Part shown: in pieces, positions 1 through 64,000 of the stretch
Position numbering within the stretch: the stretch's first letter is position 1
Layout of the letters: each line of letters begins with the position of its first letter
From: Beroe forskalii
Lineage: Eukaryota; Ctenophora; Nuda; Beroida; Beroidae
DNA: 64,000 nt
NCBI GenBank assembly: GCA_011033025.1
Contig: WFMF01000020.1
Span: 980,182 to 1,044,181 of the forward strand
Direction of reading: 5' to 3'
Position numbers and translations under genes: made by a program
The notes under the pieces: generated by a model
What the model saw: only the letters and a program-made list of their open reading frames with translations
Told to the model about the DNA's origin: nothing
The model's database searches: none

Positions 1-94
1 GGAATATTCTGGCTGAGTTCCAAGTTTTTATCTATCAAGTTGCTTCAGATGTGGAAATCCATCAGTGGTTTCAATAAGTTCCACCCCACTCCAG

Positions 95-3000
95 GTCTGT
101 GCTGCAGAACCCAGACAATGCTGGCTTCGGGTGGAAGGACTGCCTGGTGAGGATTGAGAAGCTGAAGATGAGTACAGTAGGGCAGTACAACACCAAGCAG
201 AGCCTTGCTCTGACCACCATCCTCGAGAACAACCATGCAGTGTCTGAGATGTCTGTCAACAGACTGGGGAGCATCAACCCCTATCTGGAGTGAGTATTAG
301 AGAACAGGAGGAAGGAAGGGACATATCATCTTAGTGGCTTACATGTTTAGCTGTAGAGTGGGTATAGTGGCTTTCGGTTCAATTATTTGTTTCATGTCTG
401 ATTTCTCTGATTCTACTAATTGTTTCTAACCATATCTATTTTTCAGGGCTGCATTCACCTTCATCGCTTTCTGCGACAAGGACGACATCTTCAGCATCCC
501 TGTCGATGTCATCTCCAACTTCGTCATGGAGGATCTCCGAACAGATGATGATGTGGACAACACCAAGATGGAGAACACTGTCAGAGCCACCATCAAGAGT
601 TGCCCGCTGTTCCTGATCCCCAAATCAGTGATTAACCTGATGACCATTGAAGCCAAGGATAACATGCCTGCTGATACTGAAGGACTCTTCAAGTCCACTC
701 TCCCACCCAGTCAGACCGATATCCTCCCTGAAATTGGAAACGGATGCATGACTGCAGCTACATCCTCAGACCAGAAACCCAAGACAGCCAGTTCCGATGA
801 CAAGTCCAAGGAAACTGTTGTCATGGCAACTACTAAGCCATCAAGCAGACCTGGCACCCAGGAAAAGGCTGGCAGTCGTCCAGCAACCCAAGAAAAGGCC
901 AAAACCCCAGCAGCCACTCAGGACAAGGCTGCCAGTCGACCTGGGACCCAGGAAAAGCCAGGTAGTCAGCAGCTAACAATAAAAGAGAAGGGAGAGAGTA
1001 AACCAGCAACCGCAGAAAAAGCAAAGACCCCAGCCACCCAAGACAAGCCTGGCAGTCGTCCAGCTACCCAAGAAAAGGCCAAAACCCCAGCCACCCAAGA
1101 CAAGCCTGGCAGCCGTCCAGCTACCCAAGAAAAGGCCAAAACCCCAGCCACCCAAGACAAACCTGGCAGCCGTCCAGCAACCCAAGAAAAGGCCAAAACT
1201 CCCGCCACCCCTGAAAAGGGAGCCAGTCGACCTGCAACTCAAGACAAGCCTGGCAGCCAGCCAACAATCAAAGAGAAGCCAGAGAGCAAACCAGCAACTG
1301 CAGAAAAAGCCAAGACACCAGCTACCCAAGAGAAACCTGGCAGCCGTCCAGCAACCCAAGAAAAGGCCAAAACCCCCGCTGCTACTCAGGATAAACCTGC
1401 TAGCCGACCCCCTACCCAGGAGAAGGCACCAGCAACCCAAGAAAAGGCTGGAAGTCGTCCAGCAACTCAAGAAAAGGCACAGACTCCTGCTACACAAGAT
1501 AAACCAGGCAGCAGACCAGCCACTCAGGAAAAACCCCAAACACAAGACAAATCCAAAGAAGTAACTGGTAGCCGACCACCTACCCAGGAAAAGGCACCAG
1601 CAGCCCAGGAAAAGGCTGGCAGTCGTCCAGCAACCCAAGAAAAGGCAAAAACCCCAGCAGCCACTCAGGACAAACCTGGAAGCCGACCTGCGACTCAGGA
1701 GAAACCAGGAAGCAGACCTGCTACCCAAGAGAAAGCTGGAAGCCGCCCAGGAACGCAAGGAAAGGACGGAGTGGAGGTGAAATCAGCCCCTCCCACCCCA
1801 GAACCCGGACAGAGGGAGGAGATGAAAACAGCTGCTGTGGAAGGAGAGAAACCACCCACTGCTGATTCAGGGAAAGTGAAGCCACTTCACGCCGAACCCC
1901 CTACAGTGGAGGCTGGAGTCTTCAAGCCACTCATGGCTGAGCCTCCCAGTGCCAGGCCTAAGACCCCAGCTGAGAAGGCCAAGGATGCTGCTCAGATGTC
2001 CGGAACCATTGAGAAGCCACCCATTGATGGGCGTAGTTCTGCAGCAGACAGATTGGTGGAGGCTAATCTGTATGGAAACGAGCTAGTCACTGGCGAAGTG
2101 CCAATTATCGTGAGTACAAATAGTTTTTAAGATTAAAATGAGGTTAGTAGGTTGAATATACCTTCCAATTTATTGGGAGTTCCACTCATTATCCAATGCA
2201 CGTCCAAATTGTCAAATTACAACAAAACCAACACTATTCCGGGCAACAGTCCCAATTTAGCGAAAGAAGCTAATGAGTAAATTACAAAGAACAAACTTCA
2301 GTCCACTAGTTGCAGTATTACAAACTGCTCCTTAACCAGAAACTGGAACGATAATGGTCTAAAATATATTTAACCGCTGTTTAATTATAGCTCCCACAGA
2401 AAGAACTGCAACATATTTGAGCTTTTGAGCTATGAATTAGCTCTTTTCGAAGAGCTTAATTAATTCTTTGAAATATTGATATTGATAATTAAGCTTTAAC
2501 AAACCTACCTACACCACAACCTAATAACTTACTCACTATATTTAACAATTTCACAGAAGAAAAACTAAATTTTTCACAGACTCCCTATTATTTCTCAGAA
2601 GCGTGAAGGAAGCGTAGTGATAAACGTAGAAGATACACTCAGAGCTTATGAAGACGAAGTCGAGGCAGTCACCTTCAACAGCAGTGTTCACGGAGCTATG
2701 AGAAAGTTTGCTAGGAATATCGTGCTGAGAAGAGTCAAGGTGAGAAAGGCAGATGAAAAATATATTCGCAAATTTATACTGCGAATGTTCGAAGAAAAAT
2801 GCAATAGCTCTTCCGGGTTCCCGTTTGTGGGCGCCAATTTCCCTTCATTTGAATATTCTTTAAATAAATCACCAAGTTTCATTGATTGCAACGAATAGAT
2901 AAGACATATAGCAACGAATGTAATGACTGTGCAGCAAATGCAAAAGTATAATTTGCATTCGGCATCTCTTTAAGCTTTTTGACCGAACGTGTACGCAATT

Positions 3001-6000
3001 AATTGCCCGTCATTAGGTTAATTCCCTCTTCTTATACCCAATATCCTTGGTTCCTGAATTTCTCAAGTTCTTGTCATTTTCTCGTTAGATGTGATGAGTG
3101 TTCGAAAGGATGTAATGCTGACGGGCAGTTGCATTATAATGCGAATAAAGGAATAAATTACTTAGTTTCTGTCACGTTAATATCATATCGTTGCATATTT
3201 CAACAAATTAGTTTCGGCTGTTTCGATATTTAGAAAACTCTCTAAGGACATGGGCGTACGAATTAGTTATGTTCTCACTGCCATTTCATTCCAAAGTTAG
3301 AATAAAACTTGACAAAATAGGGCGTGTCAGATCCGTTTTAGGCTGCCACAAAGCCAAACTGCTGACACATCCCCTTTCACAGGACGGACAGAGCTCCAGC
3401 TCCGCCGCCGACACGGTTGCCCAGCAACGGAAACTCCAGCTGGAACAGTTCATCAAAGCCACCAAGGTCCTCCTGCTGACTTATGAGAGGGTGTTTGACT
3501 CCAAGGAGCCCACGGATCTGGCTAAGAAGAGGATGCTGGGACCCCAGCTCCAGTACTTTGTCAACTGCATGCTCACCAAGTTCAACTTCAAGAACAGGGT
3601 CTCCGTCAGGTGGGAAATAAAACCGAAAACCGGTTAACCAGTGATTTGGTAAACCGAACATTTCTATTTTAGAGAAATAATCGGTTAACCGTAGCCGGTA
3701 AACTGGGACTTTTTATTAACCGTAACCGGATTCCTTGAGAATTGGTAACAGATTGTTTCATGTTAGTTTCTGATTATAACGTGTAAACTTCTACCTCTTT
3801 ACTCTCTGTCAGGGCCCTGAAGTTCTACGCAGACTCCCTGATGTTGCTCGGAGAGTTGGTGAAGGCAGAGGAGGCTCTGGAGACCGCTCAGAACATTGCC
3901 TTCCAGTGCTTCAACCCCACCGACCTGGATCTGTATGATATCCTGAGGGATAGAGCTAATGCTCTAGGTGAGAATAGGGGTTGAGATTATGCGATTGTTT
4001 TCGTTTCTGGTCAGTTTCACTGGTTTAAACTGCTTCGTTGAAAGGCCAAATCCTTGATAATTCAGGACTGATCTGAGATAACTATGTTCTCTTTGACTAA
4101 CCAGCTCCCTCCCCAGCTAAACTAGGACAGAAGGAAGAGACTGCGGGAGTTTTGGAGCAGTGCATCACGATCATTGAGCAGTTGGATGGAGAGGATATGT
4201 TGATGAAGGAGTGCGAGCTCCTCAACGAACTCGCTCAGGTCCACGGAAACATCGGTGAGTGACTGAGTAGTTGTGATTTGACCAAAGAAGGGGACACAAA
4301 GATAAAATTATCTCAAAAACTTGTTTAGTTAACGGAAGCACAAGTAAATTCCGGGGTAATAGAATGTTGCTGAAGATGGATTGCTTTAGAAATCTCAGTA
4401 AACACACTCTCTCAATCAGGTAACCTATCCTACGCCAACAAGCTTCCTGGAGAGGTCTCTGAGCATCAAGGAGAGTGTCCACGGGTCCTCGTCCCTGGAT
4501 ATCTGCGATACTCTGAGCAGGCTGGCTATGTTGAGGAACAAGATGGGGGAGCCCAATCAGGCACACAGCCAGCTCCAGAGGGTCATGAGGATACAGGTGG
4601 GTTGGGGTATATGATAAAGGAAGTGAGGATATAGGTAAGTTAGGGGTATATGTGGGAAGAGAATGAATGTCTATGAGTGGGCCGAGGGGTTAAAATTTGG
4701 GCAGGCGGAGGAGAGGGGCGGCCGTCAGAAAGTTTGGGGAGAGTAATAGCTGAGAATATTACTGAGTATATTACCGAGAATGCGAGTGGGTTGAGATCAA
4801 TCGAGGGATGAACAGCACGAGAAATTTACTGCTCTGAAATTCTAATTCACTTCTCATTCCCAGGAGAAGCACGACGTGCCCCGGGCCCAGTTCAGCACTA
4901 CCCTCTGCAACATGGCGGCTGTGAATGCTGCTCTGGGAGAGCATGAGAAGAGCAAGGTCCTGTACCAGAGCGTCCTGTCTCACCAGGAGAAGATGTACGG
5001 ACAGTGGTACCCCGAGATTGCTACCACCCTCTCAAACCTTGCCATGGTGAGTTCCCATTGCTACCACCCTCTCAAACCTTGCCATGGTAGCTCAATCACC
5101 CTGTGTTAGAGGATACTTGACACTGGTGTCAGTATGAATTGCGGTCTCGATGCGTACTGGTTTTAGGATGAAATTGTATAAACTGGTGTCAAGGTGAACT
5201 TTTGAAGTGGTGTCAAGGTGAAATGTTGGACTGGTGCCAAGGTAAGATTAAGGTAAGCCATTGAACTGGTGTCAATGTGGAACTGGTGTCAAGGTAAAAC
5301 TGGTGTCAATGTGAAACTGGTGCCAAAGACTTCACACACCTTTTCCCAGGTTCACATGGCTTTGGGAGAGTACGAGGAAGCTAAGGATTGCCTGCAGAGG
5401 ACTCAGAAAATCAGATCGCGAGTTTACGGTGAGTTCAAAATAGTTTGAAATAAATTCTAAATTTTCAAAATCAGTATTCTTCAAATGATTAAATGAACCG
5501 AAAAAAGCACAAATTGAAATCACGAATGAAGAAATCATAAAATGACACTCGATGCGCACAAGGAAAATATTCGATGAAATATATTCGACAATGCGCACAA
5601 CACACGTTGACAGCGAGCGAACAGTTAAAACACCCAGCTACAAGTCTAACACGGTCAAGTTCCGCGATCAGTCTGGCAAGACACATTTACAGCGAATTAT
5701 CACACGTTTTGACCAGAAGGTCTGACTTGTGCCGGACTAAAGTATAAAACTTCGATCGTTTAATGAAGTTAAAATGGGATTTGTTAAGTGTCAGCACGAC
5801 CACCGTTCCTATGGTTTTAACTGGGAATATGGTTAAAACCGATCGTAAAATCTTAGGAAATATGGGATCGGATTTCCTCCCAAAGTTTTATTAATCAGTC
5901 ATTAACGACATGAATCTGAGCTGGAATCGAAATCTACTCCGAAATGCGATTTAACACACAGTTAATGAAGTTTTCGCTGAATAATCTCACCGCGTTTCCA

Positions 6001-7862
6001 TGACAACCCACTTCATGTTACCATGACACCTCAGGTAAAACTCATCCTCTGGTCGCATCAACCCTCACCAATCTGGCGAGTGTGGTTTACACAATGGGAG
6101 ACCTGAAGAACGCCATGACTCTCAACGAGGTAAAGAATCTGCTGCCAAATTCAATTTTGCACTGAATGATTTTGCACTGAATGATTTTGAATGATATATC
6201 ACTCTATATTTAGAAAATCATGTTCTCAATATCATCATATTTACTATTGAGCAATGAGCCATGATTTTCTAATTTTTGTCAGAAATCATTGAAACATTCC
6301 CTTTCAGCAAGCTCTTGAGATCCAGAAGGCTTGCTACCCTGATGCTCACCCTCTTGTGGCAATCACCCTCAAGAACATGGCTATGATTGAGAACGCAAGG
6401 GGTGAGTCAAATATTCAGCTATTTCTCTTGAGCTATTCGAGGTTTATCTCGAGCTATTCAGTGTCAGTTTATATCCTTGATATGACCCCGGCAAAGCCAA
6501 TTTCAGGTAACTTTATGCCACAACCTCAGGTAACCTATGCCAACCTCAGGTAACCTTGGCAACGTAAGGTAACCTTGACAACCTCAGGTAACCTTGACAA
6601 GGCCAAGTCTCTGTATGAGAGAGTGCTGACAATGGAAGAGCTCGTGTACGGAGAACTGCATCCTGCTGTAGCTTCCACCCTCAACAACCTCGCTGACACA
6701 GTTTTCAGATCATCTTTTCCAAAAATTGTTGATCAATGTGCATTCAATGGTCCACACGACCGTATTTTCAGAGTTTGTTTCTGCAATATAAAAACCATGC
6801 ATTTATATCATTTCAAGCCCAAATCTCAGCGACTCTTATTTCTATTTCTTCTTCAGTTTTGGAGCAAGGAGAAACCGCCAAAGCAGCTGTTCTCTTCCAG
6901 AGAGCCATGGAAACCAACGAGATCGTGTTCGGAAAGGATCATCCCGACATCGCCAGGAATCTCAATAACTTGGGCAGGACCTTCAAGGAAATGGGCGACT
7001 ATGATGGAGGAATTTGGCATACGGGGTTCTGATTATCATGATTCGTCAAAATCCAAACCAAGCCATCTGATCGCGTTGGAAGCAACTATGCGAGTCAAAG
7101 TTTCCACCTTTTATTTGGACTTGAGCCAACAAAATTTCTCTCTCCCAGGCGACTACGATGGAGCTAAGTCCAAGTTGACCCAGTCCCTGCAAATGAAGGA
7201 GAAGAGGTATGGAGATGTTCACATCAACCTCGTCCCAACCCTCATGAACCTCGGCGACCTCTTCAACCTCACCAAGCAGCCCCAGAGAGCCAAGGATGTC
7301 CTGACCAGGGCCCTCAAAATCAGCGAAAAGGTGGGTAATTATACTTAGATATTGGGGATTATTACGTGGGTATCATAGGGGAGGGAATGGTGGAATTTTG
7401 GGCTTTCATTTTAGCAGAAAATTAGCAGATTTTCTCTCTATTATCGTTGGTAGCAGTTATGTGACTGACTATAATTTCCTTCTTCTCAGAAAATCGGAAT
7501 GAAGCACCCAGACTCGGCCAAGCTTCTGCGACTTCTCGGAAACAGTTTTTACCTAATGGGTGATCTTGCCACTTCAGAAAAGCTCCTAAACAAGTAAGGA
7601 TCAGCAATTTTAGACTTCTAACATCTTAAAACTTATGAAACAATAACTCCAGAAATTTTCAATTGATTTGTCAAACAAAACTAACTTTTTCCCTTTCCCA
7701 CAAATAAGTTTAGACATTATTTCGATCTCCATTATGTAAATCTATCCCTTCAGATCTCTGGACATTCTCGAAGAAGTGTACGACAGCAACCACCCCTACG
7801 TTCTCGCCACCCGAGCAGACTTAGGAGCATGCGCCAGACCCGTGGGAACCAGGGTCATCTAA
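95..7862 (+). CDS. Large TPR-array protein with STAND-like N-terminal remnant (5' end outside window)
   Basis: Spliced gene; exons by frame and splice signals: 95-289, 447-2109, 2599-2739, 3383-3609, 3813-3967, 4117-4254, 4420-4596, 4864-5046, 5350-5428, 6035-6129, 6308-6401, 6588-6701, 6857-6994, 7149-7330, 7490-7593, 7754-7862 (TAA). About 1,260 residues are present. The first two exons (ending ...FSIPVDVISNFVMEDL) resemble the winged-helix segment that follows the NTPase core of NB-ARC/NACHT (STAND) proteins; that core would lie upstream of the window. Next come a roughly 310-residue PATQEK repeat linker, a helical stretch containing VHGAMRKFARNIV, then about ten TPR motifs of the kinesin-light-chain/nephrocystin-3 style (for example ATTLSNLAM, STLNNLADT, RNLNNLGRTFKEMGDYDGA). 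TPR arrays bind protein ligands; with a STAND NTPase they occur in innate-immune and scaffold proteins, so a role here is inference. Most TPR introns are phase 1 after a Gly codon. Oddities: a one-base frameshift near 4444 and two introns without GT donors (after 6701 and 6994). TPR identity is firm; STAND identity is tentative. Confidence 0.85.
838..1762 (+). repeat. Coding tandem repeat: Pro/Ala/Thr/Gln/Glu/Lys linker
   Basis: Within the large second exon, 9- to 20-residue units of the type PGSRPATQEKAKTPATQDK repeat imperfectly more than twenty times. There is no Cys, Trp, Tyr, Phe or Leu core, so it should be an extended, disordered, highly charged spacer between the winged-helix-like part and the TPR array. 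The DNA units differ mostly by synonymous or conservative changes, which suggests repeated duplication with selection on the peptide. The antisense strand also stays open for 261 codons, but only as a by-product of the repeat. Confidence 0.9.
5011..5088 (+). repeat. Tandem duplication of an exon end plus splice donor
   Basis: The last ~30 bp of the TPR exon ending at 5046, with the start of its donor (ccatggtgag), is repeated about 40 bp downstream, ending ccatggtagc at 5088. The second copy lies in the intron and looks like a non-functional exon tail with a weak donor. Confidence 0.8.
5150..5332 (+). repeat. Intronic minisatellite with CTGGTGTCA core
   Basis: About nine imperfect units of the form AACTGGTGTCAAGGTGAA fill the intron before the exon at 5350. 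The same CTGGTGTCA core recurs in introns of the integrin gene (14.4, 22.3-22.7 and, inverted, 25.7-25.8 kb). Confidence 0.8.
6504..6600 (+). repeat. Tandem array of splice-acceptor/exon-start units
   Basis: Four or five copies of a ~22-bp unit containing CTCAGGTAACCT(TGACAA) precede the TPR exon whose reading frame starts at 6588. Each copy has an AG followed by GTAACC, so each could act as an acceptor encoding Gly-Asn-Leu in the same phase, and each also carries GT. The last copy continues in frame with the TPR. Confidence 0.8.
6702..6856 (+). other. Intron lacking a canonical GT donor, flanked by CAGTTTT repeats
   Basis: TPR coding sequence stops matching at 6701 (...ADT) and resumes at 6857 with VLEQGETAKAA, preserving phase 1. 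Both borders read CAGTTTT, so the cut is ambiguous, but no placement gives GT at the start and AG at the end. The acceptor side has a good pyrimidine tract (tttctatttcttcttcag). Confidence 0.6.
6995..7148 (+). other. Second non-canonical intron, flanked by 16-bp direct repeats
   Basis: GGCGACTATGATGGAG at 6994-7009 and GGCGACTACGATGGAG at 7148-7163 border this segment. Without removal, reading continues into a TGA shortly after. Phase-1 joining of ATG-G to GC-GAC restores KEMGDYDGAKS. The donor would be GC, in poor context, with a normal AG acceptor (ctctctcccag). Confidence 0.6.
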
Positions 7863-7962
7863 ATCTTAGTGTGATTATATTAGAAGATTGGATTGTTGGA
7901 TTCAGTGAATCATGTGTTTTCAAGATATGGATTGGGGGATTCATGCTTGATCTCTTCAGTGA

Positions 7963-7968
7963 AATAAA
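7963..7968 (+). terminator. Polyadenylation signal of the TPR gene
   Basis: AATAAA lies 101 bp after the TAA stop at 7860-7862. This is a reasonable 3' UTR length; no cDNA evidence is available. Confidence 0.6.
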
Positions 7969-9379
7969 TTCAACTGCAACTGATATACTTTAGGCGGATT
8001 TGATTTTCGTTTGGGGCAGAGCGAAAAAACAATCAGACAAGCTGGATATGCTGTTGGTGGTTGTGTTTTTAGATATTAAAACGGACTGTAAATAATTGTA
8101 AATAATTTATTTGTGTGTTTTCAAAATCATATATTTGCACCTTATGAAAAAGAAACCTATCCTGAATTTATTTCAAAACCTATTTTGTGTGAATAGTAAA
8201 AATGGTGCCAGAATATTATAAATTTTGTAATTTGTATATTTCTCTCTCAGAGTCAGACACACCTCAATTAAAGATATGATTGCAGATGTTGTTGCTATAG
8301 CAACTCAGTATATATTTGCAAAAATTTGCATGCTGTGCTATCGAGAGAATAGTATGATGCAGCCATTTAAAATGATATTGTTAAAAATTCGATTGTGTAC
8401 AAGCATCAGTCTTGATAGTGTAAATCAGCATGCTACGGACTGAAGATAGACGATGGCTGCTGTCGTCAATTCACCATTCTAAATCATGGCAATGATGTCA
8501 CTACCCATCGTCTATGTGATTGGTTAGCGTCTTATCTCAATGGTTTATGTATGCGTTATTGTTGGATGGATTGAAGTGTTAAATATAATATTATATCATA
8601 ACACTTTTCAGAGATTTTGAAGAAGACATTTGTTTCATTCGTGCAAAAATTCATCAAATCTATACGACTTGAATTTGGAACTGTGAGATTTTGAACGAAA
8701 TTGGAAAACAAACACAAGGAAGTATCTGCGACCGGCACAATTTAAATTCGTTGTAATTGTTTCAAGGTTTGAGTAACATAGTCGCAAACCCATTTCTCTA
8801 AAATTGTTAATTATAAAAGTAGACATTGTTAGCAATGATCCGAAACAAACCTATAAAAACACGTGCCAACAGCCATTAAAGACTTCTACAAACTTGACAG
8901 ATGATTGAATTTGACGCCATTTTGATGGTTTAAATGCTGACACATCTGACACCAAATTGCCTATTTTTCGTGCACAACGCCAATCATTACTATTATTATT
9001 ACAAAATGATATGCTGGTACCATTCAGAATTTCCACTTCAAAAAGGAATAATAAGATAATGCGACAAGAAAGAGGAGAGGGGGAGAAAATCACAGGGATT
9101 ATTATATATTGAAGAAAATATTATAGATCGACGAACATCGGCGTTCGTTGTAGATATGTGATAATTGTTCAAAGTGTACTTTTTTAAATTTCTATATCGT
9201 GCGTATGCTGCTTTCACTGATAATTATTGTCAAACTTTTCAAGGATTAAAATTATTGCATGTTCACATGTTGGGATCCATTGTCGAGTTGATTTTCTCAT
9301 ATTGGCATTGCAGATTACATTGCCAAAATACGGAGACGTATTAGCTTACCAGTATCATTAGAATTATGGAAATGGTCAA

Positions 9380-9438
9380 GACATTGACCAATCAGCGCGC
9401 GAGTTTACAGTCTACTCCTGCACTGATTGGTCAATGTC
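9380..9438. repeat. Inverted-repeat element, CCAAT hairpin family
   Basis: Arms GACATTGACCAATCAG and CTGATTGGTCAATGTC are perfect reverse complements separated by 27 bp. Further copies lie at 33926-33984, 55338-55398, 62036-62090 and 62573-62630. Each arm contains a GACCAATCAG-type CCAAT box. Confidence 0.85.
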
Positions 9439-10639
9439 ATTATGGATACACATTCCCCACTTTTCATTCAACTTCAGTTCAAGAAACAAACCACACTACA
9501 CATTGTTAGAATTATCATTATTCCCAAATCAACCAACAATTACAGGCACAGTGATCAAATATAATTAGTTAATCTCATACATACACAATCAAGCAAACAC
9601 CACGGCGTTATTTGGCTTAATCAGTTAATGGTTTAATGGGGTAATGTGCCAACGGAAACCACAGTTCAAAGGAAAATGGAGTATTCGGATGACATTATTT
9701 TCTTGACAGTATTTTCTTACTGCTTAAACTTGCATTAAATTTTACTTGTTCAACATTACATTTAATTTAAACTCATAATGAAACTTTTTTCTATACTTTT
9801 TGACGTTTAAAGCTCAATAAATTTGATGACATTAATATACTGAGTTGACGGCTTAAAAGTCTGGCTTTTCTCGTCGAAGGCGAAGCTCGAACTTGCTAAG
9901 AATTTAGCTTTAACTAATCTTAATCCATCAATGATCCATGATATTTTATGCCTATATTTTATTCCTATTTTATAATTTATAAAAAAGCATCTATTGAGTA
10001 AAGCACTGAGACGATGAGAAGTTCTAGGGAAGACTGCGGGAAGAGCCTCCCAAACATAGCGACAGTAAGTGAAAATAGATAACTTATTAATGAATGTATA
10101 TCGGGGGCAAGCGGCGAACCCATCGAGCAATTACCAAGAAATAGATCATAAATAAATATTCTATATCTTGTACAGCTACACAACGTAATACAGCTGAGTA
10201 ATTAATGATAGAACAATTTCAAAGTCACGAGCAGCAAAGTAAAACTCATGTGATTCAGCGAGTCATATCATAGAACTAGAAGTTTTAATTTACCGCGTGA
10301 TTGATTCGTTTCACAAAAAGTACGAAAGTTGATGGAACCGAAATTGGCTGATAAATTATAATTCGATGGAAAAGTGCAAGATAAGATTCAAGGAGCACAC
10401 CTTGAATCTTTATTTTAATGAATCTTGATGTCTAATTAAAAATAGAGCCTATCAGAAAGGGATTGAGAGCTCTGAAATTAATGAGATATGAAATGAAATA
10501 TCGTCATTTTCATCAATCATGTTCAACGCTAAAAGCTTTTAGTGAAAACAAAATTAAAAACATGATAGCTAAATCTGAATCGGGGGCAAGGGGCATTTCA
10601 TAGAAAAAAACATTTCATTGAGGAAATGAATTTTATTGA

Positions 10640-10742
10640 AAAGAGGCGTAATGAAAGAAAGAAAGAAGGCAAAGAAAGAGAGAAAAGAGGCGTAATGAAA
10701 GAAAGGAAGAAGGCAAAGAAAGAGAGAAAGAAGGCGAAGAAG
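10640..10742 (+). repeat. Purine-rich tandem duplication
   Basis: A ~50-bp A/G-only-like unit (GAGGCGTAATGAAAGAAAG...GGCAAAGAAAGAGAG) occurs twice in succession, followed by further GAAG units. Long homopurine strands can form triplex DNA; no gene is implied. Confidence 0.8.
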
Positions 10743-12000
10743 GTACTCGGTTAAGCAGTATACAGAACTATAAATCTATTACACATAAAACCCGTATAAT
10801 ATACTCACGCTCATAACATTTTATATACCTCTGCGGTTAAATAGCAACGTTTTTACGTTAATAAAACACCATTTTAAACCCTGATTATGACGTCATCATC
10901 GCACCCGGCTATTTAATATTTATATCCCCTCCCCACCTTCGAGTTTAATATATCATTAAATAAGGTATAATGGACCTACTTGTGGGGGGAGAATGAAAGT
11001 ATCAAGCGAAGCTTCATATATTTTAGGTGAAGTGGACACGTTCATGAAGTTTTTATATATAACGCTCAAATGATGAACGGCTCGAAGGAGAATGTAGGCG
11101 GTTAAATTGCCATCGCCTGCACACTCAAAACCATGAAAATAACGTCATTTTAGCGATTATCATCCGAGAATTTATGTGAAGATCAACCACTAAACTCTTT
11201 TAACTTACTGAGCGTTTTTAAATTCAGTAACGTAGGTTCGAGTTCTCAACTGAGACCTCTAAACTTTCATACCCACTTCATAGTTCATAAATTGCCTTTT
11301 CTCATGAAATAAGGCAGGAAAACCGGAATATTTCTAATTGCCAGCCATCATTTCCGAATGTGTTTTGAACTTGATGTGTTTTGAACTTGATTTTGAATCT
11401 TGGACTATGACATGTGTTTTTGTGTGGACAGCTGGAGTAATTTGGCGTTCAAGTGTGCGGACACAAAACTTAATTGTTTTCCCCAATCATTTCAACCCTT
11501 TCTGGTGTTTTTAAGCAGCGCTTTTACACTTGTTATAAGTCTCCTTGATTGGCGTGCAGCATCCAACTTTCGGGTCGATTTTTTATGATTATTTACTGTA
11601 TATTATATTGTATTTAGAAGCCCTCTGCGGTACCCTTCATGGGTTTTTCAAAAAAAAAAAAATACCAGTTCTTGGAAATCATGATATGTCCAGAATTATC
11701 ATGGATGTTTACGATTTAAGCGAACACTGAGAACTCGAATTTATATTATAGATAGAAAAGAAATTTCGAGAGTTGCGTATTTGGCACAGCCCATCCTGGA
11801 ATTCTTTTGAACTGTTCGAGAACCAGCCAATTCCCCAATACGAGACTAGGAGAGGTTTCCCTCGAGGTGACGTCTCCATAATGGGATGGCTGGCTGGGAA
11901 CAAGTCCAGTACCCAGCCGTCATCCTGAACATATCAAACGACTTATTCAACGCGCGTGAGACACAAAATTCTGCCCAATAACACCATGTTCCACACAGAT

Positions 12001-12230
12001 AACTCTACTCAATCTCTGACAAATTACGCAGTGACGACATCAATTCTTCACTTTAACCTATGATAATGACGTCATCATATTCCCTCTCCCCTCTCCCCAG
12101 ATATTGATACTCTACGGCCTGCGCTCTGTCAGGCACATTATAAGGTGACGACATCAATTGTCCACGTTAACCTATGATAATGACGTCATCATCCCCCCAG
12201 GTACTGCTACTCTACGCAATGTCAGGTAGA
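12001..12230 (+). repeat. Tandem copies of the integrin leader exon border with CRE
   Basis: A ~95-110-bp unit is repeated: ACTCTAC..., GTGACGACATCAATT, a stretch ending AACCTATGATAATGACGTCATCAT, a C-rich acceptor CCCCAG, then ATATTGATACTCTACG (copy ending near 12130) or GTACTGCTACTCTACG (copy used by the integrin exon). Both copies encode a short hydrophobic ILILY/VLLLY peptide after the acceptor; only the second stays open into the PSI domain. Confidence 0.8.
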
Positions 12231-15200
12231 TTGGTAGCTGGGTATGACAGATGCAATCTGATTGACGACTGTGATCAGTGCTTGAGCCTTTACTCCGAGT
12301 GCGCCTGGTAAGATACTGCAGATAATAAAATTAGGCCCTTGCTTGACATGGGTTTCTTCCCGAGGGATTAGACACGCAGCCCAATTTAAGGCGAGAGTGT
12401 CAACCAAAATGAACCAGGGCCAAATCTGGCAAGGTAAGATACAACAGTCAAACGTTGATAAAAATGAACATTGCAAACAGTATCATAAACAGGCGAGTTC
12501 TGCATTCTTACTGTGGCGGATTAGTAGGATACTGCAGATAAGAAATTGGTGGATTTTATTAAGCAACTCTTGGGCAGTAAAAAGCGAGTTTTCACTCAAG
12601 GAAGTGAATTAAATTCTTTAATCGTCAGCAGCCACTTTAATGGGTCATTATACTCGAATATCTTTATGGGTGATAAAACGCTGAAGATAAGCAGCGAAGA
12701 AGCTTGTTTTGTGGTTCTCAAGCTCAAATTTTAGCATATTTTGAACGAATTTTAAGGAATTTTAAGCAAATCCGAACTCACATAACTTCCCACAAAACCA
12801 CAAAACATAAACCACAAACAACAAATCGCTTTGTATTTTAAGTAAAATTTGAAAACATTTCACTATGTGGTGTGACGTAAATAACTACCCATTTTAGGTA
12901 TTCATAATGATGTCACTCGAATGAAACCGAAACGTCCCGATATTTTTAGAGAAGATCGATGATCTTTACAAACAATTTTACAATATACGAAAGATCCGGG
13001 GTTCGATTCCGGTCCAGCGCCACTGAGCTAAGGGCAAAAGATTCATCTTGAGCCTATGCAGCCCGACGGTTCACTCAGCCGAGCGTACAGGAAACTGTGC
13101 GGGAGGGTTAAATGAGAAGCCCATTGCAGCGAAGTCTCGGGCGAAGAAAGTATGGATTACAAACGGTTTCAAAATAAAAAAAATAAAAAAATTCAGCGGG
13201 GAGACTAGCAGTCTACAAACCAAACATATAAAATCAAAATTTCCGGTGATTTTAAGGAAACCAATACTTACAAGAGACGTAAGAAAGTACTAAAGTTTGA
13301 ATTTTGGAGAGTAAACCAAAAAAAAGAAGCGGCATATGCTAGAAAAATATAACTTTACTCGGCACAACGTTACTATGCTCTCAAAGTAAATAGGCGGTCC
13401 CATGACGTCATTCACAGTGTGTGCGCTGCCAAATTATGTTGAAAATAACCGCCTATTTTTCGCGCGCGGCGTAAAGTTTACCCTCATGTCGCTGTTCCGG
13501 GTTGGTGGTCCAATCAGTTTAACACTTTTTGTCGGAAATATCGGAACTTTTGACAAACTTAACGTCAACACTACGCCAAGTTCTGCTGTTTGTTATATCT
13601 GTGCGCAAGTTTCGGAGGGCAGATAGAAAATATATGATAAATTCCATTATATATGCATGCAGCTGTTTTATTGTTTAAAACATGAACTAGAGCGCATAAG
13701 TTATATGGAGCGAAGGTATTGACTGTTCGCTGTCAACGGTAAACCATTTTAAACTGTGATAGGTAGGTAGATAGTTGACGGAAGGCTTACTAAATACCAA
13801 AGCCCTCGTACTTCGAAGCAGCCCACAGGATTGCCATGGAGCGGGCTTTTAGTTTCACAGGTTTGTTCAGCAGAAAATCGGAATTCGGAAACTTAGGACT
13901 GACCGTAATGTAAGCATGGGTCACAACTACAGTTCTTCTTTGAACTATGATAGCTGAGCGAAAATGATCTGAGATTCCGTAATTTGTCAGGATGGGTCAC
14001 TTTATCTATTTAGTAAACATGTCGAAGTTGACATACCAACTGGTCGAGGCGACACTTTAAACTATAATAGACGAGGGGAAATAATCTGAGATTTGGTTAC
14101 TGTCAGTACCCAAAATCAACTTTATCTGAGACTTTAGAATCGTAAAATTAATTTCATTACCTGTTATTCAGTGGAAACCGTATAACCAAACTTACGCTAA
14201 AACAAGCATGGGACTAGAATACCATTACACCAATCTTTCGACCAATGATACCATTATTTTAGGTGCAGTGACGAGGAGTGGGCACACCCTCCTTGCTTCG
14301 TATCAGGAGCATGGTACTTAAAAAACGCAAGCTGCAACAAACTCAGTGACTACAAGAGCACCGTCACTGTGACAACAAGTAAGTGGTGTCAAAGGACAAA
14401 GTGAGTGGTGTCACTGTGACAACAAGTGAGTGGTGTCAAAGTGAAAACAAGTGATTGATGTCAACGTTACAACGAGTTGCATCAGTTTCAAAGCAATAAC
14501 AACAGAATGATTGGGATCAATCTGGATTTTGGACTGAAAACTCGCTTATTAGACCCGCTTATGAGACAAATAAGCCTCCTTTTTGACTGAAAAATGATGA
14601 ATAAAAAACAACGTGCATCCAGAGCTCATGCAACAATTACATAATATCAAGCAGTCTTACTCTTTCTAGAAATTAACATATTATTTCATAAATTAACATA
14701 TTATTTCAGAAATTAATATTTATTCTTCAGACTCAGAGCTGACTGATGAGAACCAAGTTACTCCGACAGTATTCAGTATCAATCTCAGAGCAAAAGAAAC
14801 AGTCAGCCAAGTCATCAAAGTCAGGTAAGTCCGTGTTTTACTTTAAATTTCTTTCAGCGATTGATAGGTTGTTCGACATTACATAATCCCCATAATATGT
14901 AGTCAAATAATATTTGGCAAATTGCCAGCGAGTTGAAATTAAATATTAAAATATAACTTTGAAACTCAAATCAAGCGCCTAAAAAGTTGGTTATTCCGAT
15001 TCGTCTCGACGAGGCAATTTCATTTATACTACCTCACTTTTCCTAATAATTTGGAAAGTTGCCAAGCCAGCGAGTTGAAATAAAATTTAACTTTCCCATA
15101 TCCCACATAGACCAGCGGCAGGGGACAAACTCCAAGCGCCCATAAAAGTTTTACTTTGGATTTTAATCTCAATATCTATTCCCTGCAGACCACTTTTCCT

Positions 15201-18200
15201 AATAAACCCCATAGACTCCTACTACCTCATGCCAGAGTTTTACTTTGGATTTTAATCTCCAATATCCCCTGCAGACCAGCGGCCGGGTACCCCATAGACT
15301 CCTACTACCTCATGGACTTCTCTACTCCATGCAAGATGATCTGAAGAACCTGAGACTTTTAGCGGGGAACTTAACGGAGGAGTTCAGGAGAGTCAGCGAG
15401 AACTTTACCGTAGGTTCGTGTCATTAATATTATCTATTGGTTTACCCACAGGTCCAATGTCCAACTAAAATATGATAACGATTACGGTATTCTGAGGGTA
15501 TTCGAGAACTTTGCCATAGGTTTGTGGATAAAAATATCAAAATGTAGTTTCGTGAACTATACCAAGTAGAAACTTTATCTCTATTCTATCATTCAACCTA
15601 AAGAGTCGTCTCATTGACTGAATACTCCGACACAACACAGTCTAATGCACATTCCAATATCATAACGATTTCGGTATTCAACATTGTCCAATAAGGGAGG
15701 GAGTTGACTGTAAACTCACCTACTGATGGGTCTATTTCTATCTACATACTAATTCAGTAATTCAGGAGGGAATCGAACCCGGGATCTTTCGATCACGAGC
15801 CAGACTAGATACCAATACACCAATACTGACCACAAATAATTCAGGTTTTGGGACGTTTATCGACAAGAACATCTCCCCCTTCTCTTTCATGGACGCTAAA
15901 TACCTGAAAAACCCCTGCTATACGGACGACATTGATGTGTTCACGGGGAAGGTAACGATTATGAACAGTTATATACATACTACACTAACACAATAACTTA
16001 CCTACTAACTTACCTACTCAGTAACTGTTACAGTAATTGAGTACACGAGTAAAAGCAATAACTTTTTTTTTTTTTTTATAGTACTTGCTCAATTTTTTTT
16101 AAAATCATACAAAACGGGAGTACAAGGAATTTGCTGAAATAGAGTAATAGAGATGTTTCAGTTTCGGAAAATTCAAATTCCGACTAATTAAGACAATGCT
16201 AGGTAATTAAAACCGAATCTTCTGAATTAAACCTGAATTAAAGCTGAATTAGAGGTGAAAATTCGGAGTAAACACTCTGACTCTTCTCAATAATTATTGT
16301 ACAACAAACACTGCGGACTAGAAAAGTATGCGACTAATTTCGAAACAAAATCCAAATGACATTAAATCAGATGACAGATCAAGGCCAAGGATAATTCCCG
16401 TGATTTGTGGTAGGAATATTACTGAATATGAGTAATATTCAGAATTTCTAAAGATATTGACTGATTGAGTACAGGAAACAGTAGCTTTTGTTGCGAGGAC
16501 ACAGTTTGATCATCGGCGGCCATAGAAAGCTAACAATTGAAACCAAGTCCACAGTTTAGACTTCCAACCCACGCTTGGAATTGTCTATGATTTCCGAATA
16601 AACTTTCTCTGATAACGCAAGATTAAAATTATTGGCGCGGCGTACTCGTAGCTTACCTGTAGAATCCAAAATTGTCGTGGCACTTTTAGTGATACAAGTT
16701 AATATTCAAGTTCAACTGACTAGTCAAAAGACCAAATAAAAATCAAATCATAAGTAACTAACGGCCATGTTTCAGAGGTTGTCCTGTCCCCCTTCCTACT
16801 CCTTCCGGAATGAGATGAGTCTGAAGGAAAGTCTGGAGGAGTTCACTGCAACTCTCGATAACCTGGAGGTAAGGAAGAGGATTACAAAGTTATACCACAA
16901 AGTATAACGCCAAAACCGTGCGAGGGCAGTGGCTTTTGCGCAGCTCTCAAATTTTAGCAGAGTCCTCTTTTCGCGGCCCCTTTTTACAAAGTCCGACAGT
17001 TTCTATCTATTTCAGGTATCCTCAAATATTGATCAGCCGGAGGGAGGTTTTGAGGCACTGCTACAAGTCGCAGCCTGCTCAGAAACCATAGGTAATACAA
17101 ACTTAAAATAGGCGGTCGAGATTGAGAAGTGACAACATAATCTATGTTTACAGGCGTGAATTGATGACGTCAAGTAGCGATAATTGTTGTCTGCGATGGA
17201 GAAAAAAATTGAAGTAGGTACTTCATTAAATTCCGATTTTTAATTCGCATTATTTGAAATTTCCCCCGGCAGGGTTCCGCAAGAAGTCCCGTAAGATCGT
17301 GGTGTACGCGAGTGACGCGGGTTTCCACATCGCGGGGGACGGGAAGTTGGCGGGTTTAGTGAATCCTAATGACGAGGAGTGTGCTCTGAATGGGGCGGGG
17401 TATTACACGCGGGCAGAGAAGCAGGATTACCCTACCATCGAACAGGTAACCATGGGAACACTGCTGTTGTCATGGCAACATGGGGTTAGCATGACAACAC
17501 GCTGTTGTCATGACAGCGGCAACAATAAACTTTCAATTTCATTTTCAGGGCAACTTCATAACCTATGATGAAATGAAACCACAAATATCTCATTCCATCA
17601 ATATAAAAATTAAGTGTAGCTATTATTATCTGATATGTACAAATCAAAGCAGTGAAATACAGCATAGCAGTTTTTAAATTTTCGCTCACTGATCAAATTC
17701 CATTTCTTCAATCAAAACTGCACGGTGTAAAGGCCTATTTTTCCTTGTCTTAATCTTACTTCTGATCAACATAACTAAAGAAATCGTAAAAATAACAAGA
17801 ATCATCGCAGCAATAACCGCTGCCAAAGTAATGATTATCGTATCTTTAGTCTTAATCCTTCCTGCAATATCCCTCAAATCCTTAGAGTTATTCACACACT
17901 CCCCTGGTGCCACTTCAAACCCAGCTGGACATGGGATACACTGTTCCCCATTCCCAAACAGACTCCTATCACACCGGATACACCTGTAGTTGCTCCAGTA
18001 ACGTCCAATAGGGCAGCTTCCACAGCAGGTTGAACCAGCAGGGGCAACTGTGAATTCAGGGCATTTCCTGCAGGCCACTAGAGTACTAATATCAGAGTCA
18101 GAGTTATGGTCCTCAAGTCTGTTTTTATGAGATTTGTTATTGTTGTGGTTATCAGATTTATTGTTTTGGTTTCCATGGTTACTATCAGATTTGTAAGTGA

Positions 18201-21200
18201 CAGCACTACCATTGGAGTAGTGATCAGCCGGACAAATAGCACATTCCTTGGATGCAGTATCCCAGGAGTACCCTGGTTTACAGTTACAAGTCAGAGAGTT
18301 TTTGGGGGAAGTGCTGCCTTCGGGGCAAGGGACACAGCTTCCTATTCCAGAATCATCACCAACCTGACCCAGATCCCTTAGCAACCCATTCTGGTCACTT
18401 AGCAACCCACCCTCATCCCTTAGCAACCCACTCTGATCCCTAGCAGGAGAATTGTAGTAAGAGTTCTCAGGGCATGATATACAAGACAAGAATACCCTTC
18501 TGAGTGGTCCCTCTTGACAAGGCCCCGGTGTCCCAGTGTGGTAAGAACACTGTGTAAGAGGTGGCAGACTCAGAACAAGACATGTCTGAGAAAACCACAG
18601 GGTAGGAGTATTGGGTGTCATCCCAGGATGACCCAGGAGTCCAGGATGGGTCTGATCCTCCTTGGTAAAACCCAGCGTCCAGACAGTTCGCATTGAATCC
18701 GGTGTACAAATCATCGGAGCAGCGTCCCACTGTTCCGGTTTCAAATCCGTTATCTGCGATCAGAAGACCTTCTTCAACCCCCTTAGTCCCGTTCTCACTC
18801 ACTAGATAAAAGTTCCATTTCTGACACACGTGGTGCTGTGTGTCCCAATGGAGTCCACCCGAACAAGCACAGGAAGTTGATCCTGCATCTGATGCTGAGC
18901 CAGCAGGACATTGATGGCACTTGCTGGTGTCAGAGTTCCAAAAGTGATTGCTGGTGCACAGGCAGAATGAAGAGTTTGGGTCTGAAGATCGACCAGAGGG
19001 ACATGAGGCACATTGGCCAAGTTTCTTGTTAAAATACGTGTTTTTCAGGCATGAAAAACAGGATAAAAAGATAAAACTGTTCGTGTTGCAGCCATCTTTC
19101 TTCGAAAAGCTGCAATCCGTGTACGCACTCGCTGAAGGACCGCAGATAAACACATCCAGCGAGAATGAGAAGTTCACGGAGCCCCCTATTCCCCCATAGG
19201 ACCAGGACTCAAACCCTGGGTATCCCATATCCATACAGTTCACTCGAGCAGTGGCATCACTATAGCGGGTATTGCAAACCACTCCTGTATCCCTTCCATT
19301 GCTGACAAGGAGCAATCCTTGATCACGTGATAGTGTGGAATTATCACGTGACAATGTGGAATTGTCACGTGATAGCGAAAAGCTGTACTTTAAACAGTAC
19401 TCTGATACAGCATCCCAGTAGAGCCCTTCTCCAAACAGCCACAGGAGGTGGCCCCAGATCTTGGCACCGATCCAGAAGATCCTGAGACTGTGTCAGCAGG
19501 GCATCTGACGCACTTGGCATCGTGCCCACTCCAGAAGTCCCCCTCCCCACACTCACAGTACAGAGAGTTAGGAGGGGCCGTACTGTCCCCAGGACACTTG
19601 ATACACTGGGTATTGTACGGGGGTTCCAGCAGGTGGAAGTGGTTTTCTGGACAACTCTCACAGGAGATGAATAGGTTGGAGTCAGCATCGCAGTCTGATA
19701 GGTAGCTGGGTTCGGTGAGGTATGTGCAGTCGGAGAGGGATACAGAACCAGGCTTACAGATCACCTTGGAGATGGCAGCACTGTAGTTACCAGGGTTACC
19801 AGGGTGGTTACCATGGTTCCACGAGTCATGATAGGAGTACCCCATGCTGAGACACAGGAAATCAGCGGTGTTCTGAGCGTAGTCGTAGAAAGCATCACTA
19901 GTACACACCGTACCACTGGCATCTCCAAGATTCACTACGACAAGTCCACTGACAGCGGTAACTGACTGGTGAGTTGTTCCTGACATTGTAAAGCTGTACT
20001 CAGGCATTGCTCAGAGGTGAAGTCCCAGGTTTGAGATTGGGGGCAGTCGCACCATCTTGCGCCGTAGAGTGAAGTCGACCCTGTCGGGTTTAGTTTCGTC
20101 AGATTTGGGTTCGATATGAATTTACATCATAGGTTCATGGGTTTTAGTACTACGTAACTCTACCGAAATAAACGAAATTTTCTCTCTTACTAAATTTCTT
20201 TGCTACAATTCTACTCAATTAATGTCAGTTACCTGTTGGACACAGGAGGCAGTCATATCGCACGTTGCTCCAGAAATACCCAGGAGGACAGTAGCAGAAG
20301 TCAGATTCAGGGAGAGAAGTCGTGTTACCAGGACATGGTTCACAGGAGACATTGCTACCATGGACACTGTTGCCATGGACATTGCGAAGATATGTGTTGC
20401 TAGGACACACCGGAGTAGCACATGTCAGAAACACAGAATGTCTAGTCGGAGGGTACAACTGATCGTCGTCATAGAAACCATAACTCACATCCGAAGAGAA
20501 CAGCACCGTACAATCATCTGGAGATGACGCTGAAGTATTACATGAAATGTACAGCACCGCCACAGGATACCGAGATGCTTCCTCCTTCAGACTATAATCT
20601 GATGCGTCTGTAGTCCAGGATTTTACCCCAGAGAAACCCATCTTATTACAAATAACACTCGCTTCCGCCTCACTGAATGTAGCCCCAGGGTAGCAGTTCG
20701 AACACACACTCCCCCTCTCCCTTCCATCGTCTGAGATGAGTAACCCACTACTCACACCGGTAATACCAGCTTCATTGACCAGAGTAAAGGTCCAGGAGAG
20801 GCACTGGAGAGAGTCAAAGTCCCAATACTCCCCTGTTGGACATTCACAAGAATCTGTGGAATCTGCTGATGATTTGGTGGAGTTTCCAGGACATTTCACA
20901 CATTCGCGAGCTTTGAAATTCCAGAAAAACCCGTCTTCTGAACAACTGCAAGTCCTAGAATTGGGTTTTGAGGTTGATCCCATCGGGCATGGGACACATA
21001 TCCCCGCCTCGTTGTCAAAAAACATGTCCGCTGGACATGACACGTAGTGACATGTCAGAATGATGTCCGCAGAGTGATCACGCCCCGCAACATCGCCCAA
21101 ACCGAATTTACAGTCATTATAGCTCTTACTTTGTGTAAAACACTGCATTTTCGTTAGCACAATCGGATAAGATTCTAGAACCGGCCTCCACGACTCATAG

Positions 21201-24200
21201 AACACCAAACTCTCTGTTTTATTCCACGAGACAAACCCCGAGAATCCCATATCCCGACACAAGACCCTCGCACTGTCATCAGTGAAATAATCCCGACCAT
21301 ATTGTGATGAGTCTGATACTGTTCCTGCAGTCCTGCCGTTATCTGCAACCAACAACCCACTCTCTTGATCAGGATTACCGTCCTTATCAACAAGAGTAAA
21401 CTGCCAAAACGTGTTGCAGGGGGGTACCCAGCAACAGAATAATAGCACGACTTTAAGCAGGAGCAAGGAAAACATATTATAATGATAAGGCGGGCTTAGA
21501 CGGAGAGGATATTTAGGTAGAATACCGATATTATGAGTATAATATTGTATTACTCCGAGATAACAGACCCTCAGTATATTGTTATAAACGCACGTGTACT
21601 GGCAAGGGTTATTTACATAGGCCTTCGCAAGTCAAATTATTATCTTCAAATTATTCGTGAAATGCAATACGAGTGCCAAAAAGGCCAAAAGACAACCTCG
21701 GTGCATTGCGAAATAAACCATATGCTATACAAGTGACCTAATACTCCTGCATAATTACATACTTCAAGTGAATTATAATTTAATGAGTGGTTTCATACGA
21801 ACCATAATTTACACCCCCGCGAACGAAAAATAGGCGGGTTTTTCAACAATATTTGGCAGCAATCACACTGTAAATGACGTCATTTCGACCGCCTATTGAT
21901 TCTGAGCGCATATATTAGCGTCAAATAACACCTGAATACATTACTCATAGTGAGATCATCATTTCGACACAACATATGAGCCGGTAAAATTCAAATGTGT
22001 GCGCGCGCGAAAAATATCAAATTTGAGGTCATCAGTTGACAATATTGAAGCCATAACATGATGTCAATTCTAGCTATCCTTTATTAACACATGACCAGGA
22101 TAACATAGTGACATAGTGTCATTGGTTTTCCGAGGAATTGCTGAACTCATCAGATTGTATAAAGTGGGAGTTCGTGGGCTCGTGCCAGCTGTGTTTGATT
22201 TAATTTTAAACGGAGTTTTCAACATGAGATTCATGCACAGAAACACAATCTGTACAAGATGGTTCTGGAAGTTTACAAAGATGGCAGAATGGCCCGACTG
22301 GTGTCAGTGGTACGCCAGACTGGTGTCAATAAAATAAGGTCATACTCATAGTGTCAGACTGGTGTCAGTGATACGTCAGAACTCAGACTGGTGTCAGCGA
22401 TACGTCATAAGACTAAACCAGTGTCAGCGTTACGTCTGACTGTTGTCAGGGATATGTCAGACTGGTGTAAGCGATCGGTCAGACTGGTGTCAGGGATATG
22501 TCAGACTGGTGTCGGCGATACGTCAGACTGGTGTCAATGGTATGCCAGACTGGTGTCAGTGATACGTCAGACTGGTGTCAGTGATACGTCAGACTGGTGC
22601 TGGTGATACGCCAGACTGGTGTCAGTGAATGTCATAGTGTCAGACTGCCATAGTGTCAGACTGGTGTCAGGGCTTATCATTAAGGATTCCATATCCATTC
22701 ATGCGCAATTTTCAAATTTCCCGCAGGTAAATCAGAAGCTGATTAGGAAGAACATAATCCCCATATTCGCTGTGGAGACTGACTTCAAGAACCTCTACAA
22801 GAAACTGAGCAACCAGATGTCTCAGATGTCCCAAGTCGGGGTACTATCCCGGGTAGGTATATCCAAGGTAAACGTATTCTGTGTGCATCGCGATGAATGA
22901 ACTAATGAAAGTTCGATCGAAATACTGATAGTGATGTGTCGATGCGCGGATAGCGATACTGATATGCCGATGCGCGCATTTGGGGGAATTTTGTGTATAC
23001 GAACCTTCATTTTAATTATTCATTCATGAAGATATTATCAATTATGCTTAATTTTCTATCTCTACCTGTATTCCGAATGTCTGTGGCAATTATCCAATAA
23101 TCCAGACTGGCACAGTTCCACTTTCTGGCAGGATTCCGGCAACATCGTGACCCTGGTGAAAGAGGCGCTAGACAGGATCACCTCTACAATAAACCTGGTG
23201 GTCGTGGATGACTTCGGTTACACCATCAAGGTGAGAGGATTAGGGGGGGGGGGGAGAAAGTGGGGCAGTTTTTGGGGCTGTAGGATGTTATCCTACCCCG
23301 TGCGCGCAACGTTCACATTTGGACGCGACGGTTACATTTGATAGCCATCCAGTCAAAACAAATAGACTTTTGGGGGTTTGGGGGGGGGGGTTGAGCCAAT
23401 ATACTGTGGATTACGGTATCATAACATACCATCAATAAATAAAATATAAATGAAATTGAAAAATATATTTTAAATTTCTTGCGTTTCAACAATTCTGGTA
23501 ATTTTGAATTTGAGTTACAATGTGGGGGGGGGGGCTGTTGTGGTACACAAGTATCACATTCACAAAAAATCTCATCGGGGACACCTTTACTTCACTCACT
23601 CATTATAAAAGTGGTGATGTCCCAAGTATATAACGGTGTCAGTTAAAACTGCAATTTTGTGTGCGCGGCGTGAGTTTGCGCGGCGTAAAGATATATAAAT
23701 AACATGTCTGTACGCCGCGCACACAAAACTGCACTGTTAATCTAGAATCGAATGCTGCAGAAATTCTCCCTGAAAATTACAAAGGTTAGAAGAAATTCGT
23801 CTAACAACCAGGACTGATTCTGGGAAAGATTATCGTATCCAGATATCCTTTCTGAACTGAAAAGTGAAACAGTTTCCTGAAAATAAACAGCCTTTATCTT
23901 CAGGTTAAACCGCTGTGCGATGAAAAGATTCCGAATGGCTGCACCAATATTACATACGGTCAGACAGTCGAATTCGAGGTTTGTTGGGGGGGGGGGGGCG
24001 CTTGCATTTTCATCCACACCAAAAAAATTGTTTTGATCATAAATTATTAAATTGAAATTGGAAAAACCTACAATCATTATCAATACCCGCATTTTTTCGA
24101 CGTTTTCAAGAAGATCCATCTGCAAAGTTATACTTAAAGTGGATTATTACTTAATCCACTTAACTTTCAAAAACGTTAAATCAATGTTTAAACACAGGTC

Positions 24201-27200
24201 TCCTTCACGTTGGAAGAGTGTGAGAAGGAGGATAATACACCCTGGAGAATGATATCCATCATTATCCCCGGCTTTGACACCGTCTCTGTCAACGTGACAC
24301 ATCAGTGCCGGTGTCACTGCAGTGACACATCTACAACGGGTTAGAAAATACAAGAATTATCTTCAATTCTTGTTGGATTACACTATGATCGTCATTCAAT
24401 CCAATCGGGGGGGGGGGGGGGATTGATTCGGAAGCTGCCATGTATTACTGAAAAACATTGCTGGTAAAATAGAGGAATAGCACAGGCCATTCTTCCACTC
24501 TACCAGCACTTACCTGAAATAACCTCGTCTCCCAGGAGGAGTGGTCTCCTCCGCAAGCAGCCAATCAGAGTGCAGTAACCATGGGAGCAAGGTGTGCGGC
24601 CAGTGTAAGTGCAGGGACCCTTACTTTGGAGATCAGTGCGAGTGTTCCCCTAGCAACCAGAAGAGCGAGGACCTCTGCAGGAGCCCCCTCTCAGGACTGG
24701 TGAGAAATATACAGAATATCTCTATAGAATTCCCATAATTGTTATCGGGACAAGGTCTGTGGTCTGACTTGCCAGACGTTGCCTGGCCATTATTTAAAAG
24801 GGGGGGCAGGCAGGCAACGTCCGGTAAGGTCTGATTGGGGTCTTCCAACCGCCCTCTTTATAGAAAATATTGCCTACCTTTGTCAGCCTCTGGATTCGTT
24901 GTGTTTCCCTCTCTGGCCGCATTTGAGTGGAGTCTTGTGCGCTATCAGCCAGGTCTTGGTGAAATGCCATTGCTATGAAATGAATATGATGAATGGTAAT
25001 GCTGATGTTATTGGTATGATAATTTACTTGTAAATTCAAATTGGATCTTTTAAGAATAAACTATATTTTAAATCATAATTATGTCCCCACTTTTTTCAAA
25101 AGATTTGTTCAATTATTCTTTTAGTTTTTGTCTTAAGAATTTATCCCATTCCCCCCCCCCCCCCCAAATTTGACTGCCCAATTCTCCCTAAGATCCCCGC
25201 ACCATTTTTTTCAGATTTACCCACAAATTTACTCCCACTTTTTCTTCAGATTTGTTCGCAGCAGGGCCGGTGTGAGTGTGGGAGGTGTGCGTGTAACAAA
25301 CCCCTGACTCCCCGGGGGCTGCCACCCCCTACATCCGGTACGGGGAGTTCTGTCAGTGCTCCAACTACGAGTGTCCCAAGGGGGCCAACGGCAAGGTATG
25401 GAGGGTTCTAAATTTACAAATTTTAGGTGGGGCTAATTGGGACTGTTAGTTAAGAGAAAGCCTGGCATTTCTTTTTATTTTAGGTACTGAGCTAGGGAAC
25501 TATTTTCTATTTTCACGTTCTCGCAAAGTCGTATTATCAGTAGACAGTACCCCCCATTGACAAGCCCTCACATCTCACCCTCAGATCTGCAGTGGGGAAG
25601 GTAACTGTGACTGTGGGCAGTGTCGGTGTAATCAGACCCTAGCAGGGGTGCCTAAAGTAGCAACTACAGCGGGGGAGGCGTGTGACTGTGAGCTGAGCAG
25701 CGAGAAGTGCTTCAACCCTGAGGCGGACAGAAGTGAGTTGACACCAGTATCAAGTTGACACTAAGTTTTGTTTGACAGCAGTTCACTCACGCAGTTTTAC
25801 AAAAATTCCTGGCAGAATTGACACCAGTTCAGCTTGACACCAGTTTATTTCTGAGATCAGTTTTGAATTTAAGTTTACTTTGATGCCATTCTCCATCAGA
25901 TTCGTTTTTCGGCAGACAGCCGTGTGGAGGACCAGACAGAGGGGAGTGCCGGTGTAACCGGTGCCACTGCAAGCCCAACTACAGGTGGGTAAAGGCCAAA
26001 ATAAGAACCAAAAGTGTGCCAATAACCCTAACACATGGCAATATAGTTTCTTTTTAGAATTTTAATTCAGTTTACCGTTTGACTTTCATTCAAAATTTCT
26101 ATGATAAGAGTTCTCTGATCTGTACAAACTATAAATCATATCCTAATTCAGAGGTCGGTACTGTGAGCAGTGCATATTCTGTGGACCCCTCAGATGCAGT
26201 ACTCATGTCAAGTGTATCCTGTGTCAAGCAGTCAAGTGAGTTACAAAATAATTTTCATCACATCAGACCAATCAAAACAATCAAAGACAAAACTTTAAAC
26301 CAGTGAAAACAGTAAACACACTTTCACTCAAGATTTCAACCAATCAAAACACCAACCAATCCTTCCTCAGGATGAGGAAAGCAGCCACGCCCCTGGACAC
26401 CATAGACTGTAAGAGGTTGTGTGATGGAAATGGGGTGAGGGAGTACAGGGAAGTGTCTCCCACTGTCGATGCTGCTAGAATCAGGGAGAACGGTAATGGC
26501 TACGATGTGAGTAAGAGGGAGGGGGAAGAGATTCGGGGATGGGGACTTCAAATCCTCCCATGGGATTGGGAGTGGGAGGGGACCGGGCGTATTCTGGGTA
26601 GGGATTAGGACTTGGTGGGGAGAGAACTTATAAAATATGCCTTGAGAGTGAGAGTCACTATGAAAACTCTCTTGGTCTAAATATTAAGCAACAAATGATC
26701 TCCTAATGAAGCGATTCTCAGGAGTTCCCTTGTCACATTTCCTAAATTTCAGATAGAATCGTGCGGACAGAACCTGGACAAGGAGCACGGGTGCAGTGCC
26801 ACGTTCTACATAGTCAGCCCTTCCAACATCTCCAGTGTGGACCAAGTTAACGCTAACATAACCGTCCTTTACGACGGAAAAATAGACTGCGACGAATTCG
26901 TGAGTCATTATGCCATATAAGGAATAATTAGAGAGGGAGTTTTGATTATGCTCATGCTCTCACAGTTGTCAATTTCATTAAAAACACAACAAATCAAATA
27001 TAAACTCGCTTTCCCTAAAGATATTTGATTATTTGCATATATCTCATGACCGGGCGACACTCGACAGGAGCAGCCTTATTATAAAGCCCTATCTCCAACT
27101 CATTTCATATTTTCCGATCTGTTACAACACTCATAATATTTTTCTGATGATGGCGGATCTGTCCCTGTCCAGAACCATCTCAATTTACCAGGCGTTAGTG

Positions 27201-28100
27201 TGGATTATTCTGCTTATTATCGGGGCTATTGTGTTGCTGGGAGTGTTCGTGCTGGGATTCTGGAAGTGCTGGACTCTCTACACGGTAAGATGTGCACTAA
27301 AGTTTCATAAGGGGGGGGGGCAGAAGAGAGGGAAATTAAGGGTTTAGTGCACGGTAAGATGGGCACTAAAAATTTCAAAAATGTTCAAAAATTACATTAA
27401 TTTAGAGGTAAGGAAGAGTGGGGGAATTTTGGGGTGAGGAATTAGGAAATTTATGGGGAGATGAAATGGGATTAGTAAGTGGTTCAAATCGGATTTGATA
27501 TCACCCCAATTTTCTCCTTATCTAGTTATTTTCAGTCAAACCATTAGGCCACTGACTCAAAAGCAGGACCCCATTTGTTTCTCAGAAATTAGGGCTCGCA
27601 GCATATAACAGTGCCGATGTTTTATTAGATTATCTTTGATAACAAGCTCTTTTCTAGAGTCTCTTAATACTTCTGCAAAAGCCGATGTACATGCATATAA
27701 CGTAACATAATTTCATTACTTTCGGTAATTTGGGATAATTAACGAGGACTTGATAACACTAATTGATTATCAGGATAGGAAGCTTTACGCTCAGTTCGAG
27801 GATGACATGGCTTCGGCTAAGTGGAACACCACACAAAGGTTATTGGATTAAACTGATAATTTGAATGCATGCATTTTCACAATTTATGAAAATATTATTG
27901 ACAGTCTTATCAATATGTTTCAATTAACCAAATTGAATGAAATTTAAATATGAAAATTTTCAGTCTAAATTCGAAAATTTTCAGAAAAATGGGGACAATA
28001 AAGTTTTCACAATATTTCTGTTATTTTCAGCCCGATCTACAAGCAACCTACCACCCGACACAATAACCCACTGTTCTCCAACGACTACGAGGTGCAGTGA
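12201..28100 (+). CDS. Integrin beta chain (initiator exon not found)
   Basis: Exons: 12201-12307, 14263-14378, 14731-14824, 15275-15413, 15845-15951, 16776-16868, 17016-17091, 17273-17445, 22727-22852, 23132-23230, 23904-23978, 24198-24339, 24536-24699, 25250-25395, 25585-25732, 25900-25984, 26152-26235, 26371-26506, 26753-26899, 27173-27284, 27774-27838, 28031-28100 (TGA); about 835 residues. Order: end of signal peptide (VLLLYAMS), PSI domain (CDQC...CAWC), hybrid strand, beta-I domain with YYLMDF[SYS] MIDAS, GFGTFIDK, NIDQPEGGFEALLQVAAC and AGDGKLAGLVNPND, then four I-EGF modules, beta-tail, one membrane helix (WIILLIIGAIVLLGVFVLGF) and a 40-50-residue tail with DRKLYAQFEDD and NNPLF. Integrins link matrix or neighbour cells to actin and signal through talin and kindlin. 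One-base slips at 15323, 25310-25318 and 27173 break the raw frame; restored frames match the family throughout. Several donors are GTT-type (15414, 23979, 24340, 27839). A 5.3-kb intron hosts an antisense gene. Confidence 0.93.
12970..13020 (+). repeat. tRNA-derived SINE fragment
   Basis: CGAAAGATCCGGGGTTCGATTCCGG contains a pol III B-box (GGTTCGATTCC at 13000-13010) with a T-arm-like stem. A second copy on the other strand at 15763-15832 shares the CGAAAGATC..GGGTTCGATTCC string. There is no intact cloverleaf. Confidence 0.55.
13387..13470. repeat. AATAGGCGGT inverted-repeat element (MITE-like) with CRE
   Basis: Starts AAATAGGCGGTCCCATGACG, ends ACCGCCTATTTTTCGCGCG. The termini are inverted, and an inner TGACGTCATT and TTTGGCAGCGC-type string (here reversed) match copies at 21817-21920, 57294-57392 and 59159-59254. 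About 85-100 bp; no coding capacity. Confidence 0.85.
14379..14475 (+). repeat. Short minisatellite directly after a splice donor
   Basis: Imperfect copies of GTGAGTGGTGTCAAAGTGA(CAACAA) begin at the integrin donor GTAAGTGGTGTC itself, so the donor sequence forms part of the repeat unit. It shares the GGTGTCA core with the 5.2- and 22.4-kb arrays. Confidence 0.75.
15111..15313 (+). repeat. Tandem copies of an intron-exon junction in the integrin beta-I domain
   Basis: AGTTTTACTTTGGATTTTAA...CCCTGCAGACCA occurs at 15147-15192 and 15236-15278. The exon-start strings AGACCAGCGGC (15111, 15273) and CCCATAGACTCCTACTACCT (15208, 15290) are also repeated. Only the last copy joins correctly to RPAAGYPIDSYYLMDF; the earlier ones are decoy acceptors with partial exon. 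Confidence 0.85.
15763..15832 (-). repeat. tRNA-derived SINE, minus strand
   Basis: Read on the minus strand it has an A-box-like TTGGTGTATTGGTATC, an anticodon-arm-like CTGGCTCGTGATCGAAAG and a B-box GGGTTCGATTCC. The anticodon stem does not pair well, so it is a degenerate tRNA-derived element rather than a gene. A further A-box-only remnant (TTGGTGTAATGGTATTCTAG) lies on the minus strand at about 14209-14262. Confidence 0.6.
17686..21475 (-). CDS. SRCR / ephrin-receptor-like Cys-rich repeat membrane receptor, nested in the integrin intron
   Basis: Two exons, 21475-20233 and 20009-17686 (TGA); about 1,190 residues after allowing for two slips. A signal peptide (MFSLLLLKVVLLFCCW) leads into five repeated pairs. 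Each pair is an SRCR-like module (pattern GLLVADNGRTAGTV..., then ARVLCRDMGFSG, then a late xxC...YxDC) and a cysteine-rich module of the GCC2/GCC3 (ephrin-receptor-like) kind (CPxG.T..PNS..C.C..G..W....C..CP). After the last module and two Asn/Ser/Lys- or Leu-Arg-Asp-rich inserts come a membrane helix (IIITLAAVIAAMILVIFTIS) and a ~30-residue basic cytoplasmic tail. SRCR modules bind microbial or self ligands in many animals; that role is inferred here. The frame slips by one base near 19424-19429 (AAGGG run) and by two near 18548-18556 (CA repeat); on both sides the module pattern continues. It lies wholly in the 17446-22726 integrin intron, antisense to it. Confidence 0.88.
21817..21920. repeat. 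AATAGGCGGT inverted-repeat element with CRE
   Basis: CGCGAACGAAAAATAGGCGG ... TTTCAACAATATTTGGCAGC ... AAATGACGTCATTTCGACCG ... CCTATTGATTCTGAGCGCAT. Same subfamily as the copies at 57294 and 59159. It lies just upstream of the SRCR gene start, within about 450 bp, so it could affect that promoter. Confidence 0.85.
22291..22675 (+). repeat. 22-bp minisatellite (GTCAGACTGGTGTCAGYGATAC)n
   Basis: About sixteen units with small changes (CAGACTGGTGTCAGTGATACGT being the commonest form) lie in the integrin intron 50 bp before the acceptor region of the exon at 22727. Units are direct, contiguous and without spacers, so this is a minisatellite and not a CRISPR array. Confidence 0.9.
23641..23738. 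repeat. GC-rich hairpin element (GCGCGGCGT family)
   Basis: Outer arms AACTGCAATTTTGTGTGCGC and GCGCACACAAAACTGCACTG, inner GCGCGGCGT/ACGCCGCGC, and an AT centre (AAAGATATATAAATAACATG). A longer relative lies at 31346-31483. Confidence 0.85.
24764..24826. repeat. Inverted repeat around CAGACGTTGCCTGG
   Basis: ACTTGCCAGACGTTGCCTGG and the near-complement GGCAGGCAACGTCCGGTAAG flank a short AT/G spacer. The core resembles inverted repeats at 37485-37550 and 49607-49658. Confidence 0.65.
25733..25850 (+). repeat. TGACACCAG repeats at a splice donor
   Basis: From the donor GTGAGTTGACACCAGTATCA onward, about four imperfect TTGACACCAGT units occur. These are the reverse complement of the CTGGTGTCA minisatellite core. 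Confidence 0.7.
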
Positions 28101-28515
28101 CAGACCCGGAACTCTGATAAATTACTGAGTCGAATTTTGATATATTTTTGGTTGATATTTCACAGATCGGGTCGTTTCAAATAAGAGTTGCATGCTTTCA
28201 ATGAGAAACTAATTCTCGTTAGACGCAGCGGGTCAAAGGAGTGTTAGTTAAAGAAATTTGTGTTATCTAAACATTGGTTATCTGATTATATATTATCAGG
28301 GAACAAGGGGCAAAAAGCTGCAAGGGTCCTTTCATTCCGAGTTTGAGCAAGGACCAAATTGGGGATTTGGTTTATTTGTTAACTGTTTTGTTTATTTATT
28401 TAAAGTAAATTGTTAATCTATTGATATTTCGCTGATTTGATTTATTTATTCTAAACGGTATTTTAATTTTTTCTAAATATCCCCCATTAATTATATCATG
28501 GAAAATTATGTTGAT

Positions 28516-28521
28516 AATAAA
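28516..28521 (+). terminator. Likely integrin polyadenylation signal
   Basis: First clear AATAAA after the TGA at 28098-28100; another lies at 28551. The 3' UTR would be about 430 bp. Confidence 0.5.
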
Positions 28522-28972
28522 ATTGGCAATTAAAATCATTTAAAATATAAAATAAATATTGGGAGACGCAATGAAACGCAAGACTCATCAATATCAATTG
28601 TAATGCATTCTCAACAAATACAGTTATTTTATACATCCTCATTTAAAATATGATACAGTTATTCTTCAGGAAATTTATTATAGATGCTAAGTAATATCAT
28701 AATCCTATAGGGAGTTATAGCAATTCTAATATTACTGTAGTAATTATATAGGTAATTATAATAATTATAGTTAATTATATAATGTGGTAATTTGGCACCA
28801 TGGTTTTAACCTTTAAAGTGCTCATCAAAGCGACAAAAAGTATGCGAAAAACGCAGGGACTCCAAATTACCGTTTTTATCTATGATCCATACAATTAATT
28901 AATAAACCAGGCACTGCTAATGGGTAAATGGTTTTTTAAACCAATACAAGCTTGTAACTGGATGCTGTAGAA

Positions 28973-29105
28973 TGACCGCCCTATTTTGCCCTCTTCATCA
29001 AATTCTTTGCGTGGTTTGAACAATGAATGTAACCCTCAGCCCTCTAGAATCTTCATTTCGCTGATACTGAATATCGATGAAGAGTGGGCAAAAATAGGGC
29101 AGTCA
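28973..29105. repeat. Inverted repeat TGACCGCCCTATTTTGCCC family
   Basis: TGACCGCCCTATTTTGCCCT(CTTCATC) at 28973-28999 pairs with (GATGAAGAG)TGGGCAAAAATAGGGCAGTCA at 29076-29105, with ~76 bp between. Termini resemble the AATAGGCGGT family with an extra G. Confidence 0.8.
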
Positions 29106-29840
29106 GTGAAGCACATAGCAGTGGATGTTCGGGGCCTGGAAATTATAATCGATATCATATGTGATTATATATACATGGTTAAAAATCCCCTCAGCTCGAG
29201 ACAAGTAGTGTTCAGCAAGGAAGTTTTAAAATAAGATGTCCTTATCTAACCGGGAATTGCAGGAAAATGGAAACCGTTTATTCAGGCGGACTTGTTTAAT
29301 TACCGGAAAAATAGGATTGAAATAATAGAAAATGATCATCGTAGGGCACATTGATAGGGTTTGTGAATTTCAGAACACATGTCTCTGCGTTGAGGGGCGG
29401 TGTATAACATAATTATAGGTATAGCACGGGCCTAGGCCTCGTAGAAAATATAGGATTGCAATAGCACAATGACATCGGTGTGATGATGGGTATGTCGTAT
29501 GATATTTGGTTGAAAATTACTGTTTTTTGCATTCCATAATATGTTTTTAAAGAATATATTGGATATTTCTGAGTGTATTTTTCGAATTATGAGTTCTAAA
29601 GACCATTAAAATTATATTTCGACCTATCACACCGATTTCATGAACTATTGCTGAGGAGCATGGTACGGCAAACACGCTGGTTTGACACGATACCACGCAG
29701 TCGACACTGGTACCACCCTGTTACTGGGGAATGTTGCTAGGGTAACGAGTAACCTAGTTGTGAGCAACCATGGCAACATGATATCTGTAGATTACCATAT
29801 TATGGCAACATTCACAAGCAACAACAGGGGTAAGCAGTGA

Positions 29841-29887
29841 GTTACCATGGTAACTGATGTTGGCAGATGGTGTGTTACCATGGTAAC
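29841..29887. promoter_or_regulatory. Two RFX X-box-like palindromes
   Basis: GTTACCATGGTAAC occurs exactly at 29841-29854 and 29874-29887, with a related AACCATGGCAAC at about 29766. It fits the X-box consensus GTNRCC-(0-3 nt)-RGYAAC bound by RFX factors. No gene start is adjacent, so function is unproven. Confidence 0.5.
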
Positions 29888-30063
29888 AAAATATTATGAG
29901 AGGGAACTCTCCTAACAATGCTTCAACAGAATGCACTTGACACAAAGCATTTTTAGGAAACATTCCCTCCACTTCGAATATCCTGAAGATAAAGTTCATA
30001 ATAACAACCCTCTCCAAACCCACGCACCATGTCTGGAGAGGGTTCATCACTCAACCTGAGGGC

Positions 30064-30156
30064 TGCACGTGGGCAATAGGCGGCATGACGATGATAATTC
30101 CCCACTTTACGACATGATCATGACATCTATCTCAGCCGCCTATATTGCACGTGCAA
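30064..30156. repeat. AATAGGCGG inverted-repeat element with E-box ends
   Basis: TGCACGTGGGCAATAGGCGG at 30064-30083 and CCGCCTATATTGCACGTGCA at 30137-30156 form near-perfect 20-bp arms. Each arm contains CACGTG, and the interior holds ATGATCATGACATC rather than the full CRE. Confidence 0.85.
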
Positions 30157-30288
30157 CCCATGCATCACTAGGCGATCGTTTTAACATATCTCTTTGTGTT
30201 CTATTTAATCAGGAATCTTTCCTTCCACTCATACGCTCTTTCATCTCCCATACACACAATATGTAAACTTACAGTCGACTTGAATGAG

Positions 30289-30383
30289 CCGCACGCGAAA
30301 AATAGGCGGTGGAAGTGCTGTTTAATCATAGTTGAGGGTATTGAAATTGATGATTTCAAACAGCCTATTTTTCGCGCGCGGCC
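30289..30383. repeat. AATAGGCGGT inverted-repeat element
   Basis: GCCGCACGCGAAAAATAGGC ... GCCTATTTTTCGCGCGCGGC are inverted termini about 95 bp apart; the centre is diverged and lacks TGACGTCA. Confidence 0.85.
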
Positions 30384-31345
30384 ATCACTGTAGTTAACAC
30401 TGAATCTGATACCATTCCTTCTTTCTCCTGATATAAGTAACACTTTCGAGAATTAACGATCCCAAAATCATCATTTCTCATCTCTTAAACACATTTCACA
30501 ACTTGTTACGATTTTACGACAAAGTTCAAATCATATATCCATGATCGTAATATTCGAGATTACTTCATCTCTCACACATCGGGATGTTATACCATCATGC
30601 ATATCAAAATCATCCCGTTTTCATGCAGGGATCAAAATCCCATTCATCCCCTGATTTTCTGGAAAAAAATTACATCAATATCTTCGCTCAAATGGAATAC
30701 TTTCTTATAATCGAGATATCATTATCTTCATCATTTTATACATCATTTTCCATCATCAGCTTGAAATCAATATTCGAAATATGGCAGAATTATATTTAGG
30801 ACCATTTATTAAAATGATGAAAATCAAATTATACATGAATTGGTCCATTAAATTCTTATTATCATGATTTATTTATTGCTTTACCATTAAAAGGTAAATC
30901 ACGTCATTGGTGTAATTCTTATTAACAATTATATTCTCAGAAGTAATTAAGTGTAGGTAATTAGAATTAATAAGTAGCATAATAATTATATGAATAAAAT
31001 ATCATATGCAGACCCCAGAATGGAGACATTTGGGTCCCTTGATTTATATCATATTCTGTGTAAATTATATCAACAATGATTCCATTGATCTCACAAATTG
31101 GCATATCATGAATTTTGTGAAATTCATGAATAATCTGGACTAAGTCCACCCACCAGAAGAATTATGCTGGAAGAATTTCCACAGAAATCCAGAAGAGTTG
31201 GAAAAACCATAATTTCACTGCGCATCAATTCAAATTCCACGGTTCTTGCCTTCTCGTTGGACCTGCTTTCAGAAATACATCAGAAGAACCATGCACTTTC
31301 ACCCAGCTAGGTCTCACAAACGATCGCCTCAAAAAATAACGGTGA

Positions 31346-31483
31346 CAGTTCGAACTGCACTTTGCGCGTCTTTTGTGTGCGCGGCTTAAGTTTGCGCGGC
31401 GTGTAGACATATTATTTATATGTCTTTACGCCGCGCAAACTATGCCGCGCACAAAAAAGACACGCAAAGTGCACTTCGAACTG
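31346..31483. repeat. Long near-perfect hairpin, GC-rich
   Basis: CAGTTCGAACTGCACTTTGC...TTTGTGTGCGCGGC on the left pairs with GCCGCGCACAAAAAAGACAC...GTGCACTTCGAACTG on the right; inner arms TTTGCGCGGCGT and ACGCCGCGCAAA also pair around an AT-rich loop. About 60 bp per arm with few mismatches suggests recent insertion or ongoing arm homogenisation. Relative of 23641-23738. Confidence 0.9.
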
Positions 31484-32520
31484 CCCCTGTTATATCCGAG
31501 GCTCGTTCACACAACCTGCTCAGTTACTCCGGCCACGGTCCGGCCGGCAAACTTCGTATTCGCAGCTCAACAACCAAAGAAAGCAGGAGCCAGGAATCCG
31601 AATCAGGATAAGGAAAACATTAAACTTTGTCAATATATCTGAATCTCTGTAGATGCTAATTCCAGCGAAAAAACATGTAATATTTTCTGTACAACAATAT
31701 ATGCATCATAACCCATTGCCCCACGAATCAGTCAGTAATACATTCAAACTTTCCCAGCAATTATTGACACTCTGTACATTTAAAGATAGTGTGTCCTATT
31801 AATAGAACGTTATAATGATAGGGTTGTTTATAGAAGTTTATGTTATAAAGCAGTGATACGTTTAACAATGATAATTTCAGCGTATTTAAGAGATATATAA
31901 TTCTATGCCCTAGCTATCACGCCAAATAATAATCAAACCACCCAAAATGAAAACCAACCAGGTCGAAGTTTATCACATTATTGAGGGCATATAAGGCACG
32001 TTTTTAAACAGGCTACAGTCCTTCGAGCAGTTTTTCTTTCAGGAAGGTTCGTTTCATGAGAAAGAATGGGCTGTTTATAACAATGCCTTATATCAACCGA
32101 CAACTTTATTTCAAACAATATTCCACACAAAAAGAAGTTTCTCCATTGCATGATTATGTCTCCATTAAATGCAACCATGAACCCTTTGTACAGAAAACAT
32201 AGATATGGAGTTTTAAGATTTTTTTTGATTTATATCAATAAAAATTTTAACTTTTTTTGTTTTATATATTCAACAAAACAATAATTCTGAGACCACAGCA
32301 AAAAAGTGTAGTTAAAATGGCCGATAGAAATTTAATGTTTAGTACGAAAACGATTTTCACAGAAGATTACTAAAAGATTGATATTTTGAAGCTTGTAATT
32401 TGGACAAAATTTATGACAAAAAGAATGTTTTTGCTGTGGCCTCAAGGCAGGCCTTTCCAAAATATTAGGAAAAGCAAATAAACATTTAAACAAGTCTCTC
32501 AGTTTATTATTAAGATCATA

Positions 32521-32608
32521 CACGAAAAATGGGCGGTTCAACGTCATCAACTCACCATATCAAAGTGTGATGATGACGTCATCAACTCTGAACCACCTAT
32601 TATTCGAG
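32521..32608. repeat. GGGCGGTT inverted-repeat element with two CRE-like sites
   Basis: CACGAAAAATGGGCGGTTCA ... CAACTCACCATATCAAAGTG ... TGATGACGTCATCAACTCTG ... AACCACCTATTATTCGAG. Central TGATGACGTCATCA is a perfect palindrome. Confidence 0.8.
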
Positions 32609-33233
32609 TATGATCAGTATAATCATATCAAATGCATAGTTATGTTAGAGTAACGAAAATAACAATATATAACAGACAAAACGGCAACTTCAGCCCAGAA
32701 ATTTCGAATAATATTTCGAGAACACTCTAAAAACCTTGCTTTAAAAATTTTAAACTAATAGCTCCAGAATTATAAATCTAGTTTTCGCTAATATTATTTG
32801 ACAAACGATAATATTTGCTCTAAAATAAATCCTATATCCTAGAGTCTTTAGCTAGTTGAAGCATCTAATATCACAGAAAACAAGCAGCTCAGCGGAAATA
32901 ATCAACATTTTCCTAAAAATTATATAATCAGTAAATTTCTGGGCCAAGACTCAAAACGATAATTCTTTGGCAAGAAATTTCCGGGATAATGACGTGAGAA
33001 TAATTTTTGCAATGTAGTTTAATTTAAAAGTAGGTATGGCAGTAGGAAAATTTAATTCTTAAGCTAAATTTACGTTCATTTGACGTTGAATTTTGTCAGA
33101 ATTCCTACATTTCGTTTCCACAATTTGACACTCGGATGTGAGTCAAGAAGTTTACATAAACACGGAATGTTCACTTTGTGAAATGAATTGACACTCTTCT
33201 GCAAGCAGCTGTTGCTGAAGGCTCCGCCAGAAA

Positions 33234-33305
33234 AATATGCGGTTTAATTCGCTAGCGACCCATTTTGAACCTTGACAAAATAAACCGCCTATTGGTCACG
33301 CGCAA
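33234..33305. repeat. Diverged GCGGTTTA inverted-repeat element
   Basis: AATATGCGGTTTAATTCG...ACAAAATAAACCGCCTATTG. Same termini style as the AATAGGCGGT family, without TGACGTCA. Confidence 0.6.
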
Positions 33306-33925
33306 CACAAATATTTTTAATATACTTAGCGCAAGTTTTAAATCCGTTGCTCGGTTTAAACAGTTTATCAAGCATGACAGACTTGTCGGCGGCCACAGGA
33401 CCAACTCCGTGCATATTTGTTCTGAAGCACTGTAGGCTGAATGGCAATTATATTTGTCTAGCGTCAATGAGGATGTGTCAAGGGATCAGGAACGGGGTTT
33501 AGTGGACGCTTAGTGATGTTGAATGGCAATTATATTCGTCAAAAGAGATTAGGGATGAAGCATGTTTTTAATGGACGTTATGCGTAGCGTTTAGCGGGTG
33601 AAGGCTGGCATGCCCGCGCAAAAACTAAGCCCCTCGATTTATAAATGGTCTCACTAATCACTTTAAACAGAACCTGTCATTCGAGAGCAAACCTGCTCGT
33701 GTCTGACAAGGAACCGTTTAATAAAATGACCCATCCAGATCGGGGGATGTGAACAGTTTAACTGGAACCGCTTATTAAACCGGGGGATATATTCATGACA
33801 CTGACAGATGGAACCAGAGGGATACTCATGAGTCATGACAGATCGAGGGATGTTTAACTGGAAGTCCGCCTCTCAATACTGCACCCCTCCAACCCATGTA
33901 TGGGCATATTATCAAATGTTAATTG

Positions 33926-33984
33926 GACATTGACCAATCAGCGTGCGAGTTGACTGTAAACTCCCTCACTGATTGGTCGGTGCC
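33926..33984. repeat. CCAAT hairpin family copy
   Basis: GACATTGACCAATCAGCGTG at the left, CACTGATTGGTCGGTGCC at the right, with GAGTTGACTGTAAACTC between; clearly related to 9380-9438. Confidence 0.8.
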
Positions 33985-35336
33985 ATGACGATTTCAGGAT
34001 CTTACGCAGTCGATACTAGAGCAATTTGTCTAATGCATGTGGATACAAAGGGCTGGGCCTGTGTCGAGCGTGGATAGTAGGCGAATGGAAGCGATGGTAT
34101 TATAATGCCTCAACGTAGAGTTTCGTGGCCTCAAAACTGTATATTTTCGATGTGCGACCTTATGAAGACCTAGCAATGGTGCACTTATAAGGACAATTGA
34201 GGAGATATCTGACGGAATTAGGATGCAATATTCGGAAGATTAAAGGAGGAGGAAGCCCTGCATAAGATGATGTTTGTTTGATATAATAGCCATGAATAAC
34301 CCGCGTAATTGTGACCGTTGACCTTATATGCGGGAGATACATTTGTGTAAATTTGTCAAAATAAAATTTATTTGCCGAGAAAAATCTTGCCAAAGAATGG
34401 ATGAGTTGATAATCATATGATTTAGAGACTTATTATGTAGAGCTGGGAATTATTATATACAGACAATTCTAATTTAGATATATTATAGTGAAGTATTACT
34501 TGTGACGAATCAAACTGGTTTTTACGCTCATGTGTACACAAGAATCGATCAAATCGGAATTTACTGAAGTAAGAACAGCAAATTTCGCATCGATTCCTGA
34601 TCCAATCGATCCATGCGCACAGAAATGCGTAAATCCTCAATATAACAAAGCAAGTGTTGACCTTGATACAGTATATTGAGGAATATAATGAGACTTTAAA
34701 ACTGAAAAACAATCAATAAACAAAGCATGCCATCATTTAATTATGTAATCAAAACACAAAAATGTCCAATAAACTGCGAGATATCTATATAAGTGGCTTG
34801 ATTCATTACTGTACAGACTGTAAAATATAAGTACAATTCTATGTCATATATTGGACATTTTTGGCATCAAAATTAACTGCAATAAATTGAAAAAGAAATA
34901 ACTGATCCAGTCGAAATATAGAAATATGCATCGGGATAAGCAATCGTGCTACCATGGTAGCCAGGGGTGTTACCATGGATACCAGAGGGTGTTACCCTGG
35001 CTACGGGTTAAGCAACCGTGCTAAATCCGCAATTAACATTATCGGGATATTTTAATCCGTGTCCCTGAAATTCACACAATCTATAAAAGGGGATATTATT
35101 ATAAGAGTGCTCTTTATATGATATATAATATTTACATTTGTATCGCTGGTACACACCAGAGTCCTCGAAATTGTAATTAATAATTGAAACTTTGATACAC
35201 AAAACACAGACAAGGGGTGACAAGCAGCCAAACTAAAATTTATACCCAGGAGTCCGAAATATAGCCGTATACGTTGCTCCGAGTCCATATATTGGGAGTA
35301 TGTTTAGGAGCTGTCAAGGCTACCACATATTCTTGC

Positions 35337-35375
35337 ATTACCATGGTAACCACATCCTTGTGTTTCCATGGTAAC
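35337..35375. promoter_or_regulatory. X-box-like palindromes near the cyclin 3' end
   Basis: ATTACCATGGTAAC (35337-35350) and GTTTCCATGGTAAC (35362-35375) match the X-box consensus at most positions. Similar ACCATGGTA/ACCATGGAT strings stand at 34951-34980. They lie just past the cyclin stop codon. Confidence 0.4.
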
Positions 35376-35426
35376 TGCAGTGATGACGTAACCATGACAA
35401 CTGCCACCAAACAAACCACTCCCCGG

Positions 35427-38400
35427 CTACATAGACATGGACATCATGGAGTCGTTCAGGCTGCGAGTTAAAACAGCGGCATACGTCGGCTTTTTACAGG
35501 GTACTTCGTCTTCTGACATTGAGTGTGAAGAGTGGTGAGACATGGCCGAGTGGGATAAACTGGAGTGGGACATGGCCGAGTGGTCGGAGTGGGAGAGACT
35601 GGAGCTGGAGAGGGACATGGGCGCGAAGGTAACGGAGTGATCTCGTCTGTAGAGCATTGGCACTGGGGAAAGAAAGAGGGGATAAAATACTAGAATAGAG
35701 GGAAGAAAGAAAAGAAGAATCAAAGCCAAAACTTCCTTGTGTCAGGGCTTCAGCAACTACACTCTCAACATCTTAAACCCATTAAAATCCCTATCAAACT
35801 CTTCAAACCAAAACCCGTGAAGGTTCTTAAATATAACTCACATCCATTGAGGTTGTTGTCCGCCTCGTAGCTATTCACACTGTACAGCATTTCTTCCACC
35901 AACTCTTCACAACAGTAGAAGTCTTCACTAGAAGACTTCGTCTGTTCCATGAATTGTGGCAGGAGTTTGTCTGTCCACACGGCGGAGTCGCAGAGGCGCA
36001 GCGATATGATGGACAGCGCGATGATGGATGGCTGAAGATAATAGGGATTTTTAGGATCGAAGAGTTTGGATTTAAGAAGGATCGAATATTGGAATCGCAT
36101 AATTTTCGTTTTCCTTTGTGATTGTCTGTGAAAATCATCCGTGAATAAATCCAGCTTTCTAAACTCTATGCGCTCATTGTTATTCAGTTATTGATTGAAC
36201 ACAATAGACTTGTGAATTCACATAGGATATTCGAGAAGGCACCTCTAACAACAGTTAGGACACCATCTGCTGCGTTATGTCATGACAAAGAATATTCAGC
36301 TGTTTGTGAGCCATGACTCACAAAGAATATTCTGAGTTTGTGTAAATGAGGAATGTTCTAGAACAATCCTCACTCGACGGTGGTTAATATTGTTCAAAGG
36401 TCCTCTGTTATGTTGATAAATGGGAACAAAACACATAGCGCGGTGCAATTGTCTGTTTCACACAGGGCATGAAAATATAAAGTTTCCCAGGGTGGATAAT
36501 TAAAACCAAATTATTATTCTGTGGCTTCTGGTCCATGACTGTCTTCCGCAGTAATCATTAATTACTGCATCTGTAATTAAGGAATTTAAATTGCCTTGCC
36601 GTGTAAAGATAAGGCTTTGTGTAGAGCAATGCAATTAAAATTCTCAATACACAACGGAATAAAGGAAATACTAGACCCTCTTACACCCACACAATCTCGT
36701 TTGATTAAATTACTTTGTTTTCTTTGCGGTAGGTAGAATTTTCTTGAAGGTCTGTTGTTTATTACACACCAAACACTCAACCCGTAGTTCTATAAATAGG
36801 GTTGGGGGTTCATTTCGAAATGGAAAGACGCGCAAAACTACGCTAACAGCAGTTACTCGGAGCGCTTAAAATTGCTTCGCGCGTTACGTAAAATACCGAT
36901 TTTGGGCCACTTTTTTAAATTTATCGATAAACATAGCAACAGAATTGCACGGGTTTAATCGAATTATTCTCCAGAAATTGGATGTTAACTTAGTTAAAAT
37001 TTTGAAATTGTATTATGTTCTGGTGAAATTTGAACTTTCCGAACTGCAATTATCAACCATCACTACAAAAAGTTCCTTTTTCTTGCCTAACATAGCCAAA
37101 TCAATCGCATTAACGATTGACTGTCAGACACAAATTGCATGGACAAAAAGTAGTTCAGTTTGTTTTGAATTCTCAATTTTCATGATAGATGTTTTCGTAC
37201 TTGGCATTTTAGAAGAAAAAAGAAATCAAAATCTAAAATATTTTGGTTCTAGGTCATTTGGCTTAACTGGACATTTGGCCTAACGCCTAAAACTCACATA
37301 ATTTTGAATTTATCTCCCTCTACTGACCCTAACCAGTGTTAGCCCAAACTTCCAGTTAGGCCAAATGACCGAATACCTCTAAAATATCGGTTGATCCGCG
37401 GAAATTTTGAAAAACTCGCAGAAAAATGCTCGAAAAAGGTCTCAAATTTCAATGCGAGCACTAAAACATGCCCTTGCGTGCCCTGGGGCAAGGTTTGCCA
37501 GACGTTGTCTGCGCGCGAGGGGGCCAGGCAACGCCTGGCAAGGGCATGGTTATGTTTCAGAGTTTTGTAGTTTAGCACTGCTCTTTCCAACCGAACACTG
37601 AATCATATAAAATCTGGACTTCAGCCAAGAGACCACGCCCTTACAGCGTGTATATAACACATGGAGTGGTATTGAAGTGTCAGACTCATGACTATAGTCA
37701 TCACTTCTCTTTGAGCTTTGGATGAGTGTTGGTGTAATGGTGACTTAATTAGGCAGAGAACGGAATGAAGATGTTCTCTGCTTTAACATAAATCACTGAA
37801 AACGCTCTGAAGTTCAAATACTTGAGGTACATGATTGCTTGAATTTGGAATAGAATTTGACTGTCATCTCAGCAAGATTTGACTGTTAATAAAGATATCT
37901 ATCCATTTTCCTACACAACTTGAATCTTGATCCAGAAGTATATACATTTCAGTTTGTTATTGTAAACTGAGACGATCAAATCTGTGTATAATTAGATCTA
38001 TATTGGTGTAATTAAATAGGAAATACTAAACTAACTAATTCAGTCAATGTATTGATTGTTATATTCAGCAGGAAATGTTCGCAGAAATTTGAGAAAGAAT
38101 GGAGAAAATTGAGAGATATTTGACGATTTCTTCTCAATTTCAGTCACGTCATGAAAGTCATATAATACGACAGATCACTGGATGACTGCAATGCATATTT
38201 CAACGCAACTACTAAAACGAAATATTCAAATCGAAAGTTAAAAGAAGGCGTGACACTCTGACGTGAATTGGGGGATTCCGGATTACTAAGTCAAAACTTA
38301 GTAATCCCCCTGTTGAAACATTCACGTCACATTTCAACGCCTTTCAGATTTTGATTGATCAAATAAAATACCAAAACCGAGGGGGGGGACAATCAATGTT

Positions 38401-41400
38401 AAAATTCGTTCATATTGATCCTAAAACAAACTATCATTGACTAAATAGGGGGGGGGGAATCATTGGTATAAATATTGATCCCAAAATCTCGTTCGCATCT
38501 GAAGTTAGAAAGAGTTAGGGAGTCAGCATTCAACCAAAATACTGAAATTGTGACGTGAATGGGTTTTGGGGGTCTTACTTAGTTTTACTTTTCTTTCATA
38601 CGATCAAATAAAGTATCCAAAATGGGGGGGGGACAATCAATGACATAATTCGTACACCAAATCCTAAAACAAATTCAAAAACAAATCATCATTGACCCTC
38701 GTTCGTATCTGAAGTTGAAGGGAGTTAGGGGTCAGCATTCTACCAATCTTTGTCACGTTATTTCTTTTGGGTAAACTGAGGATCGGGAACGGTTACGCCT
38801 GCATTCCGGAATTCTTTATCCGAATATCGGGATCTCCAAATATTATATCATCTCGAGTACAATCATTTCATTAATTTAGGGGGGCTAATTTAACTTGCAT
38901 AAATTTAAATTGATATTTGACTCGTGTAAGTCTTGATTGAACTTTGGAAATTATCCCCATTCAACAACTTTATGACGCCATATCGAGCAATGACGCCACT
39001 CTACTTACGGTCATGGAACGCGCTGTGAAGATGGCGGGATCATCCTCACTTTGATACTCACCAATAGAAGTCTTTCTAGCTCCAGAGATCAGTCTTCTGC
39101 CCGTTGTCAAAGCTACTCACCATGTTGGCCAAATCGAAGTCTTGAAGACTTCAATGGCAGATGGGCCATCCCCGAAACTTATCAGTTCAGTTTTTAAACT
39201 TTTTTGAACTTTTTTTAAACTTTTTTGAACATTTTTAAACCTTTTTTAACGTTTTATCGAACTTCTTACCGTGTAGATAGCGATGGAGCTGTAACAGAGC
39301 GCTATTTCCAGCTGTTCCGTTAACATCGACAACTCGTCGTTAGGGTTCTCTTCAGGCAACAGACACGCGTCCAGACACGCTGCAGCGAAATACTGAAATA
39401 ACACGGGATTAGAGAGTAATCTACTGAAATTGAGTGGAATTAGAGAGTAATTTACTGAAATTGAGGGAACAATTTAAGTTGAAATGTCATGGAATTAAGG
39501 ATTAATGTACGGAAATATTACAGAATTAGGGAGTAATTTACTAAAAAATATCGCGGGAATTAGGGAGTATTCTACGGAAATATACGGAAAATTTTAGTGG
39601 AACTGAACAGGGTTTGAAATTTAAATTCACTTCCAGCGAAATATGGGAGAGTGTTATCTCGGCCAGCAGATGCAAATAAGCAAATATCATGGCATGTTTG
39701 ATTTTTAAGACAGTCAATGCAAAATATTATGTAGTGAACTTATAATAGAAAATGACGAATTATGAACTGCTTATTGCATTTTAGCAGGGGGAGTTATTCG
39801 AAACATGAAACGCAGATAACGCAGAAACAACACCGGAAATATTTGAGTGAGACAGGAAGTTTTAAATTTTAGATTTCCGCCATAAGAAATTCGTAATTCA
39901 AGAAATTCGAAATTCAAGACCAATTCACAAGCCATATGGAAAGTCATGGAAAAATTTCTCCATCGAAGGGTTGTGGTGAGTGAAGGGCATGAAAATATGA
40001 TCAAATAATGTTTATCTGGCTCTTCATGTTTTAAAATCTGAAAGAAGTTTCATAATAATCTTTTTGTCTTACCAGCAATCTGAGGGGTTGCTACACCCTG
40101 GATATTGCCATGAATTGACATGACAGGTTCCGAGAGATTCGAGTAGCACAATGACTGTACGCAGTGTCAAATAGGATTAGGACAGTTCATGTCATATGGA
40201 CAGGTCGGGACAGGTGTGTGGATGAGACGGTCATTAGAGAAAATCGAATATATGTGGGGAGTCTTGGGGTGTTCATATGAGATAACGGTTATTTCGGGTT
40301 TTAAAACGATAATATAATTTCACATTCTATTTATAGCCCCAGGTGTGTGAGAAAATGCTCTTTGGCTGGGATCCCTGCAAAACAAACGGTTTTCTGAGGA
40401 CATCCATCCTACATTCTAGACTTCCGAATTATTCAGACAGAAGTTAGAATAATTTAAACATTGTTATACTAATTCCGCGCGTGCACAAGTACATAGTAAT
40501 CTAACTTCAGTAAAAATCTAGCTTCAGTAAAGAATTGAGAATAATTTAACATTTTTCCAACACCTCTGCACACTTTAGCACTGGGCATTTATTTCCTCCT
40601 TTGATTCCAAGTATACCTGCACTTGTATGTGTTCCTTCCAAGAAACAACAGGAGCTCAAGACAACAACATACGCATCATGTGTTATTCACAGCACATACA
40701 GTAAATTACATAATGTGTTATTCAGAGCACATACAGTGAATAACAACATAGGTATCATGTGTTAATCACCTTTATAAGACCACATACACTAATTTGGGGT
40801 TGTGTTGAGAAACACACTCTGTATAGACCAACACTTGACATAACAGCTGTTCGGACATATGTTGAACACACATCACAGATCTAAACAGTCACTACTCAGA
40901 ACACGATTTGACCGTTAATAACTCGCGCACTGATTGTCATGACGAATCTGGGATCGCTAATACGCCGTGGATGTAAAATAACTGTAGACAATATTCATTC
41001 ACAACACACTACATTTTATCTAATCCAAATCTGTATTCTGTACCTAAACATGTTGACTCCCTCGTCCAGTTATACATACTAAATTGTATAGTCGAGTGTA
41101 AAGTAAACCGAGTTAGCTCACTACTCATTGCCTACATTTGCTATTAATACCACCAGCAATATACACATACCTACATAGGAACTCCCTTACATAGCAATAC
41201 ACATACTTGCTGCATCTGTACATAGGAACTCCCCTTATTACATCAAGATGATGATTAATAGTAGCTCGTCATTACAAGGCGTTAGTGCTAATAAAAACTT
41301 GTACGGGACCACCCAAAGATAATATTAACAACTGCTGCTTAAATTTACTATTTGTGGTAACAACGGTAACAAAAGTCGCCGTAATGTAGCAATTATCATG

Positions 41401-44400
41401 ATGAATGGCTATAATCATCTGCTATTAATAGAAGCAAGATTTAAATTATCAGTACAGGCTAGTTCTTCTTATCGGAGGGATCAGGTCACGTAAATACGTC
41501 ACAAAACTGCACTGGCCACTGGGTTAACCGCACAGCATATTAACCCTTATAAATCTCTGAAGTCTTATCTCCACCGATAGATTCATCTAGAATTCTCTTA
41601 TCTCTACACCACGACGTCATAATACATCACAACCAATATATTGACACACAAATTTCATTATATTCAGACTGAATTGATAATATTCTCTTGCAATGTGACG
41701 TCACGCTTCACATGACCAGCAATTAACTCCTGCTTGCGATTGATCAATCAGTCGCAGACACACAAACACTGCTCAGTGTTTTTCAGACCACTTCACAACA
41801 CAAAGCTCTACTTCTCCACCACAGATTATAGAACAGATGACGTCATCAATTCACCATTATTCAGCATGATAATGACGTCATAGCAGAGCTCCTAACATTT
41901 GATGGTGACTGTTTGTATCTCAGAGCGTTTCTAGCACATGCTTGCAAGGAACGCTCACATTTTTGTCGTATTTTATCACAGCTAGGATAGTGCTAGCAGT
42001 GTGTACAGCACTGAAGTAGCAGTGTGTATCTAAAAACTTCAGATTTTAGTGAGACATTCACTTTCAGGAAGCTGTGTGTATCTAAAAACATGCCTTCTAA
42101 TTGCTGTGTAGTACTGCACTTTAGTACTGTTGAGACACTTTACTTTCATGAATGAAAACCAATTAGCAGCTCACGTACTAGAAACAGTCAAGTGATCAAA
42201 TTCCAAGACCTTGTGTTTATTATAAAACTTTAAAGTAGCTCTTCATTGAACAGAACAGATTTATTTCAACTATACGATTTGTTTACTGTTTAGTTGTCAT
42301 GTTACACACACAGTACGTACTGTACTCAAACTTCAAAGAATCTTATCAAAAACTCTGCTTTTCAAAAATAGTTTTGATCCGACAATTTTATAGCATCACG
42401 TGACATTTTAGATCCAATCAGGAAAGGACAGCCTCATGATGTGTCATAGTCTAACATGTTCTTTTTATTTCCGTCTACTACACGTGCACGACATATTTCA
42501 AAATGAGGAATGACATAGCAAAACTTTTGTTTTTGAAATTACATTCACGGAAAAAGTTACTTATTGTCAAAAATTAGAAAAACAAAAATTCTTCCATGTA
42601 ACACTATCCCGAGGCCAGAAGTACATTGATTGAGGTTTTAGAAACTCTTTGAAGGTGTTTGCCGACAGAGGTGCATTGAAGCTCGATTAATAAGTTCTCA
42701 GTTACAAATGGTGTACCATTGATTATAATCGAATATTTTATTTCACTTTAAGTTCTCTTTTCCCAAGAAATAATGAAAGTAACATTAAATCTCGTGACCC
42801 TACAGATATTACAATGCCATTAGAACGCACAAACAGACCAACAGACACTCACTCAGACACATACACACAGACATACAGACATACGCACACTCACTCTGTA
42901 CAATTTACATGCACCCCTAGTAACCACAGCAAACAATATATATCAAGAGGGGTACCCTCTGAATTAGAGAGATTACTACCATATAAGGAATAATTGGTAC
43001 ACTTTATAATCATGTGCTGTGATTACAGTGGTGCAGTGGTTAAATAGAGGAGATATGATGATGACGTCATTATCATAGCTTAAAGTGGTATGTTTATACC
43101 CATTTTATGGTGCGCGGGGTTTTTGGGGGGCAACTAGAGAAAGAGACGGTCCTACAACAGTGAAGACGACTGGTAATCTATCATGGTGCTAATGGGCGCT
43201 AAATAGTAAATAGTGGCTCTATTACGACTTGAAGTCAACAGCTGCTCATCCCACCACTGCCAATCATTTCGCTGCAATGAAGGACAGATGAGAGTGATTT
43301 GGGAGCACAATCAACCTTTAAAGTTTACTTTAACCTTACACTACACATTCATAATTTAAATTTGTTTGTGAGAATCGTAAATTGTATTTAACTGAAGGGA
43401 TCGTTTTGCGAAAGATAGCCAGGAATCTGTGATTTCTCTGACTCAAAACTAGAATCCTTTCACTTCACATTACACTCTACACATTACACAGCTAGACACA
43501 GCTGTGAGGAGAAGATAGAAGAGGTCGCCCGGGAATAGAAATGCGGGTAAAGCGACATCATTATCAGGGTACAAGGCGATGAGTTAGCCACTCCACATCA
43601 TCTTATTTCTACACTGAACTCATGGTGAGTTAGACAATAGTATCTATATATACCCCTCTTCTCAGGAATTGTAATGATAATGTTGGTGCGGTATTCAGAT
43701 GATGCATTGATGAGCGGTGTTCAGATGAGAAAGATAACAATAAAATGGGTCACATGACTTAAATGAATAGTCATCATGGTAAATGGTTTGACATTCATTA
43801 CCAGAAGTAAGTTTAGATTTCTGCGTTATTAAGTTATCATATTATCATACGAAGTTCCCTATTAAACCCGAATGTTCCCCAGAAAATATGAATTACGCAT
43901 GAAATGGTGGTCAGATCTTCTAACGAATTCCCCTAATTATAGCTAAGTTTTTATTGTGCACATGGTTCACGACGATAATGATGGTTTTCGAGAGATTCTG
44001 AAGAACTAGTCTCTTGTATTCGAGATAAACGTTTTAACTTCTACAACCTCTTAACTCAGCATGATCTCAAGACGCAGATTTTCACTGTATAACGTTAAGG
44101 CAGTTCAACTCTAGAGTTATATTTAAATAGCACGGTTGCCATGGCATTTAAAATACATCTAAACGCCCGGGTTTGATTTGTTAATGATTTGATAATTCAG
44201 TGCTAAACTATGCAACTCCACACCGAGTTTATGCGAATATTTTAACTGTTTTATTTCTAATAAACCCTGGGAAATTAGGAAATATTTACAGTATTTAAAC
44301 CAAACAAGTTTGTCTCGTTTTATTACATGGAAATATTTTAGATATCATGGCAGAGATTCAAATTGTGGCAAAGACATTCATTTGAATAGACACAGTAAAG

Positions 44401-47400
44401 TTCATGATATACACTTTTCTGTAAACCACTTTTTGCAATATTAGGATTGCTAAACCACGCCCATCTGTTTTTTGTGTTTTTATGGAACTTGGAAACAGTA
44501 ACTAGTAACCACATAGGATTTATAACTCCTGTTAATTATAGACAATCACTGGGTGGACCTACTGTATAACTACTGGTAATTGACTACAGCTGAATGGTAG
44601 GACTGAAGTTATAAATAACGCCGTGTGGTTGCCGTCTATACCACCACATGAGATGGCACAGAATTACGGGAATTATCCTGTAATTCACAACTCCCGTTAC
44701 ACTTCTCCAAACCACGCACTTTTATATTAATCATGTGAGTGATTATAGTGTGTTAGCCAATGAGAGAGCAGAAAAGATGGGCACTAGCCAATGAGAGAGC
44801 AGATACGAGTGGCACTAGCCAATAAGAGAGCTTTGTGGAAGAGTAACTGACCAATGAGACAGCTGGGTTAGAATGTTCCCGACCAATAAGCCACCAGGAA
44901 AATAATACATATCTCTCCTCGCGAAGTAGGGAGATACGAGAGTGTTTAAAGTTTAAACACTGTCAATTCGCTTCACCTCTCTTCTCCGATTGTTATCCAG
45001 AGAAAAGGTTAAAAGGTAAACTTTCTGTGACATACACTTCTCAAATTGTTTTGCTCATGACCCAGTGTAATTGAGCACAGATGATAATGGACATAGTTTT
45101 TATGCGTGTTTACAGGAAAATAAACTGAGTTTAAGCCAGAAAGGGTCTCCGAAATGATAGAATAATCACAGAAAACTAAAATGCCGGCTAACATCTCTCG
45201 CTCAGCGTATCGCTAACACATTCCCGTACGTTGTTTTGTAGAAAACACGGAGCTAGCAAATACAGCATGTAGACTGCGCGTGTAAGCATTACGCATTGTA
45301 CTGATGACGTCATTATCATAGATTAAAATGGGTAATTAATGACATCACACATGCCTTCTTTTACAAGAGCGCTAGACTTTGAGACATGTCAACACAGAAA
45401 GAACATTTCTATTCAGTGTTGAGCAGAATATTATATATTTATAAATATATATCGTATATATTGACACACACATACTGAGATAAAAGTTGGCGTGGTGCCA
45501 AGGATTCAGAATTTCTAATGCTTCTTTCGTGAGTTGGAAGATAATGCTGGACCGAAGGACAAAAGCCATGCTTAAGACCATGATAATGGTTTCATTCTCA
45601 GTCGATTGACACTCCTGTTTCACCTAAAGAGCTAAATTGCAAGCGACATCCAGAGTTACTCCATTTCTGATCGATTCAATCCATATCTCTTTCAATTCCT
45701 TAGGAGAAACAATGGTATCTTATCTGAACTTAACAGAAGTATCATTTCTTGGGAGAGAGGTTACACTGTTCAGGGATTATAGAGAATATTACACTGTTCA
45801 AGAAGGTCTATCACAGTAATAGTTTATACCAAAAGAGGAGCCTATAACTGTTATTTTACAAGAGGCATAGAACGTTAACAGAGCTTCCAATGCTTCTACT
45901 ACCGACTAATAACGGTCAGTTAAATAACCCTGAACAGTCACTACAGGTACTGCTAGTAGGTGAATCAACTTCTACTTCAACTGCTAAAATCCAATGATTT
46001 TGCGCCGTAAATTTGATAATGATTGGTTGCACTGCAGAATGATTCTCGTAGGAAAACAGTCAAGTATGATCGGATAGATCATCAAGTTTAGCCTGGACAA
46101 TCAACATAATTAAATTAACAATTAATTATGCGTTTTGGCTCTCGTAATGCAAATAAATGCGATAATGCTGTATGGGACAGCCTAATTCAATCAATTAAAA
46201 TCAATTTATTATTAGCATGATCCGTCATATTCCAGCATATAACTTGATTAGGTTAACAATTTATAAAGTTTTATTCAAATTAACATTTCATTCATCTTTA
46301 ATTGGATTACCACACAATTGAAATGGACTAATGCCAGGGTTCATATCTCCGAATCATTGACTTATTATCAGTCTATGTTGACGGTGCAAACGCCAAACAA
46401 TGCTTTACTACTAAACTACAAAGATGTATTATTTGGTTAATTAAAAGGATCGTTCTAGAGCCTTCCTTCCCCCTTGTACTCTAGAGAGTGATAAGTTTCA
46501 TGTTTATCTTCACACTTGGGAACTGCATAATATTCAGAATATATTACATCTGTACGTGTTATTTGGACCTCCTCACGAACACTCATGTGTAGCAAGAGTG
46601 TAATATAAGATCATGTGGGAACCTCATCTTTGACAAGACATGCAATTGACATGATTTATACGTGAAACTGAAAAATGGTAATTATTTTAGAGGGTGGGTA
46701 GTGATAAGCAGAGTTAGGTAACATGGTAGCTAGAAGTAGAACATGGTATTAAAAGATGAGGAATCCTAAGTCTGGGTACAAGACAGAAAAGACAGCATGA
46801 CAACTCACCAGTTCGAGCATGGTGAGTGGGGTGATGGGGTTGAGATCCCACTCCAACTTATCCAGAACCTTCCTTTCCATCCTCAGCAGATCAGAGGGTC
46901 CATAGGAGGGGGCTCGCAGCTCGGTCTTCACTGCAGCGTTCATCAGTGCGTTGATGTCAGGGATGTACTGAAAGGAAGTTATTGTATTAGAATTGTAAGG
47001 GGAGGGTTAGCTGGAAAACCCCTTCACTCTTTCCTGGAAATTAATCAATCAGAGTTACATTCTTCTATTGTAAGTGCATTGATGATGTTTGGAATGTTTC
47101 ATATTAATGAGCTCTAGCTCTGAGAGGTCCCAACTTGAGTATAAATAACTCAAACAACCTCGAGTGAAATTTATGTAACAAAAGAATGCAACAGACAAAG
47201 GAGAGCTATATTTAAGTGTTCAACATTGCTAGATAGACTGTGAGTATAATAACACTTTATTTCCTAGGAATGAATCAATGTTCTATAATGTTTAATGTAC
47301 AAACTTAATGCCATTGTTTGTCATGGTGGAATCTATAGTCAACAAATCTTGAATCTGTAAGAAAATCTTATAAATAAACTTGTGTTCGAATCATCAAACA

Positions 47401-48200
47401 ATGAAAGAACAGGTGCTTTAAATTTTCCATGACTTAGTTATGCCTGCACTTTTATTAGTGCAACTACTTGATAAAACAACTATTATCTATAGATACCTGT
47501 TGTTCTTCCTGCAGTTTCACAGCAACGTACACACATGTCAGTGCTACACAGTGTAGGTGAATTGCTCGTACCTGGAATGTGAAAGAATATATACATGATT
47601 GTATTATAGCTCCATAGATATTGAGCAGCAGTTCTTAATATCTAGTCTTCTCTTATGTGCAGCTCAATCATATCTAGGAGTTCCAGCAATATCTAAACAC
47701 CACCCACAAAGGTTCATAGTATGAGTAAAGGGAGGAATTATTGAAATATCGACCAACATCAATGGGTGGTGAATGAATACCTTGATCACAGCTAGAAAGC
47801 GATCAGCAAAGTTGACTGCCATGGCATAGGTCTCGGGAAACATCTTGAACATTTTGGTCAAGTTTAGAATGCCTCTGATGGCATGATCCCTCTCTAAGAA
47901 TGTCACTTCACCCTGAGATTTAAAGAAAATTGTATGAGCTACAAATGTTGATAAAAAAAAAAAATTTTGTTTCTTCAAAATCACTAGATTACTTCTAAAT
48001 AAACAAACATTGGGTTGCTAAATATCAGGATAAATTGGAAACTCAACAGATAAGAATAAATTAAACATACTCACATTCCCAAGGGAGAGGTATCTTCGCT
48101 TGCTTGGCAACCATTGCTTCTCATCCTGCATTCTGGCTTCAAGTTTCTTATAAAGAGCATCTCGTCCTTTAACATCTCGGTGGCATTTCATCTCAGGCAT
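35427..48200 (-). CDS. Cyclin of the G/I group (complete)
   Basis: Seven exons: 48200-48075, 47912-47781, 47571-47497, 46967-46809, 39392-39270, 36031-35842, 35662-35427 (TAG); all splice sites are GT-AG, frames join exactly, 346 residues. The cyclin box spans about residues 43-165: FPETYAMAVNFADRFL (conserved DRFL), VALTCVYVAVKLQEE and LLRMERKVLDKLEWDLNP. A second helical half follows (LSMLTEQLEIALCY, PSIIALSIISLRLC, YCCEELVEEML), then a Ser/His-rich tail with DHSAMSHSSLSHSAMSHHSS. MERxxLDKLxWDL is typical of vertebrate cyclin I, while the overall layout is shared by cyclins G1, G2 and I, so it looks like an invertebrate member of the joint G/I group. These cyclins act in stress and growth-arrest responses and are non-classical CDK partners; the role here is inferred. 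Introns are 162 bp to 7.4 kb. Confidence 0.92.
37252..37370. repeat. Inverted-repeat element GGTCATTTGGCTTAACTGGA
   Basis: GGTCATTTGGCTTAACTGGA (37252-37271) pairs with TCCAGTTAGGCCAAATGACC (37351-37370), one or two mismatches, with 79 bp of non-coding DNA between. MITE-like in shape; no second copy recognised in the window. Confidence 0.8.
37485..37552. repeat. GC-rich inverted repeat with CAGACGTTGTCTG core
   Basis: GGCAAGGTTTGCCAGACGTT ... GCAACGCCTGGCAAGGGCAT. The CAGACGTTGTCTG palindrome is shared with 49607-49658. Confidence 0.65.
38270..38780 (+). repeat. Tandem segmental duplication (~260 bp unit) with hairpin and poly-G
   Basis: Two successive segments share the order TGACGTGAAT, a GATCAAATAAA(A/G)TA stretch, a run of 8-9 G, ACAATCAATG, ATTCGT, CCTAAAACAAA, TC(G)TTCG(C/T)ATCTGAAGTT, GAGTTAGGG, GTCAGCATTC. 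Copy 1 also has a 62-bp hairpin (38270-38331, GGATTACTAAGT/ACTTAGTAATCC). Confidence 0.8.
39393..46808. other. Cyclin intron 4 (7.4 kb), repeat-rich, no exon seen
   Basis: Contains short tandem repeats (40640-40770 CACATACAGTRAATAACA units; 41140-41230; 42000-42080; ACAGACAY microsatellite 42836-42897), CRE-containing repeat fragments (41836-41882, 43060-43110, 45300-45350), a CArG sequence at 42979 and the CCAAT tandem array at 44756. Nothing resembling a coding exon was found. Confidence 0.65.
44750..44893 (+). repeat. Tandem CCAAT array
   Basis: Five units of about 31-34 bp, each with (AG/GA)CCAATRAG(A): TAGCCAATGAGAGAGCAG (twice), TAGCCAATAAGAGAGC, GACCAATGAGACAGC, GACCAATAAGCC. Each is a fair CCAAT-box; the spacing is close to three helical turns. 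Confidence 0.8.
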
Positions 48201-49039
48201 GTTGAAGAATATGCTAGGGACTTAGGGATCCTTCTCAAATTTGATTTGAAGGTAATTCAAAAATATTTTCAAAGCAAGATCTCACTCATTGTCCAGATAC
48301 ATCAAGTCAATTAAATCAGATTCCAGTCTGAAATTGAATCTCAACTATAGCAAGATAAACATCAAGCCTAAATTTTGGTCCAAAAATTTTAAATTAAGGT
48401 AAGGGCCAAAGTTCTAACAAACGACAGTTGAATAGCAGTGAAAAGTGTGTGGGGTTGATTTCATTTGAGAATTTGTGTTTCACTGAAATGATTAATCACT
48501 TATTTCTTAAATGTTCATAGGAAAATACTTCTCTAGACACAAGAGAAGATAGTATAACACTGTAGTTGAATTATACAGATCGGGAATATAGGCTATATAA
48601 GCATTGATGACGAGAATGGTGCTAAAAATGGTACAGAAAATTTACTAGGTACTGAACCAATATGAGATAAAACAATTTAGTTTTTTTTAAACAAATAAAA
48701 CTTCTCAAACGGAATCTGAAATGTGTGCAGTACACACAAAGTACACTGCCAAAGCACCTAAAATGAAATGAAAGGGAATAGAATGAAAGTCATCTCAACA
48801 CTGAGACTAACGTTTAACCTAACACACTACAATCAATATTCATATAAGTTTCATAAAAATCAGAAAATGGGAAGGGCTGAATTCTCACAAGGGTCTGTCA
48901 AGGGCGACAATCAATCGAACACTTCAAGCAATCAAGCATAAAATACGTGAGGACCTTAGTTAAATAATTGAAAGAAGAATTTATCTATGCGAAATTTAAA
49001 TAGAATATGAGGGAACTATCAGCATTCTTATGTTGGACG

Positions 49040-49560
49040 TCACAAATCATGACATCCCATGCGCCGGCCGGTTCGAAGCCACGCGCACCGTCGCCGCGCC
49101 GCTCACAACCCAACTCATAAGGATCAATTGGAAAACGTCAACACAAAGATTCTTTTGCAGATTCAATGCGCGCGCATTGAACTATAGGAATCTGGCGTAG
49201 TCCCTTAATATCAATCATTGCCAAAGTTTCAGTTATTTATCTTGACTAGGAGCACTGAACAGCGCGCCGCGCACTCTGAGCGCGAAACGAGGGACGAGGG
49301 TCGGGTCCTGCTTAGAATAAAGTATGCGGAATTGAAATGCTTCACTTCACCAGGTGCTAACGCGCGCGCGGCCACCTGAGGAGGAATGACGGCGTGCCGC
49401 GCGCGCAGAATATTGCCAAAGACGTATATCATATCCTTCTTTGCGTTGCACGGCGCGCGCTTCCCCAAAACAGGTCCGTTGTCAGTGGGTCCCGTAGGCA
49501 AACGCCGTGGGCGCGCGGGCGTGCACACACCTATGCGGGCTTAGGAAGCAAAATATGGCG
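49040..49560. promoter_or_regulatory. CpG-rich block, candidate bidirectional promoter
   Basis: Unlike the AT-rich surroundings, this ~500-bp block is dense in CG steps (repeated GCGCGC, GCCGCGC, CGCGCGCGGCC). It sits between divergent genes, 0.8 kb from the cyclin ATG and 0.7 kb from the GRWD1 ATG. It ends at AAAATATGGCGCTGG (ATG at 49554). It could instead be an inserted GC-rich repeat. Confidence 0.5.
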
Positions 49561-49606
49561 CTGGTTAGGACAAATTAACTAAACTTGAATAACTGATTTA
49601 TTATTG

Positions 49607-49658
49607 TCAGACGTTGTCTGACCCCTACGCCTGAAATAATGGTCAGACAACGTCTGAC
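49607..49658. repeat. Inverted repeat of GTCAGACGTTGTCTGAC
   Basis: GTCAGACGTTGTCTGAC at 49607-49623 and GTCAGACAACGTCTGAC at 49642-49658 are reverse complements, and each is itself nearly palindromic. A short direct duplication (GAAATGAGCAATAATGT) follows at 49688-49722. Confidence 0.8.
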
Positions 49659-50261
49659 AAATTTATTATACACGTGCCAAATGACTTGAAATGAGCAATA
49701 ATGTTGAAATGAGCAATAATGTAGTTGTTTCCCTACTATCTCCAAGTATTTTTGTGTCAAACACACTAGTCAATCAAATGAAGTTGATCAATTGACTGAT
49801 GTACATAAATGTGTCTAAAATTATTGTCGAGATATTCAATTGTGTTTTTTAATGATCCATCTAAGTTTTTTTTACTTAAAAGTTTCTTAACTGTTATAAT
49901 ATATATGTGTTTGAAAGTTATGTGTTTGGACTTTTGCATCCTTAAAATTGACAGGGACATAGGCAGGGGTTTATAGTTTTATATAATGGACTTTGACATT
50001 GATTTCATTTGATTTATTGAATTTTTAAAAAATCTAAATGGGTTTTATTGGATGGCTTTGATCAATATGAGTACAAATTATCATGCATATTGGTCAACAA
50101 CAATACCATAGTTTAATCTTACAGAGGGTTTTTAGATGGGTTTTTATGGATGGGTTTGATGAATATTGATTACAAACTATGATGCATATTGGTCAACAAA
50201 AATCCCATGTAATAATTTCACATGTAGCCAATTATTACACAATAATGATAGCATAGCAGTG

Positions 50262-51551
50262 ATGGCAGATGGTAAGAATGATGAAGGTAATAGCAATCAA
50301 GAGATGGAAAGTATTGAGGGTCAGTCAGGCAGTGTGGAAACTAAAGAACCACCCAAGACTTACCTCCCTAAAGACATACAGCCAGGGGAAGAGCTCACTC
50401 CTGATATGAGTGCTTATGAGATGCTCCACATGTTTCAGAGTCGAGCATCATGCCTGTCATTTGACATTCTGAAAGATAAGTTAGGAGCAAGGAGTGGGTA
50501 TCCAGTTACTACCTATGTTGTGGCTGGTACCCAGGCTGAACAAGGAAAAAAGAACTCCCTGGTCATCATGAAGCTTTCTAATCTTAACCAGGAAAAAGAA
50601 GAAGATAAAGAATCAGATTCTGAAGAGGAAGACAGTGATGATGAGGATTCAGATAAACCAGTTTTGAAGACAGCAGAGATCTACCACACAGGATCAGTCA
50701 ATCGGGTACGGATATGCCCTCAGATTGGGGAAACAAGAACTTTTGTTGCATCATGGTCAGAAAAGGGTAAGGTTCACATATGGGATATAGCTCCACAACT
50801 TGCAGCATTGGAAACTGAGGATTCTTCAAAAGAAATTCAGAAAATTAAACCATTTTACACATTTGGTGGTCATGTGGAAGAAGGTTATGGCCTGGACTGG
50901 TCACGTACCAGACAAGGATACCTACTGACAGGTGACTGTACTCGGCACATCCACATGTGGACTCCCAGAGAGAGCGACTGGCTGGTAAGTCAGCAGACAT
51001 TCAGTAGCCACAACTCTAGTGTTGAGGATATTCAGTGGAGTCCTAATGAGGAGCATGTGTTTGCTTCCTGTTCCACTGACAAGAGTATTAAGATCTGGGA
51101 TGACAGAGCTCAGCACCACAAAGCCTGCATGATAACTGTCCCTGATGCTCATCAGGCAGATGTAAACGTAATCAACTGGAACACAATGGAGCCATTCATT
51201 GTGTCAGGTGGAGATGATGGGGTTATCAAAATCTGGGATCTGAGGAAGTTAGACTCACATGCCGCCCTCTTTAAACATCACACAGGAGCCATTACCAGTG
51301 TGGAGTGGCACCCTAGTGACAGTTCAGTGTTAGGAGCTAGTGGGGAGGATGACCAGGTTTCTTTATGGGATCTTGCTGTGGAGTCCGCAGAGCCAACTGT
51401 CATTAATGAGCAGGAGGTCCCCCCACAACTCCTCTTCATACACCAAGGCCAGGAAGACATAAAGGAGCTACATTGGCATCCTCATGTCCCTGGGGTCCTT
51501 GCAACCACTTCCCTTAACAACTTCAACATCTTTAAAACCATTTCTGTGTGA
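50262..51551 (+). CDS. GRWD1: Glutamate-rich WD repeat protein 1 (intronless)
   Basis: Single exon, 429 residues from the chosen ATG at 50262 (MADGKNDEG) to TGA. An in-frame ATG at 50166 would add 32 residues unlike the family. The conserved N-terminal segment (YLPKD...LSFDILKDKLG) precedes an acidic run at about residues 110-132 (EEDKESDSEEEDSDDEDSD) and then five to six WD repeats: VEEGYGLDWS, LLTGDCTRHIHMW, SVEDIQWSPNEEHVFASCS, DVNVINWN, FIVSGGDDGVIKIWDLR, GAITSVEWHP, and the C-terminal IKELHWHPHVPG. GRWD1 is a nuclear/nucleolar histone-binding protein involved in ribosome assembly and replication licensing in vertebrates and yeast (Rrb1). The lack of introns contrasts with its intron-rich neighbours. 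Confidence 0.95.
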   Translation: MADGKNDEGNSNQEMESIEGQSGSVETKEPPKTYLPKDIQPGEELTPDMSAYEMLHMFQSRASCLSFDILKDKLGARSGYPVTTYVVAGTQAEQGKKNSLVIMKLSNLNQEKEEDKESDSEEEDSDDEDSDKPVLKTAEIYHTGSVNRVRICPQIGETRTFVASWSEKGKVHIWDIAPQLAALETEDSSKEIQKIKPFYTFGGHVEEGYGLDWSRTRQGYLLTGDCTRHIHMWTPRESDWLVSQQTFSSHNSSVEDIQWSPNEEHVFASCSTDKSIKIWDDRAQHHKACMITVPDAHQADVNVINWNTMEPFIVSGGDDGVIKIWDLRKLDSHAALFKHHTGAITSVEWHPSDSSVLGASGEDDQVSLWDLAVESAEPTVINEQEVPPQLLFIHQGQEDIKELHWHPHVPGVLATTSLNNFNIFKTISV

Positions 51552-51984
51552 ATGTGAAATGATGCCCTGGGCTTCCTCTTCTTTTACATATGATATTCCC
51601 AAATTTCAGCTTTTTTAAAAAGGATTTATTTTTTATTTTTCTTTATTCTTCTGAGGGTGGAAGGGTGTTAATTTACTTATCTCCAACAATTAACATAAAA
51701 AAATGCATGCTTACAAAAAATGATTGAATAACTTCCATTCATCACAGAGTTGTTTATAACACATACATTGTACTAGGTACTGTAGGTAAGAATTTTCATT
51801 TATTATTCTCATTGGTTCTCTGATTGAATTCTTTTGCTTGATGGTGCAATGACAATTTAGTAAAAATCATCATGAAATTAATTAATAATTCCTATTTGAG
51901 ACATGACCTGAGAAAGTGAACAGTCTTAAAATGGACTTGATGGAGACCCACCTCATGTAAGAGTTCTCTATCAAACTGTAAAGA
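51552..51984. other. Spacer between GRWD1 and the coiled-coil gene
   Basis: 433 bp of AT-rich DNA holding the GRWD1 3' UTR and the next gene's 5' leader. I see no clear AATAAA; T-rich and A-rich tracts are present at 51610-51650 and 51695-51720. Confidence 0.6.
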
Positions 51985-54900
51985 ATGAGCTTGCTCGATG
52001 TAATGCCAATATTGGATGAGGAGGCTGAAGGTAAATCATGTTTATTTCTTCCTTCTATGTCACTAGATCTACCTCACTATTGATTACTTGGTTAATTTCA
52101 ATTTAATGAAAATGACTCTACAGATTTTCTGTCAAAATATTCTACAGATCCATAGTTATGCCGGTATGTAACAAGATATCAACATGATCAGTGATCACTA
52201 AGTAACCATCATGACTTAAATTGATTTACTGTCATTCATGAGCTACACCCTATTATACTTAGATCCAATGATCACTTGAATATCACTGATGTAACAACAA
52301 ACAGTTGCATCTTCAGTTGATGATGACGACGAGAGTGTGCACATGTCAGACAGTGAGGGTGGACAGAGGGAAAGCTATGAGGACCTGAGGAACATGTTGA
52401 GTGAACTCCTCGATGAAAAGGATAGGTACGGTATACTTACAGCTTTTATACCATTGATGATTGCATTTAATTAGTGAATAAGGATTGAAAAAGATTTTTA
52501 CGACATGTTTTATTTGATTTGGTAATCATTATTTATTCAGATTGACTCAAGAACTCAATGAAAAATGTGACGAACTTGACGAAGCCAGGATGAATCTGGA
52601 TGAAGCAAGGCTGAATTTCGAAGACATGGACATTGTGAATAAACGTCTACTTGTGAAGTTAAACTCTCTGCCTGTCAAAGTCAAGGTAAGAAACTTTATA
52701 ACATTTATCAAAATTGGACTTTTACAAATACGATGATCTCCGCAATTTCTTTAATTTCTCGTATTTTCGTAAACAAAAACTCTCATCAAAAGCAGCATAT
52801 CATTTATCATCCGTCATAATATTGTACACAAAATACTCGTATTCTAAGGCTGCTTCAGCCGTGTTGGAAGAGGAATCTGGTGATATGATAATTATCATAA
52901 TGCGTTTGAAATGATGTACTCCTTCTGCAAGCCACGTCCAGTAGAATTAGCAGATTAGCTGTGTGATGAAATGTGTGCTACTGTATTACAGTGTCGTGAG
53001 TGTATTTTAAGAGCAGAAGTAAATATCAGATGTGCAGAAGTATAAATTCTTATATCAGATGTAAAATTTCAGACTGAGTGTTATTATATCAATAATTTAC
53101 CTCCTATGAGACTGAGCTCTTCAACACGTCAAATCAGCTACTCTGTCAGTTTCGTCAGATCCTAAGTTCTGTCGCTTGTCAGCCCTCGTTTTACGGAGCT
53201 CTGCGCTATAATTAGAGTCAGGAACCTGTCAGTCATGCACTGGAAGAAGCCACTGAGAGATGAGGATTTAATGATCCGGGAATATTGGCAGAGTGACTTC
53301 AGTAAAACACCATTCTAAAGCCTGATAATGACGTGATTCTCAGCCGATATATAACTCATTTTGTACATGTGTAACACTTGTATAATGGTCTCGTGATAGA
53401 AGTTGCGTCATTTCTATTGGTTCACACCGATAGTGTTCGGTTGTTTTTATTGGTTGGAAGCTTTGGAACAAATGTAAAATGTATTTATAGTGTATAAATA
53501 ATAAATGTATGTAAAGTTTGCCCTACCTTGTGCAGCATATGATAAAATATAACCGATACAGGAATACATGTTATAATCACAAAATATCATATTTATGATA
53601 CACTTCTTGCTGGAAATTTGCCAACAAAATATACGAGTTATATCGCTACACTTACTGCAGGTCTTTAAAGAAGCTCTTTGAAGCGCAGTGTGAGTTGGAG
53701 TGAGAATAATTATAATTAACTACAGTTAAATATTATGTGTAACATGGATAATTATAATACTCTCCCAGCGGTTTATATGCTAACGCCATGAATTATTTTG
53801 TAAATGGCTTGGAGACAATCAATACGTACAGTGTAACGTTTAGTTGTAGACATGAGGAGACGGTTAACTCAAAAGTAGTTTAACTTTTGTGAAACTCTGC
53901 GTAATTTTAATATCCATGTTTATACATAATATAACTTTTGAGCAACTTTTGTCTGCAATGAGTTACAAACGACATTCTAATCGTTCAAAGTAACAGGATA
54001 TCCCAGAATACAAAGGCGGGTGGCTCCACTCGAAAATTACCGTAGCATGCCTTTCCCATCCCCGATCTCACTTGCATCCAATAATCACCAGTTACCATCT
54101 TGCTGCGTACTTTAAAAACTGGTTTTGACGTTTTATGTGGGTTTCCTAAGAAAAATCCGGCGCGTCAATATTAGTAGCACAGTCAATGGAACATTGTATT
54201 TAATATTATTAAATCGTGTCAAGTGTACAAAATGTGGCAGTTCCTTCCTTGAAATGTGTGTGGAGCTAGAAGGTTTTGTATTCGGGTGCAGACCCATTGT
54301 TAAACAGAATGATGACTCCTCATTTCCACACCCTAAAAACGCATGTAATGGGAGCAAATTTTGGCAGATAAATACATCGCCACTTTCTATGACATCTGCA
54401 ATGGTAGATTGGGGAGGGAGATAGACATAAATGGTCGAAAAGTTTCCCACCTTCTATTCTTCAGCACTGGGGCTAAATAGTAGTTAATTGGTCCCCCAGT
54501 GACCAAACCCAGACCCCAGTGATTAAACTCCGCACACAAAAAATAGACGGTTCAAGGCCATCAACTTACCACAATGTGCTATGATAATGACGTCATTATA
54601 ACCGCCTATTTCTCCTCTGGGCAGATAACTAACCTCGGATCCAGGCCAGTAATTGTCCCAATATTCGAGACATTGGGAGCGCCCCCAGACACATGCAACT
54701 AGTCATTTGTGTGTAATGTCGTCGCATTTAGGGCACGTAGTGATGCCCTGATAATACCATATAAGGTAATATCTGATGTAATTATGCCATATAAGGAAAT
54801 AAATGTCGGAGGTATTTGTCATTAAAAGAAATTCCCATCGCACCGTTTGCTCCCCCATATAGCGAGACTGCATGTCTTGTAAATTCAAAAGTCAGACGTA

Positions 54901-57900
54901 ACAAACACCTGTCTAAATGAGCTAGGAATTGTGGGGCGGGTTTGGGATGTAAACAGCCACTGACAGGAGAAGATATCTGAGGGAATTAAACGTACAAATA
55001 TTCCCGACTTACATTGTACTATATATCTTCTAGATTGTGTTTCAAACTGGTTTGTGATGGATTTTACATTACATCAACTACTGCCACTTGGATATAAAAT
55101 TTTAACGATGAACCACCTCATGTTAACAAAGATATGAGAGGTCTTGATAGAGGAGTTAAGCAGTGATCCAGGTCCCCAGCCCCTATTACATCTCGGTATA
55201 TAACACAATACTCTGGATACTCATCTGTTTACTCTGATATAACATGGCACATATCTAGTAGAAATATCTACACTAAGCTAATAACATGAATCTTATATCA
55301 CTATAGAAAGGTATTATTAGCTTACCCATAGATCCCTTGACATTGACCAATCAGCGTGCGAGTTCGCCGTGAACTCGCACGCTGATTGGCCAATGTCACG
55401 AGATACTACGGGAAATATACGTTATACGCAGATATTAGCCCTAACTGCGTCTCTGTGTATTCTGTTAGACATGTCTAGTCCAGACATCAAAGGGAGTTGA
55501 CACATCCCCTCTTTGAAGCGCAATAAACAACTTTTTACTGGCCCAATTACACTTCACTCACTACATATTGTGTTCCAACATTAGACGTTTTAGAGTGACG
55601 TCATTATCAGGGTTTAGAGTGGTGTGTTGATGACGTCACACTGCCTACTTTTGGCACACATCCAGGATATGGCACCTGTGCCTGAACTTAGTGCTAATTT
55701 AATCCAATTAACAAACGTGCACTGTGTTATCATCAGTTGTATTGTTTGAATACTTATATATAAATTCGATAAACCTCAATTCAAAGCTAAACACTCAATT
55801 TGACAATATAAATTGACAATACAGTACCCAATTCAATAATAAAACTGAGTTTTATATTGTGAATTCTGCATGTATACCTACGTATTATACCCTGACAAAG
55901 TCCCTCGTATTGTATTACATTCACTGGTATATCATGGTACTGTGAAATGTGAGATAATGAATAAAACATAAATAAATTATCTAATTTTTCTCTTGTCGCG
56001 TGGTTTATATGCGTGTGATTTGAAATATAATAAATTAAGTCAGCACAGCACCAGGTTTTATTATATCACTGTGTATACCTACTTGAAACTAGAGTGAACA
56101 AACATTTCAACATTTGCCCCTCATCGAAAATTGACTGTTGAAATACCGTTTTAATCCTAGAAAATTAGGAAATGATTTCCTGCCTTCAGAATGGTATTTG
56201 AATTTAATACTAGAGATTTAATAGTCTGAATTGATGATAAAAGCTTTCGCCACACCTTACAAAATTCTACACGAAAATTATTAAATTAAAATACTCTTAT
56301 ACCGTTATATTCAGGACATTAGGAGATGTAGAAATGTTCATTTTACATTGGTAATAGTCAGATGTATTTACATTCAATATTTAGAAATTAAATTTTATGT
56401 ATGAAAGTATTGAAATAATTGAAATCTTGGTATCAGATCACACTTTATGACAATATGACGTTGCCTTGTTACGTAAGTCTTATTAATAACCCCACATTTG
56501 AGTAGATTAATGTAACGGTATTACATGACTGGTAGATTACTTATGTGGTGGTTAACTGTGTATTTAATTCCCTAGTGGGAAGGCGAGTGATTTGAGTCAA
56601 AAGTATTACCTCAGGTACTTATCTCTGAAGTAAAGGTTATTTTCGAGGCCTCAGTGACTTATTAACAACTATAATTCACACTCAAATTCTGCGGAAGAAA
56701 GTTGACGATTATACCACCCACCTATAGTCAATATATTCGTTGTTAGTGTCTTAATTCGCTAGTGGTGTCCTCAGTCTATACTAACAGTACATGTCAGGGT
56801 TTGTCAGGCTCTTCTAATCGAGAATACCAAAGTGCAGACCGATATTGTAAAGGAGTAAAAACTACCCATCCTTTTCGTGAACAAGTCCTAGTAACTGAAG
56901 GAGATTCGATAGGCTAAACGGCTACTGTACCCCAGAAGGTCAAGTGATATGTCACGTGTTGTTCTAAGCAATGCGATGTCATCAAGTCGTCCGTCTAAAC
57001 CATCTAAAGCTGACTATGGTTACCGACAGTAACTGAGATTCCAAACCGTGATATCTCAAAAAGTGGAGCAAAATCATCCTTTTGTAGTCATGAAGGCAAA
57101 AGTAACTCCGGCTGGGTAAAATACTTGAAACTTGTCTGAAACTTTGCCCTCTATAACGAATCAAATATTTCGCCTCCTCTCCGGTCTAACCCATGTCACC
57201 TTAAGCCACCTACTATTCTTTAGTTTTCTTGTGCGATGTAAAACTGAAGGTGTTGTCAGAAATATTCCGAACCCTGCCCATTTGATGCAAACCCCGCGCG
57301 CGAAAAATAGGCGATTATTTTCAACAAATTTGGCAGCGCCACACAATGTTTACGTCGTCATTTTGGCCGCCTATTTATTCTGGGCGCATATCAAGCCCGG
57401 ATTAATGATTCCACTAACGTCTCTGTCAACTACCATCCGACTTTGGACTGTAAATATATACGCTATTTTTAAAGAGACCTGTCAAGTCCTACTCAGCATC
57501 GTGTACATATAAACTGTATTATGATGTACGTGTCAAAACGCGGAAAATAACTTTGCAAAGGAGTGCTGGTTTCTCTCGTTTGATATCCGGTAATATAAAC
57601 CGCCGAATGTATTGAGACGATATTTCAGACTCTTTCAGCTTTGAAACTCTCTCTGAAAACAACATGCTCAATGTACCAAGTCACGCTATATCACAGACCA
57701 TATCTCTCCATGTCACACAGTGTCACGCAATGCTTTGATATCTCTTGTCATCTCGTATCTGTTGATACCACTCTAAAAACTAAAGACTCTGCCGCTCCTG
57801 GATGTGTGAAGAGTTTGACTTCCAATTGGCAACTCCTGAGTTTTCTAAAAACTTCCGAGCAACCAAATATTTTACAAGTGAATGATCAGATCACTTTTTA

Positions 57901-60900
57901 TATCCAATTCGAGGTCATTGCAGTCAGATCTGCTGAACTTTCTATTACATCACATTACGTTAAAACTTCGTCATTGAATACACTGTCAATTAGTACACAG
58001 GAACAGTACATAATGTACAGCTCAGGTGATAGAACACTCTAGTAAACTAGTAATGCTGTGACGACAGCTTAGCACTGAGCTCTCTCCCTTCTCAATTCGA
58101 GCTAGGGAGTTCCACAGACCACAACAGCTTTTTCTCTGTGCGAATCAATGGATGCAAGGGAAGATACTGACTGAGAGTTAGTTCTGATGGTGTGAATTGA
58201 ACGCTACTTTGAGTGAATCTTCGAGTGAACCAATAACTTAGAGTCAATTGAAACTCCGAAAAATATAAGTTTCTCTCAGCACAAATCAATTTGATGAATG
58301 ATCCAGAATAATAGCTAAGTGAAGATGAATGTTGATACCACTGGTTTAATAATATGGTAAGTTGGTGACGTTCGAGATGACAAACTCCTTAAAAATCTGT
58401 GTTTTAAGCTTTGAACATTGTACGAAGGACCTTGGTTCGACTGTGTAAACTACGTAAAATGTACGCGTTCCGTTACTGCCACGGTTAGTCGAATACTAAT
58501 GATAGAAAATATCTAATAATATGTAGCATATTCAGGTAACTGACTAAATGAATGTAGTCATGGATGTTTCAATACACTCAAATACGGTATTAATACGCTA
58601 TACATTGGTCATATTGTGTCGGTTCAAATGCAGGAAATGTTGATAGTTTCAATCCTGTTTCCGAAGAACTCAATACAGTAACACTGAACTGAACAGTATA
58701 TTTAAATTTCCAATTATGACTTAATTTTCACTCTTCTCCACAACACCCAGAAAGCAGTTAACTCCAATTCAGCCTGAGACAAAAGGCTTTTCAAATGTAT
58801 TGATTTTGTCATTTAAATACACCGAATCGACAGCTACGTCACTAGGACTGTGTGCTTATGGATAAAGATGAGAAATCTCCAAAAATGGTAATATTTAATT
58901 TAATCAGTTTGTACATCACACTTACACGATTAATGAATCCTCGACATGAAAAATAAGCGTTTTATCGTCATCAACGCACCACTCTGAACCCTGATAATGA
59001 CGTCATCAGTACTACCTATGAACACGTGACATACTTTCTGACAGTTAATTGATATATTCTAGTCGGGGTGATATTATCTTTTTATTATTAGACTGTCAGC
59101 AGTTGATTAATGCAAAGTATAAGCGGAGGAGGGGAGACTGCCTGAAAGTTATTAAACCCCACGCGCGGATAATAGGCGGTTATTTTCAACAATTTGGCTG
59201 CGCGCATAATGTAAATGACGTCATTACAACAGCCTATATATTCTGAGCGCATATTTCGTGTGTAGGCTAAGGAAGAAATATTGTACAGCGTCTAACAAAT
59301 CGGAGATGGGTTTTTTGAGATATAATTTTGATTTGATTTTTATCTGAGCAATATCATATTGATGAAATATATTGAAGAAGAAATATTAATTTTCCAATGT
59401 ATTTCTAGTAATTCTGGTATTTCTTCTGGTATTATGAGTCAAGTATAGTGTACCTACTTTTAATTGCGCCAGAGTCCAAACCTTCTTATTGAAGTTCATG
59501 AATTGAACATAAATAAGTATTGAAATTCTTGACTAAAAGTTTCTTTGGTTCTTAATTATGAACCAGCTAGGCTTCCTAATTCATCAAAATCTTAGGTTGA
59601 CCCTCGGTCTCTTAATTTTTCCAAAAATCCTAGGCTAAGTTTCTTGTCGGTAGTTTCATATTGAAAAAACTGAGTATAGTGTTCTATATATAGCAAAGAC
59701 ACACTCTTGATTAATGATGCATTTTTCATGGAATGCCCGGCGGGGAATGTTTTGCTAGAAATTCATATAATTATCATGCCAAGAATATACACGAAACACA
59801 TAGACAGTGTGACGTCATCGACTCACTATTGTAACACCTGATAATGACGTCATCTTCTCACTATACCTGGTATATGTTAGTGCCGCGTGGGGTTTATGGC
59901 TTCTTCTGTCTACATGCCTTTTGTGTAAGGTATTCAGGAATTATCTAATATATTCTTTGTCTTTGGATTCAGAGGAGCAAAGTCAGACCACATTTGCATA
60001 ATATTAAATTGTCAATTGAATATTTGTTCTGAGAATTTTAACAAGTGCTTTTCAGCCTTTATTTTAACTTTTTAAGAAGAAAGGAAGGCTGATCATGAAT
60101 GGGATTGTGTCTGAAAGAGTGAAAGGAAAATTGAGCAACATATTTTAGTGGAGTTGTCATTAAGCCCCTGAGTTAGGGTGCTGTCACACCTTATCACATT
60201 CATCATAAATACATACACAGTACACACATCTAAGGTACATAAATTTGAATAAAATATTGCCAATTGGAATTTACGATCCCCATAATAAAACACCGTATTT
60301 TATCCCTTGTTCCCCTTCAGGAGTTCTACAACAGTATTGACAGTGACGAGTTTAATCCCGTGCTGGCCAACAAGTCTCCTCTAGAACAGGTAACAGCCGA
60401 GGGTTTCTATAGTTCTCAACTTGTTAACCTCGACTGGAGAATATTTTCATTCAGATCAGTGTTTTAAGTTTTTTTACTCCGCTGTACAGCTGTACCTTGA
60501 ATACTCCATTACGCAATGGATACAAATCATATATCTACCTGGTACTTTTTCCTTATCGAACGTAATAAAATTATTATTCCTGATAATTGCCATCAATTGC
60601 CCCTGGTTTTTAATGATAAATTGGTATTGTTTCCTGTTTCGATATCATATTTAATTGAATCCACGCGGCGATGTGAAAGTCAAAACAGCTCAGTTTTGAG
60701 ACCATTACGTCAAAAAACCAGAACTATATTTCCAGGTAATTGGAAACTATGGCTAGATTTTTCTCCGACTTAGCATCAAATTGATACCTATCGACTAAAA
60801 CGCCACATTTCAGGACTATCAGAAGATCACGAAGGAATATAACAACAGGTTGCTGGAGCTGGATCTTAAAGACGAGGATATCAGTGATCTGAAGGCGGAG

Positions 60901-60915
60901 CGCTCTAACATCAAG
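51985..60915 (+). CDS. Acidic coiled-coil protein, 3' end not resolved
   Basis: Exons 51985-52030, 52317-52425, 52541-52685, 60321-60389 and 60814-60915 join in frame with GT-AG sites; 157 residues so far. The start MSLLDVMPILDEEAEG is followed by an acidic run (VDDDDESVHMSDSEGG) and heptad-rich helices (YEDLRNMLSELLDEKDRLTQ, LDEARMNLDEARLNFEDMD, then ITKEYNNRLLELDLKDEDIS). This is typical of a long coiled-coil scaffold or tether; I do not recognise the family. Downstream, 24-nt micro-exon-like units near 61013 might belong to it, and the gene may run past the window. Intron 3 is 7.6 kb and repeat-filled. The start is chosen as the first ATG in frame with the heptads. Confidence 0.7.
54530..54612. 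repeat. AATAGACGGTT inverted-repeat element with CRE
   Basis: CGCACACAAAAAATAGACGG ... CATCAACTTACCACAATGTG ... TATGATAATGACGTCATTAT ... AACCGCCTATTTCTC. Same interior (TCAAC..ACCA....TGATAATGACGTCAT) as the 32521 and 58945 copies. Confidence 0.85.
54757..54796. promoter_or_regulatory. Two CArG boxes (CCATATAAGG)
   Basis: Exact CC(A/T)6GG at 54757-54766 and 54787-54796, 30 bp apart. Other exact copies stand at 26913-26922 and 42979-42988. CArG boxes bind SRF/MADS factors; function in this intron is unproven. Confidence 0.45.
55338..55398. repeat. CCAAT hairpin family copy, near-perfect
   Basis: TGACATTGACCAATCAGCGT(GCGAGTTC) pairs with (GAACTCGC)ACGCTGATTGGCCAATGTCA; 28-bp arms with one mismatch and a 3-5-bp loop. 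The least diverged copy in the window. Confidence 0.9.
57294..57392. repeat. AATAGGCG inverted-repeat element, subfamily with TTTGGCAGCGC
   Basis: CCGCGCGCGAAAAATAGGCG, ATTATTTTCAACAAATTTGG, CAGCGCCACACAATG, ACGTCGTCATTTTGGCCGCC and TATTTATTCTGGGCGCATAT in order; a close match to 21817 and 59159. Confidence 0.9.
58945..59022. repeat. CRE-containing inverted-repeat element
   Basis: ATGAAAAATAAGCGTTTTAT, CGTCATCAACGCACCACTCT, GAACCCTGATAATGACGTCA, TCAGTACTACCTATGAAC. CRE palindrome retained while the left terminus has diverged. Confidence 0.75.
59159..59254. repeat. AATAGGCGGT inverted-repeat element with CRE
   Basis: CACGCGCGGATAATAGGCGG, TTATTTTCAACAATTTGGCT, GCGCGCATAATGTAAATGAC, GTCATTACAACAGCCTATAT, TCTGAGCGCATAT. 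Same subfamily as 57294. Confidence 0.9.
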
Positions 60916-61192
60916 GTAAGTCCATTGTCCAATGACCAATATCACATTCAGATCCCAACTCAACCTTACCCTCTTACCCTCACTGCTGCACACTCGTCTA
61001 CTCAGAACGGTCCACCGAATCAAGACAAGGTATGTGAAACATCAAGGTATGTGAACTTCTACATCGCTTCCCCAACCTCGCTCAGTCTCCTCTTAACCCT
61101 TGTAAACTCGTCTACTCAGAGCGCTCACTTCGGTATTACGTTTGTATGCACCAAATCAAGACCAGGGTGGTGTCTGGACTAACATCAAGGTA
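60904..61192 (+). repeat. Repeated exon-end/donor and acceptor units
   Basis: AACATCAAGGTA(A/T)G occurs at 60906, 61038 and 61181, and CTCGTCTACTCAGA at 60992 and 61109, each followed by a variant of CGNNCCAC/TCACTTC and AATCAAGACNAGG. The second CTCGTCTACTCAG could open a 24-nt phase-0 micro-exon (61005-61028, NGPPNQDK) ending at GTATGT. Confidence 0.6.
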
Positions 61193-61520
61193 TGCGATGA
61201 TATTGATTACTTGGTAAGTCACTAGCCAGAGTGAGGGTTTATAAAGGCTTTCTTTGCCCGTCAAACAATGTTATCAAAATAAGAATTCTGAATTATACTT
61301 ATCATATTCTTTTCAAATTCAGGAAATACGGACTTCTTCTAACAAGTCTATAATCCAAGACTCCGTTAACTCAATATTAAACTTTCAGGGAGGGAATTTT
61401 CAGGTTGAATTCACGCCACGTTATTCACTCTCATTGACATATAATTATTCAGATATATCCTCCAGTACTGGAATATATAATGGGATACACAATTACAGGT
61501 GATCGTGCTAGATACCGACG

Positions 61521-61612
61521 GCTCTTGCCCATATATGGGCATGTGATGACGGTTCATGCTCATATATGGTCATGTAATGACGGTTCATGCCCATATATGG
61601 TCATGTGATGGC
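61521..61612 (+). repeat. ~32-bp tandem repeat with CArG boxes
   Basis: Three units of GGTTCATGCCCATATATGGT(CATGTGATGAC). CCATATATGG, an exact CC(A/T)6GG, occurs at 61529-61538 and 61591-61600; the middle unit has TCATATATGG. Confidence 0.85.
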
Positions 61613-62035
61613 GTCAGCGCTTGTCAGGTACTCAAGTAGCGCTGACCACTCCAGAAAACACAGTAAATAATATGCGATGTTCAGTGCCTTCACTTCACTG
61701 CTTTAACCCCTGATAACGATGTAATTCCTGGTCTGTCTATCGGTTGGTTACAACTTGCATTGTACCCCATGCGCTGCACTTAGGCAATGCAGTGTCATTA
61801 ACACACCACTTAAACGTATGACAATGACGTAATCAGCACCGCGTATCTAAGTGTATTATTTTTACTGCTCTAAGAACGAACTTTCCCTCCAAGTTATAGT
61901 GTTGATGTCAAGTGCCATGCTACTTGCCTGACTGCTATATTTAGAGTTATAGCCGAGCCCAGTACCCACCCTGTATATTTGTATATTTCAACGTATATTA
62001 AAGATGGCGTATAGTTTAACCAGAGAGTTTGCAGG

Positions 62036-62090
62036 ATTCGCCAATCAGCTCACACGATTTGTATGATACTGGGGCTGATTGGTCGCTGGC
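62036..62090. repeat. Diverged CCAAT hairpin
   Basis: ATTCGCCAATCAGCTCACAC on the left and GGCTGATTGGTCGCTGGC on the right, with TTTGTATGATACTG between. Another copy at 62573-62630 shares TTTGTAGGATACTG in its centre, so these two form a subfamily. Confidence 0.75.
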
Positions 62091-62824
62091 CTTTTCAACC
62101 GACCCTTTGGACGAAAATCTAGAAGTCGTGGGTAAGCTAATACGGTGTCACCTCAAACAAGAGAGATTTGTTATTGATATACTATAAAAGGGGTACAGTG
62201 ACGTCAAGATGACTTCCTCTACTCAGCTTACTCTTCAATGAAAAGGACATATTATAATGTGTGTCTTCAGAGTATTATGTATTTCTAATAGAATTAGGTT
62301 TAAACACCCACAAGAAGAAGTCCTTGACTGCCGATAAAGTTGAGTGGTTTCACAGGTCAAGACGATTCCTCTTCTCTCATATTTCTTGTGATATGCTAGA
62401 AATATGACGTCATTTCCATGCGTTAGAATGGTGAATTAATGACGTCATCACGCCTATATTTTCTTTACAACTTCTGGTCTCTCCTTCTTCTGGTGTTTAA
62501 AGCTGGTGTCATATCTGCTAAGCGTGCGTGTAGGGTGTGGTTTTGCGTGTACTGGGTATTATATCTGCGTGTGTATTGACCAATAAGCGACAAGGATTTG
62601 TAGGATACTGTAAGCTGATTGGTTGAAATCTGTGGGCACCGTTATTTTAAAAATAATCGGTCTTCAGTTTGTTGTACACGTACGGGGGTGGATTTTTCGG
62701 TTTAATTATACGAATGAATTAATGAATTTTTCGGTTAATTCTGAATAAAAAACTGGGGTTCTCTTCAAAGCGAACGTGATCACCTTCAAAAAGAGACAGC
62801 TTCCTTTGGGAAACGGTAAAACCT

Positions 62825-62900
62825 GCGCCCGAAAAATAGGCGGTTGAACGGCATTAAAATCCAATGAAAATGACTACATCTTAACCGCCTATTTTTCTCA
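62825..62900. repeat. AATAGGCGGTT inverted-repeat element
   Basis: GCGCCCGAAAAATAGGCGGT and ACCGCCTATTTTTCTC are inverted termini; the interior keeps CAATGAAAATGACTACATC, a decayed CRE segment. Confidence 0.85.
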
Positions 62901-64000
62901 CATCCATATACTAGTTTTTGGATGGAACTAATGATTTGAGCCCTGGTTGAAAGAAAGGTACTTCACGTCGTCACAGGCATGGTGTGCAGTGGTGAGTTGA
63001 TGACGTTTTACTTACTTTATATTTCCTTGTTTTAGAAAAAGGAGTTGCAAGGAAAATGAGTTGTGAGATATGTTTTGTGGAATCAGAAATTAGTTTATTT
63101 ACTTTATTAACTAATTTTAGGATCTTATAAATATCTGAAAATGTATTTGCAACTTCAACAAGGAATCTATATTTCCTAAAATAACCAAATGTCCGTCAAG
63201 AATTTTATAATTCATAATGTTATGGAAAAATTCAAAACTATACTTTATTAAGAATACAAAATGAATCCCTATAAATTCAACGCCTCGATTTGATAAAATA
63301 ATTTAGTGAAATCAAGGTATCTGAGTATCTCTTAGATTTATGCGAAAGTGAAGATAAAGTATTGTCATTGATTTCATTTTGATCAGATTTTGATCAGTGA
63401 ACCAAAACACTTTTTATCAGTCTTTTTCCTCCGGTCTCGACTTATTATAACGAAGTTCATTTTGAACTTCTGAAGTCTCATGTCAAATTGAAGCTAGTAT
63501 CGTATAGAATTACCAGCACATCACGCATTTCACAAGAATTATCATATTTCCGATGTGTCATGTGTAGTATCGCGGACAGCGGACATTTAGAATTAAGCCA
63601 GACTCCGTACATTTTATATATTTCTTGTATTTCGAGATGAGAAAATAAGCAAGAAGATTAATCTTAATGTAAGTCTTAACTTACCTTTCATGCTTCAGCT
63701 TTACTTACCTTTCAGGCTTTAGCTCTGTGACAGTCCACAAAGGAAGGAATTATCTTGAATAATTTGCACAAAATACCAATCTTACACTTAGATAGTTTCA
63801 ATCTTTTTGAAGTCACGGATCGTTTGGCTTTTTGATTCTTGTAAAAGCGCACCGAAAGCAAGGCATTGTAGGTGAAACATTATCGGTCCTGTTGTCTACT
63901 ATGTGGATGCTGGGCACAATAATGCTGTATTGAGTGGATATTCAAGGGACTGTTCTTAAAACAACAAGCCAAATGATCAGTATTTATACCTCAATGATCA

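Follow-up and report, generated by a model that had tools for sequence, protein, structure and literature searches.

An SRCR-family gene with TNFR-like cysteine modules lies antisense in an integrin beta intron of Beroe forskalii

An intron of an integrin beta gene in the ctenophore Beroe forskalii holds an entire second gene on the opposite strand, and the locus raises two questions: what the nested gene encodes, and whether its location carries any meaning. We examined a stretch of 64,000 nucleotides (contig WFMF01000020.1, positions 980,182 to 1,044,181), here called the window, whose numbering is used throughout. The host intron is 5281 bp long (17446..22726, plus strand; donor and acceptor read) and lies between two successive exons of the integrin VWA domain. 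The upstream exon (17272..17445, plus strand; start approximate) matches positions 130-189 of PF00362 (E 1.6e-19) and is 50% identical, over 56 aligned columns, to human ITGB1; the downstream exon (22727..22852, plus strand; end approximate) matches positions 180-228 (E 8.4e-7). With splice sites at 17446 and 22727, these exons bear out an earlier note on this DNA, which had placed the whole receptor gene antisense within an integrin beta intron. Also on the plus strand are the integrin MIDAS exon (15291..15415; ends approximate) and transmembrane-like and cytoplasmic-tail-like stretches (27195..27830) that we accept from their order and sequence, the support from tblastn at 27195-27266 (E 4.3) and at 27759-27830 (E 0.22) being weak alone; the host gene thus seems to reach its 3′ end. 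A chimeric join could mimic nesting in an assembly that appears to carry indels, and the window lies at a contig end, but the nested gene is about 42 kb from that end and the successive integrin exons on either side of it keep their order and share one phase; we consider such an artefact the least probable of all the alternatives discussed here.

The coding span of the nested gene, 17689..21475 on the minus strand with its stop codon at 17686-17688, was built from open reading frames and their co-linear alignment to an intact 1097-residue paralog, C704. The earlier note had described one gene over this interval, and its architecture has largely held up; its coding continuity has not. A single full-length open reading frame is ruled out, the coding region falling into four frame pieces and being interrupted three times by a change of frame and once by an intron of 152 bp. 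The pieces are 38, 36, 45 and 31% identical to C704, and on the evidence of the alignment their co-linearity is more than chance. Their cysteines number 88, and the two intact paralogs have 88 and 90. Identity to C704 by codon position is 0.56/0.62/0.35, third positions being the most changed, and the window gene has been under coding constraint in the past. The GT-AG intron (20081..20232, minus strand) falls where C704 and a second intact paralog, C278-B, have an open frame without a gap, and the frame joined over it stays in register with the paralog. The window copy may have gained its one intron, or the other copies may have lost theirs. A mobile introner was considered and rejected, as a genome search (which skips very common words) returned the intron itself as its only match and no second copy. 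An upstream minisatellite common to the window gene and C704 was likewise discarded, the units measuring 22 bp and 24 bp with different consensus sequences.

What these pieces encode can be read in order along the minus strand, on which all of the following features lie. A predicted signal peptide, MFSLLLLKVVLLFCCWVPPCNTF (21407..21475; hydropathy segment 1-23, score 2.09), precedes SRCR unit 1 (21050..21406; PF00530 and alignment). Unit 2 (20420..20794) lies in a piece with two PF00530 stretches; unit 3 with its Cys modules (19435..19998; E 2.1e-6) ends near the frame change at about 19433; and unit 4 with its Cys modules (18824..19387; E 3.9e-4, below the cut-off), in the piece that is 45% identical to C704, holds a short SRDNST repeat (TRF 19322-19375). 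Unit 5 was recognized by alignment and is split by the frame change at about 18550 into an N-terminal part (18551..18817) and a C-terminal part that continues into a Cys-rich region with low-complexity inserts (17980..18549), including a tandem repeat at 18372-18445 (TRF). There follow one transmembrane helix (17764..17841; hydropathy maximum 3.05) and a 25-residue cytoplasmic tail, RSKIKTRKNRPLHRAVLIEEMEFDQ (17689..17763), in agreement with the single membrane helix and short tail proposed earlier.

The assignment of these units to the SRCR family draws on profiles. PF00530, one of the profiles suggested in the earlier note, matches three of the four frame pieces, at E 1.7e-12 (two stretches, 48.0 bits), 2.1e-6 (28.4 bits) and 3.9e-4 (21.1 bits), the last of these below the curated cut-off of 26.1; the fourth piece has no match, nor does unit 5 alone, split as it is by a frame change. 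The same profile finds five stretches in C704 (135 bits) and three in C278-B (110 bits). Judged by PF00530 scores above the curated cut-off, the window gene belongs to the SRCR superfamily. The second suggested profile, PF15494 (SRCR_2), failed at E<=0.01 in all four window pieces, and also in the open reading frames of C704, C278-B and C913. A profile made from the paralogs matches eight different sequences in the PDB, including CD5L, SCARA1, SCARA5, neurotrypsin and DMBT1; predicted structures of the SRCR parts were too poor in quality for use. The conserved Cys framework is complete in three of the five window units (3, 4 and, read over two frames, 5). In the alignment, the Cys expected ahead of the HSAD/TRHS position is missing from units 1 and 2 (HSAD in unit 1), and unit 1 is also without its first Cys (GTVS).

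Between the SRCR units the arrangement departs from the one first described, in which each of five SRCR modules was paired with a single GCC2/GCC3-like module. The five SRCR modules stand; the pairing does not, since by pattern and alignment each of units 1-4 is followed by two small Cys modules. Two TNFR/ephrin-receptor-like modules follow unit 1 (20801..21049), and those after unit 2 run to the intron (20233..20419; alignment to C704), with the remainder of the second module beyond it (20004..20080), where it reads GSTSLYGARWCDCPQSQTWDFTSEQC, aligns with the paralog and ends at the frame change at about 20004. The Cys-module pattern occurs at residues 381 and 412 of window piece w1, the second occurrence spanning the intron. 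As suggested earlier, PF07699 (GCC2/GCC3) does match the last window piece (E 8.9e-4), but at 19.4 bits it falls below the curated cut-off of 23.1, which C704 (32.8) and C278-B (23.8) exceed. The ELAPOR1/TNFR-like profile PF23091 does slightly better in that piece (E 2.2e-5), with 24.7 bits for the window and 27.9 for C278-B, both under its cut-off of 33.2, and 43.7 for C704. The resemblance to Ephrin_rec_like/GCC2-GCC3 and ELAPOR1 TNFR-like modules lies in CP..(S/T)....C.C repeats; C704 is above both curated cut-offs, whereas the window copy is under both. The Cys part also has low-Z structural similarity to the Cys-rich domains of TNFR1, TAS1R and EphA2. Neither a kinase domain nor an Eph ligand-binding domain was found in the receptor with Pfam.

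The broken frame raises the question of whether the window copy still works. It could be a young pseudogene in a real family, with three genuine frameshifts, low-complexity insertions at the two repeats noted above and a degraded cation site. The acidic cation-binding site, CDD ... ED as defined in PMC7043408, was compared residue by residue for unit 4 only; in that unit C704 and C278-B retain it, and the window copy reads CNTR ... NTNS. A recent loss of function is also compatible with pieces free of stop codons. On the other hand, the number of cysteines has been retained, and the four pieces span nearly the whole paralog, broken only by the intron and the frame changes. Moreover, the MIDAS exon of the neighboring integrin, which served as a control for assembly quality and changes frame within its DxSxS motif, and an HSP70 gene on C419 are disrupted in the same way, so that indels in the assembly are a likelier source of the three frame changes than decay of the gene. 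We therefore regard the pseudogene as unlikely, although it deserves more weight than an artefact of joining.

We found three more full-length copies in the genome, making four members with the window copy: C704 and C278-B are intact single open reading frames and C278-A is frameshifted. The dN/dS ratio is 0.14 for C278-B against C704, where dS (2.3) is close to saturated, and 0.47 for C278-A against C278-B. Tandem SRCR loci on C193, C214, C389 and C525 differ from the intact members in that their matches fall mostly in short, separate frames, each open for roughly 80 to 230 residues. Two peptide patterns drew 32 stretches from bacterial and archaeal genomes, none of which was confirmed as a relative. 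Nesting in a host gene is not a rule of this subfamily: at least C278-A (Met at L038:4102) adjoins an opposite-strand RBM8A-like gene (L038:3191-1873) and is not inside it. Near C704 the sole signal is a weak alpha/beta-hydrolase match (L040:2586-2822, E 0.0043, below the cut-off), and no neighbor of C278-B was identified in six flank ORFs scanned singly. In a pooled scan of 30 of the 85 flank ORFs, the third family was MAGE (E 0.0092, one ORF). Because sister copies lie elsewhere in the genome, we see the receptor as belonging to a known kind in which it is unusual, and regard its nesting with the integrin as probably incidental; the intronic location could be a chance product of duplication or retroposition. 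It seems reasonably likely, then, that the gene is a divergent subfamily member encoding a single-pass SRCR/TNFR-like type I receptor that came to lie in the intron by chance.

Such a protein would most likely be a multivalent, single-pass receptor at the cell surface, in which the SRCR units would bind polyanionic, microbial or self ligands and the Cys modules would serve as spacers between them; the short tail, with no recognized signaling domain, suggests uptake, adhesion or signaling through a partner. By analogy with the SRCR family, its ligands are probably microbial or self. The same anatomy, a long multidomain ectodomain above a short tail, would also suit a receptor for cell-cell or cell-matrix adhesion or for allorecognition rather than for binding microbes, and PMC7043408 describes binding of the self protein CD166 by the SRCR protein CD6. 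Four full-length members are few for a hypervariable recognition family, however, and we hold this alternative to be possible but the less probable one.

The antisense arrangement itself invites the suggestion that receptor and integrin regulate each other, with putative minus-strand transcription through the intron, and perhaps through exon 17272-17445, interfering with the host. Reading along the minus strand from the stop codon to the integrin exon, one meets neither AATAAA nor ATTAAA, and the first poly(A) hexamer, an ATTAAA at 17244, lies beyond that exon, so that a 3′ untranslated region could overlap it. Poly(A) hexamers are weak evidence, as other signals exist, and at least the C278-A paralog lies outside its identified neighbor; we judge mutual regulation to be quite improbable. 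The stronger proposal, that the SRCR receptor and its host integrin beta form a reciprocal pair in which antisense transcription that extends to the integrin exon switches the cell between adhesion and recognition states, strikes us as more improbable still. Nesting would matter only were regulation common to receptor and integrin to be shown.

Several well-known proteins carry multiple SRCR domains, CD163, CD5 and CD6 being membrane-bound and DMBT1 largely secreted. The nested receptor resembles all four in having several SRCR units per protein and matching SRCR profiles, and CD163, CD5 and CD6 in its single transmembrane helix; it differs from them in that Cys modules of the TNFR/ephrin-receptor-like kind stand between its SRCR units, and in that a single open frame encodes each intact paralog. 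Two reports (PMC10855680, PMC11797021) describe expansions of SRCR genes in sponge, sea urchin and ctenophore. The latter counts 55 SRCR-containing genes in the ctenophore Mnemiopsis, of which 12 changed upon re-exposure to Vibrio (8 of the 12 rose) and none upon first exposure, and a panel legend in it names other domains found together with SRCR in Mnemiopsis leidyi proteins, TNFR and protein kinase (STYKc) being two of them (PMC11797021). In the literature searched on SRCR domain combinations, we found no description of the exact layout of an SRCR unit plus two Cys modules, five times over, followed by a transmembrane helix; among the papers on nested genes that were listed, none dealt with this locus. 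The locus adds a regular receptor layout, SRCR units with paired TNFR-like modules, to the SRCR expansions in an early-branching animal, and the intact single-ORF members offer defined targets for studies of the ligands of such receptors. As a separate observation on this genome, ATP6 is matched by a nuclear sequence alone, and COX1 on the mitochondrial contig is derived.

The gene on the minus strand at 17686-21475, in the terminal 64 kb of contig C248 of this 216-Mb genome, is a genuine, divergent receptor of a small SRCR/TNFR-like subfamily and is nested in an integrin-beta intron; its function and regulation we infer. An ORF scan divides the gene into four long frame pieces. Piece 1 runs from a signal-peptide-like segment at its start through SRCR1, two cysteine-rich (Cys) modules, and SRCR2 into part of the next Cys modules, and is followed directly by a 152-bp GT-AG intron (20081-20232, minus strand). 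Over this intron the frame reads CPTG-STSLYGARWCDCP, in register in the alignment with CPEG-ATSQYGARSCQCP of a paralog on contig C704. Pieces 2, 3, and 4, in other frames, encode SRCR3, SRCR4, SRCR5, a C-terminal Cys-rich region, a transmembrane helix, and a 25-residue tail. The architecture proposed in the earlier note (five SRCR units with Cys modules, one membrane helix, and a short tail) largely stands, except that it assigned one Cys module to each SRCR unit; a simple pattern search places two behind each of units 1-4.

When the exon-1 protein was used as a query against the genome, 38 matches were obtained, and these resolve to the window gene, three full-length paralogs (C704, C278-A, and C278-B, named by contig), a C913 relative of different build, and SRCR domains belonging to other genes. 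A single open frame runs from Met through 1097 residues in C704 and 1105 in C278-B, and these two paralogs share 57% identity; over aligned codons, the window gene shares approximately 42% with either one. C278-A carries one frame change. By Nei-Gojobori counts, dN/dS is 0.47 for C278-A/C278-B and 0.14 for C278-B/C704, the latter with a nearly saturated dS of 2.3; no ratio can be computed for the window gene because dS is saturated. Its identities with C704 by codon position (0.56, 0.62, and 0.35) suggest a sequence long kept coding, a pattern that is mute on the most recent short time. The C913 relative (L041:3402-4910) is another mixture of the same modules, with seven TNFR/ELAPOR1-like stretches, a hydrophobic stretch (judged by eye) after them, and one SRCR match nearby.

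The window gene contains three frame changes. Decay could explain them: three in 3.6 kb is many, and neither intact paralog shows any. Frame changes are also found in two conserved genes chosen as controls: within the integrin-beta MIDAS exon, MDFS and YSMQDDLKN fall in different frames, and an HSP70 gene on C419 gives two matches in different frames (NIFGR in one, KSVNPDEA in the other) that overlap by 14 bases. The assembly therefore seems to carry indels in conserved genes, and for this reason assembly error is our preferred, though unproven, reading over decay, based on two chosen controls rather than a measured rate.

Antisense nesting, as the earlier note had described it, is borne out. 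On the plus strand, an integrin-beta exon (around 17272-17445) closes with PTIEQ, followed by a GT at 17446, and the next, from 22727, begins VNQKLIRKNIIPIFAVE after an AG, in the same phase; the profile ranges of the two exons adjoin, with ten positions overlapping. The 5281-bp intron between them holds the entire receptor gene on the opposite strand. Further integrin matches extend downstream as far as a tail-like stretch at 27759-27830, the transmembrane and tail matches each being weak alone. Past the receptor stop codon, the first minus-strand AATAAA/ATTAAA occurs at 17244, on the far side of the integrin exon, which is a lead only. A minisatellite with a main unit of 22 bp (22362-22663) ends about 60 bp ahead of the integrin acceptor site, and at 15201-15315 the start of the MIDAS exon is partly duplicated, with CATAGACTCCTACTACCTCATG present twice. 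Elsewhere on the plus strand, a repeat-rich 566-residue ORF (430-2130; e.g., PGSRPATQEKAKTPA) has no Pfam match at E<=0.001, and an ORF at 6554-7348 matches TPR repeats (TPR_12, E 1.1e-16).

As for the paralogs, C278-A adjoins a complete RBM8A-like gene and is not within it, the C704 neighbourhood gives a weak alpha/beta-hydrolase signal only, and no neighbour gene was identified among the six C278-B flank ORFs scanned. On C214, a tandem SRCR cluster (25-38 kb) and another integrin-beta gene (79.8-82.5 kb) lie about 42 kb apart, perhaps by chance.

SRCR1 of the window gene lacks two Cys that, by the SRCR family pattern, would pair; the loss is consistent with one whole disulfide gone rather than with random decay. 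A CDD...ED motif is kept in unit 4 of C704 and C278-B and is absent from window unit 4 in the same alignment. SRCR domains bind cations through acidic residues, according to the available part of PMC7043408.

Available portions of published accounts describe 55 SRCR genes with unusual partner domains in Mnemiopsis, TNFR among them according to a figure legend (PMC11797021), and SRCR expansions in one sponge and one sea urchin (PMC10855680). Neither ephrin nor GCC2 is named in the main text of the latter or in the accessible part of an account of cnidarian SRCR proteins (PMC5119243), and the obtainable portion of PMC8242945 names ephrin in its references only. For the sponge Amphimedon, SRCR repeats on adhesion GPCRs are described in the available part of PMC4302439. 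In this genome, nine loci (L042-L050, on C377, C426, C580, C669, C231, C691, C336, C503, and C289) form a family of single-ORF genes of about 1180 residues, the ORF being long and unbroken in six and broken in the other three. Their layout, from Pfam scans of two of the nine, combines an SRCR-like domain at the N terminus with LDLa repeats and a 7TM domain of the rhodopsin type (SRCR, LDLa, and 7tm_1 in L042; LDLa and 7tm_1 at E<=0.001 in L043). Another locus, L053:2935-4965, joins SRCR to a protein kinase domain in a single ORF.

The five ctenophore mitogenomes then known share fast evolution and the absence of mitochondrial tRNAs, ATP8, and ATP6, according to the available part of PMC6991124. 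A tRNA search over 1.7 kb of the 13,339-bp mitochondrial contig (C1134) found none, a stretch too short to count. A ctenophore is nevertheless the likely source of the assembly: COX1 on this contig, which also carries CYTB, is very derived and reads under code 4, and the sole ATP6 match lies on another contig, C176, where its frame lacks the TGA codons present in COX1.
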